Shown: piece after piece, positions 1 to 43,794 of the stretch
How the letters are laid out: every line of letters starts with the position of its first letter
How positions within the stretch are numbered: position 1 is the stretch's first letter
Assembly: GCA_017431725.1 (NCBI GenBank)
Contig: JAFRKN010000004.1
Coordinates: forward strand, 1 to 43,794
Reading direction: 5' to 3'
DNA from: Candidatus Saccharimonadota bacterium
Lineage (GTDB): Bacteria; Patescibacteriota; Saccharimonadia; Saccharimonadales; Saccharimonadaceae
Length of the DNA: 43,794 bases
Translations under genes and position numbers: made by a program
Notes under the pieces: generated by a model
Databases searched by the model: none
What the model was told of the DNA's origin: nothing
What the model saw: only the letters and a program-made list of their open reading frames with translations

Positions 1-197
1 CAATAGCTCTGTCATATAACAGATTGTGAAATGTGGAAAAGCCCAGAATATTGTACTTGACAACATGTTTATGCTAATTATGTCATTGACATTGTATTTC
101 TTTTATTTTCTCCATTGTCATTGTTTTAAGTCTTTACGGCTCCAGTTAAGCCATATATTCTTAAAAGTTCGAATCTCTTTGTCTGTATATGTATACC
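1..197. other. AT-rich edge region without recognisable gene
   Basis: This segment lies downstream of the minus-strand gene remnant that ends at 198. The only open frame, about 70 codons on the plus strand, is low-complexity and hydrophobic, has no convincing ribosome binding site and runs into the antisense of the next gene. I see no tRNA fold and no terminator hairpin with a T-run. Confidence 0.5.
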
Positions 198-762
198 TCA
201 GAACTCGCACGGCATCAGCACCGGGTAGTCTTTCTTAGGTATAACCTTGATCTTAGCCGTGTATTCGGGGTGGTCAATACACCAGTCTACCACCATGCAA
301 AGCCGAGCAACAACGTCTGGTCGCCCCTCACCAAGTAAAGAACATCTTAAACCATCATGTATTTTGAATCCTCTTATTTCTCTCGCCCACAAACTCCACT
401 TCCCTCTCCAAAAACCCAAATACCCCTCCACCGTCTGCGGAATCGGATTATCCGAAAAATCTTTCCACTCATCCCAAAACTTCACAGCAGAATAATCCTC
501 ACTCATCAAGTCCTGCAACAAGAAGAAATCCACATACCCCCTAAAATTACCAAACAAATCAAAAAAACCGCCCGTCACCACACAATACCTCATATAGCGG
601 GCTAGAAACCCCCGCATAATACCGCCGAATACATTCCAGTGTCAAATCAAACCTATCGCAAATCAAAGGATTCACCCCACGCGCCTGATTAATACTTCTC
701 GTATGCTTCGGAAAGATAATCTCCCCGCCAATCGTATAAGTTTTATGCAAGAAATCCTCCAC
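198..762 (-). pseudogene. Frameshifted hypothetical protein (DUF6994-like), possibly also 5' truncated
   Basis: Two overlapping minus-strand frames make one protein. The first (762 to 559, GTG start) has the motifs IGGEIIFPK, SINQARG, RFDLTLECIRRYY and SPLYEVL, and stops right after GRFF. The second continues with FFDLFGNFRGYVDFFLLQDL and runs to 198. The frames join at a run of seven A on the plus strand (561-567, seven T in the mRNA); removing one base restores about 187 continuous codons. From memory these motifs match a widespread hypothetical family now called DUF6994, whose members carry extra N-terminal sequence that is absent here. The next gene upstream ends at 776, leaving no room for it. 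It may be a decayed gene, a sequencing error in the homopolymer or a slippage site. The function of the family is unknown. Confidence 0.7.
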
Positions 763-775
763 AAATCAACGATAA

Positions 776-1117
776 TCATCCATCGATTCGGCCACCTACT
801 CCACCATCCCCCATCACCACCTTATTCCCTACCACTTCCACCCCTTCAGCCATCAATCTAATCCTTTGTTCTTCGCATCCACCGAACCCAAATCCGGCCG
901 CCAGCGACCCGTTAGCAGCTACCACCCGATGGCACGGCACCCAAAGCTCCCTCGGCACACTCGAGGAACCCCATTCGTACGGATTTACATGCAAAGCATT
1001 CCCCACCGCCCGCGCCACGCCTGGTCGCCCTATCATTAAAGCAATCTCACCATAAGTCGCCACATGACCAGGTTTAATTTTTCTCACCGCCGCATAAACA
1101 TCTTCCCGAAAGCTCAT
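776..1117 (-). CDS. MGMT-family DNA alkyltransferase domain protein
   Basis: This 113-residue protein has the DNA-binding and active-site core of methylated-DNA-protein cysteine methyltransferases. The motif VPCHRVV places the acceptor cysteine at about residue 62, and the RAVGNAL stretch holds the arginine (R36) that flips the damaged base. Because the motif is PCHR and not PWHR, it should be a true alkyl acceptor and not an Atl-type recognition protein. It lacks the N-terminal domain of Ada/Ogt proteins, as short single-domain members do. The Gly/Val-rich tail after residue 100 looks non-conserved. A strong ribosome site (AAGGAG) lies 8 nt before the ATG. It is the fourth gene of a minus-strand run of small genes. 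Confidence 0.85.
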   Translation of the reverse strand: MSFREDVYAAVRKIKPGHVATYGEIALMIGRPGVARAVGNALHVNPYEWGSSSVPRELWVPCHRVVAANGSLAAGFGFGGCEEQRIRLMAEGVEVVGNKVVMGDGGVGGRIDG

Positions 1118-1179
1118 CCAAAACGCTCCTTAATGCCTAACAAATCGGAAACATAATCAAACCCTACATCAACCACTCT

Positions 1180-1515
1180 CTACAACACCTCCACTCTTAT
1201 CCCCACAACCCCCATCTCATTCTGCTTTTCCAAAGGATAAAACCCATTCAACACATCAAGCAGTTCCCTCTTCGTCATAGAAGTATCGGCAAGCATAGAA
1301 ATGTCAAAATCCCGGAATAATTCTTCAAACGACTCATACCGGAAAAGCCCCACCACCTTCACCAAAAGCTTTTCACCATCTGGATCAGTAAACTCAATGG
1401 TATCCCCGAGTCCAATCCTCTGCCTTTTCTCATCAAAAAGCCTAAGCTCTATACGTTTAGTCCCATTCTTTATATAATCAAAATATTTTGATTGTAACCC
1501 CATTTCATGTTTCAT
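1180..1515 (-). CDS. ASCH domain protein
   Basis: The 111-residue product opens with LQSKYFDYIKNGTKRIELRL followed by RIGLGDTIEF, the characteristic start of ASCH domains: a G-x-K-x-x-E/R loop, then a beta strand. The PUA-like ASCH fold binds RNA or modified nucleosides, and some small members (the YqfB group) hydrolyse N4-acetylcytidine. This copy is close to the typical single-domain length, so it is probably the entire protein. The ATG lies 5 nt after the stop codon of the preceding gene, which indicates co-transcription and probably coupled translation. The substrate cannot be read from the sequence. Confidence 0.8.
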   Translation of the reverse strand: MKHEMGLQSKYFDYIKNGTKRIELRLFDEKRQRIGLGDTIEFTDPDGEKLLVKVVGLFRYESFEELFRDFDISMLADTSMTKRELLDVLNGFYPLEKQNEMGVVGIRVEVL

Positions 1516-1520
1516 ATGTC

Positions 1521-1853
1521 TTATACTTCACCCCCAAACTTCCCCAAATCATCCCCAATCGCATCAGAATAATTCAAATACCCTTGCAATAACTCATTAA
1601 ATCTCGAAATTCCATCGGCTGTCAAACGATTCTTCAACATATTATCTAAACTAGCCAGAAACGCCCTTGCATCTTCATTATCTTTCTTCAAATTCAATAG
1701 CTCCACCATATGGTCATTCGAACCCCCAAATTGCTCAATCAAAGAATTAATATATTTCGCTAGCGAATCAACATACTTATACTCTGCAGTAATCATCTCC
1801 TGCATTTTCACCTTTATCTTCTGAGCTTTTTCGTTGTATTCTTCACCAATCAT
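1521..1853 (-). CDS. Hypothetical helical protein
   Basis: I do not recognise this 110-residue product. It is predicted almost wholly alpha-helical and charged, with heptad-like stretches (KAQKIKVKMQEMITAEYKYV, ELLNLKKDNEDARAFLASL). There is no signal peptide or membrane segment and no cysteine, so a soluble small adaptor, antitoxin or immunity-like protein would fit; none is shown. Its ATG overlaps the stop codon of the upstream gene by 4 bp (ATGA), so the two are translationally coupled, and the ASCH gene follows after 5 nt. Confidence 0.65.
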   Translation of the reverse strand: MIGEEYNEKAQKIKVKMQEMITAEYKYVDSLAKYINSLIEQFGGSNDHMVELLNLKKDNEDARAFLASLDNMLKNRLTADGISRFNELLQGYLNYSDAIGDDLGKFGGEV

Positions 1854-2161
1854 GAAATCTTATATTCTCTTACCTCTTTCAAAGCATCTTTCGCCGAAAC
1901 AATAATACCAGCGTAAACCTCCCGAGGTCTCTCGACAAAATCATTTAGCGACTCAAGTTTAGCAACAACTCCAGCAGTTATTGGAAACGTAGCACTAAAA
2001 TCACCATAACCAGATTGTTCCCATTTCAATATCAAAGCACAAATACTATCTTCATAATAAGTATCAATGTACGATTCAACGGAATAAAAAAAATCTCGTG
2101 GGTTTTCATTCGACAAAATCTCAAGTTCCTTTATAATACCATCAATTATCTGTTTCTTCAT
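1850..2161 (-). CDS. Hypothetical acidic small protein
   Basis: This is a soluble acidic protein of 103 residues (for example NENPRDFFYSVESYIDTYYE) with no membrane segment and no motif I recognise. It is the first gene of a tight minus-strand group: a -10 box at 2168-2173 sits only 6 nt before its ATG, so the mRNA is probably leaderless. It overlaps the next gene by 4 bp. Upstream lies the terminator of the coiled-coil gene at 2234-3427, so the two are separate transcription units but neighbours on the same strand. Size, acidity and position would suit an immunity or antitoxin protein, but that is guesswork. Confidence 0.65.
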   Translation of the reverse strand: MKKQIIDGIIKELEILSNENPRDFFYSVESYIDTYYEDSICALILKWEQSGYGDFSATFPITAGVVAKLESLNDFVERPREVYAGIIVSAKDALKEVREYKIS

Positions 2162-2167
2162 ACTATT

Positions 2168-2173
2168 ATTATA
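2168..2173 (-). promoter_or_regulatory. Extended -10 box, leaderless start of the 1850-2161 gene
   Basis: TGTTATAAT read on the minus strand, 6 nt before the ATG at 2161. Transcription starting about 7 nt after the box would begin at the start codon itself. Confidence 0.6.
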
Positions 2174-2192
2174 ACATGTTTCCCTATTCTTT

Positions 2193-2216
2193 AAAAAGCC
2201 ACGATCACTCGTGGCT
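2193..2216 (-). terminator. Rho-independent terminator of the coiled-coil gene
   Basis: An 8-bp perfect stem (AGCCACGA / TCGTGGCT, 2197-2216) with a 4-nt loop is followed on the minus strand by a run of five T. It lies 18 nt after the stop codon at 2234. Confidence 0.8.
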
Positions 2217-2233
2217 CTTGTAGTTGGTTGGAT

Positions 2234-3427
2234 TCAATCTTCTGGTCTCTTATGATAGTCCGGGCTTCCCTTCGGCAAACGAGTATCAGTCCAATGGACA
2301 TTTTCTTCATTAATACCATCTTTAGTGTCTCTAGATACTCTCACCCCATCATCATAAAACTGAGTAGAATGGCCGATAATACCTGACCTTTTTCCTTTAT
2401 ACCAGTCTTGACCTTCACCTCTAAACGAACTATTTGGTCTAAGTTTGATTCCGCCCTCGATTCCTTTGACCTCATGTCCAGGTCTTGCATTACGATCATA
2501 GATAGTCACACCTTTACCATCCTCGGTAAAATTCTGCCCACCATGCTCCTCAAACGCTCCGCGGTCATACGTCTTCCGACCAGACTGATCAAGCACCGTA
2601 TGCCCATGCCCATAGCCATCGCCAGAACCAACTCCGCCATGATAAACCTGCGTAGTGCCATCTGCCTTCTTAACAATTTTCGCATCCTTACGCTCTGAAT
2701 AACGCACGCCAGCTTCATCAAGCACTTTATCGCGTTCGCGCTGATTACTAGCCTTTACTTCTTCAAGCTTTTTCTGAAACGCTTCTTTGGCCCGTTTATA
2801 CTCTTCCTGAGCGGGATTAAATTCTGCCTTCGCCTGGTCACGTTCCGTCTTAAGCTGTTTAAACTCCTCCTGAGCAGCTTCATGGCGTGCCTTAGCACTT
2901 TCAAAAACCGCTTTTGCCTGATGAAAAACCGAAGCATCAACTTTTGGTGCTCGCCATTCAGCATCCTGTTTCGCAGATTTCACCTCCCCACAAAGCCGAC
3001 GAACCTCCTCGTTTAGTTCATCACGACGATCTTTATGGGCATGTCCTTCTTGAGACCAATATGGGGCTTCAGACTTATCGCCATACTCGTAGCATTCACT
3101 CGCTCTTTCAAAGCAAGCAATCATTTGCTGATGCTCAGAGTCAGCCTCAGCCCGCAGACGTTCGATTTCATAATTATTATTATCACGAATTCGTCCATAT
3201 TCGTCCCAAACTTGCCTAGAATGTTCCCTCGCCTGCTGCATATTTGCATATTCGGAGTTCATTTCCTCCCTAGCAGCTACTCGGTCATGCCAGGCAAATT
3301 CCATTGCGTCATGTGCATTGCTGCAACGTTCTCTTAAATCCGCATAAGTTTCCCAAGCTCTTTGTTTCCTCTCAAATGCATCCTGTTCCACAGACTTCAA
3401 TGAATCTAACTCATAATTTCTTGGCAT
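2234..3427 (-). CDS. Coiled-coil protein with DUF1771-like segment and unknown C-terminal domain
   Basis: A 397-residue soluble protein. Residues about 1-100 and 165-245 are long charged helices with the heptad character of coiled coils. Between them, about 100-150, the stretch CFERASECYEYGDKSEAPYW followed by SQEGHAHKDRRDELN resembles DUF1771, a helical element with the pattern A-x2-Y-x3-D-x6-S-x-E-G-H. The C-terminal 150 residues change character: Gly, His and Asp rich (VYHGGVGSGDGYGHGHTVLD, TYDRGAFEEHGGQNF, HWTDTRLPKGSPDYHK) with no helix propensity, like a compact beta domain. No signal peptide or membrane segment is visible. It is probably a single-gene unit, with a promoter at 3487-3515 and a terminator at 2193-2216. 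The conserved His/Asp/Gly motifs could be an enzyme or toxin tip, but I cannot name a family. Confidence 0.75.
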   Translation of the reverse strand: MPRNYELDSLKSVEQDAFERKQRAWETYADLRERCSNAHDAMEFAWHDRVAAREEMNSEYANMQQAREHSRQVWDEYGRIRDNNNYEIERLRAEADSEHQQMIACFERASECYEYGDKSEAPYWSQEGHAHKDRRDELNEEVRRLCGEVKSAKQDAEWRAPKVDASVFHQAKAVFESAKARHEAAQEEFKQLKTERDQAKAEFNPAQEEYKRAKEAFQKKLEEVKASNQRERDKVLDEAGVRYSERKDAKIVKKADGTTQVYHGGVGSGDGYGHGHTVLDQSGRKTYDRGAFEEHGGQNFTEDGKGVTIYDRNARPGHEVKGIEGGIKLRPNSSFRGEGQDWYKGKRSGIIGHSTQFYDDGVRVSRDTKDGINEENVHWTDTRLPKGSPDYHKRPED

Positions 3428-3486
3428 TCATCATCACCAACCTTTCTTAATGTGCGTTTGAGCTTCCACCAATCAAAAACACTACT

Positions 3487-3515
3487 ATAATACCATAAAA
3501 TACTACTTTTGTAAA
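3487..3515 (-). promoter_or_regulatory. Sigma-70-type promoter of the coiled-coil gene
   Basis: On the minus strand TTTACA (3510-3515) and TATTAT (3487-3492) are separated by exactly 17 nt. The start codon is about 60 nt downstream, so unlike many genes here this one has a leader. Confidence 0.6.
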
Positions 3516-3525
3516 GCAATACTAA

Positions 3526-4017
3526 TTATTCTTCAGCGAATCTCACAACGACTTCCCCATCCCTCATCTCCGGTAGTTTCTCAACGTGCCCAATTTTCGT
3601 ATAACTATACTCAGTATCAAACGATTCATAAAAAATCACAAGACAATTATCACCATACAGCATCAAATCCCCAACCTCAATCCTTCCAGGATTATAGGCA
3701 TCCACAGGCAAGGATTTGTCCAAATATACATATTTTTCATTTCCGTTCAAATCATCCATCGAAACTGTAAATGGCAATAGCCCAATCAAAGCCGAAGCAG
3801 TAGCATTCTCCTCCAAATCAACCGTTAGCTTCTCGCCATTCATCTCAATATACATTCTATCCATTTTTAACTCCTTATTTTCTTCAACAGAAACCGCATC
3901 CTGATTCAAATTAGGATCCACATCCAAACTTTTGTTATTCATCATAACCGTTGTCACAATTACTGACACAATCACAGCTACGAATACGGGTATAGAAATC
4001 TTAATGCCTTTATTCAT
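3526..4017 (-). CDS. Membrane-anchored cyclophilin-like protein
   Basis: A 163-residue protein. Residues 7-27 (ISIPVFVAVIVSVIVTTVMM) form a single N-terminal membrane segment, followed by an acidic linker. Residues about 52-160 form a cyclophilin-like domain recognised by LIGLLPFTVSMDDLNGNEK, VGDLMLYGDNCLVIFY and SYTKIGHVE. This domain has the cyclophilin fold but is not a proven prolyl isomerase; in other bacteria it occurs as small secreted or lipoprotein-anchored proteins of unknown function. No lipobox cysteine is present, so it is probably held by the uncleaved N-terminal helix facing outward. A perfect ribosome site (AGGAGG, 4023-4028) and a -10 TATAAT (4032-4037) precede the ATG. Confidence 0.8.
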   Translation of the reverse strand: MNKGIKISIPVFVAVIVSVIVTTVMMNNKSLDVDPNLNQDAVSVEENKELKMDRMYIEMNGEKLTVDLEENATASALIGLLPFTVSMDDLNGNEKYVYLDKSLPVDAYNPGRIEVGDLMLYGDNCLVIFYESFDTEYSYTKIGHVEKLPEMRDGEVVVRFAEE

Positions 4018-4031
4018 TTTTGCCTCCTACC

Positions 4032-4037
4032 ATTATA
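4032..4037 (-). promoter_or_regulatory. -10 box of the cyclophilin-like gene
   Basis: TATAAT on the minus strand, followed by the AGGAGG ribosome site at 4023-4028 and the ATG at 4017. Leader and Shine-Dalgarno are both kept here, though the leader is very short. Confidence 0.5.
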
Positions 4038-4097
4038 TCGTAAATCTAGCCACTGATCGACTTACATTGTTTGCCCACCACCCATTTCACCATCACT

Positions 4098-4358
4098 CTA
4101 ATCCTTCTTCCATCTCTTCAGTGTCGGGAACACCTTCGTACAATACTCCTTCATCTGCTCATTTGTCATCCCCGCCTGCTCACCAAACTGCGAGCATTTC
4201 TCAATATATTCCTCCATCGTACACTTATCCAAAAACTCACCCTTATCATAACACCACTTACAATAATCCTTATTAATACTCCCATCCGCATTCGTACCAA
4301 ACATATCATCCGACGTTAGTGGCATCGCACAGCTTTGACAAATTCTTTCTTCTTTCAT
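4098..4358 (-). CDS. Putative zinc-ribbon protein
   Basis: An 86-residue protein with the pattern ERICQSCAMPLTSDDMFG, then DGSINKDYCKWCYDKGEF. Two CxxC pairs about 27 residues apart could bind one zinc ion. This matches the small putative zinc-ribbon family (zf-ribbon type, with the typical sequence C-Q-S-C-G/A-M-P). The rest is a short helical tail with EYIEKC and GMTNEQMKEY. Function is unknown. The start is set at the ATG at 4358 because the longer frame beginning at 4370 would start inside the -10 box at 4366-4371. Confidence 0.8.
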   Translation of the reverse strand: MKEERICQSCAMPLTSDDMFGTNADGSINKDYCKWCYDKGEFLDKCTMEEYIEKCSQFGEQAGMTNEQMKEYCTKVFPTLKRWKKD

Positions 4359-4365
4359 ATTCAAT

Positions 4366-4371
4366 ATCATA
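4366..4371 (-). promoter_or_regulatory. Extended -10 box of the zinc-ribbon gene
   Basis: TGTTATGAT on the minus strand, 7 nt before the ATG at 4358. It supports a leaderless transcript and decides the start codon. Confidence 0.5.
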
Positions 4372-4422
4372 ACATACGAATAATCTCATTGCACAAAAGT
4401 TTTACTATTATCAATAATCTAG

Positions 4423-4428
4423 TATACT
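4423..4428 (+). promoter_or_regulatory. -10 box of the cation transporter gene
   Basis: TATACT, 6 nt before the ATG at 4435 and without a ribosome site between them, so a leaderless start is likely. TTTACT about 16 nt upstream may be a weak -35. Confidence 0.5.
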
Positions 4429-4434
4429 ACTACT

Positions 4435-5553
4435 ATGGCTAAATCAAATAAACGCGAATCAACCGTCGTAAAAACTAGCATCATCAGCATCCTAGCTAAC
4501 CTCATTCTTGTCGGTTTCAAAGCCTTCATCGGTTTCATGGCCAATTCCATCGCCATTATTTCCGACGCCATCAATAACCTAAGCGATGCCCTTTCTAGTA
4601 TCATCACCATCATCGGCACTAAACTCGCCGGCAAAGCCCCCAACAAAAAACACCCCTACGGCTACGGACGTATTGAATATATTACTTCATTCGTCGTCTC
4701 TGCCATTGTTCTCTACGCCGGCTTTACCGCATTAATTGAATCCACCAAAAAAATCATCTCCCCCGAAACGCCTGATTATACCGCCACTACCTTAATTATC
4801 CTTACCGCCGGCATCATCATAAAATTCGCTCTCGGTCTTTATGTTAAAAAAACTGGCCAAAAAGTCCACTCTGATTCACTTGTCGCTAGCGGCATCGACG
4901 CCTTTAATGATGCTATTCTTTCAATCTCCGTCCTCATCTCTACTATTGTTTATATGGTTTTTCATATTAGCTTAGAAGCTTATGTCGGCGTCCTAGTCTC
5001 GCTATATATTATTAAAGCTGGTGTTGAGCTTATCAAAAAATCTGTCGACAACGTCCTTGGAGTTCGCGTAGAAAGCAAACTTGTTAAATCAATCAAAAAC
5101 GAAATCTTAAAAGAAGAAAAAATTCAGGGCGTTTTTGATCTAATCCTCAACGACTATGGTCCAGACAAATACCTCGGCTCCGTTCATATCGAAGTCCCAG
5201 ATACTTTAAGCGTTGCAGATATTGATAAAATTTCTCGTAACATCACCAAAAACATCATGAAAAAATATGGCGTCATTCTTCATACCGTCGGCGTGTATTC
5301 CATCAACACCAAAGACGAAAATATCATCAAAATCAAAAACCAAATCCACGACATTGTTTTCTCACATCAAGGCATTTTAGAAATGCATGGTTTTTATTAT
5401 GACGAAAATGACAAAATCATCAGCCTCGACATCATTATCGACTTCGCCATCAAAAACCGCGAAGAATTATACAAACAAATTTACGATGAAATCAAATCAA
5501 ACTTTCCAGGTTACGCCCTCAACATCACGCTGGATATCGACGCCAACGATTAA
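4435..5553 (+). CDS. Cation diffusion facilitator (CDF) transporter, possibly manganese type
   Basis: The 372-residue protein has the six-helix CDF membrane domain (residues about 12-205) and an extended cytoplasmic domain (about 210-372). The helix 2 metal site reads SDAINNLSDA (D44, N48) and the helix 5 site reads DAFND (D155, D159), with the HPYGYGRIEY loop between helices 2 and 3. The usual FieF set is four aspartates; a D-N-D-D set is, from memory, the arrangement of manganese exporters such as MntE, so Mn(II) efflux is the best guess. CDF proteins work as homodimers driven by the proton gradient. The cytoplasmic tail is longer than usual, with an extra segment after residue 290 (IIKIKNQIHDIVFSHQGI). 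The gene converges on rny with only 3 nt between stops. Confidence 0.9.
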   Translation: MAKSNKRESTVVKTSIISILANLILVGFKAFIGFMANSIAIISDAINNLSDALSSIITIIGTKLAGKAPNKKHPYGYGRIEYITSFVVSAIVLYAGFTALIESTKKIISPETPDYTATTLIILTAGIIIKFALGLYVKKTGQKVHSDSLVASGIDAFNDAILSISVLISTIVYMVFHISLEAYVGVLVSLYIIKAGVELIKKSVDNVLGVRVESKLVKSIKNEILKEEKIQGVFDLILNDYGPDKYLGSVHIEVPDTLSVADIDKISRNITKNIMKKYGVILHTVGVYSINTKDENIIKIKNQIHDIVFSHQGILEMHGFYYDENDKIISLDIIIDFAIKNREELYKQIYDEIKSNFPGYALNITLDIDAND

Positions 5554-5556
5554 TAC

Positions 5557-7074
5557 TTATTTGGCGTATTCAACCGCTCTCGTTTCTCTGATCACATTTA
5601 CTTTGATTACACCCGGATAGCTCATCGTTGCTTCAATTTTATTTGCAATATCTCGTGCTAATTTAAGTGCCGATAAATCATCAATTGATTTCGGTTCCAC
5701 AATGATTCTAATCTCTCGCCCTGCCGAAATCGCATAAGCTTTATCAACACCCGGAAAACCAGTTGCAATATTTTCAAGATCTCGCATTCTTTCCGCAAAA
5801 TTTTCTGCCGAGATGTTTCTTGCTCCCGGTCTTGCTGCCGAAATCGCATCCACAATTTTTACAATTATGGCCTCCGGCGTCGTTGGCTCAATATCATCAT
5901 GGTGCGCTGCAATTGCATGCACTATCTGCTCTGGCATGCCATATTTTTTCGCCAACTCTGCCCCAATTTCCGCATGTTTCCCCTCAATCTTATGAGTTAC
6001 TGCTTTACCAATATCGTGAAGTAACGTTGCTGTTTTTGTCACTCTTTTATCTGCTCCAATTTCTTCCGCAATCATTCCAGCAATGTGTGCCATTTCAATC
6101 GAATGCAAAAGTACATTCTGCCCATATGAAGTCCTAAATTTAAGTTCGCCCAAAAGATGTAAAATCTCACGCGGAATTCCTACTACTCCAACTTCCCTCG
6201 CTGCATCTTCTCCCGCCCGCACAACTTCTTTTTCAATTTCCTTCTCAGCCTTAGCAACTGCTTCTTCAATCGAAGCCGGATTAATCCGCCCATCTTTCAT
6301 CAAACGCTCCAAAGCATATCTCGCTACCTGCCTCCTAATCGGATCAAACGAAGACAAAACCACCATCCCAGGCGTATCATCAACCATAATATCCACACCA
6401 GTTGCACGTTGCAATGACTGAATGTTCCGACCCTCCTTACCAATAATCCGACCTTTCATATCGTCATCTGGCAATTTCAAAGCCGTAATTGTCCTATCCG
6501 CTGTCACTTCCGAACTCATTCTCTCCATTGCCGTAAGGAGCATCGCCTGCGCTGTCTCGTCAACTTCATGTTTGATTTCTTTCTGTTCCTTCATAATCAA
6601 ACCAGCCAAATCTTGTTTGATATCATTTTCTGTCATTGTCATCAATTTATCACGAGCCTCTTGTTTAGAAAGCCCCGCAATTTTTTCTAATTTTTCGTGT
6701 TGTTTTACTCGAATGTCTTTTATTTCATTTTTCAACTCTTCTAATTCTTTTTCTTCTTTATTCAATTTGTCCGATTTCTTCTCCAACTGGTCTAATTTTG
6801 TGTCTAAAGTCGTTTCTCTTTCCGCCAAACGATTTTCCGTTCTCTTCCATTCTTTTCTGCGATCATTTTCCTCCGCCTGATTTTTTTCCGTTATTTTCGC
6901 AGCTTCTTTCTTTGCATTCAAAACTATTTCACTCGCCTCGTGTTTAGCTTTTCTCACCAAATCTTCTGCTTTATTTTTTCCCCCATTTTCGTTTCTTTTA
7001 TTATACGCAAAAATCCCGCCAGCTCCAGCAGCTACACCTACCACAGCGGCAATAATTGGGATTACTATTTCCAT
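5557..7074 (-). CDS. rny: Ribonuclease Y
   Basis: A 505-residue membrane-anchored endoribonuclease that starts mRNA decay. An N-terminal membrane helix (residues 3-23, IVIPIIAAVVGVAAGAGGIF) is followed by a long coiled coil (about 35-170), a KH RNA-binding domain with the GKEG loop at 212-215, and an HD phosphohydrolase domain with the metal-binding HDIGKA at 353-358, then HAEIGAEL and AAHHDD. Order and length are typical. The ribosome site AGAAAGGG precedes the ATG. The promoter -10 lies at 7160-7165, giving a leader of roughly 80 nt, one of the longer leaders in the window, which would leave room for post-transcriptional control. Confidence 0.97.
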   Translation of the reverse strand: MEIVIPIIAAVVGVAAGAGGIFAYNKRNENGGKNKAEDLVRKAKHEASEIVLNAKKEAAKITEKNQAEENDRRKEWKRTENRLAERETTLDTKLDQLEKKSDKLNKEEKELEELKNEIKDIRVKQHEKLEKIAGLSKQEARDKLMTMTENDIKQDLAGLIMKEQKEIKHEVDETAQAMLLTAMERMSSEVTADRTITALKLPDDDMKGRIIGKEGRNIQSLQRATGVDIMVDDTPGMVVLSSFDPIRRQVARYALERLMKDGRINPASIEEAVAKAEKEIEKEVVRAGEDAAREVGVVGIPREILHLLGELKFRTSYGQNVLLHSIEMAHIAGMIAEEIGADKRVTKTATLLHDIGKAVTHKIEGKHAEIGAELAKKYGMPEQIVHAIAAHHDDIEPTTPEAIIVKIVDAISAARPGARNISAENFAERMRDLENIATGFPGVDKAYAISAGREIRIIVEPKSIDDLSALKLARDIANKIEATMSYPGVIKVNVIRETRAVEYAK

Positions 7075-7159
7075 ACTGCCCTTTCTAATTGTTTTTGTCG
7101 ATATTTTCCTCTATATCAACGGATTAACAAATAAATCAAATTAATAAATTCCCTTATCT

Positions 7160-7165
7160 ATTATA
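7160..7165 (-). promoter_or_regulatory. Extended -10 box of rny
   Basis: TGTTATAAT on the minus strand, about 86 nt before the ATG at 7074. A TTGAGC about 19 nt upstream is a poor -35 candidate. Confidence 0.5.
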
Positions 7166-7263
7166 ACACAAAAACCTATTTTCTGCTCAATTTCACTAAT
7201 TTTCACTGCTTGCATTTTTACATCCAAAAAGCTAAACTTATATAAAATAAGTGGAGGTAAAAA

Positions 7264-7482
7264 GTGGGATATTTAGAAGAAATGTTATTAAAAAATGGAG
7301 TCATCTATCGTGCACCAGATGGCTCCAAATCTTATATTGAAGGTAGTTTATTGTCAAACTCCCTGGTCATCCGCAATTCATCCGGCTGGGTTACTCACCG
7401 CATCGAACGCGCTTCTAACGGCGTCGATCTCATTGTCAGAAACGTTTCTACCGGCTTAGTAGAAACCAGAATCGCTGCTTAA
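7264..7482 (+). CDS. Small hypothetical protein
   Basis: This 72-residue product starts with GTG 6 nt after a strong ribosome site (GTGGAGGT). Its sequence alternates short polar and hydrophobic stretches ([52 protein letters not shown]), which suggests a small antiparallel beta-sheet protein. It has no cysteine, signal peptide or membrane segment. I do not recognise a family. It overlaps the 3' end of dnaJ tail to tail by 4 bp. The strong ribosome site and a coding pattern distinct from the antisense frame support it as real. Confidence 0.65.
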
Positions 7483-8381
7483 CCCCAAAATCCGCGTTTT
7501 TTATTCTTTTTAAATTCTTCTAATAATTCTTTTTGCTTTCGACTTAAGTTTTTTGGCGTTTCAACAATAATTGTCACAATATGTGGTCCTCTATCTCCAT
7601 CCGCTCTAAATGGCACTCCATGCCCCGACAATTTAAATGGCGTTCCTGACTGTGTTCCCGCTGGCACTTTCATACGTATCGGACCATCGACCGTCTCCAC
7701 TTCAATTTCACATCCTAACGCTGCTTCAACCATATCAATTTTTTCTTCCGAAAGGATAATTGCTCCTTCTCTAGTCAAATTCTTATGTGGTTTCACTCTC
7801 ACTCTTACGTATAAATCACCTTTTTCTCCGCCCTCCGGCGCTTCGCCTCCTCTTCCTTTCAGTCTAATCGACATCCCATCATCAATCCCTGCCGGAATTT
7901 TTATTTTTATTTCCTCGCCATTTGCAGAAATTTCTTTTGTCACTCCAAAAATCGCTTCCTCAAAAGAAATCGTTACTGCAGTTTGATAATCTGCTCCCCT
8001 GCGTGGTCTTCTTGCTCCTCCTCCAAAACCAAAAATATTACCTAAAATGTCATCCAACCCGCCTCCACCAAAATCAAAATTAAATGTCTGCCCATTAAAG
8101 TTAAAGTTCCCACCTGCAAACGGATTACCCGAAGCAAACGGATTTCCCGCAGCTCCTCCTACTCCTGCATGCCCAAACTGATCGTATCTCGCTCTTTTTT
8201 GTTTATCTGATAAAACGTCATGCGCCTCATTTACTTCCTTAAATTTTGCTTCTGCTTCCTTATCGCCCGGGTTTTTATCCGGATGATATTTAATCGCTAA
8301 TTTTCGGTAAGCTTTCTTAATTTCATCATCTGACGCATTTCTTGAAACGCCTAAAACCTCATAATAATCACGTTTTGCCAT
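7479..8381 (-). CDS. dnaJ: Class B J-domain co-chaperone DnaJ
   Basis: A 300-residue Hsp40. Residues 5-70 are the J domain with HPD at 33-35, followed by a Gly/Phe region (about 72-125, [17 protein letters not shown]) and two C-terminal substrate-binding barrels ([16 protein letters not shown] onward; [29 protein letters not shown]). The four CxxCxGxG repeats of class A DnaJ are missing, so it is a class B (CbpA-like) protein, although it probably serves as the main DnaJ. A CIRCE operator at 8400-8426 overlaps the promoter region, so HrcA repression is expected. The -10 box is 7 nt from the ATG. DnaK, GrpE and HrcA genes are not in the window. Confidence 0.93.
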
Positions 8382-8388
8382 AACATCT

Positions 8389-8394
8389 ATTATA
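8389..8394 (-). promoter_or_regulatory. -10 box of dnaJ
   Basis: TATAAT on the minus strand, 7 nt before the ATG at 8381 with no ribosome site between, implying a leaderless heat-shock mRNA. Confidence 0.6.
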
Positions 8395-8399
8395 CATTA

Positions 8400-8426
8400 T
8401 TAGCACTCAAAATACAAGAGTGCCAA
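8400..8426 (-). promoter_or_regulatory. CIRCE operator (HrcA site) of dnaJ
   Basis: TTAGCACTC, nine bases, then GAGTGCCAA: the consensus CIRCE inverted repeat with one mismatch. It starts 5 nt upstream of the dnaJ -10 box and therefore covers the spacer and -35 area. HrcA bound here would block RNA polymerase. Confidence 0.88.
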
Positions 8427-8433
8427 TAATGCT

Positions 8434-10251
8434 TTATTTACTTCCTGGATTTGTAGTGATTAATCCCTCTTCTGTCTCCGAGGCAATAATCTGAATATGT
8501 ACATGGTTTTGCCCAGCAAAGAACAATCCCTGCCCCACTGGGAAATTCGCTAATCTCCGCTTTTCTTCTTCTGTCAATTTAAACACATCCGACAAAACAT
8601 CTACTGCCGACGCCGATTGTTTTAACAATAATTGCATCGAAGAGTTTGCCACAATTGCTCTACCCATCTTTGAACCCATAAAATCTTCCACGTCCTGCGT
8701 AATTGTCGTAAGCCCCAAATAATACTTTCTCGCTCGCTTGGCCAAAGAAAACAAAAAGTTCGCCGAATCTTCGTATTTCATTAACTGCCATGCCTCATCC
8801 ACAATCAATAATCGTTTCTTTTGTTCCGCCCGCACAATATTCCAAATATGCGAAAGCACGATATACATCGCTACCGGCCGAAGCTCATCTTCAAGATCCC
8901 GAATGTTAAACACTACCATTTGGTTATTGATATCAATATTCGATTGTTGTGAGAAAATACCTGCAAAAGTTCCTGTCGTATATTTGCGCAATCTCTGCGC
9001 TAATTGTGGCCCAGTACCTTCCATATGTAGAAGCGTATCATATAAATTCATTATCGTTGGTGGCGTTGACTGATGCGTTAAAGGATCCGACGTAATTCCA
9101 GCGCGCGCATAGGTATCAATCAAAGCCTGATCAAGATCAGCTTCCTCATTCGCTGTCAAAGCTGGTACTACCTGTCCGCCTGACGCAACTTGATTCCCCC
9201 CCAACATCAGTCTAAACAATCCGTGCAAAGTTACTAAATTTGCTCTGAGTGCATCACCCGCATCTTCCGCATCCACTACTTTCGGCAAATCAAACGGATT
9301 AATCCGTACATCCGAGTTCAAAGACAAACGCACATATGATCCTCCAACCGCATCACAAAGCTTCTGATATTCATTTTCTGGATCAATAATCAAAATTTCC
9401 GTCCCCACCATCATCGACCTAAGTGCTTCCAGTTTTACCGTAAACGATTTACCTGCACCAGATTTTGCGAACACTACCATATTCGCATTTTCCAAACTAA
9501 ACCGATCAAAAATCACCAACCCATTATTATGCATATTAATACCATACAATATACCTTTATCTTGAGTTAAATCTGCCGAAGTAAATGGAAATGACGTAGA
9601 AATTGCTCCCGTGTTCATATTTCGCCGAATTTGCAATTGATCCGTGCATTGTGGCATGATTGAATTCATCCCTTGCTCTTGTTGCGAATTTGCTACTTTC
9701 GAGAAAATCATCTGCTGCCCAAAAATCGTCTCAATCTTTTGCTGCACAAATTTCATTTCATCCAGAGAATCCGCCCAAATTGTCACATAAAGTCCAAACC
9801 GGAAAAACCTCTCCGCTCCCACTTGAAGTTGGTCCCTTAATTCTTCCGCATCAGAAATTGCCGCCTCAAGTTCCGGGTCTCTCACCCGACCTTTTTCCAC
9901 ATTCAAATTCATCGAAGCCTCAAGTTGTGTCACCTTTGTCCTCAAATTTTTCATTACCACCGCCGACTCCACCGGATAGATATACATCGAGATATCAATT
10001 ACTTCGTCAATATTGATAATGGGCGACAACCAACCCGTAAACAACGTACGTGGATAACCATATACATATAATGTCCGCCCATATTTATTCCCCAACCTAA
10101 AATAATCCGAATGAATCTCAATCGCTGATGGCGAAATCAAATCCCTTAATGTATTTGTCCCCTGCTCAAAAGCCCTCTGGATTTCCGCATCTTCCATCGC
10201 CTCTGCCTGCACCGCAATTTCTGCTGCTGTCAATTTTTTCTTCCTAGCCAT
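8434..10251 (-). CDS. VirB4/TraC-type secretion ATPase (C-terminal part of split VirB4)
   Basis: A 605-residue ATPase that powers assembly of type IV secretion or conjugative pili. Walker A is AKSGAGKSF (about 262-270), followed by TEILIIDPENEY typical of VirB4, and Walker B is RLLIVDEAWQLM (about 480-491), with a TTITQDVEDF stretch after it. Residues about 40-210 correspond to the end of the VirB4 N-terminal domain. The front of that domain is encoded separately by the upstream gene, which this gene overlaps by 8 bp; GGGAGAAAATA gives a good ribosome site before ATG. The PrgI gene at the head of the operon supports a Gram-positive or CPR type IV system. It probably acts at the cytoplasmic face of the membrane. 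Confidence 0.93.
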   Translation of the reverse strand: MARKKKLTAAEIAVQAEAMEDAEIQRAFEQGTNTLRDLISPSAIEIHSDYFRLGNKYGRTLYVYGYPRTLFTGWLSPIINIDEVIDISMYIYPVESAVVMKNLRTKVTQLEASMNLNVEKGRVRDPELEAAISDAEELRDQLQVGAERFFRFGLYVTIWADSLDEMKFVQQKIETIFGQQMIFSKVANSQQEQGMNSIMPQCTDQLQIRRNMNTGAISTSFPFTSADLTQDKGILYGINMHNNGLVIFDRFSLENANMVVFAKSGAGKSFTVKLEALRSMMVGTEILIIDPENEYQKLCDAVGGSYVRLSLNSDVRINPFDLPKVVDAEDAGDALRANLVTLHGLFRLMLGGNQVASGGQVVPALTANEEADLDQALIDTYARAGITSDPLTHQSTPPTIMNLYDTLLHMEGTGPQLAQRLRKYTTGTFAGIFSQQSNIDINNQMVVFNIRDLEDELRPVAMYIVLSHIWNIVRAEQKKRLLIVDEAWQLMKYEDSANFLFSLAKRARKYYLGLTTITQDVEDFMGSKMGRAIVANSSMQLLLKQSASAVDVLSDVFKLTEEEKRRLANFPVGQGLFFAGQNHVHIQIIASETEEGLITTNPGSK

Positions 10252-11125
10252 TATTTTCTCCCTTCTTCACATACATTGTTGCAAGCTTAGAAAAATCCAC
10301 CAGTGGCTCTCTCACAGCTGTATCCGGATTATTAAAGTTATAATAAAGCTCCGCTAGTTCCTTTGTATTCAACCTCACCGAATGAATTCCAATCTGAAAC
10401 AAACCAGACATTACTGTATCTACTCGGTTCGTCAATTCCGATAATGCTTTATCATAAGTTACTCTATCAATATGCGTAATTTCCGGTGGTTTTGCCTTAG
10501 AAAAAGACTTAAACAAATTTTTAGTCTGTTGTAAAACTTTTTCCGCATCCGGTGAAGAATAATAAGGCACAATAATGAAAAACGATTTATCCATAATATT
10601 TGCCTCTTGCGACAAAATATCAATGAAATTAATATAATCGTCCATCAACACGCCCAAAAGCATATTGTCATTATTTCGCCGAATTTCCGATAATCGTTCA
10701 ATATACGGGCCAATATCAACTCTCTGCGACCTAATCAAAATTTGTGTTGTAAATTTCAAAGAATTCAAAAAATTCTGATAGGAATATTCTACGCCTTCTC
10801 TTTCCATATCCGACATCAAATCAAAATTAATCGATTTACAAGCTACTACCGCTCTAAACGAACCGTCTTTCATAATTACCACATTATCTCTAAGCTCCGA
10901 TATCAATAAAGTTGCCTGCGTCGAAGTTGGCAATTCCTGATTTGGCGAAACTGGCGCTGCTTGGTTCGCCATCATCGCCGCCGACCCCAAATTTGCCGCA
11001 TTTGGATTTTGCTGTTGCGCCATTTGGTTTGGCATAATCATCTGCGGGGCTTGCGGCTGCATCGGTTGTCCCATTGGTTGTGCCATCATATTTTGATTAT
11101 TTGGAAAATTTTGTTGTGGTCCCAT
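10244..11125 (-). CDS. VirB4 N-terminal (TraC-like) domain protein with Pro/Gln/Met-rich head
   Basis: A 293-residue protein. Residues 1-65 are low-complexity, rich in Gln, Met, Pro and Asn (GQPMQPQAPQMIMPNQMAQQ). The rest matches the N-terminal domain of VirB4/TraC proteins: LISELRDNVVIMKDGSFRAV, VEYSYQNFLNSLKFTTQILI, RSQRVDIGPYI and SFFIIVPYY. In most VirB4 proteins this domain is fused to the ATPase; here the ATPase is the next gene, overlapping by 8 bp, so the two polypeptides probably assemble together. The ATG lies 3 nt after the end of the PrgI gene. No membrane segment is seen; the Q/M-rich head is likely disordered and may bind partners. Confidence 0.85.
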   Translation of the reverse strand: MGPQQNFPNNQNMMAQPMGQPMQPQAPQMIMPNQMAQQQNPNAANLGSAAMMANQAAPVSPNQELPTSTQATLLISELRDNVVIMKDGSFRAVVACKSINFDLMSDMEREGVEYSYQNFLNSLKFTTQILIRSQRVDIGPYIERLSEIRRNNDNMLLGVLMDDYINFIDILSQEANIMDKSFFIIVPYYSSPDAEKVLQQTKNLFKSFSKAKPPEITHIDRVTYDKALSELTNRVDTVMSGLFQIGIHSVRLNTKELAELYYNFNNPDTAVREPLVDFSKLATMYVKKGENNG

Positions 11126-11128
11126 AAT

Positions 11129-12100
11129 TTAATGTAACGAAATAAACACTTCGCCCTCATCCCTTTCTTTTATTCTATTAGCTTCTTTTGCTATCGTTGC
11201 CACCGAGAAATCAGGATTAGTTGCTAATTCCATTATACTAGGTTTTGCTAAAGTTTGAGCATTTTCTGTGTTTTGCTCCGGTTTTGATTCCGGCTCTGAC
11301 CCCGACTTCGATTCCGATTCCGGCTCTGATTTCACTTCTGCCCTCAACGCTAATTCTGGCTCTTCAGTTTCCTTCTTCTGTTTTCCCGCGTCCACAGAAC
11401 CCGGCATCACTATCGTCGCAGAATCCAAAAGCGATTTTTCTTTTTCTACTTCTTCATCTATCTTTCTGTAAAGGCTCGACTGTGTTTTTATCCCCGCCGC
11501 GCTCAAATTTTCATTTTTCGCAATTGCGTTTTTCATACTTTCGACTACCTCATTATGTCTTTCATTTTCTTCTCTTGCAATTGTGTTATCCAAATTATCA
11601 AAATGTGCCGTTTCAAACATATCCACTGTCGCATTCGCCTCCGCCACCAAATCATCGCGCATTGGACTAGCGCTCACTCCTTTTATCGCATACCCGCCCG
11701 TATCCACAATATTAGCCAAAAACGATAATCTATGTGTTGCTTCCTCACCCGTAATATTTCTCGTTCGGCTGTCTTCAGCAATTTTTGGCGCCGTAATTTT
11801 GATCGTTGATTCTCTCTGACCCGGTGTCCAAATTCTATTATGTGGTTTTAGATAATATGAAACTATTGCTGCTAAATATGTTTCCATTGGCTGATCCTTC
11901 TTTAGCGGCAAAGCCAAAGCCACAAATAATAAAACTGGTGGCAACGGGATTATCGCGAGCAACGGGAATATCTGGAAAAGCCCCACCGCCAGCGCGATCA
12001 GCCCACCAGAAATCAAAAGATAAACAAACTGCCGAAAACTAAACGGCCCTAGAAGCTTATCATCCGCCTCAACATCCTGAGGCACCTTATATTGCGCCAT
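11129..12100 (-). CDS. PrgI-family (VirB3-like) membrane protein with acidic tail
   Basis: A 323-residue protein. The start YKVPQDVEADDKLLGPFSFR is the PrgI signature, followed by two membrane helices (about 26-45 and 48-66) and YLKPHNRIW at about 90. PrgI is the VirB3 counterpart in Gram-positive and CPR type IV systems and anchors VirB4 to the membrane. Beyond residue 110 is a long cytoplasmic extension, far longer than usual, with a Ser/Glu/Pro/Lys-rich run (about 240-285, SEPESESKSGSEPESKPEQ), probably disordered. It is the first gene of the PrgI / VirB4-N / VirB4-C operon; a double TATAAT lies just before the start. Confidence 0.9.
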   Translation of the reverse strand: MAQYKVPQDVEADDKLLGPFSFRQFVYLLISGGLIALAVGLFQIFPLLAIIPLPPVLLFVALALPLKKDQPMETYLAAIVSYYLKPHNRIWTPGQRESTIKITAPKIAEDSRTRNITGEEATHRLSFLANIVDTGGYAIKGVSASPMRDDLVAEANATVDMFETAHFDNLDNTIAREENERHNEVVESMKNAIAKNENLSAAGIKTQSSLYRKIDEEVEKEKSLLDSATIVMPGSVDAGKQKKETEEPELALRAEVKSEPESESKSGSEPESKPEQNTENAQTLAKPSIMELATNPDFSVATIAKEANRIKERDEGEVFISLH

Positions 12101-12102
12101 AT

Positions 12103-12115
12103 ATTATATATTATA
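12103..12115 (-). promoter_or_regulatory. Promoter of the PrgI-VirB4 operon
   Basis: Two TATAAT hexamers overlap on the minus strand (12110-12115 and 12103-12108). The first has the extended form TGTTATAAT and lies 9 nt from the ATG at 12100, leaving only about 2 nt of leader. The second is too close to the ATG to serve it. Confidence 0.55.
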
Positions 12116-12157
12116 ACATAACCCCACCATTAACCATAAACAAAAACCGCCACTACC

Positions 12158-12194
12158 AAAAAAATAAAAAACCGCCAAGCCTAAAGCCTGACGG
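12158..12194 (-). terminator. Rho-independent terminator after the VirB6-like unit
   Basis: On the minus strand a 9-bp GC-rich stem with two G-T pairs (CCGTCAGGC / GGCTTGGCGG, 12172-12194) is followed by TTTTTTATTTTTTT. It separates the 12258-15936 unit from the PrgI operon. Confidence 0.8.
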
Positions 12195-12257
12195 CTAAAT
12201 TTATAATAATCAAAATCTTTCTAAGTTCTCCATAATCTCTTCTCACTCACTATCTTA

Positions 12258-12590
12258 TTACTTCCCTACTTTATGAGCAACTTTTTTCTTAACATCAGAC
12301 AAGCACGCCTCCATATAAAGATCCCATGCCGTAGTCTCGTCATATTTAATAATCTCAGGTTCCCCACTTACATATCTTACTAACATTAGCATCTCTGGTC
12401 TCCCATTTACCATTTTAGTTATCGTCAATATTTTTTCTTTGTTTTTCTTTACACAACAAATTTCAAAACCAGCGCCCCATGGATCTATACTGAAATTTTT
12501 ATATTCAATTACTGCCAAAGAAAACCCGCATAATACGCTCATGTAATTGACTGACGTCTGTATATTGTGATAAACCTTCTTCAATCTCAT
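12258..12590 (-). CDS. Hypothetical protein overlapping the VirB6-like gene
   Basis: Open for 110 codons, with a plausible soluble mixed alpha/beta protein (SVLCGFSLAVIEYKNFSIDP, KILTITKMVNGRPEMLMLVR, YVSGEPEIIKYDETTAWDLY). I recognise no family. The start is uncertain: the ATG at 12590 gives an 86-nt overlap with the upstream reading frame and lies only 2 nt from a TATAAT, while the next ATG at 12542 (MSVLCG) gives a more usual 38-nt overlap and 94 residues. The fact that the terminator follows this gene, and not the upstream one, supports its being expressed as the last gene of the unit. Confidence 0.55.
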   Translation of the reverse strand: MRLKKVYHNIQTSVNYMSVLCGFSLAVIEYKNFSIDPWGAGFEICCVKKNKEKILTITKMVNGRPEMLMLVRYVSGEPEIIKYDETTAWDLYMEACLSDVKKKVAHKVGK

Positions 12591-15500
12591 TCATTATAAT
12601 TGCCTGATCTTCTATAGCCAGCATTGTCTCAAGAATATCCTTTGTTTCATTCCAAAAATCTATTACATCAAGTCTTCTAGCCCCTCGATATTCCTTAAAG
12701 GCAGATTCGATTTTAAATCTAGCCTCATTATATACAGAACCATCAACCGAGCCCCCTCCAAAATCAGCATCAACCAGCATTCCTTCATCTTCATCTTCAT
12801 CATAATCTCGATTATGCGAACTCTTATTATTAGAACGTTTATTATTATTTTCTCCTCTAGGGTAATAGCGTTCATAAAGCGATTCTGGATCGAGTAACTG
12901 AATAAGTGCATCTTTTGCTTCTCCCTGATAACCCTTTTTGTACATTTTCGAAAACCCTTTAAGTGCATCTTTTTTAAAGGATTCAACAAATCTTTCTTTA
13001 ATCTTATCCATTCGTTTATTTTCAAAATTTATATAACTATCCGGTACTTCTGCACCTCCATCAACAAATTTTCTTTTTTCTAATTTTTCTAAACGCTCTA
13101 AATCTATTAATTCTTCTCCTTTTTCATTTTTATAAACTATTTCAGACAACAAAGCATATTGAGTTTTTATAGCTTCTAGCATGTCGCTCTTACTCCGTGC
13201 AATCTGTACAGGAACATGTCCTCCAAGAAATTGTTTAACCCTATCACGAGACTTCAAAATATATGCCGCTTTCTGCTCCAAACTCGGTTCTTTTAGTTCA
13301 TCACCAAAAATATATTTCCAATCAAACTTATGTTTTTTCACATCAACCCCAGTTAAAGCTTTCGCGAGAGCAGTTATCTGCTCGCTACCACTTAAATAAG
13401 AAAATTGATCGCCAATTATATTTGGCATAACAGCATTCCAAAAGCCTCCCTCATTATCCAAAAATCTTTTCAAGCTAAATTCCGACGACAATTTACCATC
13501 CGCACCAACATCATACGCAGCCGCTCTAATCCCTTCTATTTCCGATTTAAATCCAGTCCGTTCCACTTTCGCATACGAAGTACCCGGCATCAATTCTTTC
13601 ATACCTCTAGTTTTTACTGTTTTTACAGTCCCGTCAGGGTTTTGTGCTACATTGCCATTTTCATCATATTCGACATATTCACTATTAATATATTCCCACC
13701 ACGATATATCTTTTCTGTTGCGACGCTCTTTTCCTGGTTTAACATCATCATACATCGCCGCAGTTTGCATATTAATATATTTGCCCCACCTACGTAACAA
13801 CGGATCGCTATCTTTAACTTCAAACATCGCATAATTTGCTATCGCCTGCGAGGCATAAGTCCCTCCCTCCATTCTTCCTTTATCAGCAAGAATGCCAACC
13901 AAATTATGCGACATTTCTCTTGCCACTAAATCCGTATCTCCACGCATACTTAAAACACGTAACCCACCAATAATGGCATCAATATTTTTCATTGCATCTG
14001 GACTTTTCACAAGATCACTAAGATGATCCGCTACATTTTGAGTCGCCGGAGTCAAAGTCGAAGCAGCTTGAAATTTATTACGCCGGATTTGTGCTTGTGC
14101 AGTTAACGTACTTGCAGCATCAGCAAGAACCTCTTGTGCACCATTAGAATCTCCATCCATAATCTGTTTTATTCTTTCAAAGTTTTTAAGATTATTAGGA
14201 TCTTCAAGCACACCGGTATGCAATCGATGTTTTTTATCATCAATTCTCATTTGATCATCATATGCGAATTGTGCATTAAGAGTTCGATCAAAAAATCCTT
14301 TCGCATTTTCATAATCAACCTTTGCTCCACGCACATACTCAGCCTTCAATGCATCCGCCGCATTCACCATTCTCGTATCAAGCTTATCTAATCTCGCTCG
14401 TTCCGCCGTTCCTTCCTTCGCAAGATAACCAAGCCCCTTATTCATCGTATTTTTATCGCGCTCAATCACCCGCTGATATTCCAAACTCCGCGCTTGATTT
14501 TCATAAGTCCTTCTCCCACGCTTTGTTGGCAAACTATTAGCGTCAATCCCTTGCCAATTTCTCCTCGCTCGATAAGCCATTCCTCGTTCTTTCACCAATT
14601 GCGCATTTTCCGCTATCTCTGCCTCCCTGTCAATTCTTCGATTCGATATAAATTGCATTAATCTAAGTGACGGCGTCGTTGCTCGCCCCGCGGCCAAACG
14701 CTTTTGTTTAGTAAGTTGCCGATGCGAATCCGCCCATGCTCGATTTGTCGCAAGTGGCCCCGCCGCCATTCCTCGTAATCTCGTATTGATATCTCCAAGA
14801 AACGTCCCCGACATTCTCATCAAACTCCAAGAGAAAAACAACGGGAAAATCTGCACCGCCACTCCCAGTAATACTCCAAATCCATTTTTTGCACTTGTTA
14901 TAATCGCAAAACCTGCCAAACTCGATGCTCCAAACAACAACGAAAACATCGGATAAAACACCAACATTTTTGTCAGCAAACTCTTCCATTTCTTAAATAA
15001 GTTTTCCGTATTTGGCAAAATATACGCCACCATCGCCAAAGGCGAAATCATAATGAGGAGCGCCACTACCGCCTGACGTAATGCAATCGTAATCAACCCC
15101 GACGCTACCGCCACCAACGCCCCCAGCACCGTTGGTATTAACATCCAGATTGCCCCGAGTTCAAACGCTATCACACCACCAGCCACCGCTAAAGCCGACC
15201 CCCCTACCAACGCTCCATACATATTCGCAATCGATATCGACGAACCCTCGCCTCCCCCTAGTGCCGATTCCCCAATCGATGCAAACAATCCTCGTATTCC
15301 ATTACCAAAAATATTCGAAACATCCACTGCAAGAGAACAAATCAAAAAACTCAGATTCACCAAAACCGCCGCAATAATTAATTTCGGCAACGCTCGCTTT
15401 ATCCCATAGTTCGAAATCCCTACCCCCGTAATCTGTGAATAAATCACCACCAAAAGAAAAATAATAAATATAATATTTGTTAGCCCCCGACAATACTTCC

Positions 15501-15936
15501 AAATTTCATAAATCGGCGATCCATCTTCCATCGCTATCGGGTTAATCACCAAAATATCTTCAAGTTTTTCATATAACCAGTCCACCGCTTCTGCAATTTT
15601 TCCCGTCGTCGGACAAACTAGCCACCCAATCGCCCCCAAACTGCTTTTGCAACCGTCCCCACTTTGTTCAACCGTTTCTTCTGTATTTTCCGCATTAGCC
15701 CCATCACTGTCTACATTCGCCCCAGTAGCATTCGTATTCGTTTCACTATTATTCGTAGCTGTCCCGCTAGTACTGCCTGTCCCTTCTGTATCAGAAGTCG
15801 TCGTTTCCACCGGTACAGCGTTCGCTTCATTCACATTAAACATCGGCCCCATCAGCCCAAATATACTTATCGCAACGAAAAAGAAACCAAAAATGGCCTT
15901 CTTAAAGTCTATTTTTAATCTTTTTTTCATTACCAT
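12505..15936 (-). CDS. VirB6/TrbL-like type IV secretion membrane protein
   Basis: A 1143-residue protein. An N-terminal export signal (about 1-38, ending NEANA) leads to a Thr/Glu/Asn-rich external stretch, then a polytopic region (about 110-360) with roughly six membrane helices: NIIFIIFLLVVIYSQITGVG, LIIAAVLVNLSFLICSLAVD, and a QAVVALLIMISPLAMVAYIL segment typical of TrbL/VirB6 proteins. The remaining 750 residues are soluble, charged and helical and look like a large cytoplasmic domain of unknown role. VirB6 forms the inner-membrane channel. The start is set at 15936 because GGAGG lies 10 nt upstream, while the longer frame to 15999 would run through the -10 box. The gene faces away from the pilin-like genes. 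Confidence 0.85.
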   Translation of the reverse strand: MVMKKRLKIDFKKAIFGFFFVAISIFGLMGPMFNVNEANAVPVETTTSDTEGTGSTSGTATNNSETNTNATGANVDSDGANAENTEETVEQSGDGCKSSLGAIGWLVCPTTGKIAEAVDWLYEKLEDILVINPIAMEDGSPIYEIWKYCRGLTNIIFIIFLLVVIYSQITGVGISNYGIKRALPKLIIAAVLVNLSFLICSLAVDVSNIFGNGIRGLFASIGESALGGGEGSSISIANMYGALVGGSALAVAGGVIAFELGAIWMLIPTVLGALVAVASGLITIALRQAVVALLIMISPLAMVAYILPNTENLFKKWKSLLTKMLVFYPMFSLLFGASSLAGFAIITSAKNGFGVLLGVAVQIFPLFFSWSLMRMSGTFLGDINTRLRGMAAGPLATNRAWADSHRQLTKQKRLAAGRATTPSLRLMQFISNRRIDREAEIAENAQLVKERGMAYRARRNWQGIDANSLPTKRGRRTYENQARSLEYQRVIERDKNTMNKGLGYLAKEGTAERARLDKLDTRMVNAADALKAEYVRGAKVDYENAKGFFDRTLNAQFAYDDQMRIDDKKHRLHTGVLEDPNNLKNFERIKQIMDGDSNGAQEVLADAASTLTAQAQIRRNKFQAASTLTPATQNVADHLSDLVKSPDAMKNIDAIIGGLRVLSMRGDTDLVAREMSHNLVGILADKGRMEGGTYASQAIANYAMFEVKDSDPLLRRWGKYINMQTAAMYDDVKPGKERRNRKDISWWEYINSEYVEYDENGNVAQNPDGTVKTVKTRGMKELMPGTSYAKVERTGFKSEIEGIRAAAYDVGADGKLSSEFSLKRFLDNEGGFWNAVMPNIIGDQFSYLSGSEQITALAKALTGVDVKKHKFDWKYIFGDELKEPSLEQKAAYILKSRDRVKQFLGGHVPVQIARSKSDMLEAIKTQYALLSEIVYKNEKGEELIDLERLEKLEKRKFVDGGAEVPDSYINFENKRMDKIKERFVESFKKDALKGFSKMYKKGYQGEAKDALIQLLDPESLYERYYPRGENNNKRSNNKSSHNRDYDEDEDEGMLVDADFGGGSVDGSVYNEARFKIESAFKEYRGARRLDVIDFWNETKDILETMLAIEDQAIIMNEIEEGLSQYTDVSQLHERIMRVFFGSN

Positions 15937-15939
15937 AAT

Positions 15940-15969
15940 AAGACCCGCCTCCCTTATAAGGCGTGTCTT
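15940..15969. promoter_or_regulatory. Inverted repeat at the transcription start of the VirB6-like gene (possible operator)
   Basis: Arms AAGAC-x-CGCC and GGCG-x-GTCTT flank a centre containing the 10-bp palindrome CCTTATAAGG. The expected transcription start from the -10 at 15971-15976 falls inside the repeat, so a DNA operator is more likely than an RNA hairpin. The same segment includes the ribosome site GGAGG. Confidence 0.45.
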
Positions 15970-15970
15970 A

Positions 15971-15976
15971 ATTATA
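15971..15976 (-). promoter_or_regulatory. -10 box of the VirB6-like gene
   Basis: TATAAT preceded by GC on the minus strand, about 35 nt upstream of the ATG at 15936. It excludes the longer reading frame start at 15999. Confidence 0.55.
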
Positions 15977-15999
15977 GCACGCATAAGCGTCTTTGTCAA

Positions 16000-16133
16000 G
16001 AGTAAATACAGATTATTTCCACTAATGTCAAAAATATGTTAAAATATTTATGCTTAATTCTAACCTCTCCAAAAATTATTGGACTTTTTCTTTATAAAAT
16101 GGTAACATTAAACTATCTTAATATGGATAAAAC
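16000..16133. promoter_or_regulatory. Divergent control region between VirB6-like and pilin-like genes
   Basis: An AT-rich gap. On the plus strand an extended -10-like TGTTAAAAT (about 16034-16042) and a TAATAT about 9 nt before the ATG at 16134 are candidates; I cannot choose between them. No hairpin was seen. Confidence 0.35.
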
Positions 16134-16907
16134 ATGAAACGACATTTTTCTAAAATTTCTGCAATTATATTGTTACCATTATTCCTCATTTCCAGTCTAA
16201 TAACCTCTATACTAATTTCACCCCACACTTACGCCGATTCCGCTACCGGCTTAGGAGGCAGATCCTGCCCTAATTTCTTAGGTCTCACTTCTTGGGATTG
16301 TGGTTTACCATCTACTATCGACAGTGAGGCGGCCCTAAAATCCAACATTTGGATTATTGCTTCCAACATCGCCGTAGATATTACCATCATCGCCGCTTAT
16401 CTAGTCTTAGGTTACGTTATTTATGGCGGTTACCTCTATATTTTTTCCAGCGGCGATCCCGTCAAAGCAGCCGACGGCAAAAAAACACTCACCCGAGCCT
16501 TTATTGGACTCGCCATAGTTATGTCTGCCAATCTCATTATGGGCACCATTCGTATTGCTCTAGTCGGTGGAAGTGGCAACATTGGTAATTGTGCCACCGA
16601 AAGTGGCTGTGTAAATCCTGATGATTTAATCCAAAATCTCATCAACTGGTTTATTGCCATTGCCGGAATAGTGTCTGCCATCTTCTTAGTTTATGGCGGT
16701 ATATCTTATATCACCTCCTCTGGCGATTCAGGCAAAATCCAAAAAGCCAAACAAATGATTATTTATTCTCTCATTGGCCTCGCTATAGTTGCTCTTTCTG
16801 TCGCCATTACAGCTTTCGTTTCCAATATCATTCGTGAATCCAATAATAATGCATATATTAATCAATCAACCATTTCAAAGGAGGTCAATGAAAACAAAAT
16901 TTATTAA
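16134..16907 (+). CDS. Two-module type IV pilin-like membrane protein
   Basis: A 257-residue protein with an N-terminal signal (residues about 8-35, ending HTYA) and two tandem copies of one module. Copy 1, about 75-150: YVIYGGYLYIFSSGDPVKA, then a helix with RAFIGLAIVMSANLIM. Copy 2, about 175-240: FLVYGGISYITSSGDSGK, KAKQMIIYSLIGLAIVALS. Each module is two hydrophobic helices joined by the S-S-G-D-x2-K loop, the pattern of the TrbC/VirB2-like T4SS_pilin families common in CPR genomes. The segment before copy 1 has three cysteines that could bridge. Two single-module paralogues follow directly, and a fourth gene lies at 18994. It is probably a pilus subunit or an inner-membrane component of the nearby VirB4/VirB6 system. 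Confidence 0.82.
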   Translation: MKRHFSKISAIILLPLFLISSLITSILISPHTYADSATGLGGRSCPNFLGLTSWDCGLPSTIDSEAALKSNIWIIASNIAVDITIIAAYLVLGYVIYGGYLYIFSSGDPVKAADGKKTLTRAFIGLAIVMSANLIMGTIRIALVGGSGNIGNCATESGCVNPDDLIQNLINWFIAIAGIVSAIFLVYGGISYITSSGDSGKIQKAKQMIIYSLIGLAIVALSVAITAFVSNIIRESNNNAYINQSTISKEVNENKIY

Positions 16908-17355
16908 AATTATCCTTCTGGCTTTTGTTGCCATGCTAGGAATTTTCAATCTCGTCGCCACCTCAAATGTTACAGCAGCCGATGCATGCAGCAGCCTCAA
17001 ATCTGGAACTGCCGCTTGGGAAGCTGCCGGATGCGGAGGCAGCAAAGATAGTCTTCCATCCATCATCACCGGTATCTTGAATGCCGTCATCGCCATTGCT
17101 GGTCTTGTTGCCGTCGTCTACGTTATCATCGGTGGTATTAACTACATGACCTCTAGTGGTGATGCAACCAAAATTCAAAAAGCCAAAACTACCATTCTTT
17201 ACGCCCTTATTGGTCTCGCCATCTGCGCTCTTTCCTTTGCCATCGTCAACTGGGTCATTCTTCGCGCTATCGGCGGGCAAACTCCCGCTTCCACAGACCA
17301 AGAAAGCACCAGCCTCATCATCAAAGAAAAGCCTATTGCATTTTTAGAAAAATAA
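16888..17355 (+). CDS. Single-module type IV pilin-like protein
   Basis: A 155-residue protein. The start at 16888 is fixed by the ribosome site AAAGGAGGT 5 nt upstream; the frame is open further back but lacks any such signal there. It overlaps the previous gene by 20 nt. A signal peptide (1-30, LLAFVAMLGIFNLVATSNVTAA) is followed by two cysteines (C33, C48) and the module ITGILNAVIAIAGLVAVVYV, IIGGINYMTSSGDATK, KAKTTILYALIGLAICALS. This is the VirB2/TrbC-like topology of two helices around a short SSGD loop. After cleavage the mature product would be about 125 residues, suited to a pilin subunit. The polar tail after residue 135 is unique to this copy. Confidence 0.85.
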   Translation: MKTKFIKIILLAFVAMLGIFNLVATSNVTAADACSSLKSGTAAWEAAGCGGSKDSLPSIITGILNAVIAIAGLVAVVYVIIGGINYMTSSGDATKIQKAKTTILYALIGLAICALSFAIVNWVILRAIGGQTPASTDQESTSLIIKEKPIAFLEK

Positions 17356-17393
17356 TTATACAATAATATTAAATTAATCATAAAGGATATAAA

Positions 17394-17702
17394 ATGAAAG
17401 AACTTCTTACAAAATTCGCCGAGTTACCAACAGTAGAACCAGTAGGCACTGACACAAGTGGCGATACTCTTGTTACGAGTATTACTGGTATTTTAAACGC
17501 CGTTATTGGTGTGCTTGGTCTCGTTTGTGTTGTCGTTATGATCATCGGTGGCGTTAATTACATGACTTCTTCTGGCGATGCCGCCAAAGTCAAAAAAGCC
17601 AAAGATACCATCCTTTATGGTCTAATCGGTCTCGTAGTTTGCGTCCTCGCTTTTGCTCTTGTCAACTTTGTTATTGTCAATGTCATTGGTGGAAGCAATT
17701 AA
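17394..17702 (+). CDS. Single-module type IV pilin-like protein without signal peptide
   Basis: This 102-residue paralogue consists only of a short acidic head (KELLTKFAELPTVEPVGTD) and the module: SITGILNAVIGVLGLVCVVV, MIIGGVNYMTSSGDAAK, KAKDTILYGLIGLVVCVLAF. It lacks the cleavable signal of its neighbour, so it may insert through its own first helix. Of the four paralogues it is the most compact, nearly a minimal VirB2-like pilin. The weak ribosome site AAAGGA lies 8 nt before the ATG. It is the last gene of the plus-strand pilin operon and is followed by a strong terminator at 17714-17745. Confidence 0.85.
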   Translation: MKELLTKFAELPTVEPVGTDTSGDTLVTSITGILNAVIGVLGLVCVVVMIIGGVNYMTSSGDAAKVKKAKDTILYGLIGLVVCVLAFALVNFVIVNVIGGSN

Positions 17703-17713
17703 AAACCATCATA

Positions 17714-17745
17714 AAAAATACTCCCATTCGGGAGTATTTTTTTAT
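17714..17745 (+). terminator. Bidirectional rho-independent terminator
   Basis: The stem AAAATACTCCC / GGGAGTATTTT with a 4-nt loop is followed by a T-run on the plus strand, with an A-run before it, so it can also end minus-strand transcription of the convergent hsp20 gene, whose stop is at 17757. Confidence 0.9.
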
Positions 17746-17756
17746 TAACCAGCCAA

Positions 17757-18260
17757 CTATTGTATTGCAATTTTCTTCGGCGCTTCAGTTTTTTCCTTCT
17801 CAAACGTAATCGTGAGCACCCCGTCCTTTAGTTCTGCCTTTACACTATTCTCATCTTCTTTCACTTGCACCGGCAAAGCAATCGTCCGCGAAAACTCACC
17901 CCAGTAGCATTCTTGAATATGCCATCTCGTCGTTTGTTCATCTTCGCCACCAGACAAAACTCCCGAAATTGTCAAAATATTGTCGGAAATACTAACATCG
18001 AGATCAGATTTCGAGATGCCAGCGGTCCGAGCTTTTACTACTAATTTATCGGCGGTTTCAAAGACATCTACAGCGAGTTGTCCTGGAAAGTCGTCGGTAT
18101 TTTCCCACTCATCTTCGACTGATTCGCCTGATTCTTGAGGTACCTCTTCTTCTACTACTTCCTCAGTCTCAACCGGAGCGGTGAGTTCATCGTCTCCCCC
18201 AAGGAAAGCAGCGGCGAGGTCATCTTCCATCAGCAAATCGTCACTGTTTGTACGAGCCAT
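17757..18260 (-). CDS. Hsp20 / alpha-crystallin small heat-shock protein
   Basis: A 167-residue ATP-independent chaperone that holds unfolding proteins. Residues 1-57 are a very acidic, Glu/Val/Asp-rich arm (VETEEVVEEEVPQE), replacing the usual hydrophobic N-terminal arm. Residues about 58-152 form the alpha-crystallin domain: GQLAVDVFETADKLVVKART, AGISKSDLDVSI, ECYWGEFSRTIALP, and the conserved DGVLTITFEK. The C-terminal KKIAIQ gives the I-x-I/V oligomerisation motif. A -10 box (18289-18294) and a GTGGAGG ribosome site precede the ATG. No CIRCE element is visible, so heat control, if any, is by another route. Confidence 0.92.
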   Translation of the reverse strand: MARTNSDDLLMEDDLAAAFLGGDDELTAPVETEEVVEEEVPQESGESVEDEWENTDDFPGQLAVDVFETADKLVVKARTAGISKSDLDVSISDNILTISGVLSGGEDEQTTRWHIQECYWGEFSRTIALPVQVKEDENSVKAELKDGVLTITFEKEKTEAPKKIAIQ

Positions 18261-18288
18261 ATTTCCTCCACTTATATTGTTATGCTTT

Positions 18289-18294
18289 ATTATA
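18289..18294 (-). promoter_or_regulatory. -10 box of hsp20
   Basis: TATAAT on the minus strand about 28 nt before the ATG at 18260, followed by the ribosome site GTGGAGG. It lies back to back with comF. Confidence 0.5.
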
Positions 18295-18324
18295 GACCAT
18301 CTTTATAGTAAAATCAAGAAAATC

Positions 18325-19008
18325 ATGAATTTTATTGTAAAAAATACAACATTCCCCAACCCACTTGCCCTTCTCGCTCCCCACTCCTGTAGAGGTTGTG
18401 GACGTATCGGAGAACCTTTATGTAATTGTTGTAAAAATTACATCATTTTGAATCACGAAAACTATTGCCCAAACTGCAAAAATTTAAATCCTACTGGCAA
18501 ATGCCCAAATTGTCAAAACCTTCCGCCTATTTTTGTTGCCGACCAACGTTCCACACTCATCGGCACCTTAATTCATGACTACAAATATCATTCCGTCCGA
18601 GCACTCTCAAAATCTCTTGCCGAAATTCTCAACCACATTCTTCCCCTCATCGACGGTCCCGTCAAAATTGTTCCGCTTCCCACCATCAACCAGCATATTC
18701 ATATTCGCGGTTTCGACCACACTTACCTCATCGCCAAATCTCTTGTCAAAATGCGTCCAAATTGGCAATTAGAAAATCTCCTCCTCCGCTCCAATAATTC
18801 CGTCCAAGTTGGCTCTGATGCCAAAACTCGCCTTACTCAAGCCAAAAACGCCTACGCTCTCAATCCCAAAATTTCTCTCAACCAAAGCGCTACCTACCTT
18901 CTTCTAGATGATGTCTGGACCACCGGCGCCTCCATGCAGTCCGCCTACCAAAAACTAACTCAAGCCGGCCTCTCAAAAATTATCATCACTGTCTTAGCTG
19001 TTAGTTGA
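18325..19008 (+). CDS. comF: ComF-family phosphoribosyltransferase-like protein
   Basis: A 227-residue protein. The first 65 residues contain two zinc-binding clusters (C22-x2-C25 with C33/C35/C36, and C48-x2-C51 with C60-x2-C63). The rest is a type I phosphoribosyltransferase fold with the PRPP loop YLLLDDVWTTGASM (191-204) and the IHIRGFDHTYLIAKSL segment conserved in ComF. In competent bacteria ComF helps bring single-stranded DNA into the cytosol or pass it to recombination; CPR bacteria usually keep it together with pilus genes, which suits this location. The start at 18325 was chosen because the longer frame begins inside hsp20. There is no clear ribosome site. Its end overlaps the convergent pilin-like gene by 15 nt. 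Confidence 0.9.
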   Translation: MNFIVKNTTFPNPLALLAPHSCRGCGRIGEPLCNCCKNYIILNHENYCPNCKNLNPTGKCPNCQNLPPIFVADQRSTLIGTLIHDYKYHSVRALSKSLAEILNHILPLIDGPVKIVPLPTINQHIHIRGFDHTYLIAKSLVKMRPNWQLENLLLRSNNSVQVGSDAKTRLTQAKNAYALNPKISLNQSATYLLLDDVWTTGASMQSAYQKLTQAGLSKIIITVLAVS

Positions 19009-19422
19009 ATCCAAATACAAACTTGTTTCTTTGGAACTATCTTTGTCCGTATTAGACGACGGCAACGCCGAAATCACAAAGTTTACAATTGCAAAGGCGA
19101 GAAATGCAATTACCAACCCAATAATTGCATAAAGCACGGTATTTTTTGCGTCCGTCACTTTTTTGGCATCTCCACCCGAAATTACATACTTAATTCCACC
19201 AATAATCAACATAATTACCGCAATAATCCCCACAATATAAAGAATGGTATTCGTTACCTGCTTAAAAACCCCCGTATCACCAAAAAGATCCGCCGGACAT
19301 CCATCACAACGTGCTGCTTCAGCACCTTCTTGCAATGTCAGAGCCGACACCGACGAAAATCCCGCCAAAGTCACGACTCCCACAATTAAAACTGATAAAA
19401 TAAGTTTTACTATATTTTTCAT
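18994..19422 (-). CDS. Single-module type IV pilin-like protein, minus-strand copy
   Basis: This 142-residue protein has a signal peptide (1-28, ending VSALT), two cysteines (RCDGCPADLF), then the module VTNTILYIVGIIAVIMLIIG, GIKYVISGGDAKKV, DAKNTVLYAIIGLVIAFLAF. The loop reads ISGGD where the other paralogues have TSSGD. The Ser/Asp/Thr-rich tail (SSNTDKDSSKETS) is likely surface-exposed. The start is at 19422 because a promoter lies just upstream (-10 at 19432-19437, 9 nt before this ATG); the ATG at 19431 lies next to that box. It is separate from the three-gene plus-strand cluster and has its own promoter, so it can be regulated independently. Confidence 0.87.
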   Translation of the reverse strand: MKNIVKLILSVLIVGVVTLAGFSSVSALTLQEGAEAARCDGCPADLFGDTGVFKQVTNTILYIVGIIAVIMLIIGGIKYVISGGDAKKVTDAKNTVLYAIIGLVIAFLAFAIVNFVISALPSSNTDKDSSKETSLYLDSTNS

Positions 19423-19431
19423 CTTAAACAT

Positions 19432-19460
19432 AGCATATCACACCCTTGCCAAAAAATCAA
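19432..19460 (-). promoter_or_regulatory. Sigma-70-type promoter of the minus-strand pilin-like gene
   Basis: TTGATT (19455-19460) and TATGCT (19432-19437) on the minus strand are separated by 17 nt, and the -10 lies 9 nt before the ATG at 19422, giving almost no leader. Confidence 0.6.
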
Positions 19461-19621
19461 CCTCTAAAACCCACACCAATTCTAACACTAACCACCAACC
19501 CCTGCTTATACCAAAATCATTCCTCTTTTTTGTCATTTTCCCATTTTGGTTTCTAATTCGCTGTTCATTTTAGTTTCGGAAAGGCTGGAGGGATCAAAGA
19601 CAGAAACTAGAAACGCTTAGC

Positions 19622-21340
19622 TTAACGAAGTAAACAACGAACTGAGTCGCCGTAGTCGCGACTGTCGTCGCCTGCAGGACTGGCGCCGCCACCCACGCCG
19701 AAGTACGCGAACCTGGCGTTGTAGTCATCCGTCGCAACAGACGACCAGAAGTCGCCGTCGTCCCCGACATCCCCGAGGTTACCGTTGAAGTTGCCGGTAG
19801 GGGCGGAGTAAAGCGGAGCAGACCAAAGTGTAGAGATATCACTAAAGCCATCATTATAAGTCCAGCCATATGCAGTCCATAAGTTTACGAAATCTCCTTC
19901 AGGTTGGTTTGTATTCTCGTTATAAGTCGTATAAGGCAAAGTCCAACCAGCTGGGCAGATGGATTGATTAGCTTCTAGGTTTTCATATTCATCAGTAGTT
20001 TCATTATATGTTCCATAAATACTAGCATCATTAGAAGCTATGGCTGCAGGCCAGTTATAGTAGTTACCTAAATGATACTGAGCAGTGCCAGTACTTGAAG
20101 TATAGGTAGATAGGGGGTTAAGTGATTCGTTACAAGCTGGAGTGCTAGTAGAATAGTCACAGCTACTATAGTATGCATCCCAGTCACTATAGTCACTTTC
20201 TGTGCTATTCCAATATAGATTACCTGGATCATAGGATTCTGGAGTGTTGTTTATTTCGCAATAACCATATTGTGAATTCCAAGTCCCACCATTGCACCAT
20301 TCGTGGATGTTATTAGTAGCTGTTGCATAGGTAGAGCGAGCTGGACTCCAAGCGGCCGTATCATAACTATTAGTAGTTGTATTCCAGCCTAAGTCTGTGT
20401 CTAAGTTGGTGTAAGTTATTGAACTGTCTAAGTCTAAGTCTAGATTCTGAGTCATCCAGACCTTGCCATCAGCAAGTTTAGCAATCGTATATTCTTTGCC
20501 ATCACGTTTGTCTTTTATGGTGTACTGAGTTCCAGTTGTCATGGAGTTTAGTATAGCAGTTCGGTTAGTACTAGTTACACTAGCAAAATCTTGCATGCAT
20601 TTAACTTCGCTGATAGTAGTAGCATTGCTATTACAAACTACTGGAGCATCACTACTCGCTGGATGCACTAATGCATAGATCACTTGTCCTTGATAAGCCC
20701 CAGCAGCTTGAGTTTTAGATATATAAGCAGCATAAGTAGTAGTGAGGGTAGCTCCACCAGTAGTCTCGTCCATACTAGTAGCAGCGTTCTTATGGGCTAC
20801 TTTAGTGAATTCATTAGGCACAGTATGGTAGTTATTAAAGCTAGCGTCTGCTCCTCCTGCTGTATTAGGAGCAGAATCTATGGTTAAGGCATTAGTGCCG
20901 GATGTATCACCAGAGTCTCCTGTAGCAGTGAGTTTCATGGCCCAGTTAGAAGTGTCTGGATTGCCTGGTGCAGTAGCTAGTCCAGTGATAATAGCAGACA
21001 TACTAGCATTAGTACCTACTAGTTTATTACTATTCTCTTCACCAATCGTATCGTTAGTGTAACCTGCAGCATAAATAGCAAAGCCATTAGTGTCATTACA
21101 AAAAGCTTTTAGTGTAGTAGAACCAATGTTGTTTTGATAAGTACCATTAGAAATAGTAGCATTATGGGAAGCCATACCAGTGCCAGAAAGCGAACAAGAA
21201 ACTGGGACAGTGATGTTGATTAGATCTACGACAGAATCGGCCGAGGCTAGATTATTTAATGCCAAACCAGCAATCATCATTATGCTAAACAGGCCCACAA
21301 AAAACCACTCAAAACCCTTCGTCTTTGTTTTTCTTTTCAT
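19622..21340 (-). CDS. Secreted FISUMP-domain surface protein with GC-rich 3' end
   Basis: A 572-residue exported protein. A signal sequence (about 10-35, ending ASADS) leads to a Ser/Thr/Asn-rich N-terminal region (about 36-235, VDLINITVPVSCSLSGTGMA) like the repeated surface domains of CPR proteins. Residues about 280-572 form a FISUMP (Fib_succ_major) domain: YTIAKLADGKVWMTQNLDLD, SICPAGWTLP, GDFWSSVATDDYNARFAYFG, then RDYGDSVRCLLR. FISUMP domains have a C-type-lectin-like fold and probably bind ligands outside the cell. Most of the gene is AT-rich, but codons for the last 65 residues are suddenly GC-rich and nearly all end in C (GAC, TAC, AAC, GGC, TTC). A -10 at 21371-21376 precedes it. 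Confidence 0.88.
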   Translation of the reverse strand: MKRKTKTKGFEWFFVGLFSIMMIAGLALNNLASADSVVDLINITVPVSCSLSGTGMASHNATISNGTYQNNIGSTTLKAFCNDTNGFAIYAAGYTNDTIGEENSNKLVGTNASMSAIITGLATAPGNPDTSNWAMKLTATGDSGDTSGTNALTIDSAPNTAGGADASFNNYHTVPNEFTKVAHKNAATSMDETTGGATLTTTYAAYISKTQAAGAYQGQVIYALVHPASSDAPVVCNSNATTISEVKCMQDFASVTSTNRTAILNSMTTGTQYTIKDKRDGKEYTIAKLADGKVWMTQNLDLDLDSSITYTNLDTDLGWNTTTNSYDTAAWSPARSTYATATNNIHEWCNGGTWNSQYGYCEINNTPESYDPGNLYWNSTESDYSDWDAYYSSCDYSTSTPACNESLNPLSTYTSSTGTAQYHLGNYYNWPAAIASNDASIYGTYNETTDEYENLEANQSICPAGWTLPYTTYNENTNQPEGDFVNLWTAYGWTYNDGFSDISTLWSAPLYSAPTGNFNGNLGDVGDDGDFWSSVATDDYNARFAYFGVGGGASPAGDDSRDYGDSVRCLLR

Positions 21341-21370
21341 GGTTATATCTCTGCCTTTAATTACATAACC

Positions 21371-21376
21371 ATTATA
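21371..21376 (-). promoter_or_regulatory. -10 box of the FISUMP gene
   Basis: TATAAT in the context ATGCTATAATGG on the minus strand, about 30 nt before the ATG at 21340. The candidate -35, TTACAT, is weak. Confidence 0.5.
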
Positions 21377-21461
21377 GCATAATGTAAAAAAATATGTAAA
21401 ATTTTTGTGTGACTAACCAGCAAAAATGTCCCCCTTTTATATAAAATTTTTATAACTTTCC

Positions 21462-21506
21462 TACCTGAAACATTTTCCCCCAAATATTGCAATTTTGTTT
21501 CAGGTA
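21462..21506. repeat. 11-bp perfect inverted repeat with 23-nt loop
   Basis: Arms TACCTGAAACA (21462-21472) and TGTTTCAGGTA (21496-21506). It lies between tRNA-Ser and the FISUMP promoter. No T-run follows on either strand, so it is not a standard terminator. A third, partly matching AATGTTTC at 21515-21522 could form an alternative pair. Confidence 0.7.
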
Positions 21507-21541
21507 TGATTATCAATGTTTCATCTTTTAATCCACAAAAA

Positions 21542-21634
21542 TGGCGGAGGGTGAGGGATTTGAACCCTCGCTCCAGGTTGCCCCAGACTATCTCGTTAGC
21601 AATGAGACCCCTTCAACCACTTGGGTAACCCTCC
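21542..21634 (-). tRNA. tRNA-Ser(GCU)
   Basis: The 93-nt minus-strand gene has a perfect 7-bp acceptor stem (GGAGGGT / ACCCTCC), a T arm GAGGGTTCAAATCCCTC, anticodon loop TTGCTAA with GCU, and the long variable arm of class II tRNAs (GTCTGGGGCAACCTGGAGC region). The 3' CCA is encoded. It reads AGC and AGU codons. A -10-like TGTTAAAAT lies 9 nt before the 5' end. Confidence 0.95.
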
Positions 21635-21643
21635 GTTCCTCTA

Positions 21644-21652
21644 ATTTTAACA
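21644..21652 (-). promoter_or_regulatory. Extended -10 box of tRNA-Ser
   Basis: TGTTAAAAT on the minus strand, 9 nt before the tRNA 5' end; transcription would start about 3 nt before the mature end. Confidence 0.5.
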
Positions 21653-21679
21653 TACTTTTCACTATTTTTTAAATTATGC

Positions 21680-21685
21680 TATAAT
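21680..21685 (+). promoter_or_regulatory. -10 box of the 21692 gene
   Basis: TATAAT in ATGCTATAATG, 6 nt before the ATG at 21692; leaderless configuration, divergent from the tRNA promoter. Confidence 0.6.
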
Positions 21686-21691
21686 GAGCTT

Positions 21692-22159
21692 ATGGCAAAG
21701 GCATTAAACGACATCTCTTGGGAAGCCGAAGAATACATAGTTAGAGACCGCAATACTTGGTGGTATGTTGGTCTTTTTGCTGTTGGCGTGGCTCTCTCAA
21801 TTCTTGCTATCATTTTAAGTTGGTGGACTTTTCTCGTCCTTATCATTCTCAGCATCGTCGCTATCCTCGTCTCAACTTTTCGCCCTCCTCGCAAAATCAA
21901 ATATACTCTTAACAAAGAAGGCCTAAAAGAAGGTGACAAACTCCACCAATACGCAGAATTCAAAGCTTTCGGTATTTTAAAAGAAGGTTCCAATTTTTCC
22001 GCCGTTCTCATCCCCAAAAAACGTTTCGGCCTTAGCACCAAAGTCTATTTTTCTGAAGGCAAAGGCGAAGCCATTGTCGACGCACTCGGCGCCAGGCTCC
22101 CCATGGAAGAAGTCAAACTTGACTTTCTCGATAAAATCGTAAATTTCTTGCGTATTTAA
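21692..22159 (+). CDS. Two-helix membrane protein of unknown function
   Basis: A 155-residue protein: a short soluble head (ISWEAEEYIVRDRNTWWY), two closely spaced membrane helices (about 24-44 and 46-63) separated by SWW, then a soluble domain (about 70-150) of alternating beta strands (KIKYTLNKEGLKEGDKLHQY, FSAVLIPKKRFGLSTKVYFS) that resembles a bacterial PH-like domain. The head motif W-E-A-x-E-Y and this architecture recur, from memory, in CPR genomes as uncharacterised membrane proteins. Both termini are probably cytoplasmic. The mRNA is likely leaderless. The next gene starts about 50 nt downstream on the same strand. Confidence 0.75.
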   Translation: MAKALNDISWEAEEYIVRDRNTWWYVGLFAVGVALSILAIILSWWTFLVLIILSIVAILVSTFRPPRKIKYTLNKEGLKEGDKLHQYAEFKAFGILKEGSNFSAVLIPKKRFGLSTKVYFSEGKGEAIVDALGARLPMEEVKLDFLDKIVNFLRI

Positions 22160-22206
22160 ATTAACTGTGCTATTATAAACATAAGTTTAATATAAAGGTG
22201 GGCATA

Positions 22207-22782
22207 ATGGACCAAAATCAAACCGTAGACAATGATCTACAAAAAGCAATTGACGACATCGCTAATACAACTAATGTTGACCCGGTTTTTTCCGACCCAG
22301 TCGCCGCTCCATCCTCAGTTCCTGAAGGCGATACTGGCGAACTTGGCGAACCAGTTGGCCCTTTCCCAGAGCCTAAAGTCGAAATGGTCGCCCCAGCTCC
22401 TGAGCCGATGGCCCCATTAGAGTCTATCAACATCCCAGATTTAGAAGTCCCAGCGCCTACCCCAGCTCCGGAACCAGCTCCAAGTCCAACTCCAGAACCG
22501 ACTCCAGAAGTCAATCTCGCCCCCGCAGAGCCTTCCCCAGAAATGCCTGTTAATCTCAATATGCATCAAATCAAGGAAGCTGCTCTCCGCGACCTAGTCC
22601 CTCTTCTCGATCATCTTAATCTTAATCCAAATCAAAAATTCAATATTTATCGCAACATTTTTGAAGAACTCCGCGATTACACAGTCTTAGAGCCAGCCTA
22701 TCTCGCTGCCAAAGAAATCTCCGACGATACCGACCGCGCCGAAGCCCTCCTCTATCTCGTCGAATCCATCGATAAAATGTAG
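22207..22782 (+). CDS. Hypothetical protein with Pro/Glu/Ala-rich linker
   Basis: A 191-residue protein. The start at 22207 follows AAAGGTGG by 5 nt; a GTG at 22198 is possible but overlaps the ribosome site. Residues 1-35 are acidic and helical, residues about 35-118 a Pro-rich linker with PAPEP/PTPEP repeats (PAPEPMAPLE, APEPAPSPTPEPTPE), and residues about 120-191 a helical domain (HQIKEAALRDLVPLLDHLNL, NPNQKFNIYRNIFEELRDYT, EISDDTDRAEALLYLVESID). It is strongly acidic, with no signal or membrane segment and no known catalytic motif. The C-terminal helices could be a protein-binding module. Its 3' end runs into the long inverted repeat at 22786. Confidence 0.75.
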   Translation: MDQNQTVDNDLQKAIDDIANTTNVDPVFSDPVAAPSSVPEGDTGELGEPVGPFPEPKVEMVAPAPEPMAPLESINIPDLEVPAPTPAPEPAPSPTPEPTPEVNLAPAEPSPEMPVNLNMHQIKEAALRDLVPLLDHLNLNPNQKFNIYRNIFEELRDYTVLEPAYLAAKEISDDTDRAEALLYLVESIDKM

Positions 22783-22785
22783 TGA

Positions 22786-22957
22786 GTTACTAAGGTAATT
22801 TTCTAAAGCATAATGAGATTTAGACCAGATTTGTTCGCGTAATTTTTACAACTTAACAATGAAAAAATATCCCTAAATAATAAGGATATTTTTTCTTGAC
22901 TTACGTTGCAAAAATTACAAGCGAACAAGTCCAGCTTTAGAAAATTACCTTAGTAAC
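22786..22957. repeat. 172-bp nested inverted repeat between convergent genes, covering the groEL stop codon
   Basis: Three nested levels. Outer arms are 24 bp and perfect (22786-22809 and 22934-22957; GTTACTAAGG... and ...CCTTAGTAAC). Middle arms match imperfectly (TTGTTCGC and TAATTTTT blocks, about 22831-22851 against 22903-22928). Inner arms are 12 bp and perfect (GAAAAAATATCC 22861-22872, GGATATTTTTTC 22884-22895) around an 11-nt loop. The inner hairpin ending in T6 may terminate transcription from both sides. The right outer arm contains the last two codons and the stop of groEL, and the left arm begins 3 nt after the stop of the plus-strand gene. Confidence 0.9.
22861..22895. terminator. 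Inner hairpin of the nested repeat, likely bidirectional terminator
   Basis: A 12-bp perfect stem, AT-rich apart from a GC closing pair next to the loop, with A6/T6 tracts in the stem. It is weaker than a classical GC-rich terminator, but it is the only candidate between the two convergent genes. Confidence 0.55.
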
Positions 22958-24563
22958 CCATTTCCATATTATTCGTTGGCTTCTCTTCCGGTATCTCGCA
23001 AATCAACGCCCCCATTGTAATTGCTGTCGCCGCAATCGAAGTTGCATTTTTAACTGCTTCTTTCGCCACTTTAGCCGGATCAATCACCCCCGCTTTTTCG
23101 AGATCAATTAATCCTTTCTCTGGCGTCATCACATTGATTCCATATCCACTCTTCAACGACTTCTCAACTTCATACAAAAGCGCCTGTGCATTTAAGCCCG
23201 CATTCTCCATAATATGAATAAACGGAGCCTTCAAAGCATTTTTCACAATCCTCGCCCCATCCTCATCATCCGACAATCGTGCCGCCAGATTCACCAAAGT
23301 TACGCCGCCACCAGCTACAATCCCTTCCGCTAGTGCCGCCTTTGTTGCCGCGACCGCATCATCTACCCTAAATTTTTTCTCATCAATCTCCGTTTCCGTT
23401 GCTCCACCAACCTTTATTACCGCAACTTTTCCGGATAATGCTGCTGCTCGTTTCCCAAACTCTTCTCTTTCATAATCCGATTTTGCCATCGCCGCCAAAG
23501 AATTAATCAATTCAATTCTTGCCTTTACTGCCTTCGCATCACCCGCCCCCTTAATAATCGTCGTCTCATCTTTCGTCGCAATCACTTTCGCCGCCGAGCC
23601 TAATACTTCTAAACCTACTTCCTCTAATTTCAAACCCTTATCCGCAGAAACTACCGTCGCATCCGTAAGAATTGCAATATCTTCCATAATTTCTTTACGT
23701 CTATCTCCAAATGCCGGTGCTTTCAATACTAATGAATTAAACACCCCTTTAAGTTTATTCAAAACGAGTAGCGATAACGCCTCTCCCTCAACTTCCTCTG
23801 CAATAATCACCAAATCTTTCTTTCCAGCTTGTGCACATTTTTCTAGTAATGCCAAGATATCACTCGCCGCTGCAATCTTACGGTCCGTAATCAGAACCAA
23901 CGGTTTTTCAAAAATCGCTTCTTGTCTATTAACATCAGTTACGAAAAACGGCGAAGAATAACCTTTATCATAACTAAACCCTTCTACAATCTCTTCTTCC
24001 ATTTCAAGCCCCTGTCCCGCTTCCACTGTTACTACTCCATCTTTTCCGATTTTCGAAATTACTTCCGCAATCAACTCGCCAATCTTTTCATCTCCCGCCG
24101 AAATTGTCGCGACTTCCGCCACTTTCTTCGAATCTCCTTCTATCTTCTCCGCAACTTTATCAATCTCCTTTACTATTTCCGCTCCTGCTTTTTCAATTCC
24201 CCGCCTCAGTTCCATCGGGTTCACCCCCGCCGCAATTAATTTATTCGCTTCATTCAAAATATTATAAGTAAGAACCGTCACCGTTGTCGTTCCATCTCCA
24301 GCTACCTTATTTAATTTCTGCGCCGCTGTTTTTACTAATTTCGCCCCCACCGCTTCGCCAAGCGATTCTTCCTTATTTGGCAATTCTACCGCTTCCGCTA
24401 CCGTCACCCCATCATGCGTTATTACCGGCGCTCCGTATTCCTTCTCAATTATCACATTCTTCCCCTTTGGTCCAAAAGTTACTTTCACTGCATCATATAA
24501 CTGCTTCGCGCCTTTCAGGACCTTTTCTCTTGCTTCTGCTTCATAATAAATCTTTTTTGCCAT
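22950..24563 (-). CDS. groEL: Chaperonin GroEL
   Basis: A 537-residue 60-kDa chaperonin. Conserved motifs: FGPKGKNVIIEKEYGAPVIT near the start, the ATP site KVAGDGTTTVTVLTY, AVKAPAFGDRRK-like sequence (ALKAPAFGDRRKEIMEDIAI), and EGIVAGGGVTLVNLA. It forms double rings of 14 subunits that fold proteins with GroES. The C-terminus ends NNMEMGY and lacks the usual Gly-Gly-Met tail. The ribosome site AAAGGAAA precedes the ATG, which lies 34 nt after groES, so the two form the usual operon. Transcription should come from the CIRCE-controlled groES promoter. The last codons are part of the long inverted repeat at 22786-22957. Confidence 0.98.
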   Translation of the reverse strand: MAKKIYYEAEAREKVLKGAKQLYDAVKVTFGPKGKNVIIEKEYGAPVITHDGVTVAEAVELPNKEESLGEAVGAKLVKTAAQKLNKVAGDGTTTVTVLTYNILNEANKLIAAGVNPMELRRGIEKAGAEIVKEIDKVAEKIEGDSKKVAEVATISAGDEKIGELIAEVISKIGKDGVVTVEAGQGLEMEEEIVEGFSYDKGYSSPFFVTDVNRQEAIFEKPLVLITDRKIAAASDILALLEKCAQAGKKDLVIIAEEVEGEALSLLVLNKLKGVFNSLVLKAPAFGDRRKEIMEDIAILTDATVVSADKGLKLEEVGLEVLGSAAKVIATKDETTIIKGAGDAKAVKARIELINSLAAMAKSDYEREEFGKRAAALSGKVAVIKVGGATETEIDEKKFRVDDAVAATKAALAEGIVAGGGVTLVNLAARLSDDEDGARIVKNALKAPFIHIMENAGLNAQALLYEVEKSLKSGYGINVMTPEKGLIDLEKAGVIDPAKVAKEAVKNATSIAATAITMGALICEIPEEKPTNNMEMGY

Positions 24564-24597
24564 AATTTCCTTTCGTTTATCTTTTCCCCACCTATTT

Positions 24598-24852
24598 TTA
24601 TAATGTTGCCAAAATATCTTCTTCTTTCAAAACAATATATTCCATATCCTCTACTTTTACCTCTGTAGTTGAATATTCCTTATAAACAATTTTATCCCCT
24701 TTTTTCACACTCGAAACCTCCGGTCCCACTGATTCAACTACTGCATATGCCGGTTTTTCCTTTGCCTCACCTAACAAAATTCCCGATTTTGTCTTTTCTA
24801 GTGGCTTTTCTACCTTTGCCACCACTCGATCTTTTAATGGTTTTAATGCCAT
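24598..24852 (-). CDS. groES: Co-chaperonin GroES
   Basis: An 84-residue lid protein of the GroEL chamber. It shows ALKPLKDRVVAKVEKPLEKT, the mobile loop TKSGILLGEAKEKP, and GDKIVYKEY near the end. The start was set at 24852 because AAAGGAGAT lies 9 nt upstream; the longer frame to 24879 would begin inside the promoter. It is the first gene of groES-groEL. Transcription starts near the -10 at 24878-24883, giving a short leader. The CIRCE element at 24893-24919 places it under HrcA repression with release on heat or protein damage. Confidence 0.97.
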   Translation of the reverse strand: MALKPLKDRVVAKVEKPLEKTKSGILLGEAKEKPAYAVVESVGPEVSSVKKGDKIVYKEYSTTEVKVEDMEYIVLKEEDILATL

Positions 24853-24877
24853 AGTTATTATCTCCTTTCCTACTCCC

Positions 24878-24883
24878 ATTATA
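24878..24883 (-). promoter_or_regulatory. Extended -10 box of groES-groEL
   Basis: TGTTATAAT on the minus strand, 25 nt before the groES ATG, with a ribosome site in between. Confidence 0.65.
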
Positions 24884-24892
24884 ACACAAAAA

Positions 24893-24919
24893 TTAGCACT
24901 GTAAACATACGAGTGCTAA
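24893..24919 (-). promoter_or_regulatory. CIRCE operator (HrcA site) of groES-groEL
   Basis: TTAGCACTG, nine bases, GAGTGCTAA: the CIRCE consensus with one mismatch, 9 nt upstream of the -10 box, in the position of the -35. It is the second CIRCE element of the window; the other precedes dnaJ. Confidence 0.92.
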
Positions 24920-24948
24920 TTATGCTTTTTTAAACCCCTAGCCTCTAA

Positions 24949-26148
24949 TTATTTTGCCAAATCGTCTAAAAGTTCTCCTGCTTTCTTTATCATATAAGCT
25001 GCTTCGTTAGTCGGAATAATATAAACTGGTTTAAAACCTTCTTCTGCGATATTTACATATCCCTTTGTTTTATCTAAAACTGCGTCATTTTTTATCTTAA
25101 AGCCCATGAATTCCAGTTTTCCAATTACCGAACTTCTTACCGGAATTGAACGCTCCCCGATCGTCGCTGTAAAGACAATTGCATCAAGTCCTCCCATTTT
25201 TGCCGCAAACTCACCAATCTTTCCCACTACTCCATCTACAAACATATTATAAGCCATCACAGCTTTCTCATTCCCCTCCTCAACTCCCGCAATAATTTCT
25301 CTCATATCATTAGATCCAGCTTCTGCTAACAAACCCGAATCCTTTATCATTATCTTTATCGCCTCTTCCGCTCCAAATTTTTCGCCTAGCAGTGCTCCAA
25401 TTGTTGGGTCGATCGAGCCCGCTCTCGTCGAAGACATTAACCCTTCTAGTGGGGTCTCGCCCATCGAAGTATAAACTGGTTCTCCATCAATAAATCCAGT
25501 TACCGAACAGCCCGAACCCAAATGGCAAATAATCATTTTCTTTTCCAAAATTCCTAATTCCTTTATCTTCCCCATTACATATCCATAAGAAGAACCATGT
25601 GCCCCATAACGTCCAAGATCAAATTCTTCTATAATTTCTTTTGGCAAAGCATATTCCACATCTCGCCGTGAATCTCGCGTCAAAGCTTCCGAATCCGACA
25701 AAGTTAGAACTGGAACTCCTGGGAAAGCGCTTTGGGCATTTTTTAACCCTCTAATCGCATTCGGAACGTGCAACGGATAAGTCAGTTTAGCCTTTTCAAG
25801 TTGCCTAAATGTTTCATCATCCGCAATATGATGTTTTGTAAAATATTTCCCCGCCGCTGGCGTTCTTACTAAAATTCCATCTAATGGATGTGCTTCATTA
25901 ATAAAACCTTCCTTCTCAAAAATTGTCTTCGCTTCTTTAAAAGCCTCATTCAATGAATCCCACTTTTTGTCCATTAATTCTTCTGAACCATCCGCTCGCG
26001 TAATTGTGCAAATGTATTTCTTTTTTCCATTTTCTTCTACTCCTTCAAAATAAAGCGAGCAGACTTCATCTTCGCCTTCATAAAGCGAAAACTTCTCACT
26101 CGACGAACCCGAATTTAAAACTAAAAAAATCTTTGTAATATTTGTCAT
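24949..26148 (-). CDS. ackA: Acetate kinase
   Basis: A 399-residue enzyme that interconverts acetyl phosphate + ADP and acetate + ATP. Family signatures: FLVLNSGSSSEKFSLYEG at the start, CHLGSGCSVTGFIDG, TPLEGLMSSTRAGSIDPTIG and VFTATIGERSIPVRSSV. Length is typical. The FTATIGERS motif differs slightly from the common FTAGIGENS. No phosphotransacetylase gene is nearby, so the source of acetyl phosphate is not visible; a fermentative cell could use it for substrate-level ATP. The ATG overlaps the stop of the TylF-like gene by 4 bp and has an AAAAGGAG ribosome site; a promoter -10 (26167-26172) lies inside that upstream gene. Confidence 0.95.
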   Translation of the reverse strand: MTNITKIFLVLNSGSSSEKFSLYEGEDEVCSLYFEGVEENGKKKYICTITRADGSEELMDKKWDSLNEAFKEAKTIFEKEGFINEAHPLDGILVRTPAAGKYFTKHHIADDETFRQLEKAKLTYPLHVPNAIRGLKNAQSAFPGVPVLTLSDSEALTRDSRRDVEYALPKEIIEEFDLGRYGAHGSSYGYVMGKIKELGILEKKMIICHLGSGCSVTGFIDGEPVYTSMGETPLEGLMSSTRAGSIDPTIGALLGEKFGAEEAIKIMIKDSGLLAEAGSNDMREIIAGVEEGNEKAVMAYNMFVDGVVGKIGEFAAKMGGLDAIVFTATIGERSIPVRSSVIGKLEFMGFKIKNDAVLDKTKGYVNIAEEGFKPVYIIPTNEAAYMIKKAGELLDDLAK

Positions 26149-26738
26149 ATAACTCCTTTTCCACTCATTATAACACAGCTCCCCCTCTTTTTTACCTTTA
26201 ACATTAAATTTCTATCTTTTAAAATTTCATCTACCGCCTTTTTTACGCCAGGCAAAGCTGGATTTATATAGTCATGCACAATCAAAATTCCTTCTTTTGC
26301 CAATCTTGGCAAAACTAATCTCAAACTATCTTTAATCGATTCATAAAAATCTCCGTCCAAAAATGCAAAAGCAATCTCATCCGGCAAATCCAAATCAGAA
26401 AGTTCCGAAAACCACCCTTTCTTAATTATTGGCACCGCTAAACCCGCTCTAAGAAACCTCTCCTTTACCTCCCTTTTCGAAACCTTCAATTCCCCTTCAC
26501 GAAAATCCTGTCCTAAAACTGACTCATCCTTTTCTCCCTTCATTGGCAAGCCTTCAAACGAGTCATAAATAAAAAGTCGTTTTCCCGTTCCTTTTAAAAT
26601 TTCCGCAAGTACCAACGAAGTATCCCCTTTATAACATCCCATCTCCACAAAATCTCCCTTTACTGCTAAAGCTTCTTGTGCGCACAAAATAATTTCCCGT
26701 ATTTCCATTTTCGTCACCTGGTCATTTCGAAAAACCAT
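26145..26738 (-). CDS. TylF/MycF-like class I methyltransferase
   Basis: A 197-residue SAM-dependent methyltransferase. The SAM-binding start is GDFVEMGCYKGDTSLVLAEI, followed by LFIYDSFEGLP, the metal-site motif AFAFLDGDFYESIKDSL and GILIVHDYINPALPGVKKAV. These are typical of the TylF (macrocin O-methyltransferase) family, which methylates sugar hydroxyls. In CPR and other bacteria such proteins often sit in sugar or surface-glycan contexts, so a glycan O-methyltransferase is plausible. The start is uncertain: the ATG at 26738 overlaps the uvrA stop, while the ATG at 26708 (MEIREII) has AGGTGA upstream. The gene is the middle of a uvrA-tylF-ackA string. Confidence 0.82.
   Translation of the reverse strand: MVFRNDQVTKMEIREIILCAQEALAVKGDFVEMGCYKGDTSLVLAEILKGTGKRLFIYDSFEGLPMKGEKDESVLGQDFREGELKVSKREVKERFLRAGLAVPIIKKGWFSELSDLDLPDEIAFAFLDGDFYESIKDSLRLVLPRLAKEGILIVHDYINPALPGVKKAVDEILKDRNLMLKVKKRGSCVIMSGKGVI
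26167..26172 (-). promoter_or_regulatory. Extended -10 box upstream of ackA
   Basis: TGTTATAAT on the minus strand inside the 3' end of the methyltransferase gene, 18 nt before the ackA ATG. It would allow ackA to be transcribed apart from uvrA. Confidence 0.5.
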
Positions 26739-29617
26739 TATAAAATTTTCCTCAAATACTCTCCGGTCGGCGTTTTTGCAGCTTTAGCTAATTGCTCTGG
26801 CGTCCCTTCTGCAACAACTTTTCCACCTTTCAAACCTCCTTCCGGGCCCATATCAATCACCCAATCTGCCGATTTTATCACGTGCAAATTATGTTCAATA
26901 ATAATCATCGAATTTCCCCCATCCACTAACCGGTTCAAAATTGTCAAAAGTCTCTTTACGTCATCAGTATGCAAACCAGTTGTTGGTTCATCCAAAATAT
27001 ATAAAGTTTTACCAGTGGATCGTCTCGAAAGCTCTGTCGCCAACTTTATCCTCTGCGCCTCTCCTCCCGAAAATGTCGTCGCCGGCTGGCCCAATCTAAT
27101 ATAACCCAAACCCACTTCTTGTATCGTTCTTAATTTCGGCGCAATCGACGGAATATTTTTGAAAAATTCTACTGCTTCATCAATCGTCATATCTAAAACT
27201 TGCGAGATGTCTTTACCCTTATATTTTATTTCCAAAGCCTCTTGATTGTATCGTTTGCCATGGCAAGCCGGACAAGTTACATAAACATCCGGCAAAAAAT
27301 GCATTTCAATCTTATTTACTCCATCGCCCTGGCAATGTTCGCACCTCCCCCCTTTCACATTAAACGAAAACCTTCCCGCCTTATAGCCCTTCACTTCCGC
27401 CTCTGGTTGCCCTGCAAATAATTCTCGAATCGCTGTAAAAACCCCCGTATAAGTCGCTGGGTTTGAACGCGGCGTTCTCCCAATTGGCGACTGATCAATT
27501 ACAATTACCTTATTTATTTTTTCAATCCCCTCAATTCTTTCATGTGTTCCTGAAACCGTCTGCGCTCGATGCAATCTCGCCAATAATTCATTAGCAAGAA
27601 TCGAATTTACTAAAGTCGATTTTCCCGATCCCGAAACTCCCGAAACTACCGTCATTAAACCTAATGGAAAACGCACATCAATATTTTTTAAATTATTTTC
27701 TCTCGCTCCCACTACTACTAATTCATGGCCTGTTTTCATTTTTCTTCGCTTCTTTGGCGTAGGAATTGTCAATTTTCCAGATAAATATTGTCCTGTAATC
27801 GAATTTGCATTCGCCGCTATTTCTTCCGGCGTCCCCGCCGCTACCAAAAGCCCTCCTTGATTTCCCGCACCTGGCCCAATATCAATAATATAATCCGACT
27901 CTCTCATCGTATCTTCATCGTGCTCAACCACCAATACAGTATTTTTCAAATCTCTCAAATGCTTCAATGTATTTATCAGTTTATTATTATCTCTCTGGTG
28001 TAGCCCAATCGACGGTTCATCCAACACATACAAAACCCCCTGCAAACCCGATCCAATTTGTGTCGCTAGTCTAATCCTCTGTGCCTCCCCTCCTGATAAT
28101 GTATTTGCCGCTCGCCCTAACTCCAAATATCCTAATCCCACATCTTGCATAAATTTCACTCTTTCCCGAATCTCTTTCAAAATTGGTTTTGCAATTAATT
28201 CCTCAGATTCTGTAAAGCCCAAATCTTGATTGAGAACTTCAAGTGTCGCATCTACATCCAAATTACACATATCCACAATATTTAAATCATGCACTGTTAC
28301 TGCAAGTACCGCCGGCTTTAACCTCGCCCCATGACATTCCTGACATTCTCTCACCCTCATAAATCTCTCGATGTCATGTTTTGTAAATTCCGAAACTTTC
28401 GGATCATTATAACGTCGTTCCAAAGTTGGTATCACGCCCTCATATATTGTTTCATAAACCGTCCCATCCGCAAATCTTCCTGATCCAGAAATTTTCATCT
28501 TATATTTTTCATTTCCAGTCCCATATAAAATAATTTGTTTAGCTTCTTCAGACAAATCTCCAATCGGCGTATAAACCGAAAAATCGTGTGCCTGGCCAAC
28601 TTGCATTAATCTTTTTAGCCACCAAGAATCCTGTCCTACTCGATTAAAGGGCCGAATTCCCCCTTCCGCAATCGTCAAATTGTTATTAAAAACTAGTCCT
28701 GGATCAATTTCCATCCTCGAACCTAACCCCATACAAACTGGACAAGCCCCCTCCGGTGCATTAAACGAAAATAAACGTGGTGTAAGCTCTGGGATCAATT
28801 CATCCGGGTGTTCCGGACAAGCATATCTTTGCGAATAAGTTAAAAGCTCCGTATTTTCGGCTGAAATTCGATTTTCCCCTACCGCCGTCGATGTATCTTT
28901 AATTTTTAATAATTGAATAATCCCCTGCCCCAATTCTAATGCTTGTTCAATCGAACCAGAAATTCGTGATTTTAAATCCGGATTCAAAACAAACCTATCT
29001 ACCACGATTTCAATATTATGCCTTTCATTTTTATTTAATTCCGGAAATTCATCCAAAGCATAAATAATTCCATCTACTCTTACCCTCGAAAAACCTTTCG
29101 CCGAATATTGTTCCGCAATATGCAAAAATTCACCTTTTTTTGAAGCCACAATTGGAGCAAGCAATATTAATTTCGACCCAAGTGGCAACTTCATCACCTC
29201 GTTCACAATATCTTCTACTGTTCTCCGAGAAACTTGCCTGTGGCAAACCGGACAATGTGGTATGCCCACTCTCGCAAACAAAAGCCGTAAATAGTCATAC
29301 ACTTCCGTCACCGTTGCCACTGTTGAACGTGGATTTCTAGAAGTCGATTTCTGATCGATCGAAATCGCCGGCGAAAGCCCCGTAATCGAATCTACATCTG
29401 GTTTGTCCATAATTCCTAGAAACATTCGCGCATAGGAAGATAATGATTCTACATATCGCCTTTGCCCTTCCGCATAAATCGTATCAAACGCAAGAGATGA
29501 TTTCCCCGACCCCGACAAACCCGTAATAATTACTAATTTATCGCGTGGAATATCAACATCTAAATCCTTTAGATTATTTTGCCTCGCCCCTCTTACTTTT
29601 ATATAATTCTCTTCCAT
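26738..29617 (-). CDS. uvrA: UvrABC excinuclease subunit A
   Basis: A 959-residue damage sensor of nucleotide excision repair. It has two ABC ATPase halves: [20 protein letters not shown] in the first and [19 protein letters not shown] in the second, each with its signature ([24 protein letters not shown]) and Walker B ([25 protein letters not shown]). The second zinc finger is complete (CEHCQGDG...CPACHGKR). The first reads CPEHPDE...CPVCMG, with His in place of one Cys. It scans DNA as a dimer with UvrB; uvrB and uvrC are not in the window. The start is set at 29617 ([11 protein letters not shown]), since the ATG 9 nt earlier lies only 2 nt from a TATAAT. Confidence 0.97.
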
Positions 29618-29696
29618 AAACGGCATATATTATATACCAAAACCCCTAGAAAGTCCATACACCATAGCATCGACAATATTTAAAATCTATTTAATA

Positions 29697-30761
29697 TTAT
29701 GGCAAAATCTTTTTACCACCAGGTATTTTTCTAATTAGCCAAGTTAATACTAAACAAATTGGTATTGTTAAAATAAACGCCAGTAATACATATTTTTTTG
29801 AAGTAGCACTTATACCGATACTTACAAACATATCAGTTAAATAAACTAACACAAAACTGTGTATTAAATAAAAAGCAAATGTATATTTAGATAAATACAA
29901 TACTAGTTTTTTCATTTTTTGTAAAATTTTATAGTTCGATATTTGCTTAATAAAAACAAAAATACCCATAGAATATAATATACAAGGTAAATTCTTATAA
30001 CCTTTGAATAAATCCACAATCATACCGTCATGTCGAGATAAATAATACGTTCCTAACATATGAACTGATAAACCACAAATTGCTAAGCCATATATCCAGT
30101 ATCGTTGTTTTTGTGTTAATTCTTTCTCATGCAATATATAACCAAGAATTGGATATATCAAAAAACCTCCAACCACATCAAGTGCAAACCCCCATACCAA
30201 CTTTTTTTCACAAAAAAACCCAATAACAGAAAGAATAAAAGGTATCAACACATTTATAAACAAGCCAGCGCCAGCCAAATAAATCATTATTCTATCTTTT
30301 TTCTTTTTTTCAATAGATGCGAATAAAGGAACTGATAAATAAATACATATCAATGGCAAAAAGAACCAAAATATCCCTACATATTGATGGCCGAAAAAGT
30401 CATTCCAAATACTAACAAAATCTAACGAGAACCGTTGCTCTCTTAAAACGCCATAGAAAAATAACCCAAAAAAACTCCAAAAAATAAATGGGATTAACAC
30501 TTTCGAAAAACGATGCTTAAAAAAAGTTTTTGTATCATATCTATCCTGGTAATCGAATAATGTCACTCCAGTAATCATAAAAAAAATAGGCACAGCAAAA
30601 TAAAATAACGACTCAACCACATTATTAAATAACCAGGCTCCGTCTTCTCGATATAACCAAAAAGCAGTATTCGAATGTAATATTACTACAGCCAATGCCG
30701 AAATGACACTCAAAACCGATACATAATAAAACTGCTTTTTCCCTCTTTCTCCACTTTCCAT
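29697..30761 (-). CDS. Membrane acyltransferase (acyltransferase 3 family)
   Basis: A 354-residue integral membrane protein with about ten hydrophobic helices. It begins with the family pattern YVSVLSVISALAVVILHSNT (histidine at about 25 in the conserved first helix), then YFAVPIFFMITGVTLFDYQD, KVLIPFIFWSFFGLFFYGVL and a final LIHSFVLVYLTDM. Such proteins transfer acetyl or succinyl groups from cytoplasmic acyl-CoA to sugars on the outer face of the membrane. Position beside glycosyltransferases and an exporter suggests O-acetylation of the surface polysaccharide. It is its own minus-strand unit, with a -10 box 8 nt before its ATG. The arginine of the usual R-x10-H pattern is not visible. Confidence 0.88.
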   Translation of the reverse strand: MESGERGKKQFYYVSVLSVISALAVVILHSNTAFWLYREDGAWLFNNVVESLFYFAVPIFFMITGVTLFDYQDRYDTKTFFKHRFSKVLIPFIFWSFFGLFFYGVLREQRFSLDFVSIWNDFFGHQYVGIFWFFLPLICIYLSVPLFASIEKKKKDRIMIYLAGAGLFINVLIPFILSVIGFFCEKKLVWGFALDVVGGFLIYPILGYILHEKELTQKQRYWIYGLAICGLSVHMLGTYYLSRHDGMIVDLFKGYKNLPCILYSMGIFVFIKQISNYKILQKMKKLVLYLSKYTFAFYLIHSFVLVYLTDMFVSIGISATSKKYVLLAFILTIPICLVLTWLIRKIPGGKKILP

Positions 30762-30769
30762 TAATTATC

Positions 30770-30775
30770 ATTATA
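30770..30775 (-). promoter_or_regulatory. Extended -10 box of the acyltransferase gene
   Basis: TGTTATAAT on the minus strand, 8 nt before the ATG at 30761; near-leaderless. Confidence 0.55.
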
Positions 30776-30814
30776 ACACAAGTAATCCAACCCATAAGCT
30801 AATCTATATCATGC

Positions 30815-30820
30815 TATAAT
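30815..30820 (+). promoter_or_regulatory. -10 box of the 30827 glycosyltransferase
   Basis: TATAAT in ATGCTATAATG, 6 nt before the ATG at 30827. The spacer GAGGAT could double as a ribosome site, but a transcript starting 7 nt after the box would lack it. Confidence 0.55.
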
Positions 30821-30826
30821 GAGGAT

Positions 30827-31780
30827 ATGAAAGAAAATCTTCCAGTCATAACCATAATAGTCCCAGTTCACAATACTAAAAAATATTTAAAAAGATGCAT
30901 CGAATCTATTCTCTCTCAAACATATCAAAACTTAGAAATTATTCTCATTGATGATGGATCAACTGATGGATCCGAACAATTAGTCGAAGCTTACGCAAAA
31001 TCCCATAAACAAATTAAAGCAATTCATCAAGAAAATCAGGGCCTTTCTAGTGCACGAAATAGCGGTCTCCAAGCAGCTAATGGCAAATATATTTCTTTTG
31101 TAGATTCCGATGATTGTGTTGAGCCAGACATGATTAATAGGTTATTTTGCACTTTAGTAGAATCACAAGCCGATATCACTGTTTGTTCTTTTAAAGAAAT
31201 CTACCCCAACGGCAAAATCACCCATTTTAATAAAAATTATTCTAAAACCACTTATGATACTGAATCCGCCTTAAAAGCTATGTTATTAGAACAGGGATTT
31301 ATAGTCTCTGCCACCATGAAACTATTTCCTGCTAAATTCTTTAAAGATATCAATTTCCCCACCGGCAAACTTCACGAAGACGTTGGCACTACTTACAAAT
31401 TAATCATGCAAGCCAACCTAATTTCATTTATTCCAGAAGAACTTTATATTTATCATCATCACAATGATTCTATCATTTCAAAATTCGATAATCGCAAACT
31501 AGATATTATCGAGCTCACTGATCAAATGTGCAACGATATCGACAAAAAATATCCTCATCTTAAAAATGTTACCAACGAACGTCGCATACGCGCCAGATTT
31601 TCCGTCCTTCGCCAAATTCCTCTAAAACATCAAGAAACTCCAAAAATCCTTTCCTACTTAAAAAACCACAAATCCTACATCATCAAAAACCCCGAAGCTA
31701 CCAAAATCGACAAGCTCGCTTTACGGCTTGCTCTAATTAGCCCTCGATTATTCCAATTATCTTACAAATTATTTAAATAA
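30827..31780 (+). CDS. GT2-family glycosyltransferase
   Basis: A 317-residue inverting glycosyltransferase of the GT-A fold. VITIIVPVHNTKKYLKRCIE starts the nucleotide-sugar domain; IILIDDGSTDGSEQL and YISFVDSDDCVEPDMI hold the metal-binding aspartates, followed by GLSSARNSGLQAANG and, near residue 185, the acceptor-side LHEDVGTTYKLI. It ends with a helical tail and no membrane anchor. The sugar and acceptor cannot be told from sequence. It is a monocistronic plus-strand gene flanked by minus-strand units; its 3' end overlaps galE tail to tail by 19 nt. Confidence 0.9.
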   Translation: MKENLPVITIIVPVHNTKKYLKRCIESILSQTYQNLEIILIDDGSTDGSEQLVEAYAKSHKQIKAIHQENQGLSSARNSGLQAANGKYISFVDSDDCVEPDMINRLFCTLVESQADITVCSFKEIYPNGKITHFNKNYSKTTYDTESALKAMLLEQGFIVSATMKLFPAKFFKDINFPTGKLHEDVGTTYKLIMQANLISFIPEELYIYHHHNDSIISKFDNRKLDIIELTDQMCNDIDKKYPHLKNVTNERRIRARFSVLRQIPLKHQETPKILSYLKNHKSYIIKNPEATKIDKLALRLALISPRLFQLSYKLFK

Positions 31781-32760
31781 TTAATCGTATCGCGCATTGC
31801 ATCTTCTACTGTCAACTCGGTTTTCCATCCTAATTCTTTCTCGGCTTTCGATGGGTCTGCAAACATTTCTGCCAAATCTCCCGCTCTTCGCCCTACGACC
31901 TTATAAGGCAACTTTTTACCACTTGCTTTTTCAAAAGCTTTTATCATCTCAAATACTGAAGTCCCCTTCCCAGTCCCAAGATTATAAATTAATACCCCTG
32001 GTTTCATCTTGTCTATCGCCGCTACATGTCCCCTGGCAAGATCAACCACATGAATAAAATCCCTCACCCCACTGCCATCCAGAGTTGGATAATCATCTCC
32101 ATATACACTTAATTCTTTAATTTCACCCCTAGATACCTTCATGATAATTGGCATTAAATTATTCGGTATATCATTCGGGTCTTCACCAATTAACCCAGAA
32201 GGATGATTCCCGACCGGATTGAAATATCTCAAAATTACTGCTTCAAATTTATTGTCAGATTCTACTACATCTTTCAGTATTTCTTCAATGATATGTTTTG
32301 TTTCACCATAAGGATTTGTAATTCCCATTCCAGTTGGCATTGTTTCATCAAGTTTTGGAATTGGTTGCTCGCCATAAACAGTCGCGGAAGACGAAAAAAT
32401 GATTTTATTCACATCGTATTTTTGCATGCATTTTAATAAATTTATTGTTCCTCCTACATTGTTCTCATAATATTTCAATGGCTTTTCCACCGACTCACCT
32501 ACCGCCTTCAAGCCCGCAAAATGCATCACTAAATCATATTGATTATTTTTAAATAATTCTTCTGTTTTCTCAAAATCAAGTAAATCTATCTTATGAAAAT
32601 TCGGCCTTTTTCCTGATATTTTTTCAATTTTATCTAAAACTGTTATCTTTGAATTGAATAGATTATCTAATATATCAATCTCATAATCTCGCCTAAGTAA
32701 CTCAATAACCGTATGTGAACCGATATATCCGGTCCCCCCTGTAACTAAAATCCTTTTCAT
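31762..32760 (-). CDS. galE: UDP-glucose 4-epimerase
   Basis: A 332-residue NAD-dependent short-chain dehydrogenase-like epimerase. The dinucleotide-binding motif is GGTGYIGSH (8-16), catalytic residues are S124 in FSSSATVYG and the Y151-x3-K155 pair in NPYGETKH, and the substrate-binding RYFNPVGNHPSGLIGEDP follows. Length and motifs match GalE closely. It converts UDP-glucose to UDP-galactose, which the UDP-galactopyranose mutase in the same locus can turn into UDP-galactofuranose. A -10 box 6 nt before the ATG implies a leaderless mRNA. It lies back to back with the exporter genes. Confidence 0.96.
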   Translation of the reverse strand: MKRILVTGGTGYIGSHTVIELLRRDYEIDILDNLFNSKITVLDKIEKISGKRPNFHKIDLLDFEKTEELFKNNQYDLVMHFAGLKAVGESVEKPLKYYENNVGGTINLLKCMQKYDVNKIIFSSSATVYGEQPIPKLDETMPTGMGITNPYGETKHIIEEILKDVVESDNKFEAVILRYFNPVGNHPSGLIGEDPNDIPNNLMPIIMKVSRGEIKELSVYGDDYPTLDGSGVRDFIHVVDLARGHVAAIDKMKPGVLIYNLGTGKGTSVFEMIKAFEKASGKKLPYKVVGRRAGDLAEMFADPSKAEKELGWKTELTVEDAMRDTINYLNNL

Positions 32761-32766
32761 GTGACA

Positions 32767-32772
32767 ATTATA
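32767..32772 (-). promoter_or_regulatory. -10 box of galE
   Basis: TATAAT on the minus strand, 6 nt before the ATG at 32760; leaderless type. It sits only 12 nt from the divergent -10 of the exporter operon. Confidence 0.6.
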
Positions 32773-32783
32773 TCATTTTATGG

Positions 32784-32789
32784 TAAAAT
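32784..32789 (+). promoter_or_regulatory. -10 box of the exporter-LicD operon
   Basis: TAAAAT, 8 nt before the ATG at 32798; divergent from the galE promoter, so both share one 37-bp gap. Confidence 0.5.
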
Positions 32790-32797
32790 AAAACAGT

Positions 32798-33610
32798 ATG
32801 AATATACCTCGTGTATTAAATAAAAAAAATCGTGTTCTCTTGTCAGAACTGACCAAAACCGATTTTAAGTTACGTTATCAAGGTTCTGTGCTTGGTTACT
32901 TATGGGCGCTTCTTCGCCCTCTAATGATGTTCGCTATTTTATATGTTGTCTTTGCTAAACTCTTACGCTTCGGTAGCGATATTCCTCATTATCCAGTCTA
33001 TCTCCTCGCCGGCACCACTATGTGGAGCTTCTTCACGGAATGTACTTCCCAGGGTATTCAAGCCATGGTTACTCGCGGAGACCTTATTCGTAAAATTTCC
33101 TTTCCAAAATATATAGTTGTAGTTTCAGCCACCCTCACCGCCGTTATCAATATGTTAATTAACCTCGTTGTAGTTATTATTTTCGCCCTTATCAATGGCG
33201 TCGAACCTAGCTGGAGCTGGTTATTAGTTCCTTTATCGCTCATTGAACTTTACACCCTTTCTCTTGGCATCGCCTTTTTGCTCGGTGCCATCAACGTCAA
33301 ATATCGAGATATTACTTCAATATGGGATGTCCTTACTCAAGCATTATTTTATGCTGTCCCTATCATTTATCCAATTTCTATGGTCATAGAAAGTAGTATG
33401 TTAGCGGCTAAGGTTATTTTATTAAATCCTATTGCCCAAGCAATTCAAGATATTAGATATAATTTAATTACCCCAGAAACAGTCACTACTTGGAATTTTA
33501 TCAACAATACTTTTCTACAAATTCTTCCAATTATTTTCATCATCTTAATTCTTCTATTCGCTGCTTTCTATTTCCGCAAAAAATCCAAGTTCTTCGCGGA
33601 GGAAATCTAA
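32798..33610 (+). CDS. ABC-2 type polysaccharide export permease (Wzm/TagG-like)
   Basis: A 270-residue membrane protein with six helices. It begins with the amphipathic N-terminal segment NKKNRVLLSELTKTDFKLRY, then GSVLGYLWALLRPLMMFAIL, and has the family motif VYLLAGTTMWSFFTECTSQG and the N-V-K-Y-R-D-I segment. It should dimerise and move a lipid-linked polysaccharide across the cytoplasmic membrane, powered by the ATPase encoded next (start overlaps its stop as TAATG). The closest functional analogues are Wzm of O-antigen export and TagG of teichoic acid export. Confidence 0.92.
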   Translation: MNIPRVLNKKNRVLLSELTKTDFKLRYQGSVLGYLWALLRPLMMFAILYVVFAKLLRFGSDIPHYPVYLLAGTTMWSFFTECTSQGIQAMVTRGDLIRKISFPKYIVVVSATLTAVINMLINLVVVIIFALINGVEPSWSWLLVPLSLIELYTLSLGIAFLLGAINVKYRDITSIWDVLTQALFYAVPIIYPISMVIESSMLAAKVILLNPIAQAIQDIRYNLITPETVTTWNFINNTFLQILPIIFIILILLFAAFYFRKKSKFFAEEI

Positions 33611-34386
33611 TGAAACATCGGAAATTAGGCATACGAAAAGAAATATTAACGGATTCAGATATTGCCATTAGTGTCTCAAACTTATCCAAATCATTCCAAT
33701 TACCTACCGAAAAAGCCTTCGGTCTCAAACAGGCCCTCTTTAATCGTTTACGCGGAGTCAAAGGTTTCAAAGAACAAAAAGTCCTAAGCAATATTAGTTT
33801 TACCGTCAAAAAAGGAGAATTCCTTGGTATAGTAGGGCGCAATGGTTCTGGTAAATCAACTCTTCTTAAAACCCTAGCTGGCATTTATTATCCTGAAAAT
33901 GGCGAAATAATTATTGACGGCAATCTCATCCCTTTCATTGAACTTGGCGTAGGTTTTAACCCAGAACTAACTGGACGTGAAAATGTTTATCTAAATGGTG
34001 CCTTGCTCGGGTTCTCGCGTAAAGAAATGGATGCCATGTATAACGAAATTTGGGAATTTGCTGAGTTAAAAGAGTTCCAAGACCAAAAATTGAAAAATTA
34101 CTCTTCTGGCATGCAAGTTCGTCTTGCTTTTTCAATTGCCATCCGTGCCCAAGGCGATATTCTACTACTAGACGAAGTCTTGGCTGTCGGCGATGCCGCC
34201 TTCCAAAAGAAATGCGAAGATTATTTTGAATCTCTTCATGGCAACCAAACTGTCATTCTCGTTACTCATTCAATGGAAAATATTACAAAATTTTGCGATC
34301 GCGCCATCTTAATCGAAAATGGCAAAATAATCCTAAATGGCGATCCTAAAAAAGTCGCTAAAGCATATAAAAACCTATGGAGCTAA
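33610..34386 (+). CDS. ABC transporter ATPase for polysaccharide export (Wzt/TagH-like)
   Basis: A 258-residue ATPase. The start at 33610 follows GGAGGAAATCTA and overlaps the permease stop; the frame is open upstream but inside the permease gene. Walker A is GRNGSGKST (76-84), followed by the family-specific FIELGVGFNPELTGRENVYL, signature YSSGM (164-168), Walker B ILLLDE (184-189) and H-loop VTHSM. The pre-Walker insertion FQLPTEKAFGLKQALFNRLR is typical of Wzt/TagH. It ends right after the nucleotide-binding domain: the C-terminal carbohydrate-binding domain seen in some Wzt proteins is absent, so substrate choice probably does not rely on terminal sugar recognition. Confidence 0.94.
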   Translation: MKHRKLGIRKEILTDSDIAISVSNLSKSFQLPTEKAFGLKQALFNRLRGVKGFKEQKVLSNISFTVKKGEFLGIVGRNGSGKSTLLKTLAGIYYPENGEIIIDGNLIPFIELGVGFNPELTGRENVYLNGALLGFSRKEMDAMYNEIWEFAELKEFQDQKLKNYSSGMQVRLAFSIAIRAQGDILLLDEVLAVGDAAFQKKCEDYFESLHGNQTVILVTHSMENITKFCDRAILIENGKIILNGDPKKVAKAYKNLWS

Positions 34387-34387
34387 T

Positions 34388-35461
34388 ATGAAAAACCCTG
34401 TCAATATTGCAAAAAAAAGTTACAATAAAATCCTGAAAATCGACGAAGTGTCTCAAAGAATAGAAGACATATCTAATCATCAACACCAATTAGAAGAAAA
34501 AATAGATTTACTTCAGAATTCTATAGAATCTCAATTCAATGAATTAAAAACAATTATTCTAACAGAAAATAAAACAAATGAATTAAGATTTAATGCTCTT
34601 TTTAAACACCCCCAAGAAACCCGTGAAGAAACAAATAAACGTTTTTTTGAAAGTCTAACACCCACCGATAAAGACATAGAAACTTTTCAAGCCGGAAACG
34701 TTAAATTACTAAAAATATTCATTTCCCTTTGCAAAAAACATAAATTAATCTATTTTTTGCAAAGTGGAACTTTACTCGGTGCTGTCAGGCATAAAGGATT
34801 CGTGCCATGGGATGACGACACTGATGTTGCTATGTTTAGAGATGATATTAAAAAATTACGAGATATTTTAAAAAATAATAAAATGTATAAATTAGCATTA
34901 GGTTATGATCATTACAACAAAAGTCGTCAACTTAGATTTAGGACTACTAATCCGAATAACCCTTGCTTTATAGACGTCTACATATTTGATTACGGGAATG
35001 ATGCCTCTGATCAAGCATGGACAAATTGGCATAAACAAAAACAAGAAATCAATGACAAATTTGAAAAAAATCACCCTGATCTAGCGACTAAATGGCGCGA
35101 GGCGTTTCTTGCGGAAGAAGACTCTCCAATTGGGAAAAAATTGAAACCTTTATTTGAAAAATACTATGACAGCCTTCTCGACCCAAAAATCAATAAGAAT
35201 AATTATACAACTGTGAATTGGGCTCTTGATAACTTTCCCGTAAAATGGAAAAGATTATTCGAAAAAAACATGATATTCCCTACCACTAAAGTTAATTTCG
35301 CAGGCCTAAAAGTTGAAGCACCTCGACAATACGAAAAATATCTAGCACGACAATACGGAAATATATATAAACTCCCTGAAGATTTAATAACACATTTTCA
35401 TCATATCGATCAAGATAACATCAATATTGATGTGATTAATGATTTCATAAATTCCGAATAG
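34388..35461 (+). CDS. LicD-family phosphotransferase with coiled-coil head
   Basis: A 357-residue protein. Residues about 17-75 are a coiled coil (DEVSQRIEDISNHQHQLEEK). The LicD domain starts near 105: KLLKIFISLCKKHKLIYFLQ, then the nucleotidyltransferase-fold signature SGTLLGAVRHKGFVPWDDD (126-144) and FIDVYIFDYG. LicD proteins transfer phosphocholine or other phospho-substituents onto teichoic acids and capsular sugars. No choline uptake or activation gene is seen here, so the group transferred may be another CDP-linked one, possibly related to the cytidylyltransferase gene at 36541. The start at 34388 lies 1 nt after the ATPase stop with GGAG upstream. It ends the export operon. Confidence 0.88.
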   Translation: MKNPVNIAKKSYNKILKIDEVSQRIEDISNHQHQLEEKIDLLQNSIESQFNELKTIILTENKTNELRFNALFKHPQETREETNKRFFESLTPTDKDIETFQAGNVKLLKIFISLCKKHKLIYFLQSGTLLGAVRHKGFVPWDDDTDVAMFRDDIKKLRDILKNNKMYKLALGYDHYNKSRQLRFRTTNPNNPCFIDVYIFDYGNDASDQAWTNWHKQKQEINDKFEKNHPDLATKWREAFLAEEDSPIGKKLKPLFEKYYDSLLDPKINKNNYTTVNWALDNFPVKWKRLFEKNMIFPTTKVNFAGLKVEAPRQYEKYLARQYGNIYKLPEDLITHFHHIDQDNINIDVINDFINSE

Positions 35462-35594
35462 AAATAATAAAAAAGTATTAGTTAATTCAATATTATAATC
35501 AAAAAGATATTTTGTAGAAAAACCCTATTTTTCAATCGATATCTCTATACTTAAAGACCGATAATTCCCCTATAAAATATAATCATTTTCTACA
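35462..35594. other. AT-rich gap between convergent operons
   Basis: No open frame, RNA fold or clear terminator. A weak GAAAAA / TTTTTC pairing near 35517-35533 is the only hairpin candidate. The LicD operon and the nitroreductase end on either side. Confidence 0.4.
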
Positions 35595-36548
35595 TTAAAA
35601 CTCCACCATAATTTCATCAGCAGAACGACGCCCAGCTTTTGAATACTTTATCTTCTCAGGATATTTTCCATATCCAATCACAACCATAACTTGCTCGGAT
35701 TTTTTCAAGTTTAATAATTCACGAGACTTTTTGTCAGCATCCTCAACTAAACCAGTGAATTGCATAATGCAACTACCAATACCCAAAAAATGCAAAGCCA
35801 AAACAAAATAAGCTATAAAAATACCTGCATTCAGATAAATCTGTCTAAATTCGTCTAGACGATTTGCAAAAAAACGATAATCCAAAACTATAGCACAATA
35901 GTAACGCATGTCTTGCGCAAATGTTTTATTACCAGACACAATTTCACCGAGTTTGATATTTTTTTCTTTTTCCATAGAATAATAAACTTTCCAAGGCTGA
36001 CGATTACAAGCACTAGGGGCAAGCGATGCCAATGTAACAGCTTTTTGAATCTCATTTTTTTTAATCCGTTCGTCCGTAGTTTTTCTAATATCATGTCTAG
36101 AACTCAAAAATCCAAACAGATCCATTTGCGTTTTTCGCATCATTTCTGAACGAGAAATATAGTCAATGCCAGCAGGAATTTTTTTGTAAGGTTTTTCTTT
36201 CTTTAGTTTCTTATACACACTCTTAATATTGTTTAACTTTTCACTTTCATATCCTCTACTTTTTATATATTCTTCCAAAATCGACATAGAAACATTATAC
36301 TCGAAACACACACCCTCCATTTTACTTAATAATTCCAATAATAATAGAGCTTTATCTTCACCGAATACCTCTTTAGGATTATCTAAAGACATTCCTTTTT
36401 CTATTGAGTGGGAAAGTAACAATGCATCTAGTTCGGAATTTGGGGCCACAAACAAAGGCATCTTGCTCTCCTTGACCATCAATTTAAATTTTTCAACCTG
36501 GAAATCATTTAACCCTAATAATGTTTTAATTATTTTTTGTTTAATCAT
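35595..36548 (-). CDS. Nitroreductase-family protein in a polysaccharide locus
   Basis: A 317-residue protein. Residues about 1-130 are a helical region peculiar to this subgroup (DALLLSHSIEKGMSL at about 43). From about 145 the nitroreductase fold begins: FLSSRHDIRKTTDERI, KAVTLASLAPSACNRQPWKV (FMN-binding), YLNAGIFIAYFVLALHFLGI and a final VVIGYGKYPEK. Nitroreductases bind FMN and reduce with NAD(P)H; versions with this N-terminal extension, from memory, occur in exopolysaccharide clusters next to sugar-modifying genes, with unknown chemistry. Its ATG overlaps the cytidylyltransferase stop by 8 bp, so it is co-expressed with the galactofuranose genes. Confidence 0.85.
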   Translation of the reverse strand: MIKQKIIKTLLGLNDFQVEKFKLMVKESKMPLFVAPNSELDALLLSHSIEKGMSLDNPKEVFGEDKALLLLELLSKMEGVCFEYNVSMSILEEYIKSRGYESEKLNNIKSVYKKLKKEKPYKKIPAGIDYISRSEMMRKTQMDLFGFLSSRHDIRKTTDERIKKNEIQKAVTLASLAPSACNRQPWKVYYSMEKEKNIKLGEIVSGNKTFAQDMRYYCAIVLDYRFFANRLDEFRQIYLNAGIFIAYFVLALHFLGIGSCIMQFTGLVEDADKKSRELLNLKKSEQVMVVIGYGKYPEKIKYSKAGRRSADEIMVEF

Positions 36549-36969
36549 TTATTTTTATAATCTCCGTCAAAATCGTTGTTGATATACCTGGCGTATGCGG
36601 CAAAAAAACTACTTTTGCTCCTACCTGATTCAATTTCTCTTCAATTTCATTGTACATCTTCGAATTAGCCCAATCATCTCCATGAAATAAAATATCAAAT
36701 TTATATTTCTTCCAAGCTTTCATTTTATCCATCGAATCTTGTACTACGACTTTATCTACATATCTCAAAGATCTCACTATTTCCATACGGTCTTCTAACG
36801 GAACAATTGGAGTCTTATGTTTATATTTTCGTACCACTTCATCCGTCGAAACACCTACTATCAAATAATCACACCTCTTTTTAGCATTTTTTAAAATATT
36901 TAAATGCCCTATATGGAACATATCGTACACCCCTGTAGTATATCCTATAATTTTTTTCTTCTTTCTCAT
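36541..36969 (-). CDS. Cytidylyltransferase-like protein (TagD/GCT type)
   Basis: A 142-residue nucleotidyltransferase. The family signature GYTTGVYDMFHIGHLNILKN carries the HxGH motif (H19, H22), followed by YLIVGVSTDEVV and the C-terminal GISTTILTEI, the place of the conserved R-T-x-G-I-S-T-T. TagD makes CDP-glycerol from CTP and glycerol 3-phosphate; close relatives make CDP-ethanolamine or ADP-heptose. The substrate is therefore uncertain, but a CDP-linked group for polymer decoration would suit LicD nearby. It overlaps glf by 4 bp and the nitroreductase by 8 bp, and has a GAAGGA ribosome site inside the end of glf. Confidence 0.88.
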   Translation of the reverse strand: MRKKKKIIGYTTGVYDMFHIGHLNILKNAKKRCDYLIVGVSTDEVVRKYKHKTPIVPLEDRMEIVRSLRYVDKVVVQDSMDKMKAWKKYKFDILFHGDDWANSKMYNEIEEKLNQVGAKVVFLPHTPGISTTILTEIIKIND

Positions 36970-38114
36970 TTTTCCTTCTCCAAATCTTTAAAAAGCTCCA
37001 GCGCATTCTTAATTGCTTTATCCATATCCCAATATTGATACGCGCCTAGTCTCCCACCCAAAATCATATTAGGATACTTTTCTTTCAGCAAATCTACATA
37101 TTCTTTATATAGTTTTTCCGACTCTTCATTATTTACCGGATAATACGCTTCCCCATCCTTTTCAAAATCCGCCGGATATTCCCGTGCTATATAAGACATC
37201 TTCTGCTCTACTACTTCCGGTTGATGAACTTGATAATATTTATAATCATGTGCTCTGGTATACGGCACATCTTTATCCGCTTCATTAATTACGGCTTCAC
37301 CTAACCCATTTTCAGTTTCTTCTTCCTCAAACCTCAGCGATCTCCAAGGCAAAACACCCAATTCATAATTCAACAATTCATCTATCTGCCCACAATAAAT
37401 AATTTTTATGTCATCTGGTAAATCTTTTTCAATATTTTTAAAATTCGTATTTAATTTTACCTCAATATTATCCGAGCTAAGCATATTCTCAACCATCTTA
37501 GTATATCCATTTTTTGGTATACCTTGATGCTTCGCCGTCATAAAATATCTATTATCATGCGAAAATCTCACTGGAATCCGACTTAAAATTTCTGCTGACA
37601 AATTTGTGGCCGAAGTATTCCATTGTTTCTCAGTATAATTTTTTAAAAATGCCGTATATAATTTCTCTCCTACCAAACTAATTCCCTTTTCCTCAAAATT
37701 TTTTGGTTCAGTTATTCCATATTTCTCACTATCTCGCTTAGCTTCTTCTGCCACAAATCTCTCTGCTTCCTCAGCATTCATATTCGTACCATATAACAAG
37801 TTAATTGTATCCAAATTAATTGGCATCGGGTACAATTTGCCTTCATGCCGCGTATTAACAGTATGTATGTAATCATTAAACTCAGTAAATTTTGTGATAT
37901 AATCCCATACTTCGTCTAACTCCGTATGAAAAATATGTGAACCATATTTATGTATTTCAATCCCCGTTTTTTCGTCAGTATAAGAATAAATATTACCAGC
38001 CAAATGCTCACGCTTATCAATCACTAATACTTTTTTACCTACATTTGCCAATCTTTCCGCTACTGTCGCTCCAAAAATTCCCGCCCCAACTACTATATAA
38101 TCATAATTGCCCAT
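36966..38114 (-). CDS. glf: UDP-galactopyranose mutase
   Basis: A 382-residue flavoprotein. The FAD-binding motif is YDYIVVGAGIFGATVAERLA, followed by KVLVIDKREHLAGNIYSY and HKYGSHIFHT, then WNTSATNLSAEILSRIPVRF, LPWRSLRFE, YPVNNE, and a final LGGRLGAYQYWDMDKAI. These are all hallmarks of Glf. It converts UDP-galactopyranose to UDP-galactofuranose, the donor for furanose galactans in many bacterial cell walls. The enzyme needs reduced FAD; the adjacent flavin nitroreductase might supply electrons, though this is only a guess. Spacing to the preceding glycosyltransferase is 3 nt. Confidence 0.97.
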   Translation of the reverse strand: MGNYDYIVVGAGIFGATVAERLANVGKKVLVIDKREHLAGNIYSYTDEKTGIEIHKYGSHIFHTELDEVWDYITKFTEFNDYIHTVNTRHEGKLYPMPINLDTINLLYGTNMNAEEAERFVAEEAKRDSEKYGITEPKNFEEKGISLVGEKLYTAFLKNYTEKQWNTSATNLSAEILSRIPVRFSHDNRYFMTAKHQGIPKNGYTKMVENMLSSDNIEVKLNTNFKNIEKDLPDDIKIIYCGQIDELLNYELGVLPWRSLRFEEEETENGLGEAVINEADKDVPYTRAHDYKYYQVHQPEVVEQKMSYIAREYPADFEKDGEAYYPVNNEESEKLYKEYVDLLKEKYPNMILGGRLGAYQYWDMDKAIKNALELFKDLEKEK

Positions 38115-38117
38115 GCC

Positions 38118-39140
38118 TTACTTTATCCCTTCCTTATTTTTAAATTTATTTTCCATCACCACATAAAAACTTCTCATTTTGTTCAAAACATATTCTCGAC
38201 ATCTATAAAAACTATTATAATTTTTAATCATTTCTATTCTTCTTTTCACCTTTTTATTGGCCGGCATATATTTCTCAAAAAATTCGTTAATAAAATTCCT
38301 AGCCATCAATAAAATTTTTTCTTGTCGCCCCTTAGCAGTATGTCTATAAGAAAACCAAAAACTCTCATCAAATTGCCTCCAAAACAAATCATTATGTTCT
38401 GGCAAAAAATCATTATTTTTATAGAATATAAATAATTTTTCTACTACCAATAAATGATCTGGTGAATACCCAAGTTTTTCAAAATTTTCGGACATAATTG
38501 AACCATCATGCCTTACATATTCATATAATTTATTTTTTGCATAATAACATGTTTGCGCTACACTCATATAAGCATTACAAAAATAATAATCCTCGTTATT
38601 CAATTTTTCTGGAAATTTTATCTCATACTTTCTTACATAATCCATACGAAAAATTTTATTACAAACCGACGCGTCAGTTTGTAATATCACTTCATCATTG
38701 ATTATTTTTTTACCACAATATTTTAACTCATAATATCTATCATCACTATCTTTTAATTCATGATGCGCCTCATATTTTACATTTATTCCACAAACCACCA
38801 AATCCACATCATTCTCTGCAACCAACTTGACCATTTCTTCACACATATTAGCCTCAAATTTATCGTCAGAATCACAAAACATCACAAAAGGGCTTTTTGC
38901 TAATTCTAGCCCAACATTTCTTGCGACCGAACGTCCCTGATTTTTCTGCTTCACAACCCTAACCCTAGAATCACCCTTTACACATTTTCGCAATACTTTT
39001 AAAGAATTGTCAGTCGAGCCATCATCAATACATATTATTTCTATTTCTTTCAAAGTCTGACAAAGCAAACTATTAAGACAATCCTCAAGATATTTTTCTG
39101 TATTATAAATAGGAACAATGATACTTACTTTACTTTTCAT
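38118..39140 (-). CDS. GT2-family glycosyltransferase
   Basis: A 340-residue protein opening with VSIIVPIYNTEKYLEDCLNS and IEIICIDDGSTDNSLKVL, then GRSVARNVGLELAKSPFVMF and CDSDDKFEA (metal-binding DSDD). A poorly conserved helical tail makes up the last 100 residues. It transfers a sugar from a nucleotide donor onto a growing glycan. The ribosome site AAGGAAG precedes the ATG, 1 nt after the stop of the upstream glycosyltransferase. It is probably in one transcript with glf, the cytidylyltransferase and the nitroreductase. Linkage and sugar are unknown; proximity to glf makes a galactofuranosyltransferase role conceivable. Confidence 0.9.
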   Translation of the reverse strand: MKSKVSIIVPIYNTEKYLEDCLNSLLCQTLKEIEIICIDDGSTDNSLKVLRKCVKGDSRVRVVKQKNQGRSVARNVGLELAKSPFVMFCDSDDKFEANMCEEMVKLVAENDVDLVVCGINVKYEAHHELKDSDDRYYELKYCGKKIINDEVILQTDASVCNKIFRMDYVRKYEIKFPEKLNNEDYYFCNAYMSVAQTCYYAKNKLYEYVRHDGSIMSENFEKLGYSPDHLLVVEKLFIFYKNNDFLPEHNDLFWRQFDESFWFSYRHTAKGRQEKILLMARNFINEFFEKYMPANKKVKRRIEMIKNYNSFYRCREYVLNKMRSFYVVMENKFKNKEGIK

Positions 39141-39141
39141 C

Positions 39142-40173
39142 TCAACTTCCTTTTAGAATTTTTCCATAAAAAATTCTACACTTATTTCTTAATTCATGCA
39201 AAGGCCTCAAAAATATATATAATTTTGGATATTTAATAGCAATTAAACGAGAATTATATTTACCGACATCATCCAATTTATTTTCATCTAAATATCCACC
39301 TCGCTTTGCTCTTTCATAGTCTTCTTTTACTATTTTTGCAAATTCTAAAGCCGGTTTTATTTTTAATCTTTTTAAATTCCAAATATAAGCTCCAAATCTA
39401 CATGTAAAGATTACCGAGCCTAATTCATCCATCAAATTTCTTTTTTCCAAATATTCTTCCACACTATCATATTCCTCTTTTACACAATAAATTTTACCAG
39501 CATCCTTGACTGAAGAATTCGAGTTGTCTTGACGATAGTGTAAAAAGGCACGCTTCACAAAAAAGGCTTTTCTTGCCATTGACCACACTTTTAAATTAAA
39601 ACCAGTGTCCTGATATGAAGCGCCTGGTGTAGGAAGAAAATCAATCTTATTCTTTTTCAAAAAATCATTTTTATAAATTGCTGCCCATATACAAGGCGGC
39701 TTATAAAAAATTCGATTGTCTTCTCGAGGATTAATTATCTTGCCAGTTTCATCGGCCGCAAATAATTTACTTAACCCTTTATCTTTTTTTACATTCCCAT
39801 AATATTCATAAAAATTAGCCTTCACAATTTCGGCATCATTCTTTCTAGCAATTTTATACAATTTATCAAACGCATCTTTATCAATAAAGTCATCCGATTC
39901 TACAATTCCAATATATTCTCCTCTAGCTTTTTTTAACCCCTGGTTCATCGAATCACCATACCCAGTATTTTCTTTGTTGATTATAATTATCCTTTTATCA
40001 ACTTCAGCATATTCCCTCAAAATTTTTAAAGAATTATCTTTTGACCCATCATTAATACAAATAATTTCAATATTCTTCAACGTCTGGCTGACCAAACTAT
40101 CTAGGCACTCCGGTAAAAACTCTTCCACATTATAAACAGGCACAAGCACTGAAACTCTCACGCTCTTACTCAT
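39142..40173 (-). CDS. GT2-family glycosyltransferase
   Basis: A 343-residue protein: VSVLVPVYNVEEFLPECLDS, IEIICINDGSKDNSLKILRE, NTGYGDSMNQGLKKARGEYI and VESDDFIDKDAF. NTGYGDSMN with the ESDD variant is typical of one GT2 subgroup found in capsule loci. The start is set at 40173 (MSKSVRV) because a -10 TATAAT lies exactly 6 nt upstream and the longer frame (to 40236) has no ribosome site and would overlap the epimerase gene. This promoter makes the gene the head of a second transcript inside the minus-strand cluster, continuing through glf. Confidence 0.9.
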   Translation of the reverse strand: MSKSVRVSVLVPVYNVEEFLPECLDSLVSQTLKNIEIICINDGSKDNSLKILREYAEVDKRIIIINKENTGYGDSMNQGLKKARGEYIGIVESDDFIDKDAFDKLYKIARKNDAEIVKANFYEYYGNVKKDKGLSKLFAADETGKIINPREDNRIFYKPPCIWAAIYKNDFLKKNKIDFLPTPGASYQDTGFNLKVWSMARKAFFVKRAFLHYRQDNSNSSVKDAGKIYCVKEEYDSVEEYLEKRNLMDELGSVIFTCRFGAYIWNLKRLKIKPALEFAKIVKEDYERAKRGGYLDENKLDDVGKYNSRLIAIKYPKLYIFLRPLHELRNKCRIFYGKILKGS

Positions 40174-40179
40174 AGTCCT

Positions 40180-40185
40180 ATTATA
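40180..40185 (-). promoter_or_regulatory. Extended -10 box inside the polysaccharide locus
   Basis: TGTTATAAT on the minus strand, 6 nt before the ATG at 40173, in the 40-nt gap after the UDP-GlcNAc 2-epimerase gene; leaderless type. Confidence 0.6.
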
Positions 40186-40213
40186 ACATAAAACCACCCC
40201 AACAGAAGGTGCA

Positions 40214-41308
40214 TCACTCAACCATAATAGAGTCAACTATATATTTACTAGCAAAACCATCACCATAAGGATTTTTAGCATTTGCCATTTTATTATAAAT
40301 TTTCTCATCAACTAATAACATTTTTGCAGCATCATAAACTCCATTCATGCTCGTCCCCACCAACATCAGTGTTCCTGCCTCAATTCCCTCAGGACGTTCA
40401 GTCGTATCGCGTAACACTAAAACAGGCTTTCCTAATGACGGCGCTTCCTCCTGGATGCCACCTGAATCTGACATTATAAAATAAGCCTGTTTCATATAAT
40501 TATGAAAATCTAAGACATCAAGAGGTTCTATTAGCCTTATTTTTTCATTATCTCCTAATATTTCCTTAGCAGTAGCTTGCACTTTAGGGTTCAAATGCAC
40601 TGGGTATATCACTTTCACGTCTGAAAATTCATCAACAATTTTTTTAATAGCCGAAAAGATATTTTTCATTGGCTCTCCTAGGTTTTCGCGGCGATGTGCA
40701 GTCACCAAAATCAAACGTGCATCACTCGCCCAATCCAAAACCGAACTTGAATATTTTTCAGAGACCGTTGTCTTCAAGGCATCGATCGCCGTATTCCCAG
40801 TGACAATCACCTTTTGATTTTTATTAAGGCTTTTTGTCAAATTTTCCTTACTCGTTTCAGTTGGCGCAAATAAATAATCCGCTATGCAATCAATTATTTG
40901 ACGATTCATTTCTTCCGGGAAAGGTGAATATTTATCATAAGTCCTCAATCCCGCTTCTACATGACCCACTTTAATTTGCTGATAAAAAGCTGCTAAACTA
41001 GCTGCCATTGCCGTAGTCGTATCTCCATGGACTAAAACAAGCTCTGGTTTCTCCTTTAAAATTATTTCCTCTATTCCTTTTAAAACTTCTGCCGTTATAT
41101 ATGATAAATTCTGACCGGGTTTCATTATGTCCAAATCATAATCCGGTTTTATTTTAAAAACATCTAGCACTTGGTCCAACATTCCTCTATGTTGAGCCGT
41201 CACACAAACAACTGACTTAACGCCTTCCCTTTTTTCTAACTCCTTTACCACTGGCGCCATTTTTATCGCCTCAGGACGCGTACCAAAAATAGACAATATT
41301 TTTTTCAT
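40214..41308 (-). CDS. wecB: UDP-N-acetylglucosamine 2-epimerase
   Basis: A 364-residue non-hydrolysing epimerase. ILSIFGTRPEAIKMAPVVKE at the start, then VCVTAQHRGMLDQVL, LVLVHGDTTTAMA, VGHVEAGLRTYDKYSPFPEE, VTAHRRENLG, and MSDSGGIQEEAPSLGKPVLV with TERPEGIEAGT. It converts UDP-GlcNAc to UDP-ManNAc, a donor or precursor for many surface glycans. No WecC-type dehydrogenase is in the window, so ManNAc itself may be used. The start is the ATG at 41308; a TTG one codon earlier is also open. The ribosome site GGAG lies at the end of the upstream gene, which stops 3 nt before. Confidence 0.95.
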   Translation of the reverse strand: MKKILSIFGTRPEAIKMAPVVKELEKREGVKSVVCVTAQHRGMLDQVLDVFKIKPDYDLDIMKPGQNLSYITAEVLKGIEEIILKEKPELVLVHGDTTTAMAASLAAFYQQIKVGHVEAGLRTYDKYSPFPEEMNRQIIDCIADYLFAPTETSKENLTKSLNKNQKVIVTGNTAIDALKTTVSEKYSSSVLDWASDARLILVTAHRRENLGEPMKNIFSAIKKIVDEFSDVKVIYPVHLNPKVQATAKEILGDNEKIRLIEPLDVLDFHNYMKQAYFIMSDSGGIQEEAPSLGKPVLVLRDTTERPEGIEAGTLMLVGTSMNGVYDAAKMLLVDEKIYNKMANAKNPYGDGFASKYIVDSIMVE

Positions 41309-41311
41309 CAA

Positions 41312-42628
41312 CTAATTCTCCATCAACTCATCCTCAATACAATCGAGTTTCTTTGCAATTTCCTTAGCAGAATACTGTTGCACCTTTTTTTCATCATAAG
41401 GCACAGGGCTATAACCTTTATATATAATCTTTGATAAATACAAATAAATATCATCCGCATTATGAGTCACAACTTTTCCTCCCCCAACATCCCTAATGAT
41501 ATCAGAACCAGCTCCCTTTACATGCGAAATTGAAAAAACTTTCGTCCTCGCTCCTATATAATCCATTAACTTCGCAGGTAAATATATGCAGTCATCAACC
41601 AAACCAGTGAAATTAGCATCAATCAAAATAGCCCAATCCGCACTTTTTATAATCTTTAAACTTTCTAAATACCCTACATCCTCATGAATTTTTATCACAT
41701 CCGTCAATCTATGTTCTAAAACATATAACTTATTTTTTTCACTAAGATGACCATAAAAGTCAAAACTTACTTTTTTGTCTAAATCTGCATCTTTTTTCTT
41801 CAAATGCAAAATTGCCCGGAAAAGCGAATTGGCATTTCTCGTATCATCTAAATGCCCAACATAAATAAAAGTCAACTTATCATTTTTTAGCTTTTGTTCT
41901 ATAGAATATAAATCAGCATCAAAAGAATGCTCCAAAATCCGTCCTTTATTTTTATATTTTTTTAATTTTATGTCAGAAAAAGCATGTTCATACTGATATT
42001 CATTATTATAAATTAAAACATCAGCCTTTTGCAAAACATTATTATTTATCGTTCTTAATTTTTTAGCCTCTTTTTCTCCAACCTGTTTGTCCCGCTGCCA
42101 AAGGTAACTTTTTGCATTCCTCACTGGCGATAAAATTAGTTTGGCAGTCCTAGGGATAGATAATTTTTCTCTTCTTAAATACTCTCGTACTCTAAAAGGG
42201 TTATTTTCCCCATTCATTGTAATAGCATCTATATAAGGAGTGTTTACAATCGGATCCCCGAAGGAAGCAACCCACTTTATATCAGGAAACCTCTCTTTGA
42301 TTTTGATTGCAAGTTCATGTGATTCTGCAGGCATACTCCTAGACATAATAAAATCATATTCATCTCTATGCTGTGTAAAATACTCTAACCCATTTTTTAC
42401 CCATTTTTCCATACTGCTACAATCATTTTCAATAGTTCTTACATTCTTAGCAACCAACTCACGTTCATCACTCTTCCTGTCCCAAACATTCTGCCACTGA
42501 TTTGCGCGCGTCCATACATCATAAAAATACTTAGAATGTCCTAAAAGTTTAAAGGTAACCAGCCCTTCAGAAGAATTCCCAGGAGGATAATACCAACTAA
42601 TTACAAATCCTCTTTCTCTCTTTTTCAT
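41312..42628 (-). CDS. Putative glycosyltransferase (GT4-like)
   Basis: A 438-residue protein. FVISWYYPPGNSSEGLVTFK is the N-terminal glycine-rich loop of GT-B transferases, and the C-terminal half has TFIYVGHLDDTRNANSLFRA (start of the second Rossmann domain), VSFDFYGHLSEKNKLYV, IKIHEDVGYLESLKIIKSAD and PAKLMDYIGARTKVFSISHV, the position of the donor-binding E-x7-E of GT4 enzymes. The match is looser than for the GT2 genes, so family assignment is tentative. It overlaps the next upstream gene by 4 bp and has a GGGGAGAG ribosome site. It is probably cytoplasmic, without a membrane helix. Confidence 0.8.
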   Translation of the reverse strand: MKKRERGFVISWYYPPGNSSEGLVTFKLLGHSKYFYDVWTRANQWQNVWDRKSDERELVAKNVRTIENDCSSMEKWVKNGLEYFTQHRDEYDFIMSRSMPAESHELAIKIKERFPDIKWVASFGDPIVNTPYIDAITMNGENNPFRVREYLRREKLSIPRTAKLILSPVRNAKSYLWQRDKQVGEKEAKKLRTINNNVLQKADVLIYNNEYQYEHAFSDIKLKKYKNKGRILEHSFDADLYSIEQKLKNDKLTFIYVGHLDDTRNANSLFRAILHLKKKDADLDKKVSFDFYGHLSEKNKLYVLEHRLTDVIKIHEDVGYLESLKIIKSADWAILIDANFTGLVDDCIYLPAKLMDYIGARTKVFSISHVKGAGSDIIRDVGGGKVVTHNADDIYLYLSKIIYKGYSPVPYDEKKVQQYSAKEIAKKLDCIEDELMEN

Positions 42629-43629
42629 CTCTCCCCTTTCTTATAATAACGTATCATCTTCGCAGAAACAGAATCTTTCATTGGGTTCAATATTCTCTTC
42701 ATAATAAAAGACACTCGTGCTAGCTGATAATATTTGCCATAATTATTTTTTAAAAATTTATCAAAATTTATAATCTCTGCTTTCTTTTGTTTTGACAATT
42801 TTTGTTGATCATAAGCTCCATAATGAGTCCTAAGCATCAAAATTATTTGTCTAGAGACAATCGTTCTATAATATTCTGGAAGTTTATTATCATCAGTGGT
42901 TTTTAGCAACCACCTTAACACGCGCTCATGATCATTTATGTGCTTAAAAAAACCCTCCCCCATACTCTGCCCAGGCCTTCCAATAAAGTACATATATATA
43001 TTAATATGATATTCAATGAAATTTTTAGCACACATAAATATCTTAGCTACAAACTGCTGATCCACATAAAACGTTTTTTCAAGCAAACCATCTCCCCACA
43101 CCTCCTTTAATCTCTCAGTTAATATTGTCATGGAGTGTATTGAAAATTCGAAAAAAAAGTTCTCTTCCAAAACTTTCTTTTTTACCTTTTCAATAGATAT
43201 TGGCCTATCCGAATTTTCTTTAAATTTAAAATCTAATTCACTCTCATCATATAAATGCTGTTTCCGCACATCGGTTACTACAAGATCGGCCTTTTCATCT
43301 TTTAGTCTTTCCACATATTCCTTAAAATTATCAATATCAACCCAGTCATCAGAATCAAGCACGCGTACATATTTACCAACCGCCACAACCAAACCAGCAT
43401 TCACGGCAGAACCATGCCCCCCATTTTTCTTATCTACAACTTTTACACTATCGTAATAAAGACCCTGGTATTTTTTTGCGATTTTCAAAGAGGCATCCGA
43501 GCTCCCATCATTCACAATTATAATATCTAAATATTTTATTATTTTATCATTATATAGAAGGCTATCCAAACACCTCTCTATATATAATTCCGTATTATAT
43601 GTAGGAATGATTATAGATAATACTTTCAT
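42625..43629 (-). CDS. GT2-family glycosyltransferase
   Basis: A 334-residue protein: LSIIIPTYNTELYIERCLDS, LDIIIVNDGSSDASLKIAKK, NGGHGSAVNAGLVVAVGKYV and VLDSDDWVDIDNF. KNGGHGSAVN in place of NxGxSxARN marks a GT2 subgroup common in Gram-positive polysaccharide loci. The long C-terminal half contains many aromatic and basic residues. It heads the minus-strand epimerase cluster: a -10 TAAAAT lies 6 nt before the ATG and overlaps the stop region of the upstream LGFP-repeat gene, so its mRNA would be leaderless. Confidence 0.9.
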   Translation of the reverse strand: MKVLSIIIPTYNTELYIERCLDSLLYNDKIIKYLDIIIVNDGSSDASLKIAKKYQGLYYDSVKVVDKKNGGHGSAVNAGLVVAVGKYVRVLDSDDWVDIDNFKEYVERLKDEKADLVVTDVRKQHLYDESELDFKFKENSDRPISIEKVKKKVLEENFFFEFSIHSMTILTERLKEVWGDGLLEKTFYVDQQFVAKIFMCAKNFIEYHINIYMYFIGRPGQSMGEGFFKHINDHERVLRWLLKTTDDNKLPEYYRTIVSRQIILMLRTHYGAYDQQKLSKQKKAEIINFDKFLKNNYGKYYQLARVSFIMKRILNPMKDSVSAKMIRYYKKGER

Positions 43630-43635
43630 CCCTTT

Positions 43636-43641
43636 ATTTTA
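43636..43641 (-). promoter_or_regulatory. -10 box of the terminal glycosyltransferase cluster
   Basis: TAAAAT on the minus strand, 6 nt before the ATG at 43629, directly after the stop of the LGFP-repeat gene. Confidence 0.5.
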
Positions 43642-43794
43642 TCACATTTTTTCTATCCACGCACCATCTTTAGCCGTCCAATAAATACGACCTTTTTCAA
43701 ATTCCTGATAAGTCGTCCCATCTGCATCTTTCTTCTCCCCACTAGTTGGATAACCAAGTGTGCCCCATTCAGTGCCAGTCTTAAACCATGCATC
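43642..43794 (-). CDS. LGFP-repeat protein, C-terminal fragment (runs off the window)
   Basis: The last 50 codons of a gene whose start is beyond the window. The translation includes EWGTLGYPTSGEKK and TYQEFEKGRIYWTAKDGAW, which fits one LGFP repeat (pattern L-G-x-P-x6-D-G-x8-F-x-x-G-x-I-Y-W). LGFP repeats occur in secreted wall-associated proteins, above all in mycolate-containing Actinobacteria, where they are thought to anchor proteins to the cell envelope. The protein ends right after the repeat at TGA. In a Saccharibacterium, whose known hosts are Actinobacteria, such repeats may contact the host wall; this is inference. Confidence 0.8.
   Translation of the reverse strand, partial: DAWFKTGTEWGTLGYPTSGEKKDADGTTYQEFEKGRIYWTAKDGAWIEKM

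Follow-up and report, generated by a model that had tools for sequence, protein, structure and literature searches.

In Bordetella phage BPP-1, part of the template RNA recruits the reverse transcriptase (RT) of the diversity-generating retroelement (DGR), which comprises the RT, Avd, a template repeat (TR), and a variable repeat (VR) in mtd. DGRs are enriched in Patescibacteria (PMC8144416), where the targets of RT clade 2 are typically without recognizable conserved domains (Roux et al. 2021, PMC8144416). DGRs of human microbiomes are known to target variable proteins with FISUMP/Fib_succ_major and DUF1566 domains (Ye 2014, PMC4159848), and remote DGR targets are known in cyanobacteria (PMC7517822). 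Here we describe a gene of a Candidatus Saccharimonadota bacterium whose 3' end had been singled out, in an original prediction made from one stretch of DNA, as resembling a DGR-diversified region. That prediction noted that DGRs are frequent in CPR genomes. Judged from the sequence comparisons below, the block is almost certainly the VR of a cellular DGR that acts on a remote target.

The window, by which we mean the whole 43,794-nucleotide stretch that was analyzed, is contig C14 of an 18-contig, 752-kb draft MAG (estimated to be 98.5% complete and 0.1% contaminated). Its relevant features are as follows.

19622 to 21340, minus strand: target gene, 572 amino acids, with a probable signal peptide, a family-specific N-terminal region, and a C-terminal FISUMP (C-type-lectin-like) domain.
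21239 to 21340, minus strand: probable signal peptide, read from the sequence by eye (K/R-rich start, hydrophobic core, and ASA followed by D).
19631 to 20074, minus strand: FISUMP domain, residues 423 to 570.
19585 to 19813, minus strand: window VR, homologous to the TR and to a second VR on contig C7.
19648 to 19771, minus strand: rewritten core of the window VR, from the first to the last TR/VR difference, which holds the GC-rich block of NNC codons.
19573 to 19646, minus strand: invariant 3' end of the VR, including the stop codon and ending in the putative IMH signature GCCTTTCCGAAAC (19573 to 19585).
8434 to 10251, minus strand: VirB4/TraG-like ATPase.
16134 to 16907, 16789 to 17355, and 17394 to 17702, plus strand, and 18994 to 19431, minus strand: four type IV secretion pilin-like proteins.

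The FISUMP assignment made in the original prediction was borne out, with TIGR02145 scoring 42.9 bits against a curated cut-off of 41.65. A Pfam-A search with the target protein gave no match above the cut-off. An AlphaFold model built from three sequences had a pLDDT of 32, and therefore the lectin-like fold of the target is assigned from the HMM only. Paralogues of the target gene are present in the same genome. Its N-terminal region (about residues 14 to 235) recurs in many proteins per genome in G352 and other relatives; in these proteins the rest of the target is often not matched, and a Pfam match is absent. They form a large uncharacterized secreted family. The target gene lies between groEL and the cluster of pilin-like and ATPase genes, a set covered by Pfam PF19044 and PF18895; we read this as a relation of neighborhood only.

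The G/C counts given in the original prediction were exact (115 of 180 bases in 19641 to 19820 and 16 of 60 in 19981 to 20040). The block is also the most GC-rich part of the window: only 13 of the 43,615 possible 180-bp segments reach 115 G/C, all of them starting at 19637 to 19649, and the mean is 69. Within the target gene, GC content is 60% in the last 192 nucleotides versus 40% before them, and C-ending codons make up 55% of the last 60 codons versus 20% of those before.

We searched the genome with positions 19600 to 19860 of the window. There were two strong additional matches, both on contig C7, at 89 to 349 (87%) and 2449 to 2662 (89%), and the four remaining matches were at chance level. 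The RT and the TR, which the original prediction had correctly reported missing from the window, both sit on this contig, arranged as follows.

C7, 136 to 364, plus strand: second VR, at the 3' end of the target gene beside the RT.
C7, 412 to 1278: accessory gene, 288 amino acids, between the C7 target and the RT, with a predicted Avd-like C-terminal half.
C7, 1280 to 2410: DGR-type RT, between the C7 VR and the TR, with GNLTSQ and YVDD motifs (GxxxSQ class).
C7, 2434 to 2662, minus strand: TR, without an intact target gene in front.

The suggested search for an RT and an adenine-specific near-copy in the same genome thus came out positive. The TR, which lies 17 bp after the RT, aligns with the window VR over 229 bp without gaps, and all 23 differences are at TR adenines (hypergeometric P = 1.0e-15; 18 A to G and 5 A to T). 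Between the TR and the C7 VR there are 38 differences, 37 of them at TR adenines (P = 1.1e-25). Changes at the 169 nonadenine TR sites number none in the window VR and one in the C7 VR. Of the 33 sites at which the two VRs differ from each other, 32 are TR adenines, and therefore the VRs were rewritten separately. In the target frame the TR has 18 AAC and 4 AAT codons, and each of these 22 codons is changed in at least one of the two VRs. The changes fall almost solely at codon positions 1 and 2, mainly in AAC and AAT codons, so stop codons cannot be reached by mutation. The conserved FWSS and SVRC residues are invariant between the TR and the VRs, as had been proposed. The GC content of the core is 52% in the template and 66% in the rewritten window VR; the high GC content and NNC-rich look of the block therefore arise because an AAC-rich template was rewritten from A to N. 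In the original prediction the diversified region was drawn at 19622 to 20060. A diversified region was confirmed, with the true VR at 19585 to 19813, but 19814 to 20060 is ordinary FISUMP sequence.

Homology between the TR and its targets passes the stop codon and runs to CCCTCCAG, where the next base is A in the TR and C in both targets. At this 3' end the TR reads GACTTTCC and both targets read GCCTTTCCG, with two fixed TR/VR differences, A/C and A/G, present in both VRs. The longer signature GCCTTTCCGAAAC, in place of which the TR has GACTTTCC, occurs in this genome solely at the two VRs and is identical in both. The A-to-C difference is repeated in the near relatives G361, G274, G354, G257, and G352. 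It fits an IMH*/IMH pair like that of BPP-1, a working role that we propose from position and sequence. No stem of at least 6 bp was found after either VR of this genome; among the relatives, a strong hairpin follows the VR in G116 only. Folding energies of the TR 3' flank were also computed in relatives, and a promoter and terminator scan at the TR gave nothing clearly above shuffles.

The RT matched the PHROG RT family phrog_1423 (E = 2.8e-65), and its sole PDB match at E < 0.01 was the BPP-1 DGR RT (8ub7, E = 2.3e-26). A search of viral contigs for relatives of the C7 RT found none, and the cassette looks chromosomal, with a dnaK-like gene adjoining it. The accessory protein had only a weak, subthreshold match to the NCBIfam Avd model (E = 0.0036), which matched weakly in 5 of 21 accessory family members, and a Pfam-A search with it gave no match above the cut-off. 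Its structure was modeled via a 78%-identical protein of a relative (L059), for which the model has a confident C-terminal four-helix bundle with Avd-like proteins as its best matches. Compared with BPP-1 Avd, both on its own (4dwl) and bound to the RT (8ub7), this bundle had a Foldseek probability of 1.00 and a Z of about 15, and the rmsd to most Avd-like structures was 1.6 to 1.8. Four-helix bundles readily give middling structure-match scores. Here the Avd-like matches rank at the top and the gene context agrees, and the predicted fold of the C-terminal half of the accessory resembles that of BPP-1 Avd.

The N-terminal half of the accessory is conserved. For its identity there are no more than hints of MutS domain I (PF01624), with matches that were weak and below every cut-off: 1 of 21 members matched (E = 0.041), and the G354 accessory scored 12.9 bits against a cut-off of 20.6. 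The structure model has low confidence in this N-terminal part. In a separate observation, MutS domain I was above the cut-off in 0 of 20 genomes of the order versus 11 of 14 control genomes. The absence of MutS might favor retention of DGR mismatches.

We propose the following mechanism. Transcription of the C7 TR would run in the target-gene sense and opposite to the RT, a direction suggested by mutation of A rather than T. The DGR RT and its Avd-domain partner would copy the TR RNA, misincorporating opposite adenines, and in FISUMP genes with a matching 3' (IMH) signature the mutated cDNA would take the place of the homologous 3' end. The homing targets would be the gene beside the RT and the window gene, which is on another contig, probably at a distance of about 19 kb or more. 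The outcome would be a secreted C-type-lectin-like protein in which 22 AAC/AAT-coded sites can change within a fixed scaffold. The diversified protein would be located at the surface and would probably bind the host-cell surface or other ligands. The DGR may be active at present. The RT and the window gene would belong to one cell, although an assembly in which they occupy different contigs of a draft MAG falls short of proof.

Three other explanations were weighed. An ordinary high-GC 3' end, or a recent foreign fragment with biased codons, would need no retroelement and would account for both the GC maximum and the NNC codon bias. However, it leaves unexplained a 229-bp copy beside an RT that differs solely at adenines, a finding that has already refuted it, and we give it practically no credence. 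It is also quite improbable that the window gene, diversified or copied at some earlier time, received its 3' end by gene conversion from the cassette's own target and is not a current homing site. In keeping with copying, the 135 bp immediately ahead of the VR agree with the C7 target at 131 positions, and the identity between the window gene and the C7-family gene is a mosaic, from 34/60 to 60/60 in successive 60-bp bins. However, the differences between the two VRs are concentrated at TR adenines, 13 of the 23 changed sites in the window VR are unchanged or different in the C7 VR, and the IMH signature of the window VR is intact. Therefore, even if copying took place, the window VR was afterwards rewritten independently. 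The original prediction had named a recombined 3' end as its alternative; this holds in a lesser sense for the sequence upstream of the VR, whereas the VR itself is DGR-rewritten. The mosaic identity of the window and C7/C13 target genes suggests gene conversion, which may have been the source of the homing site in the remote gene.

A very unlikely alternative is that C7 or C14 was mis-binned from another Saccharibacteria strain, so that the TR and the window VR come from two near-identical organisms. The MAG is a draft in 18 contigs, and two of them, C13 and C7, break within shared target sequence. However, breaks are expected at identical repeats, the contamination estimate is low, and both C14 (with groEL and uvrA) and C7 (with the dnaK-like gene beside the cassette) look chromosomal. 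The break on C13 falls in the following gene.

C13, 12866 to 14060, ending at the contig end (14,060): FISUMP paralogue with one in-frame TAA near its end.

This paralogue is identical to the window gene in its last full bin (60/60), and C7 starts within a gene of this family, some 173 bp further along it. Most simply, C13 and C7 would lie on either side of a single target gene, the middle of which was collapsed with the window gene in the assembly. On this reading, C7 opens with the 3' end of that gene, and the C13 paralogue is probably its 5' part. The TAA of the paralogue, about 90 bp before the contig end, is either an assembly error or a sign of a broken gene. FISUMP paralogues on C18 and C12 were rejected as current VRs, with only about 45% of their differences at TR adenines and many other changes. 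The remaining FISUMP paralogues of this genome, compared with the TR, gave no match.

The reading that we prefer, a cellular DGR with a remote target, was extended to relatives. RT matches at E values up to 1e-20 are present in 114 of 394 genomes of the family, and TR/VR adenine bias was strong at 18 of the 21 DGR loci examined (this one included). At 20 of 21 loci the RT has an accessory ORF ahead of it. Among the 18 DGRs of the genus that could be solved, the TR is without exception on the strand opposite to the RT, 17 to 175 bp beyond the 3' end of the RT; in 13 of them the target lies upstream on the RT strand and in 5 downstream on the other strand. Relative G274 has a second adenine-biased target on another contig (31 of 34 differences at adenines), so remote targets seem to recur. 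Mutation of the target-sense adenines requires a template RNA that is antisense to the RT gene, and the 3' flank of this RNA would therefore overlap the 3' coding end of the RT in most loci. Changes in DGR cassette orientation are known in general (122 patterns; PMC6642488), and therefore we read the convergent TR/RT layout as a habit of the lineage and not as a new kind; it may already have been described in the literature. A bolder reading, which we hold tentatively and think less probable than not, is that the Saccharibacteria layout is a mechanistic variant that can send one template to several dispersed adhesin genes. In this variant the TR would invariably converge with the RT and sit immediately 3' of it, the RT-recruiting RNA would have to be antisense in the RT 3' end, the Avd accessory would have two domains, and the A/C mark at the homing site would be fixed.

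The same genome has a second, unrelated DGR on contig C8, entirely on the minus strand and in the classic order of target, Avd, TR, and RT.

C8, 9173 to 10285, minus strand: target ORF, with the VR at about 9191 to 9304.
C8, 8531 to 9079, minus strand: Avd, matching phrog_3206.
C8, about 8398 to 8511, minus strand: TR.
C8, 7117 to 8307, minus strand: RT.

All nine TR/VR differences of this DGR are at adenines. Its neighbors include a 2263-amino-acid phrog_9854 protein and a tail-fiber-like ORF, and therefore it is probably in a prophage.

Saccharibacteria live attached to other bacteria. The target has up to 49 rewritable adenines, allowing about 1e28 protein variants in principle. Its likely role, in an episymbiont, is binding by a protein that is both secreted and diversified. 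By rewriting such a lectin-like protein, the cassette is a concrete candidate for how Saccharibacteria change or keep hosts, and this could be tested in a cultivable relative. If one template serves a dispersed target, then the readable homing mark would predict which genes are rewritten.

The mechanism is of a known kind, and what is new here is a clean case with a distant target gene. Like BPP-1, this DGR has a homologous RT, an Avd-like four-helix bundle, adenine-specific rewriting at the 3' end of a C-type-lectin-type gene, and IMH and IMH* sequences that differ by a few bases. However, it is cellular, whereas BPP-1 is a phage. Its accessory is twice as long as BPP-1 Avd, with an extra N-terminal domain, its TR is 3' of the RT on the opposite strand, it has a further target on another contig, and no clear hairpin follows its VRs. 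It shares phylum, cellular setting, and a C-terminal variable region with the clade 2 DGRs of Patescibacteria (Roux et al. 2021, PMC8144416), but its target has a FISUMP match. It has that domain in common with the targets from human microbiomes (PMC4159848), whereas the hosts and N-terminal architecture differ. As in the cyanobacterial DGRs (PMC7517822), one cassette serves paralogues elsewhere, with the VR at the 3' end, although phylum, domains, and cassette order are different.
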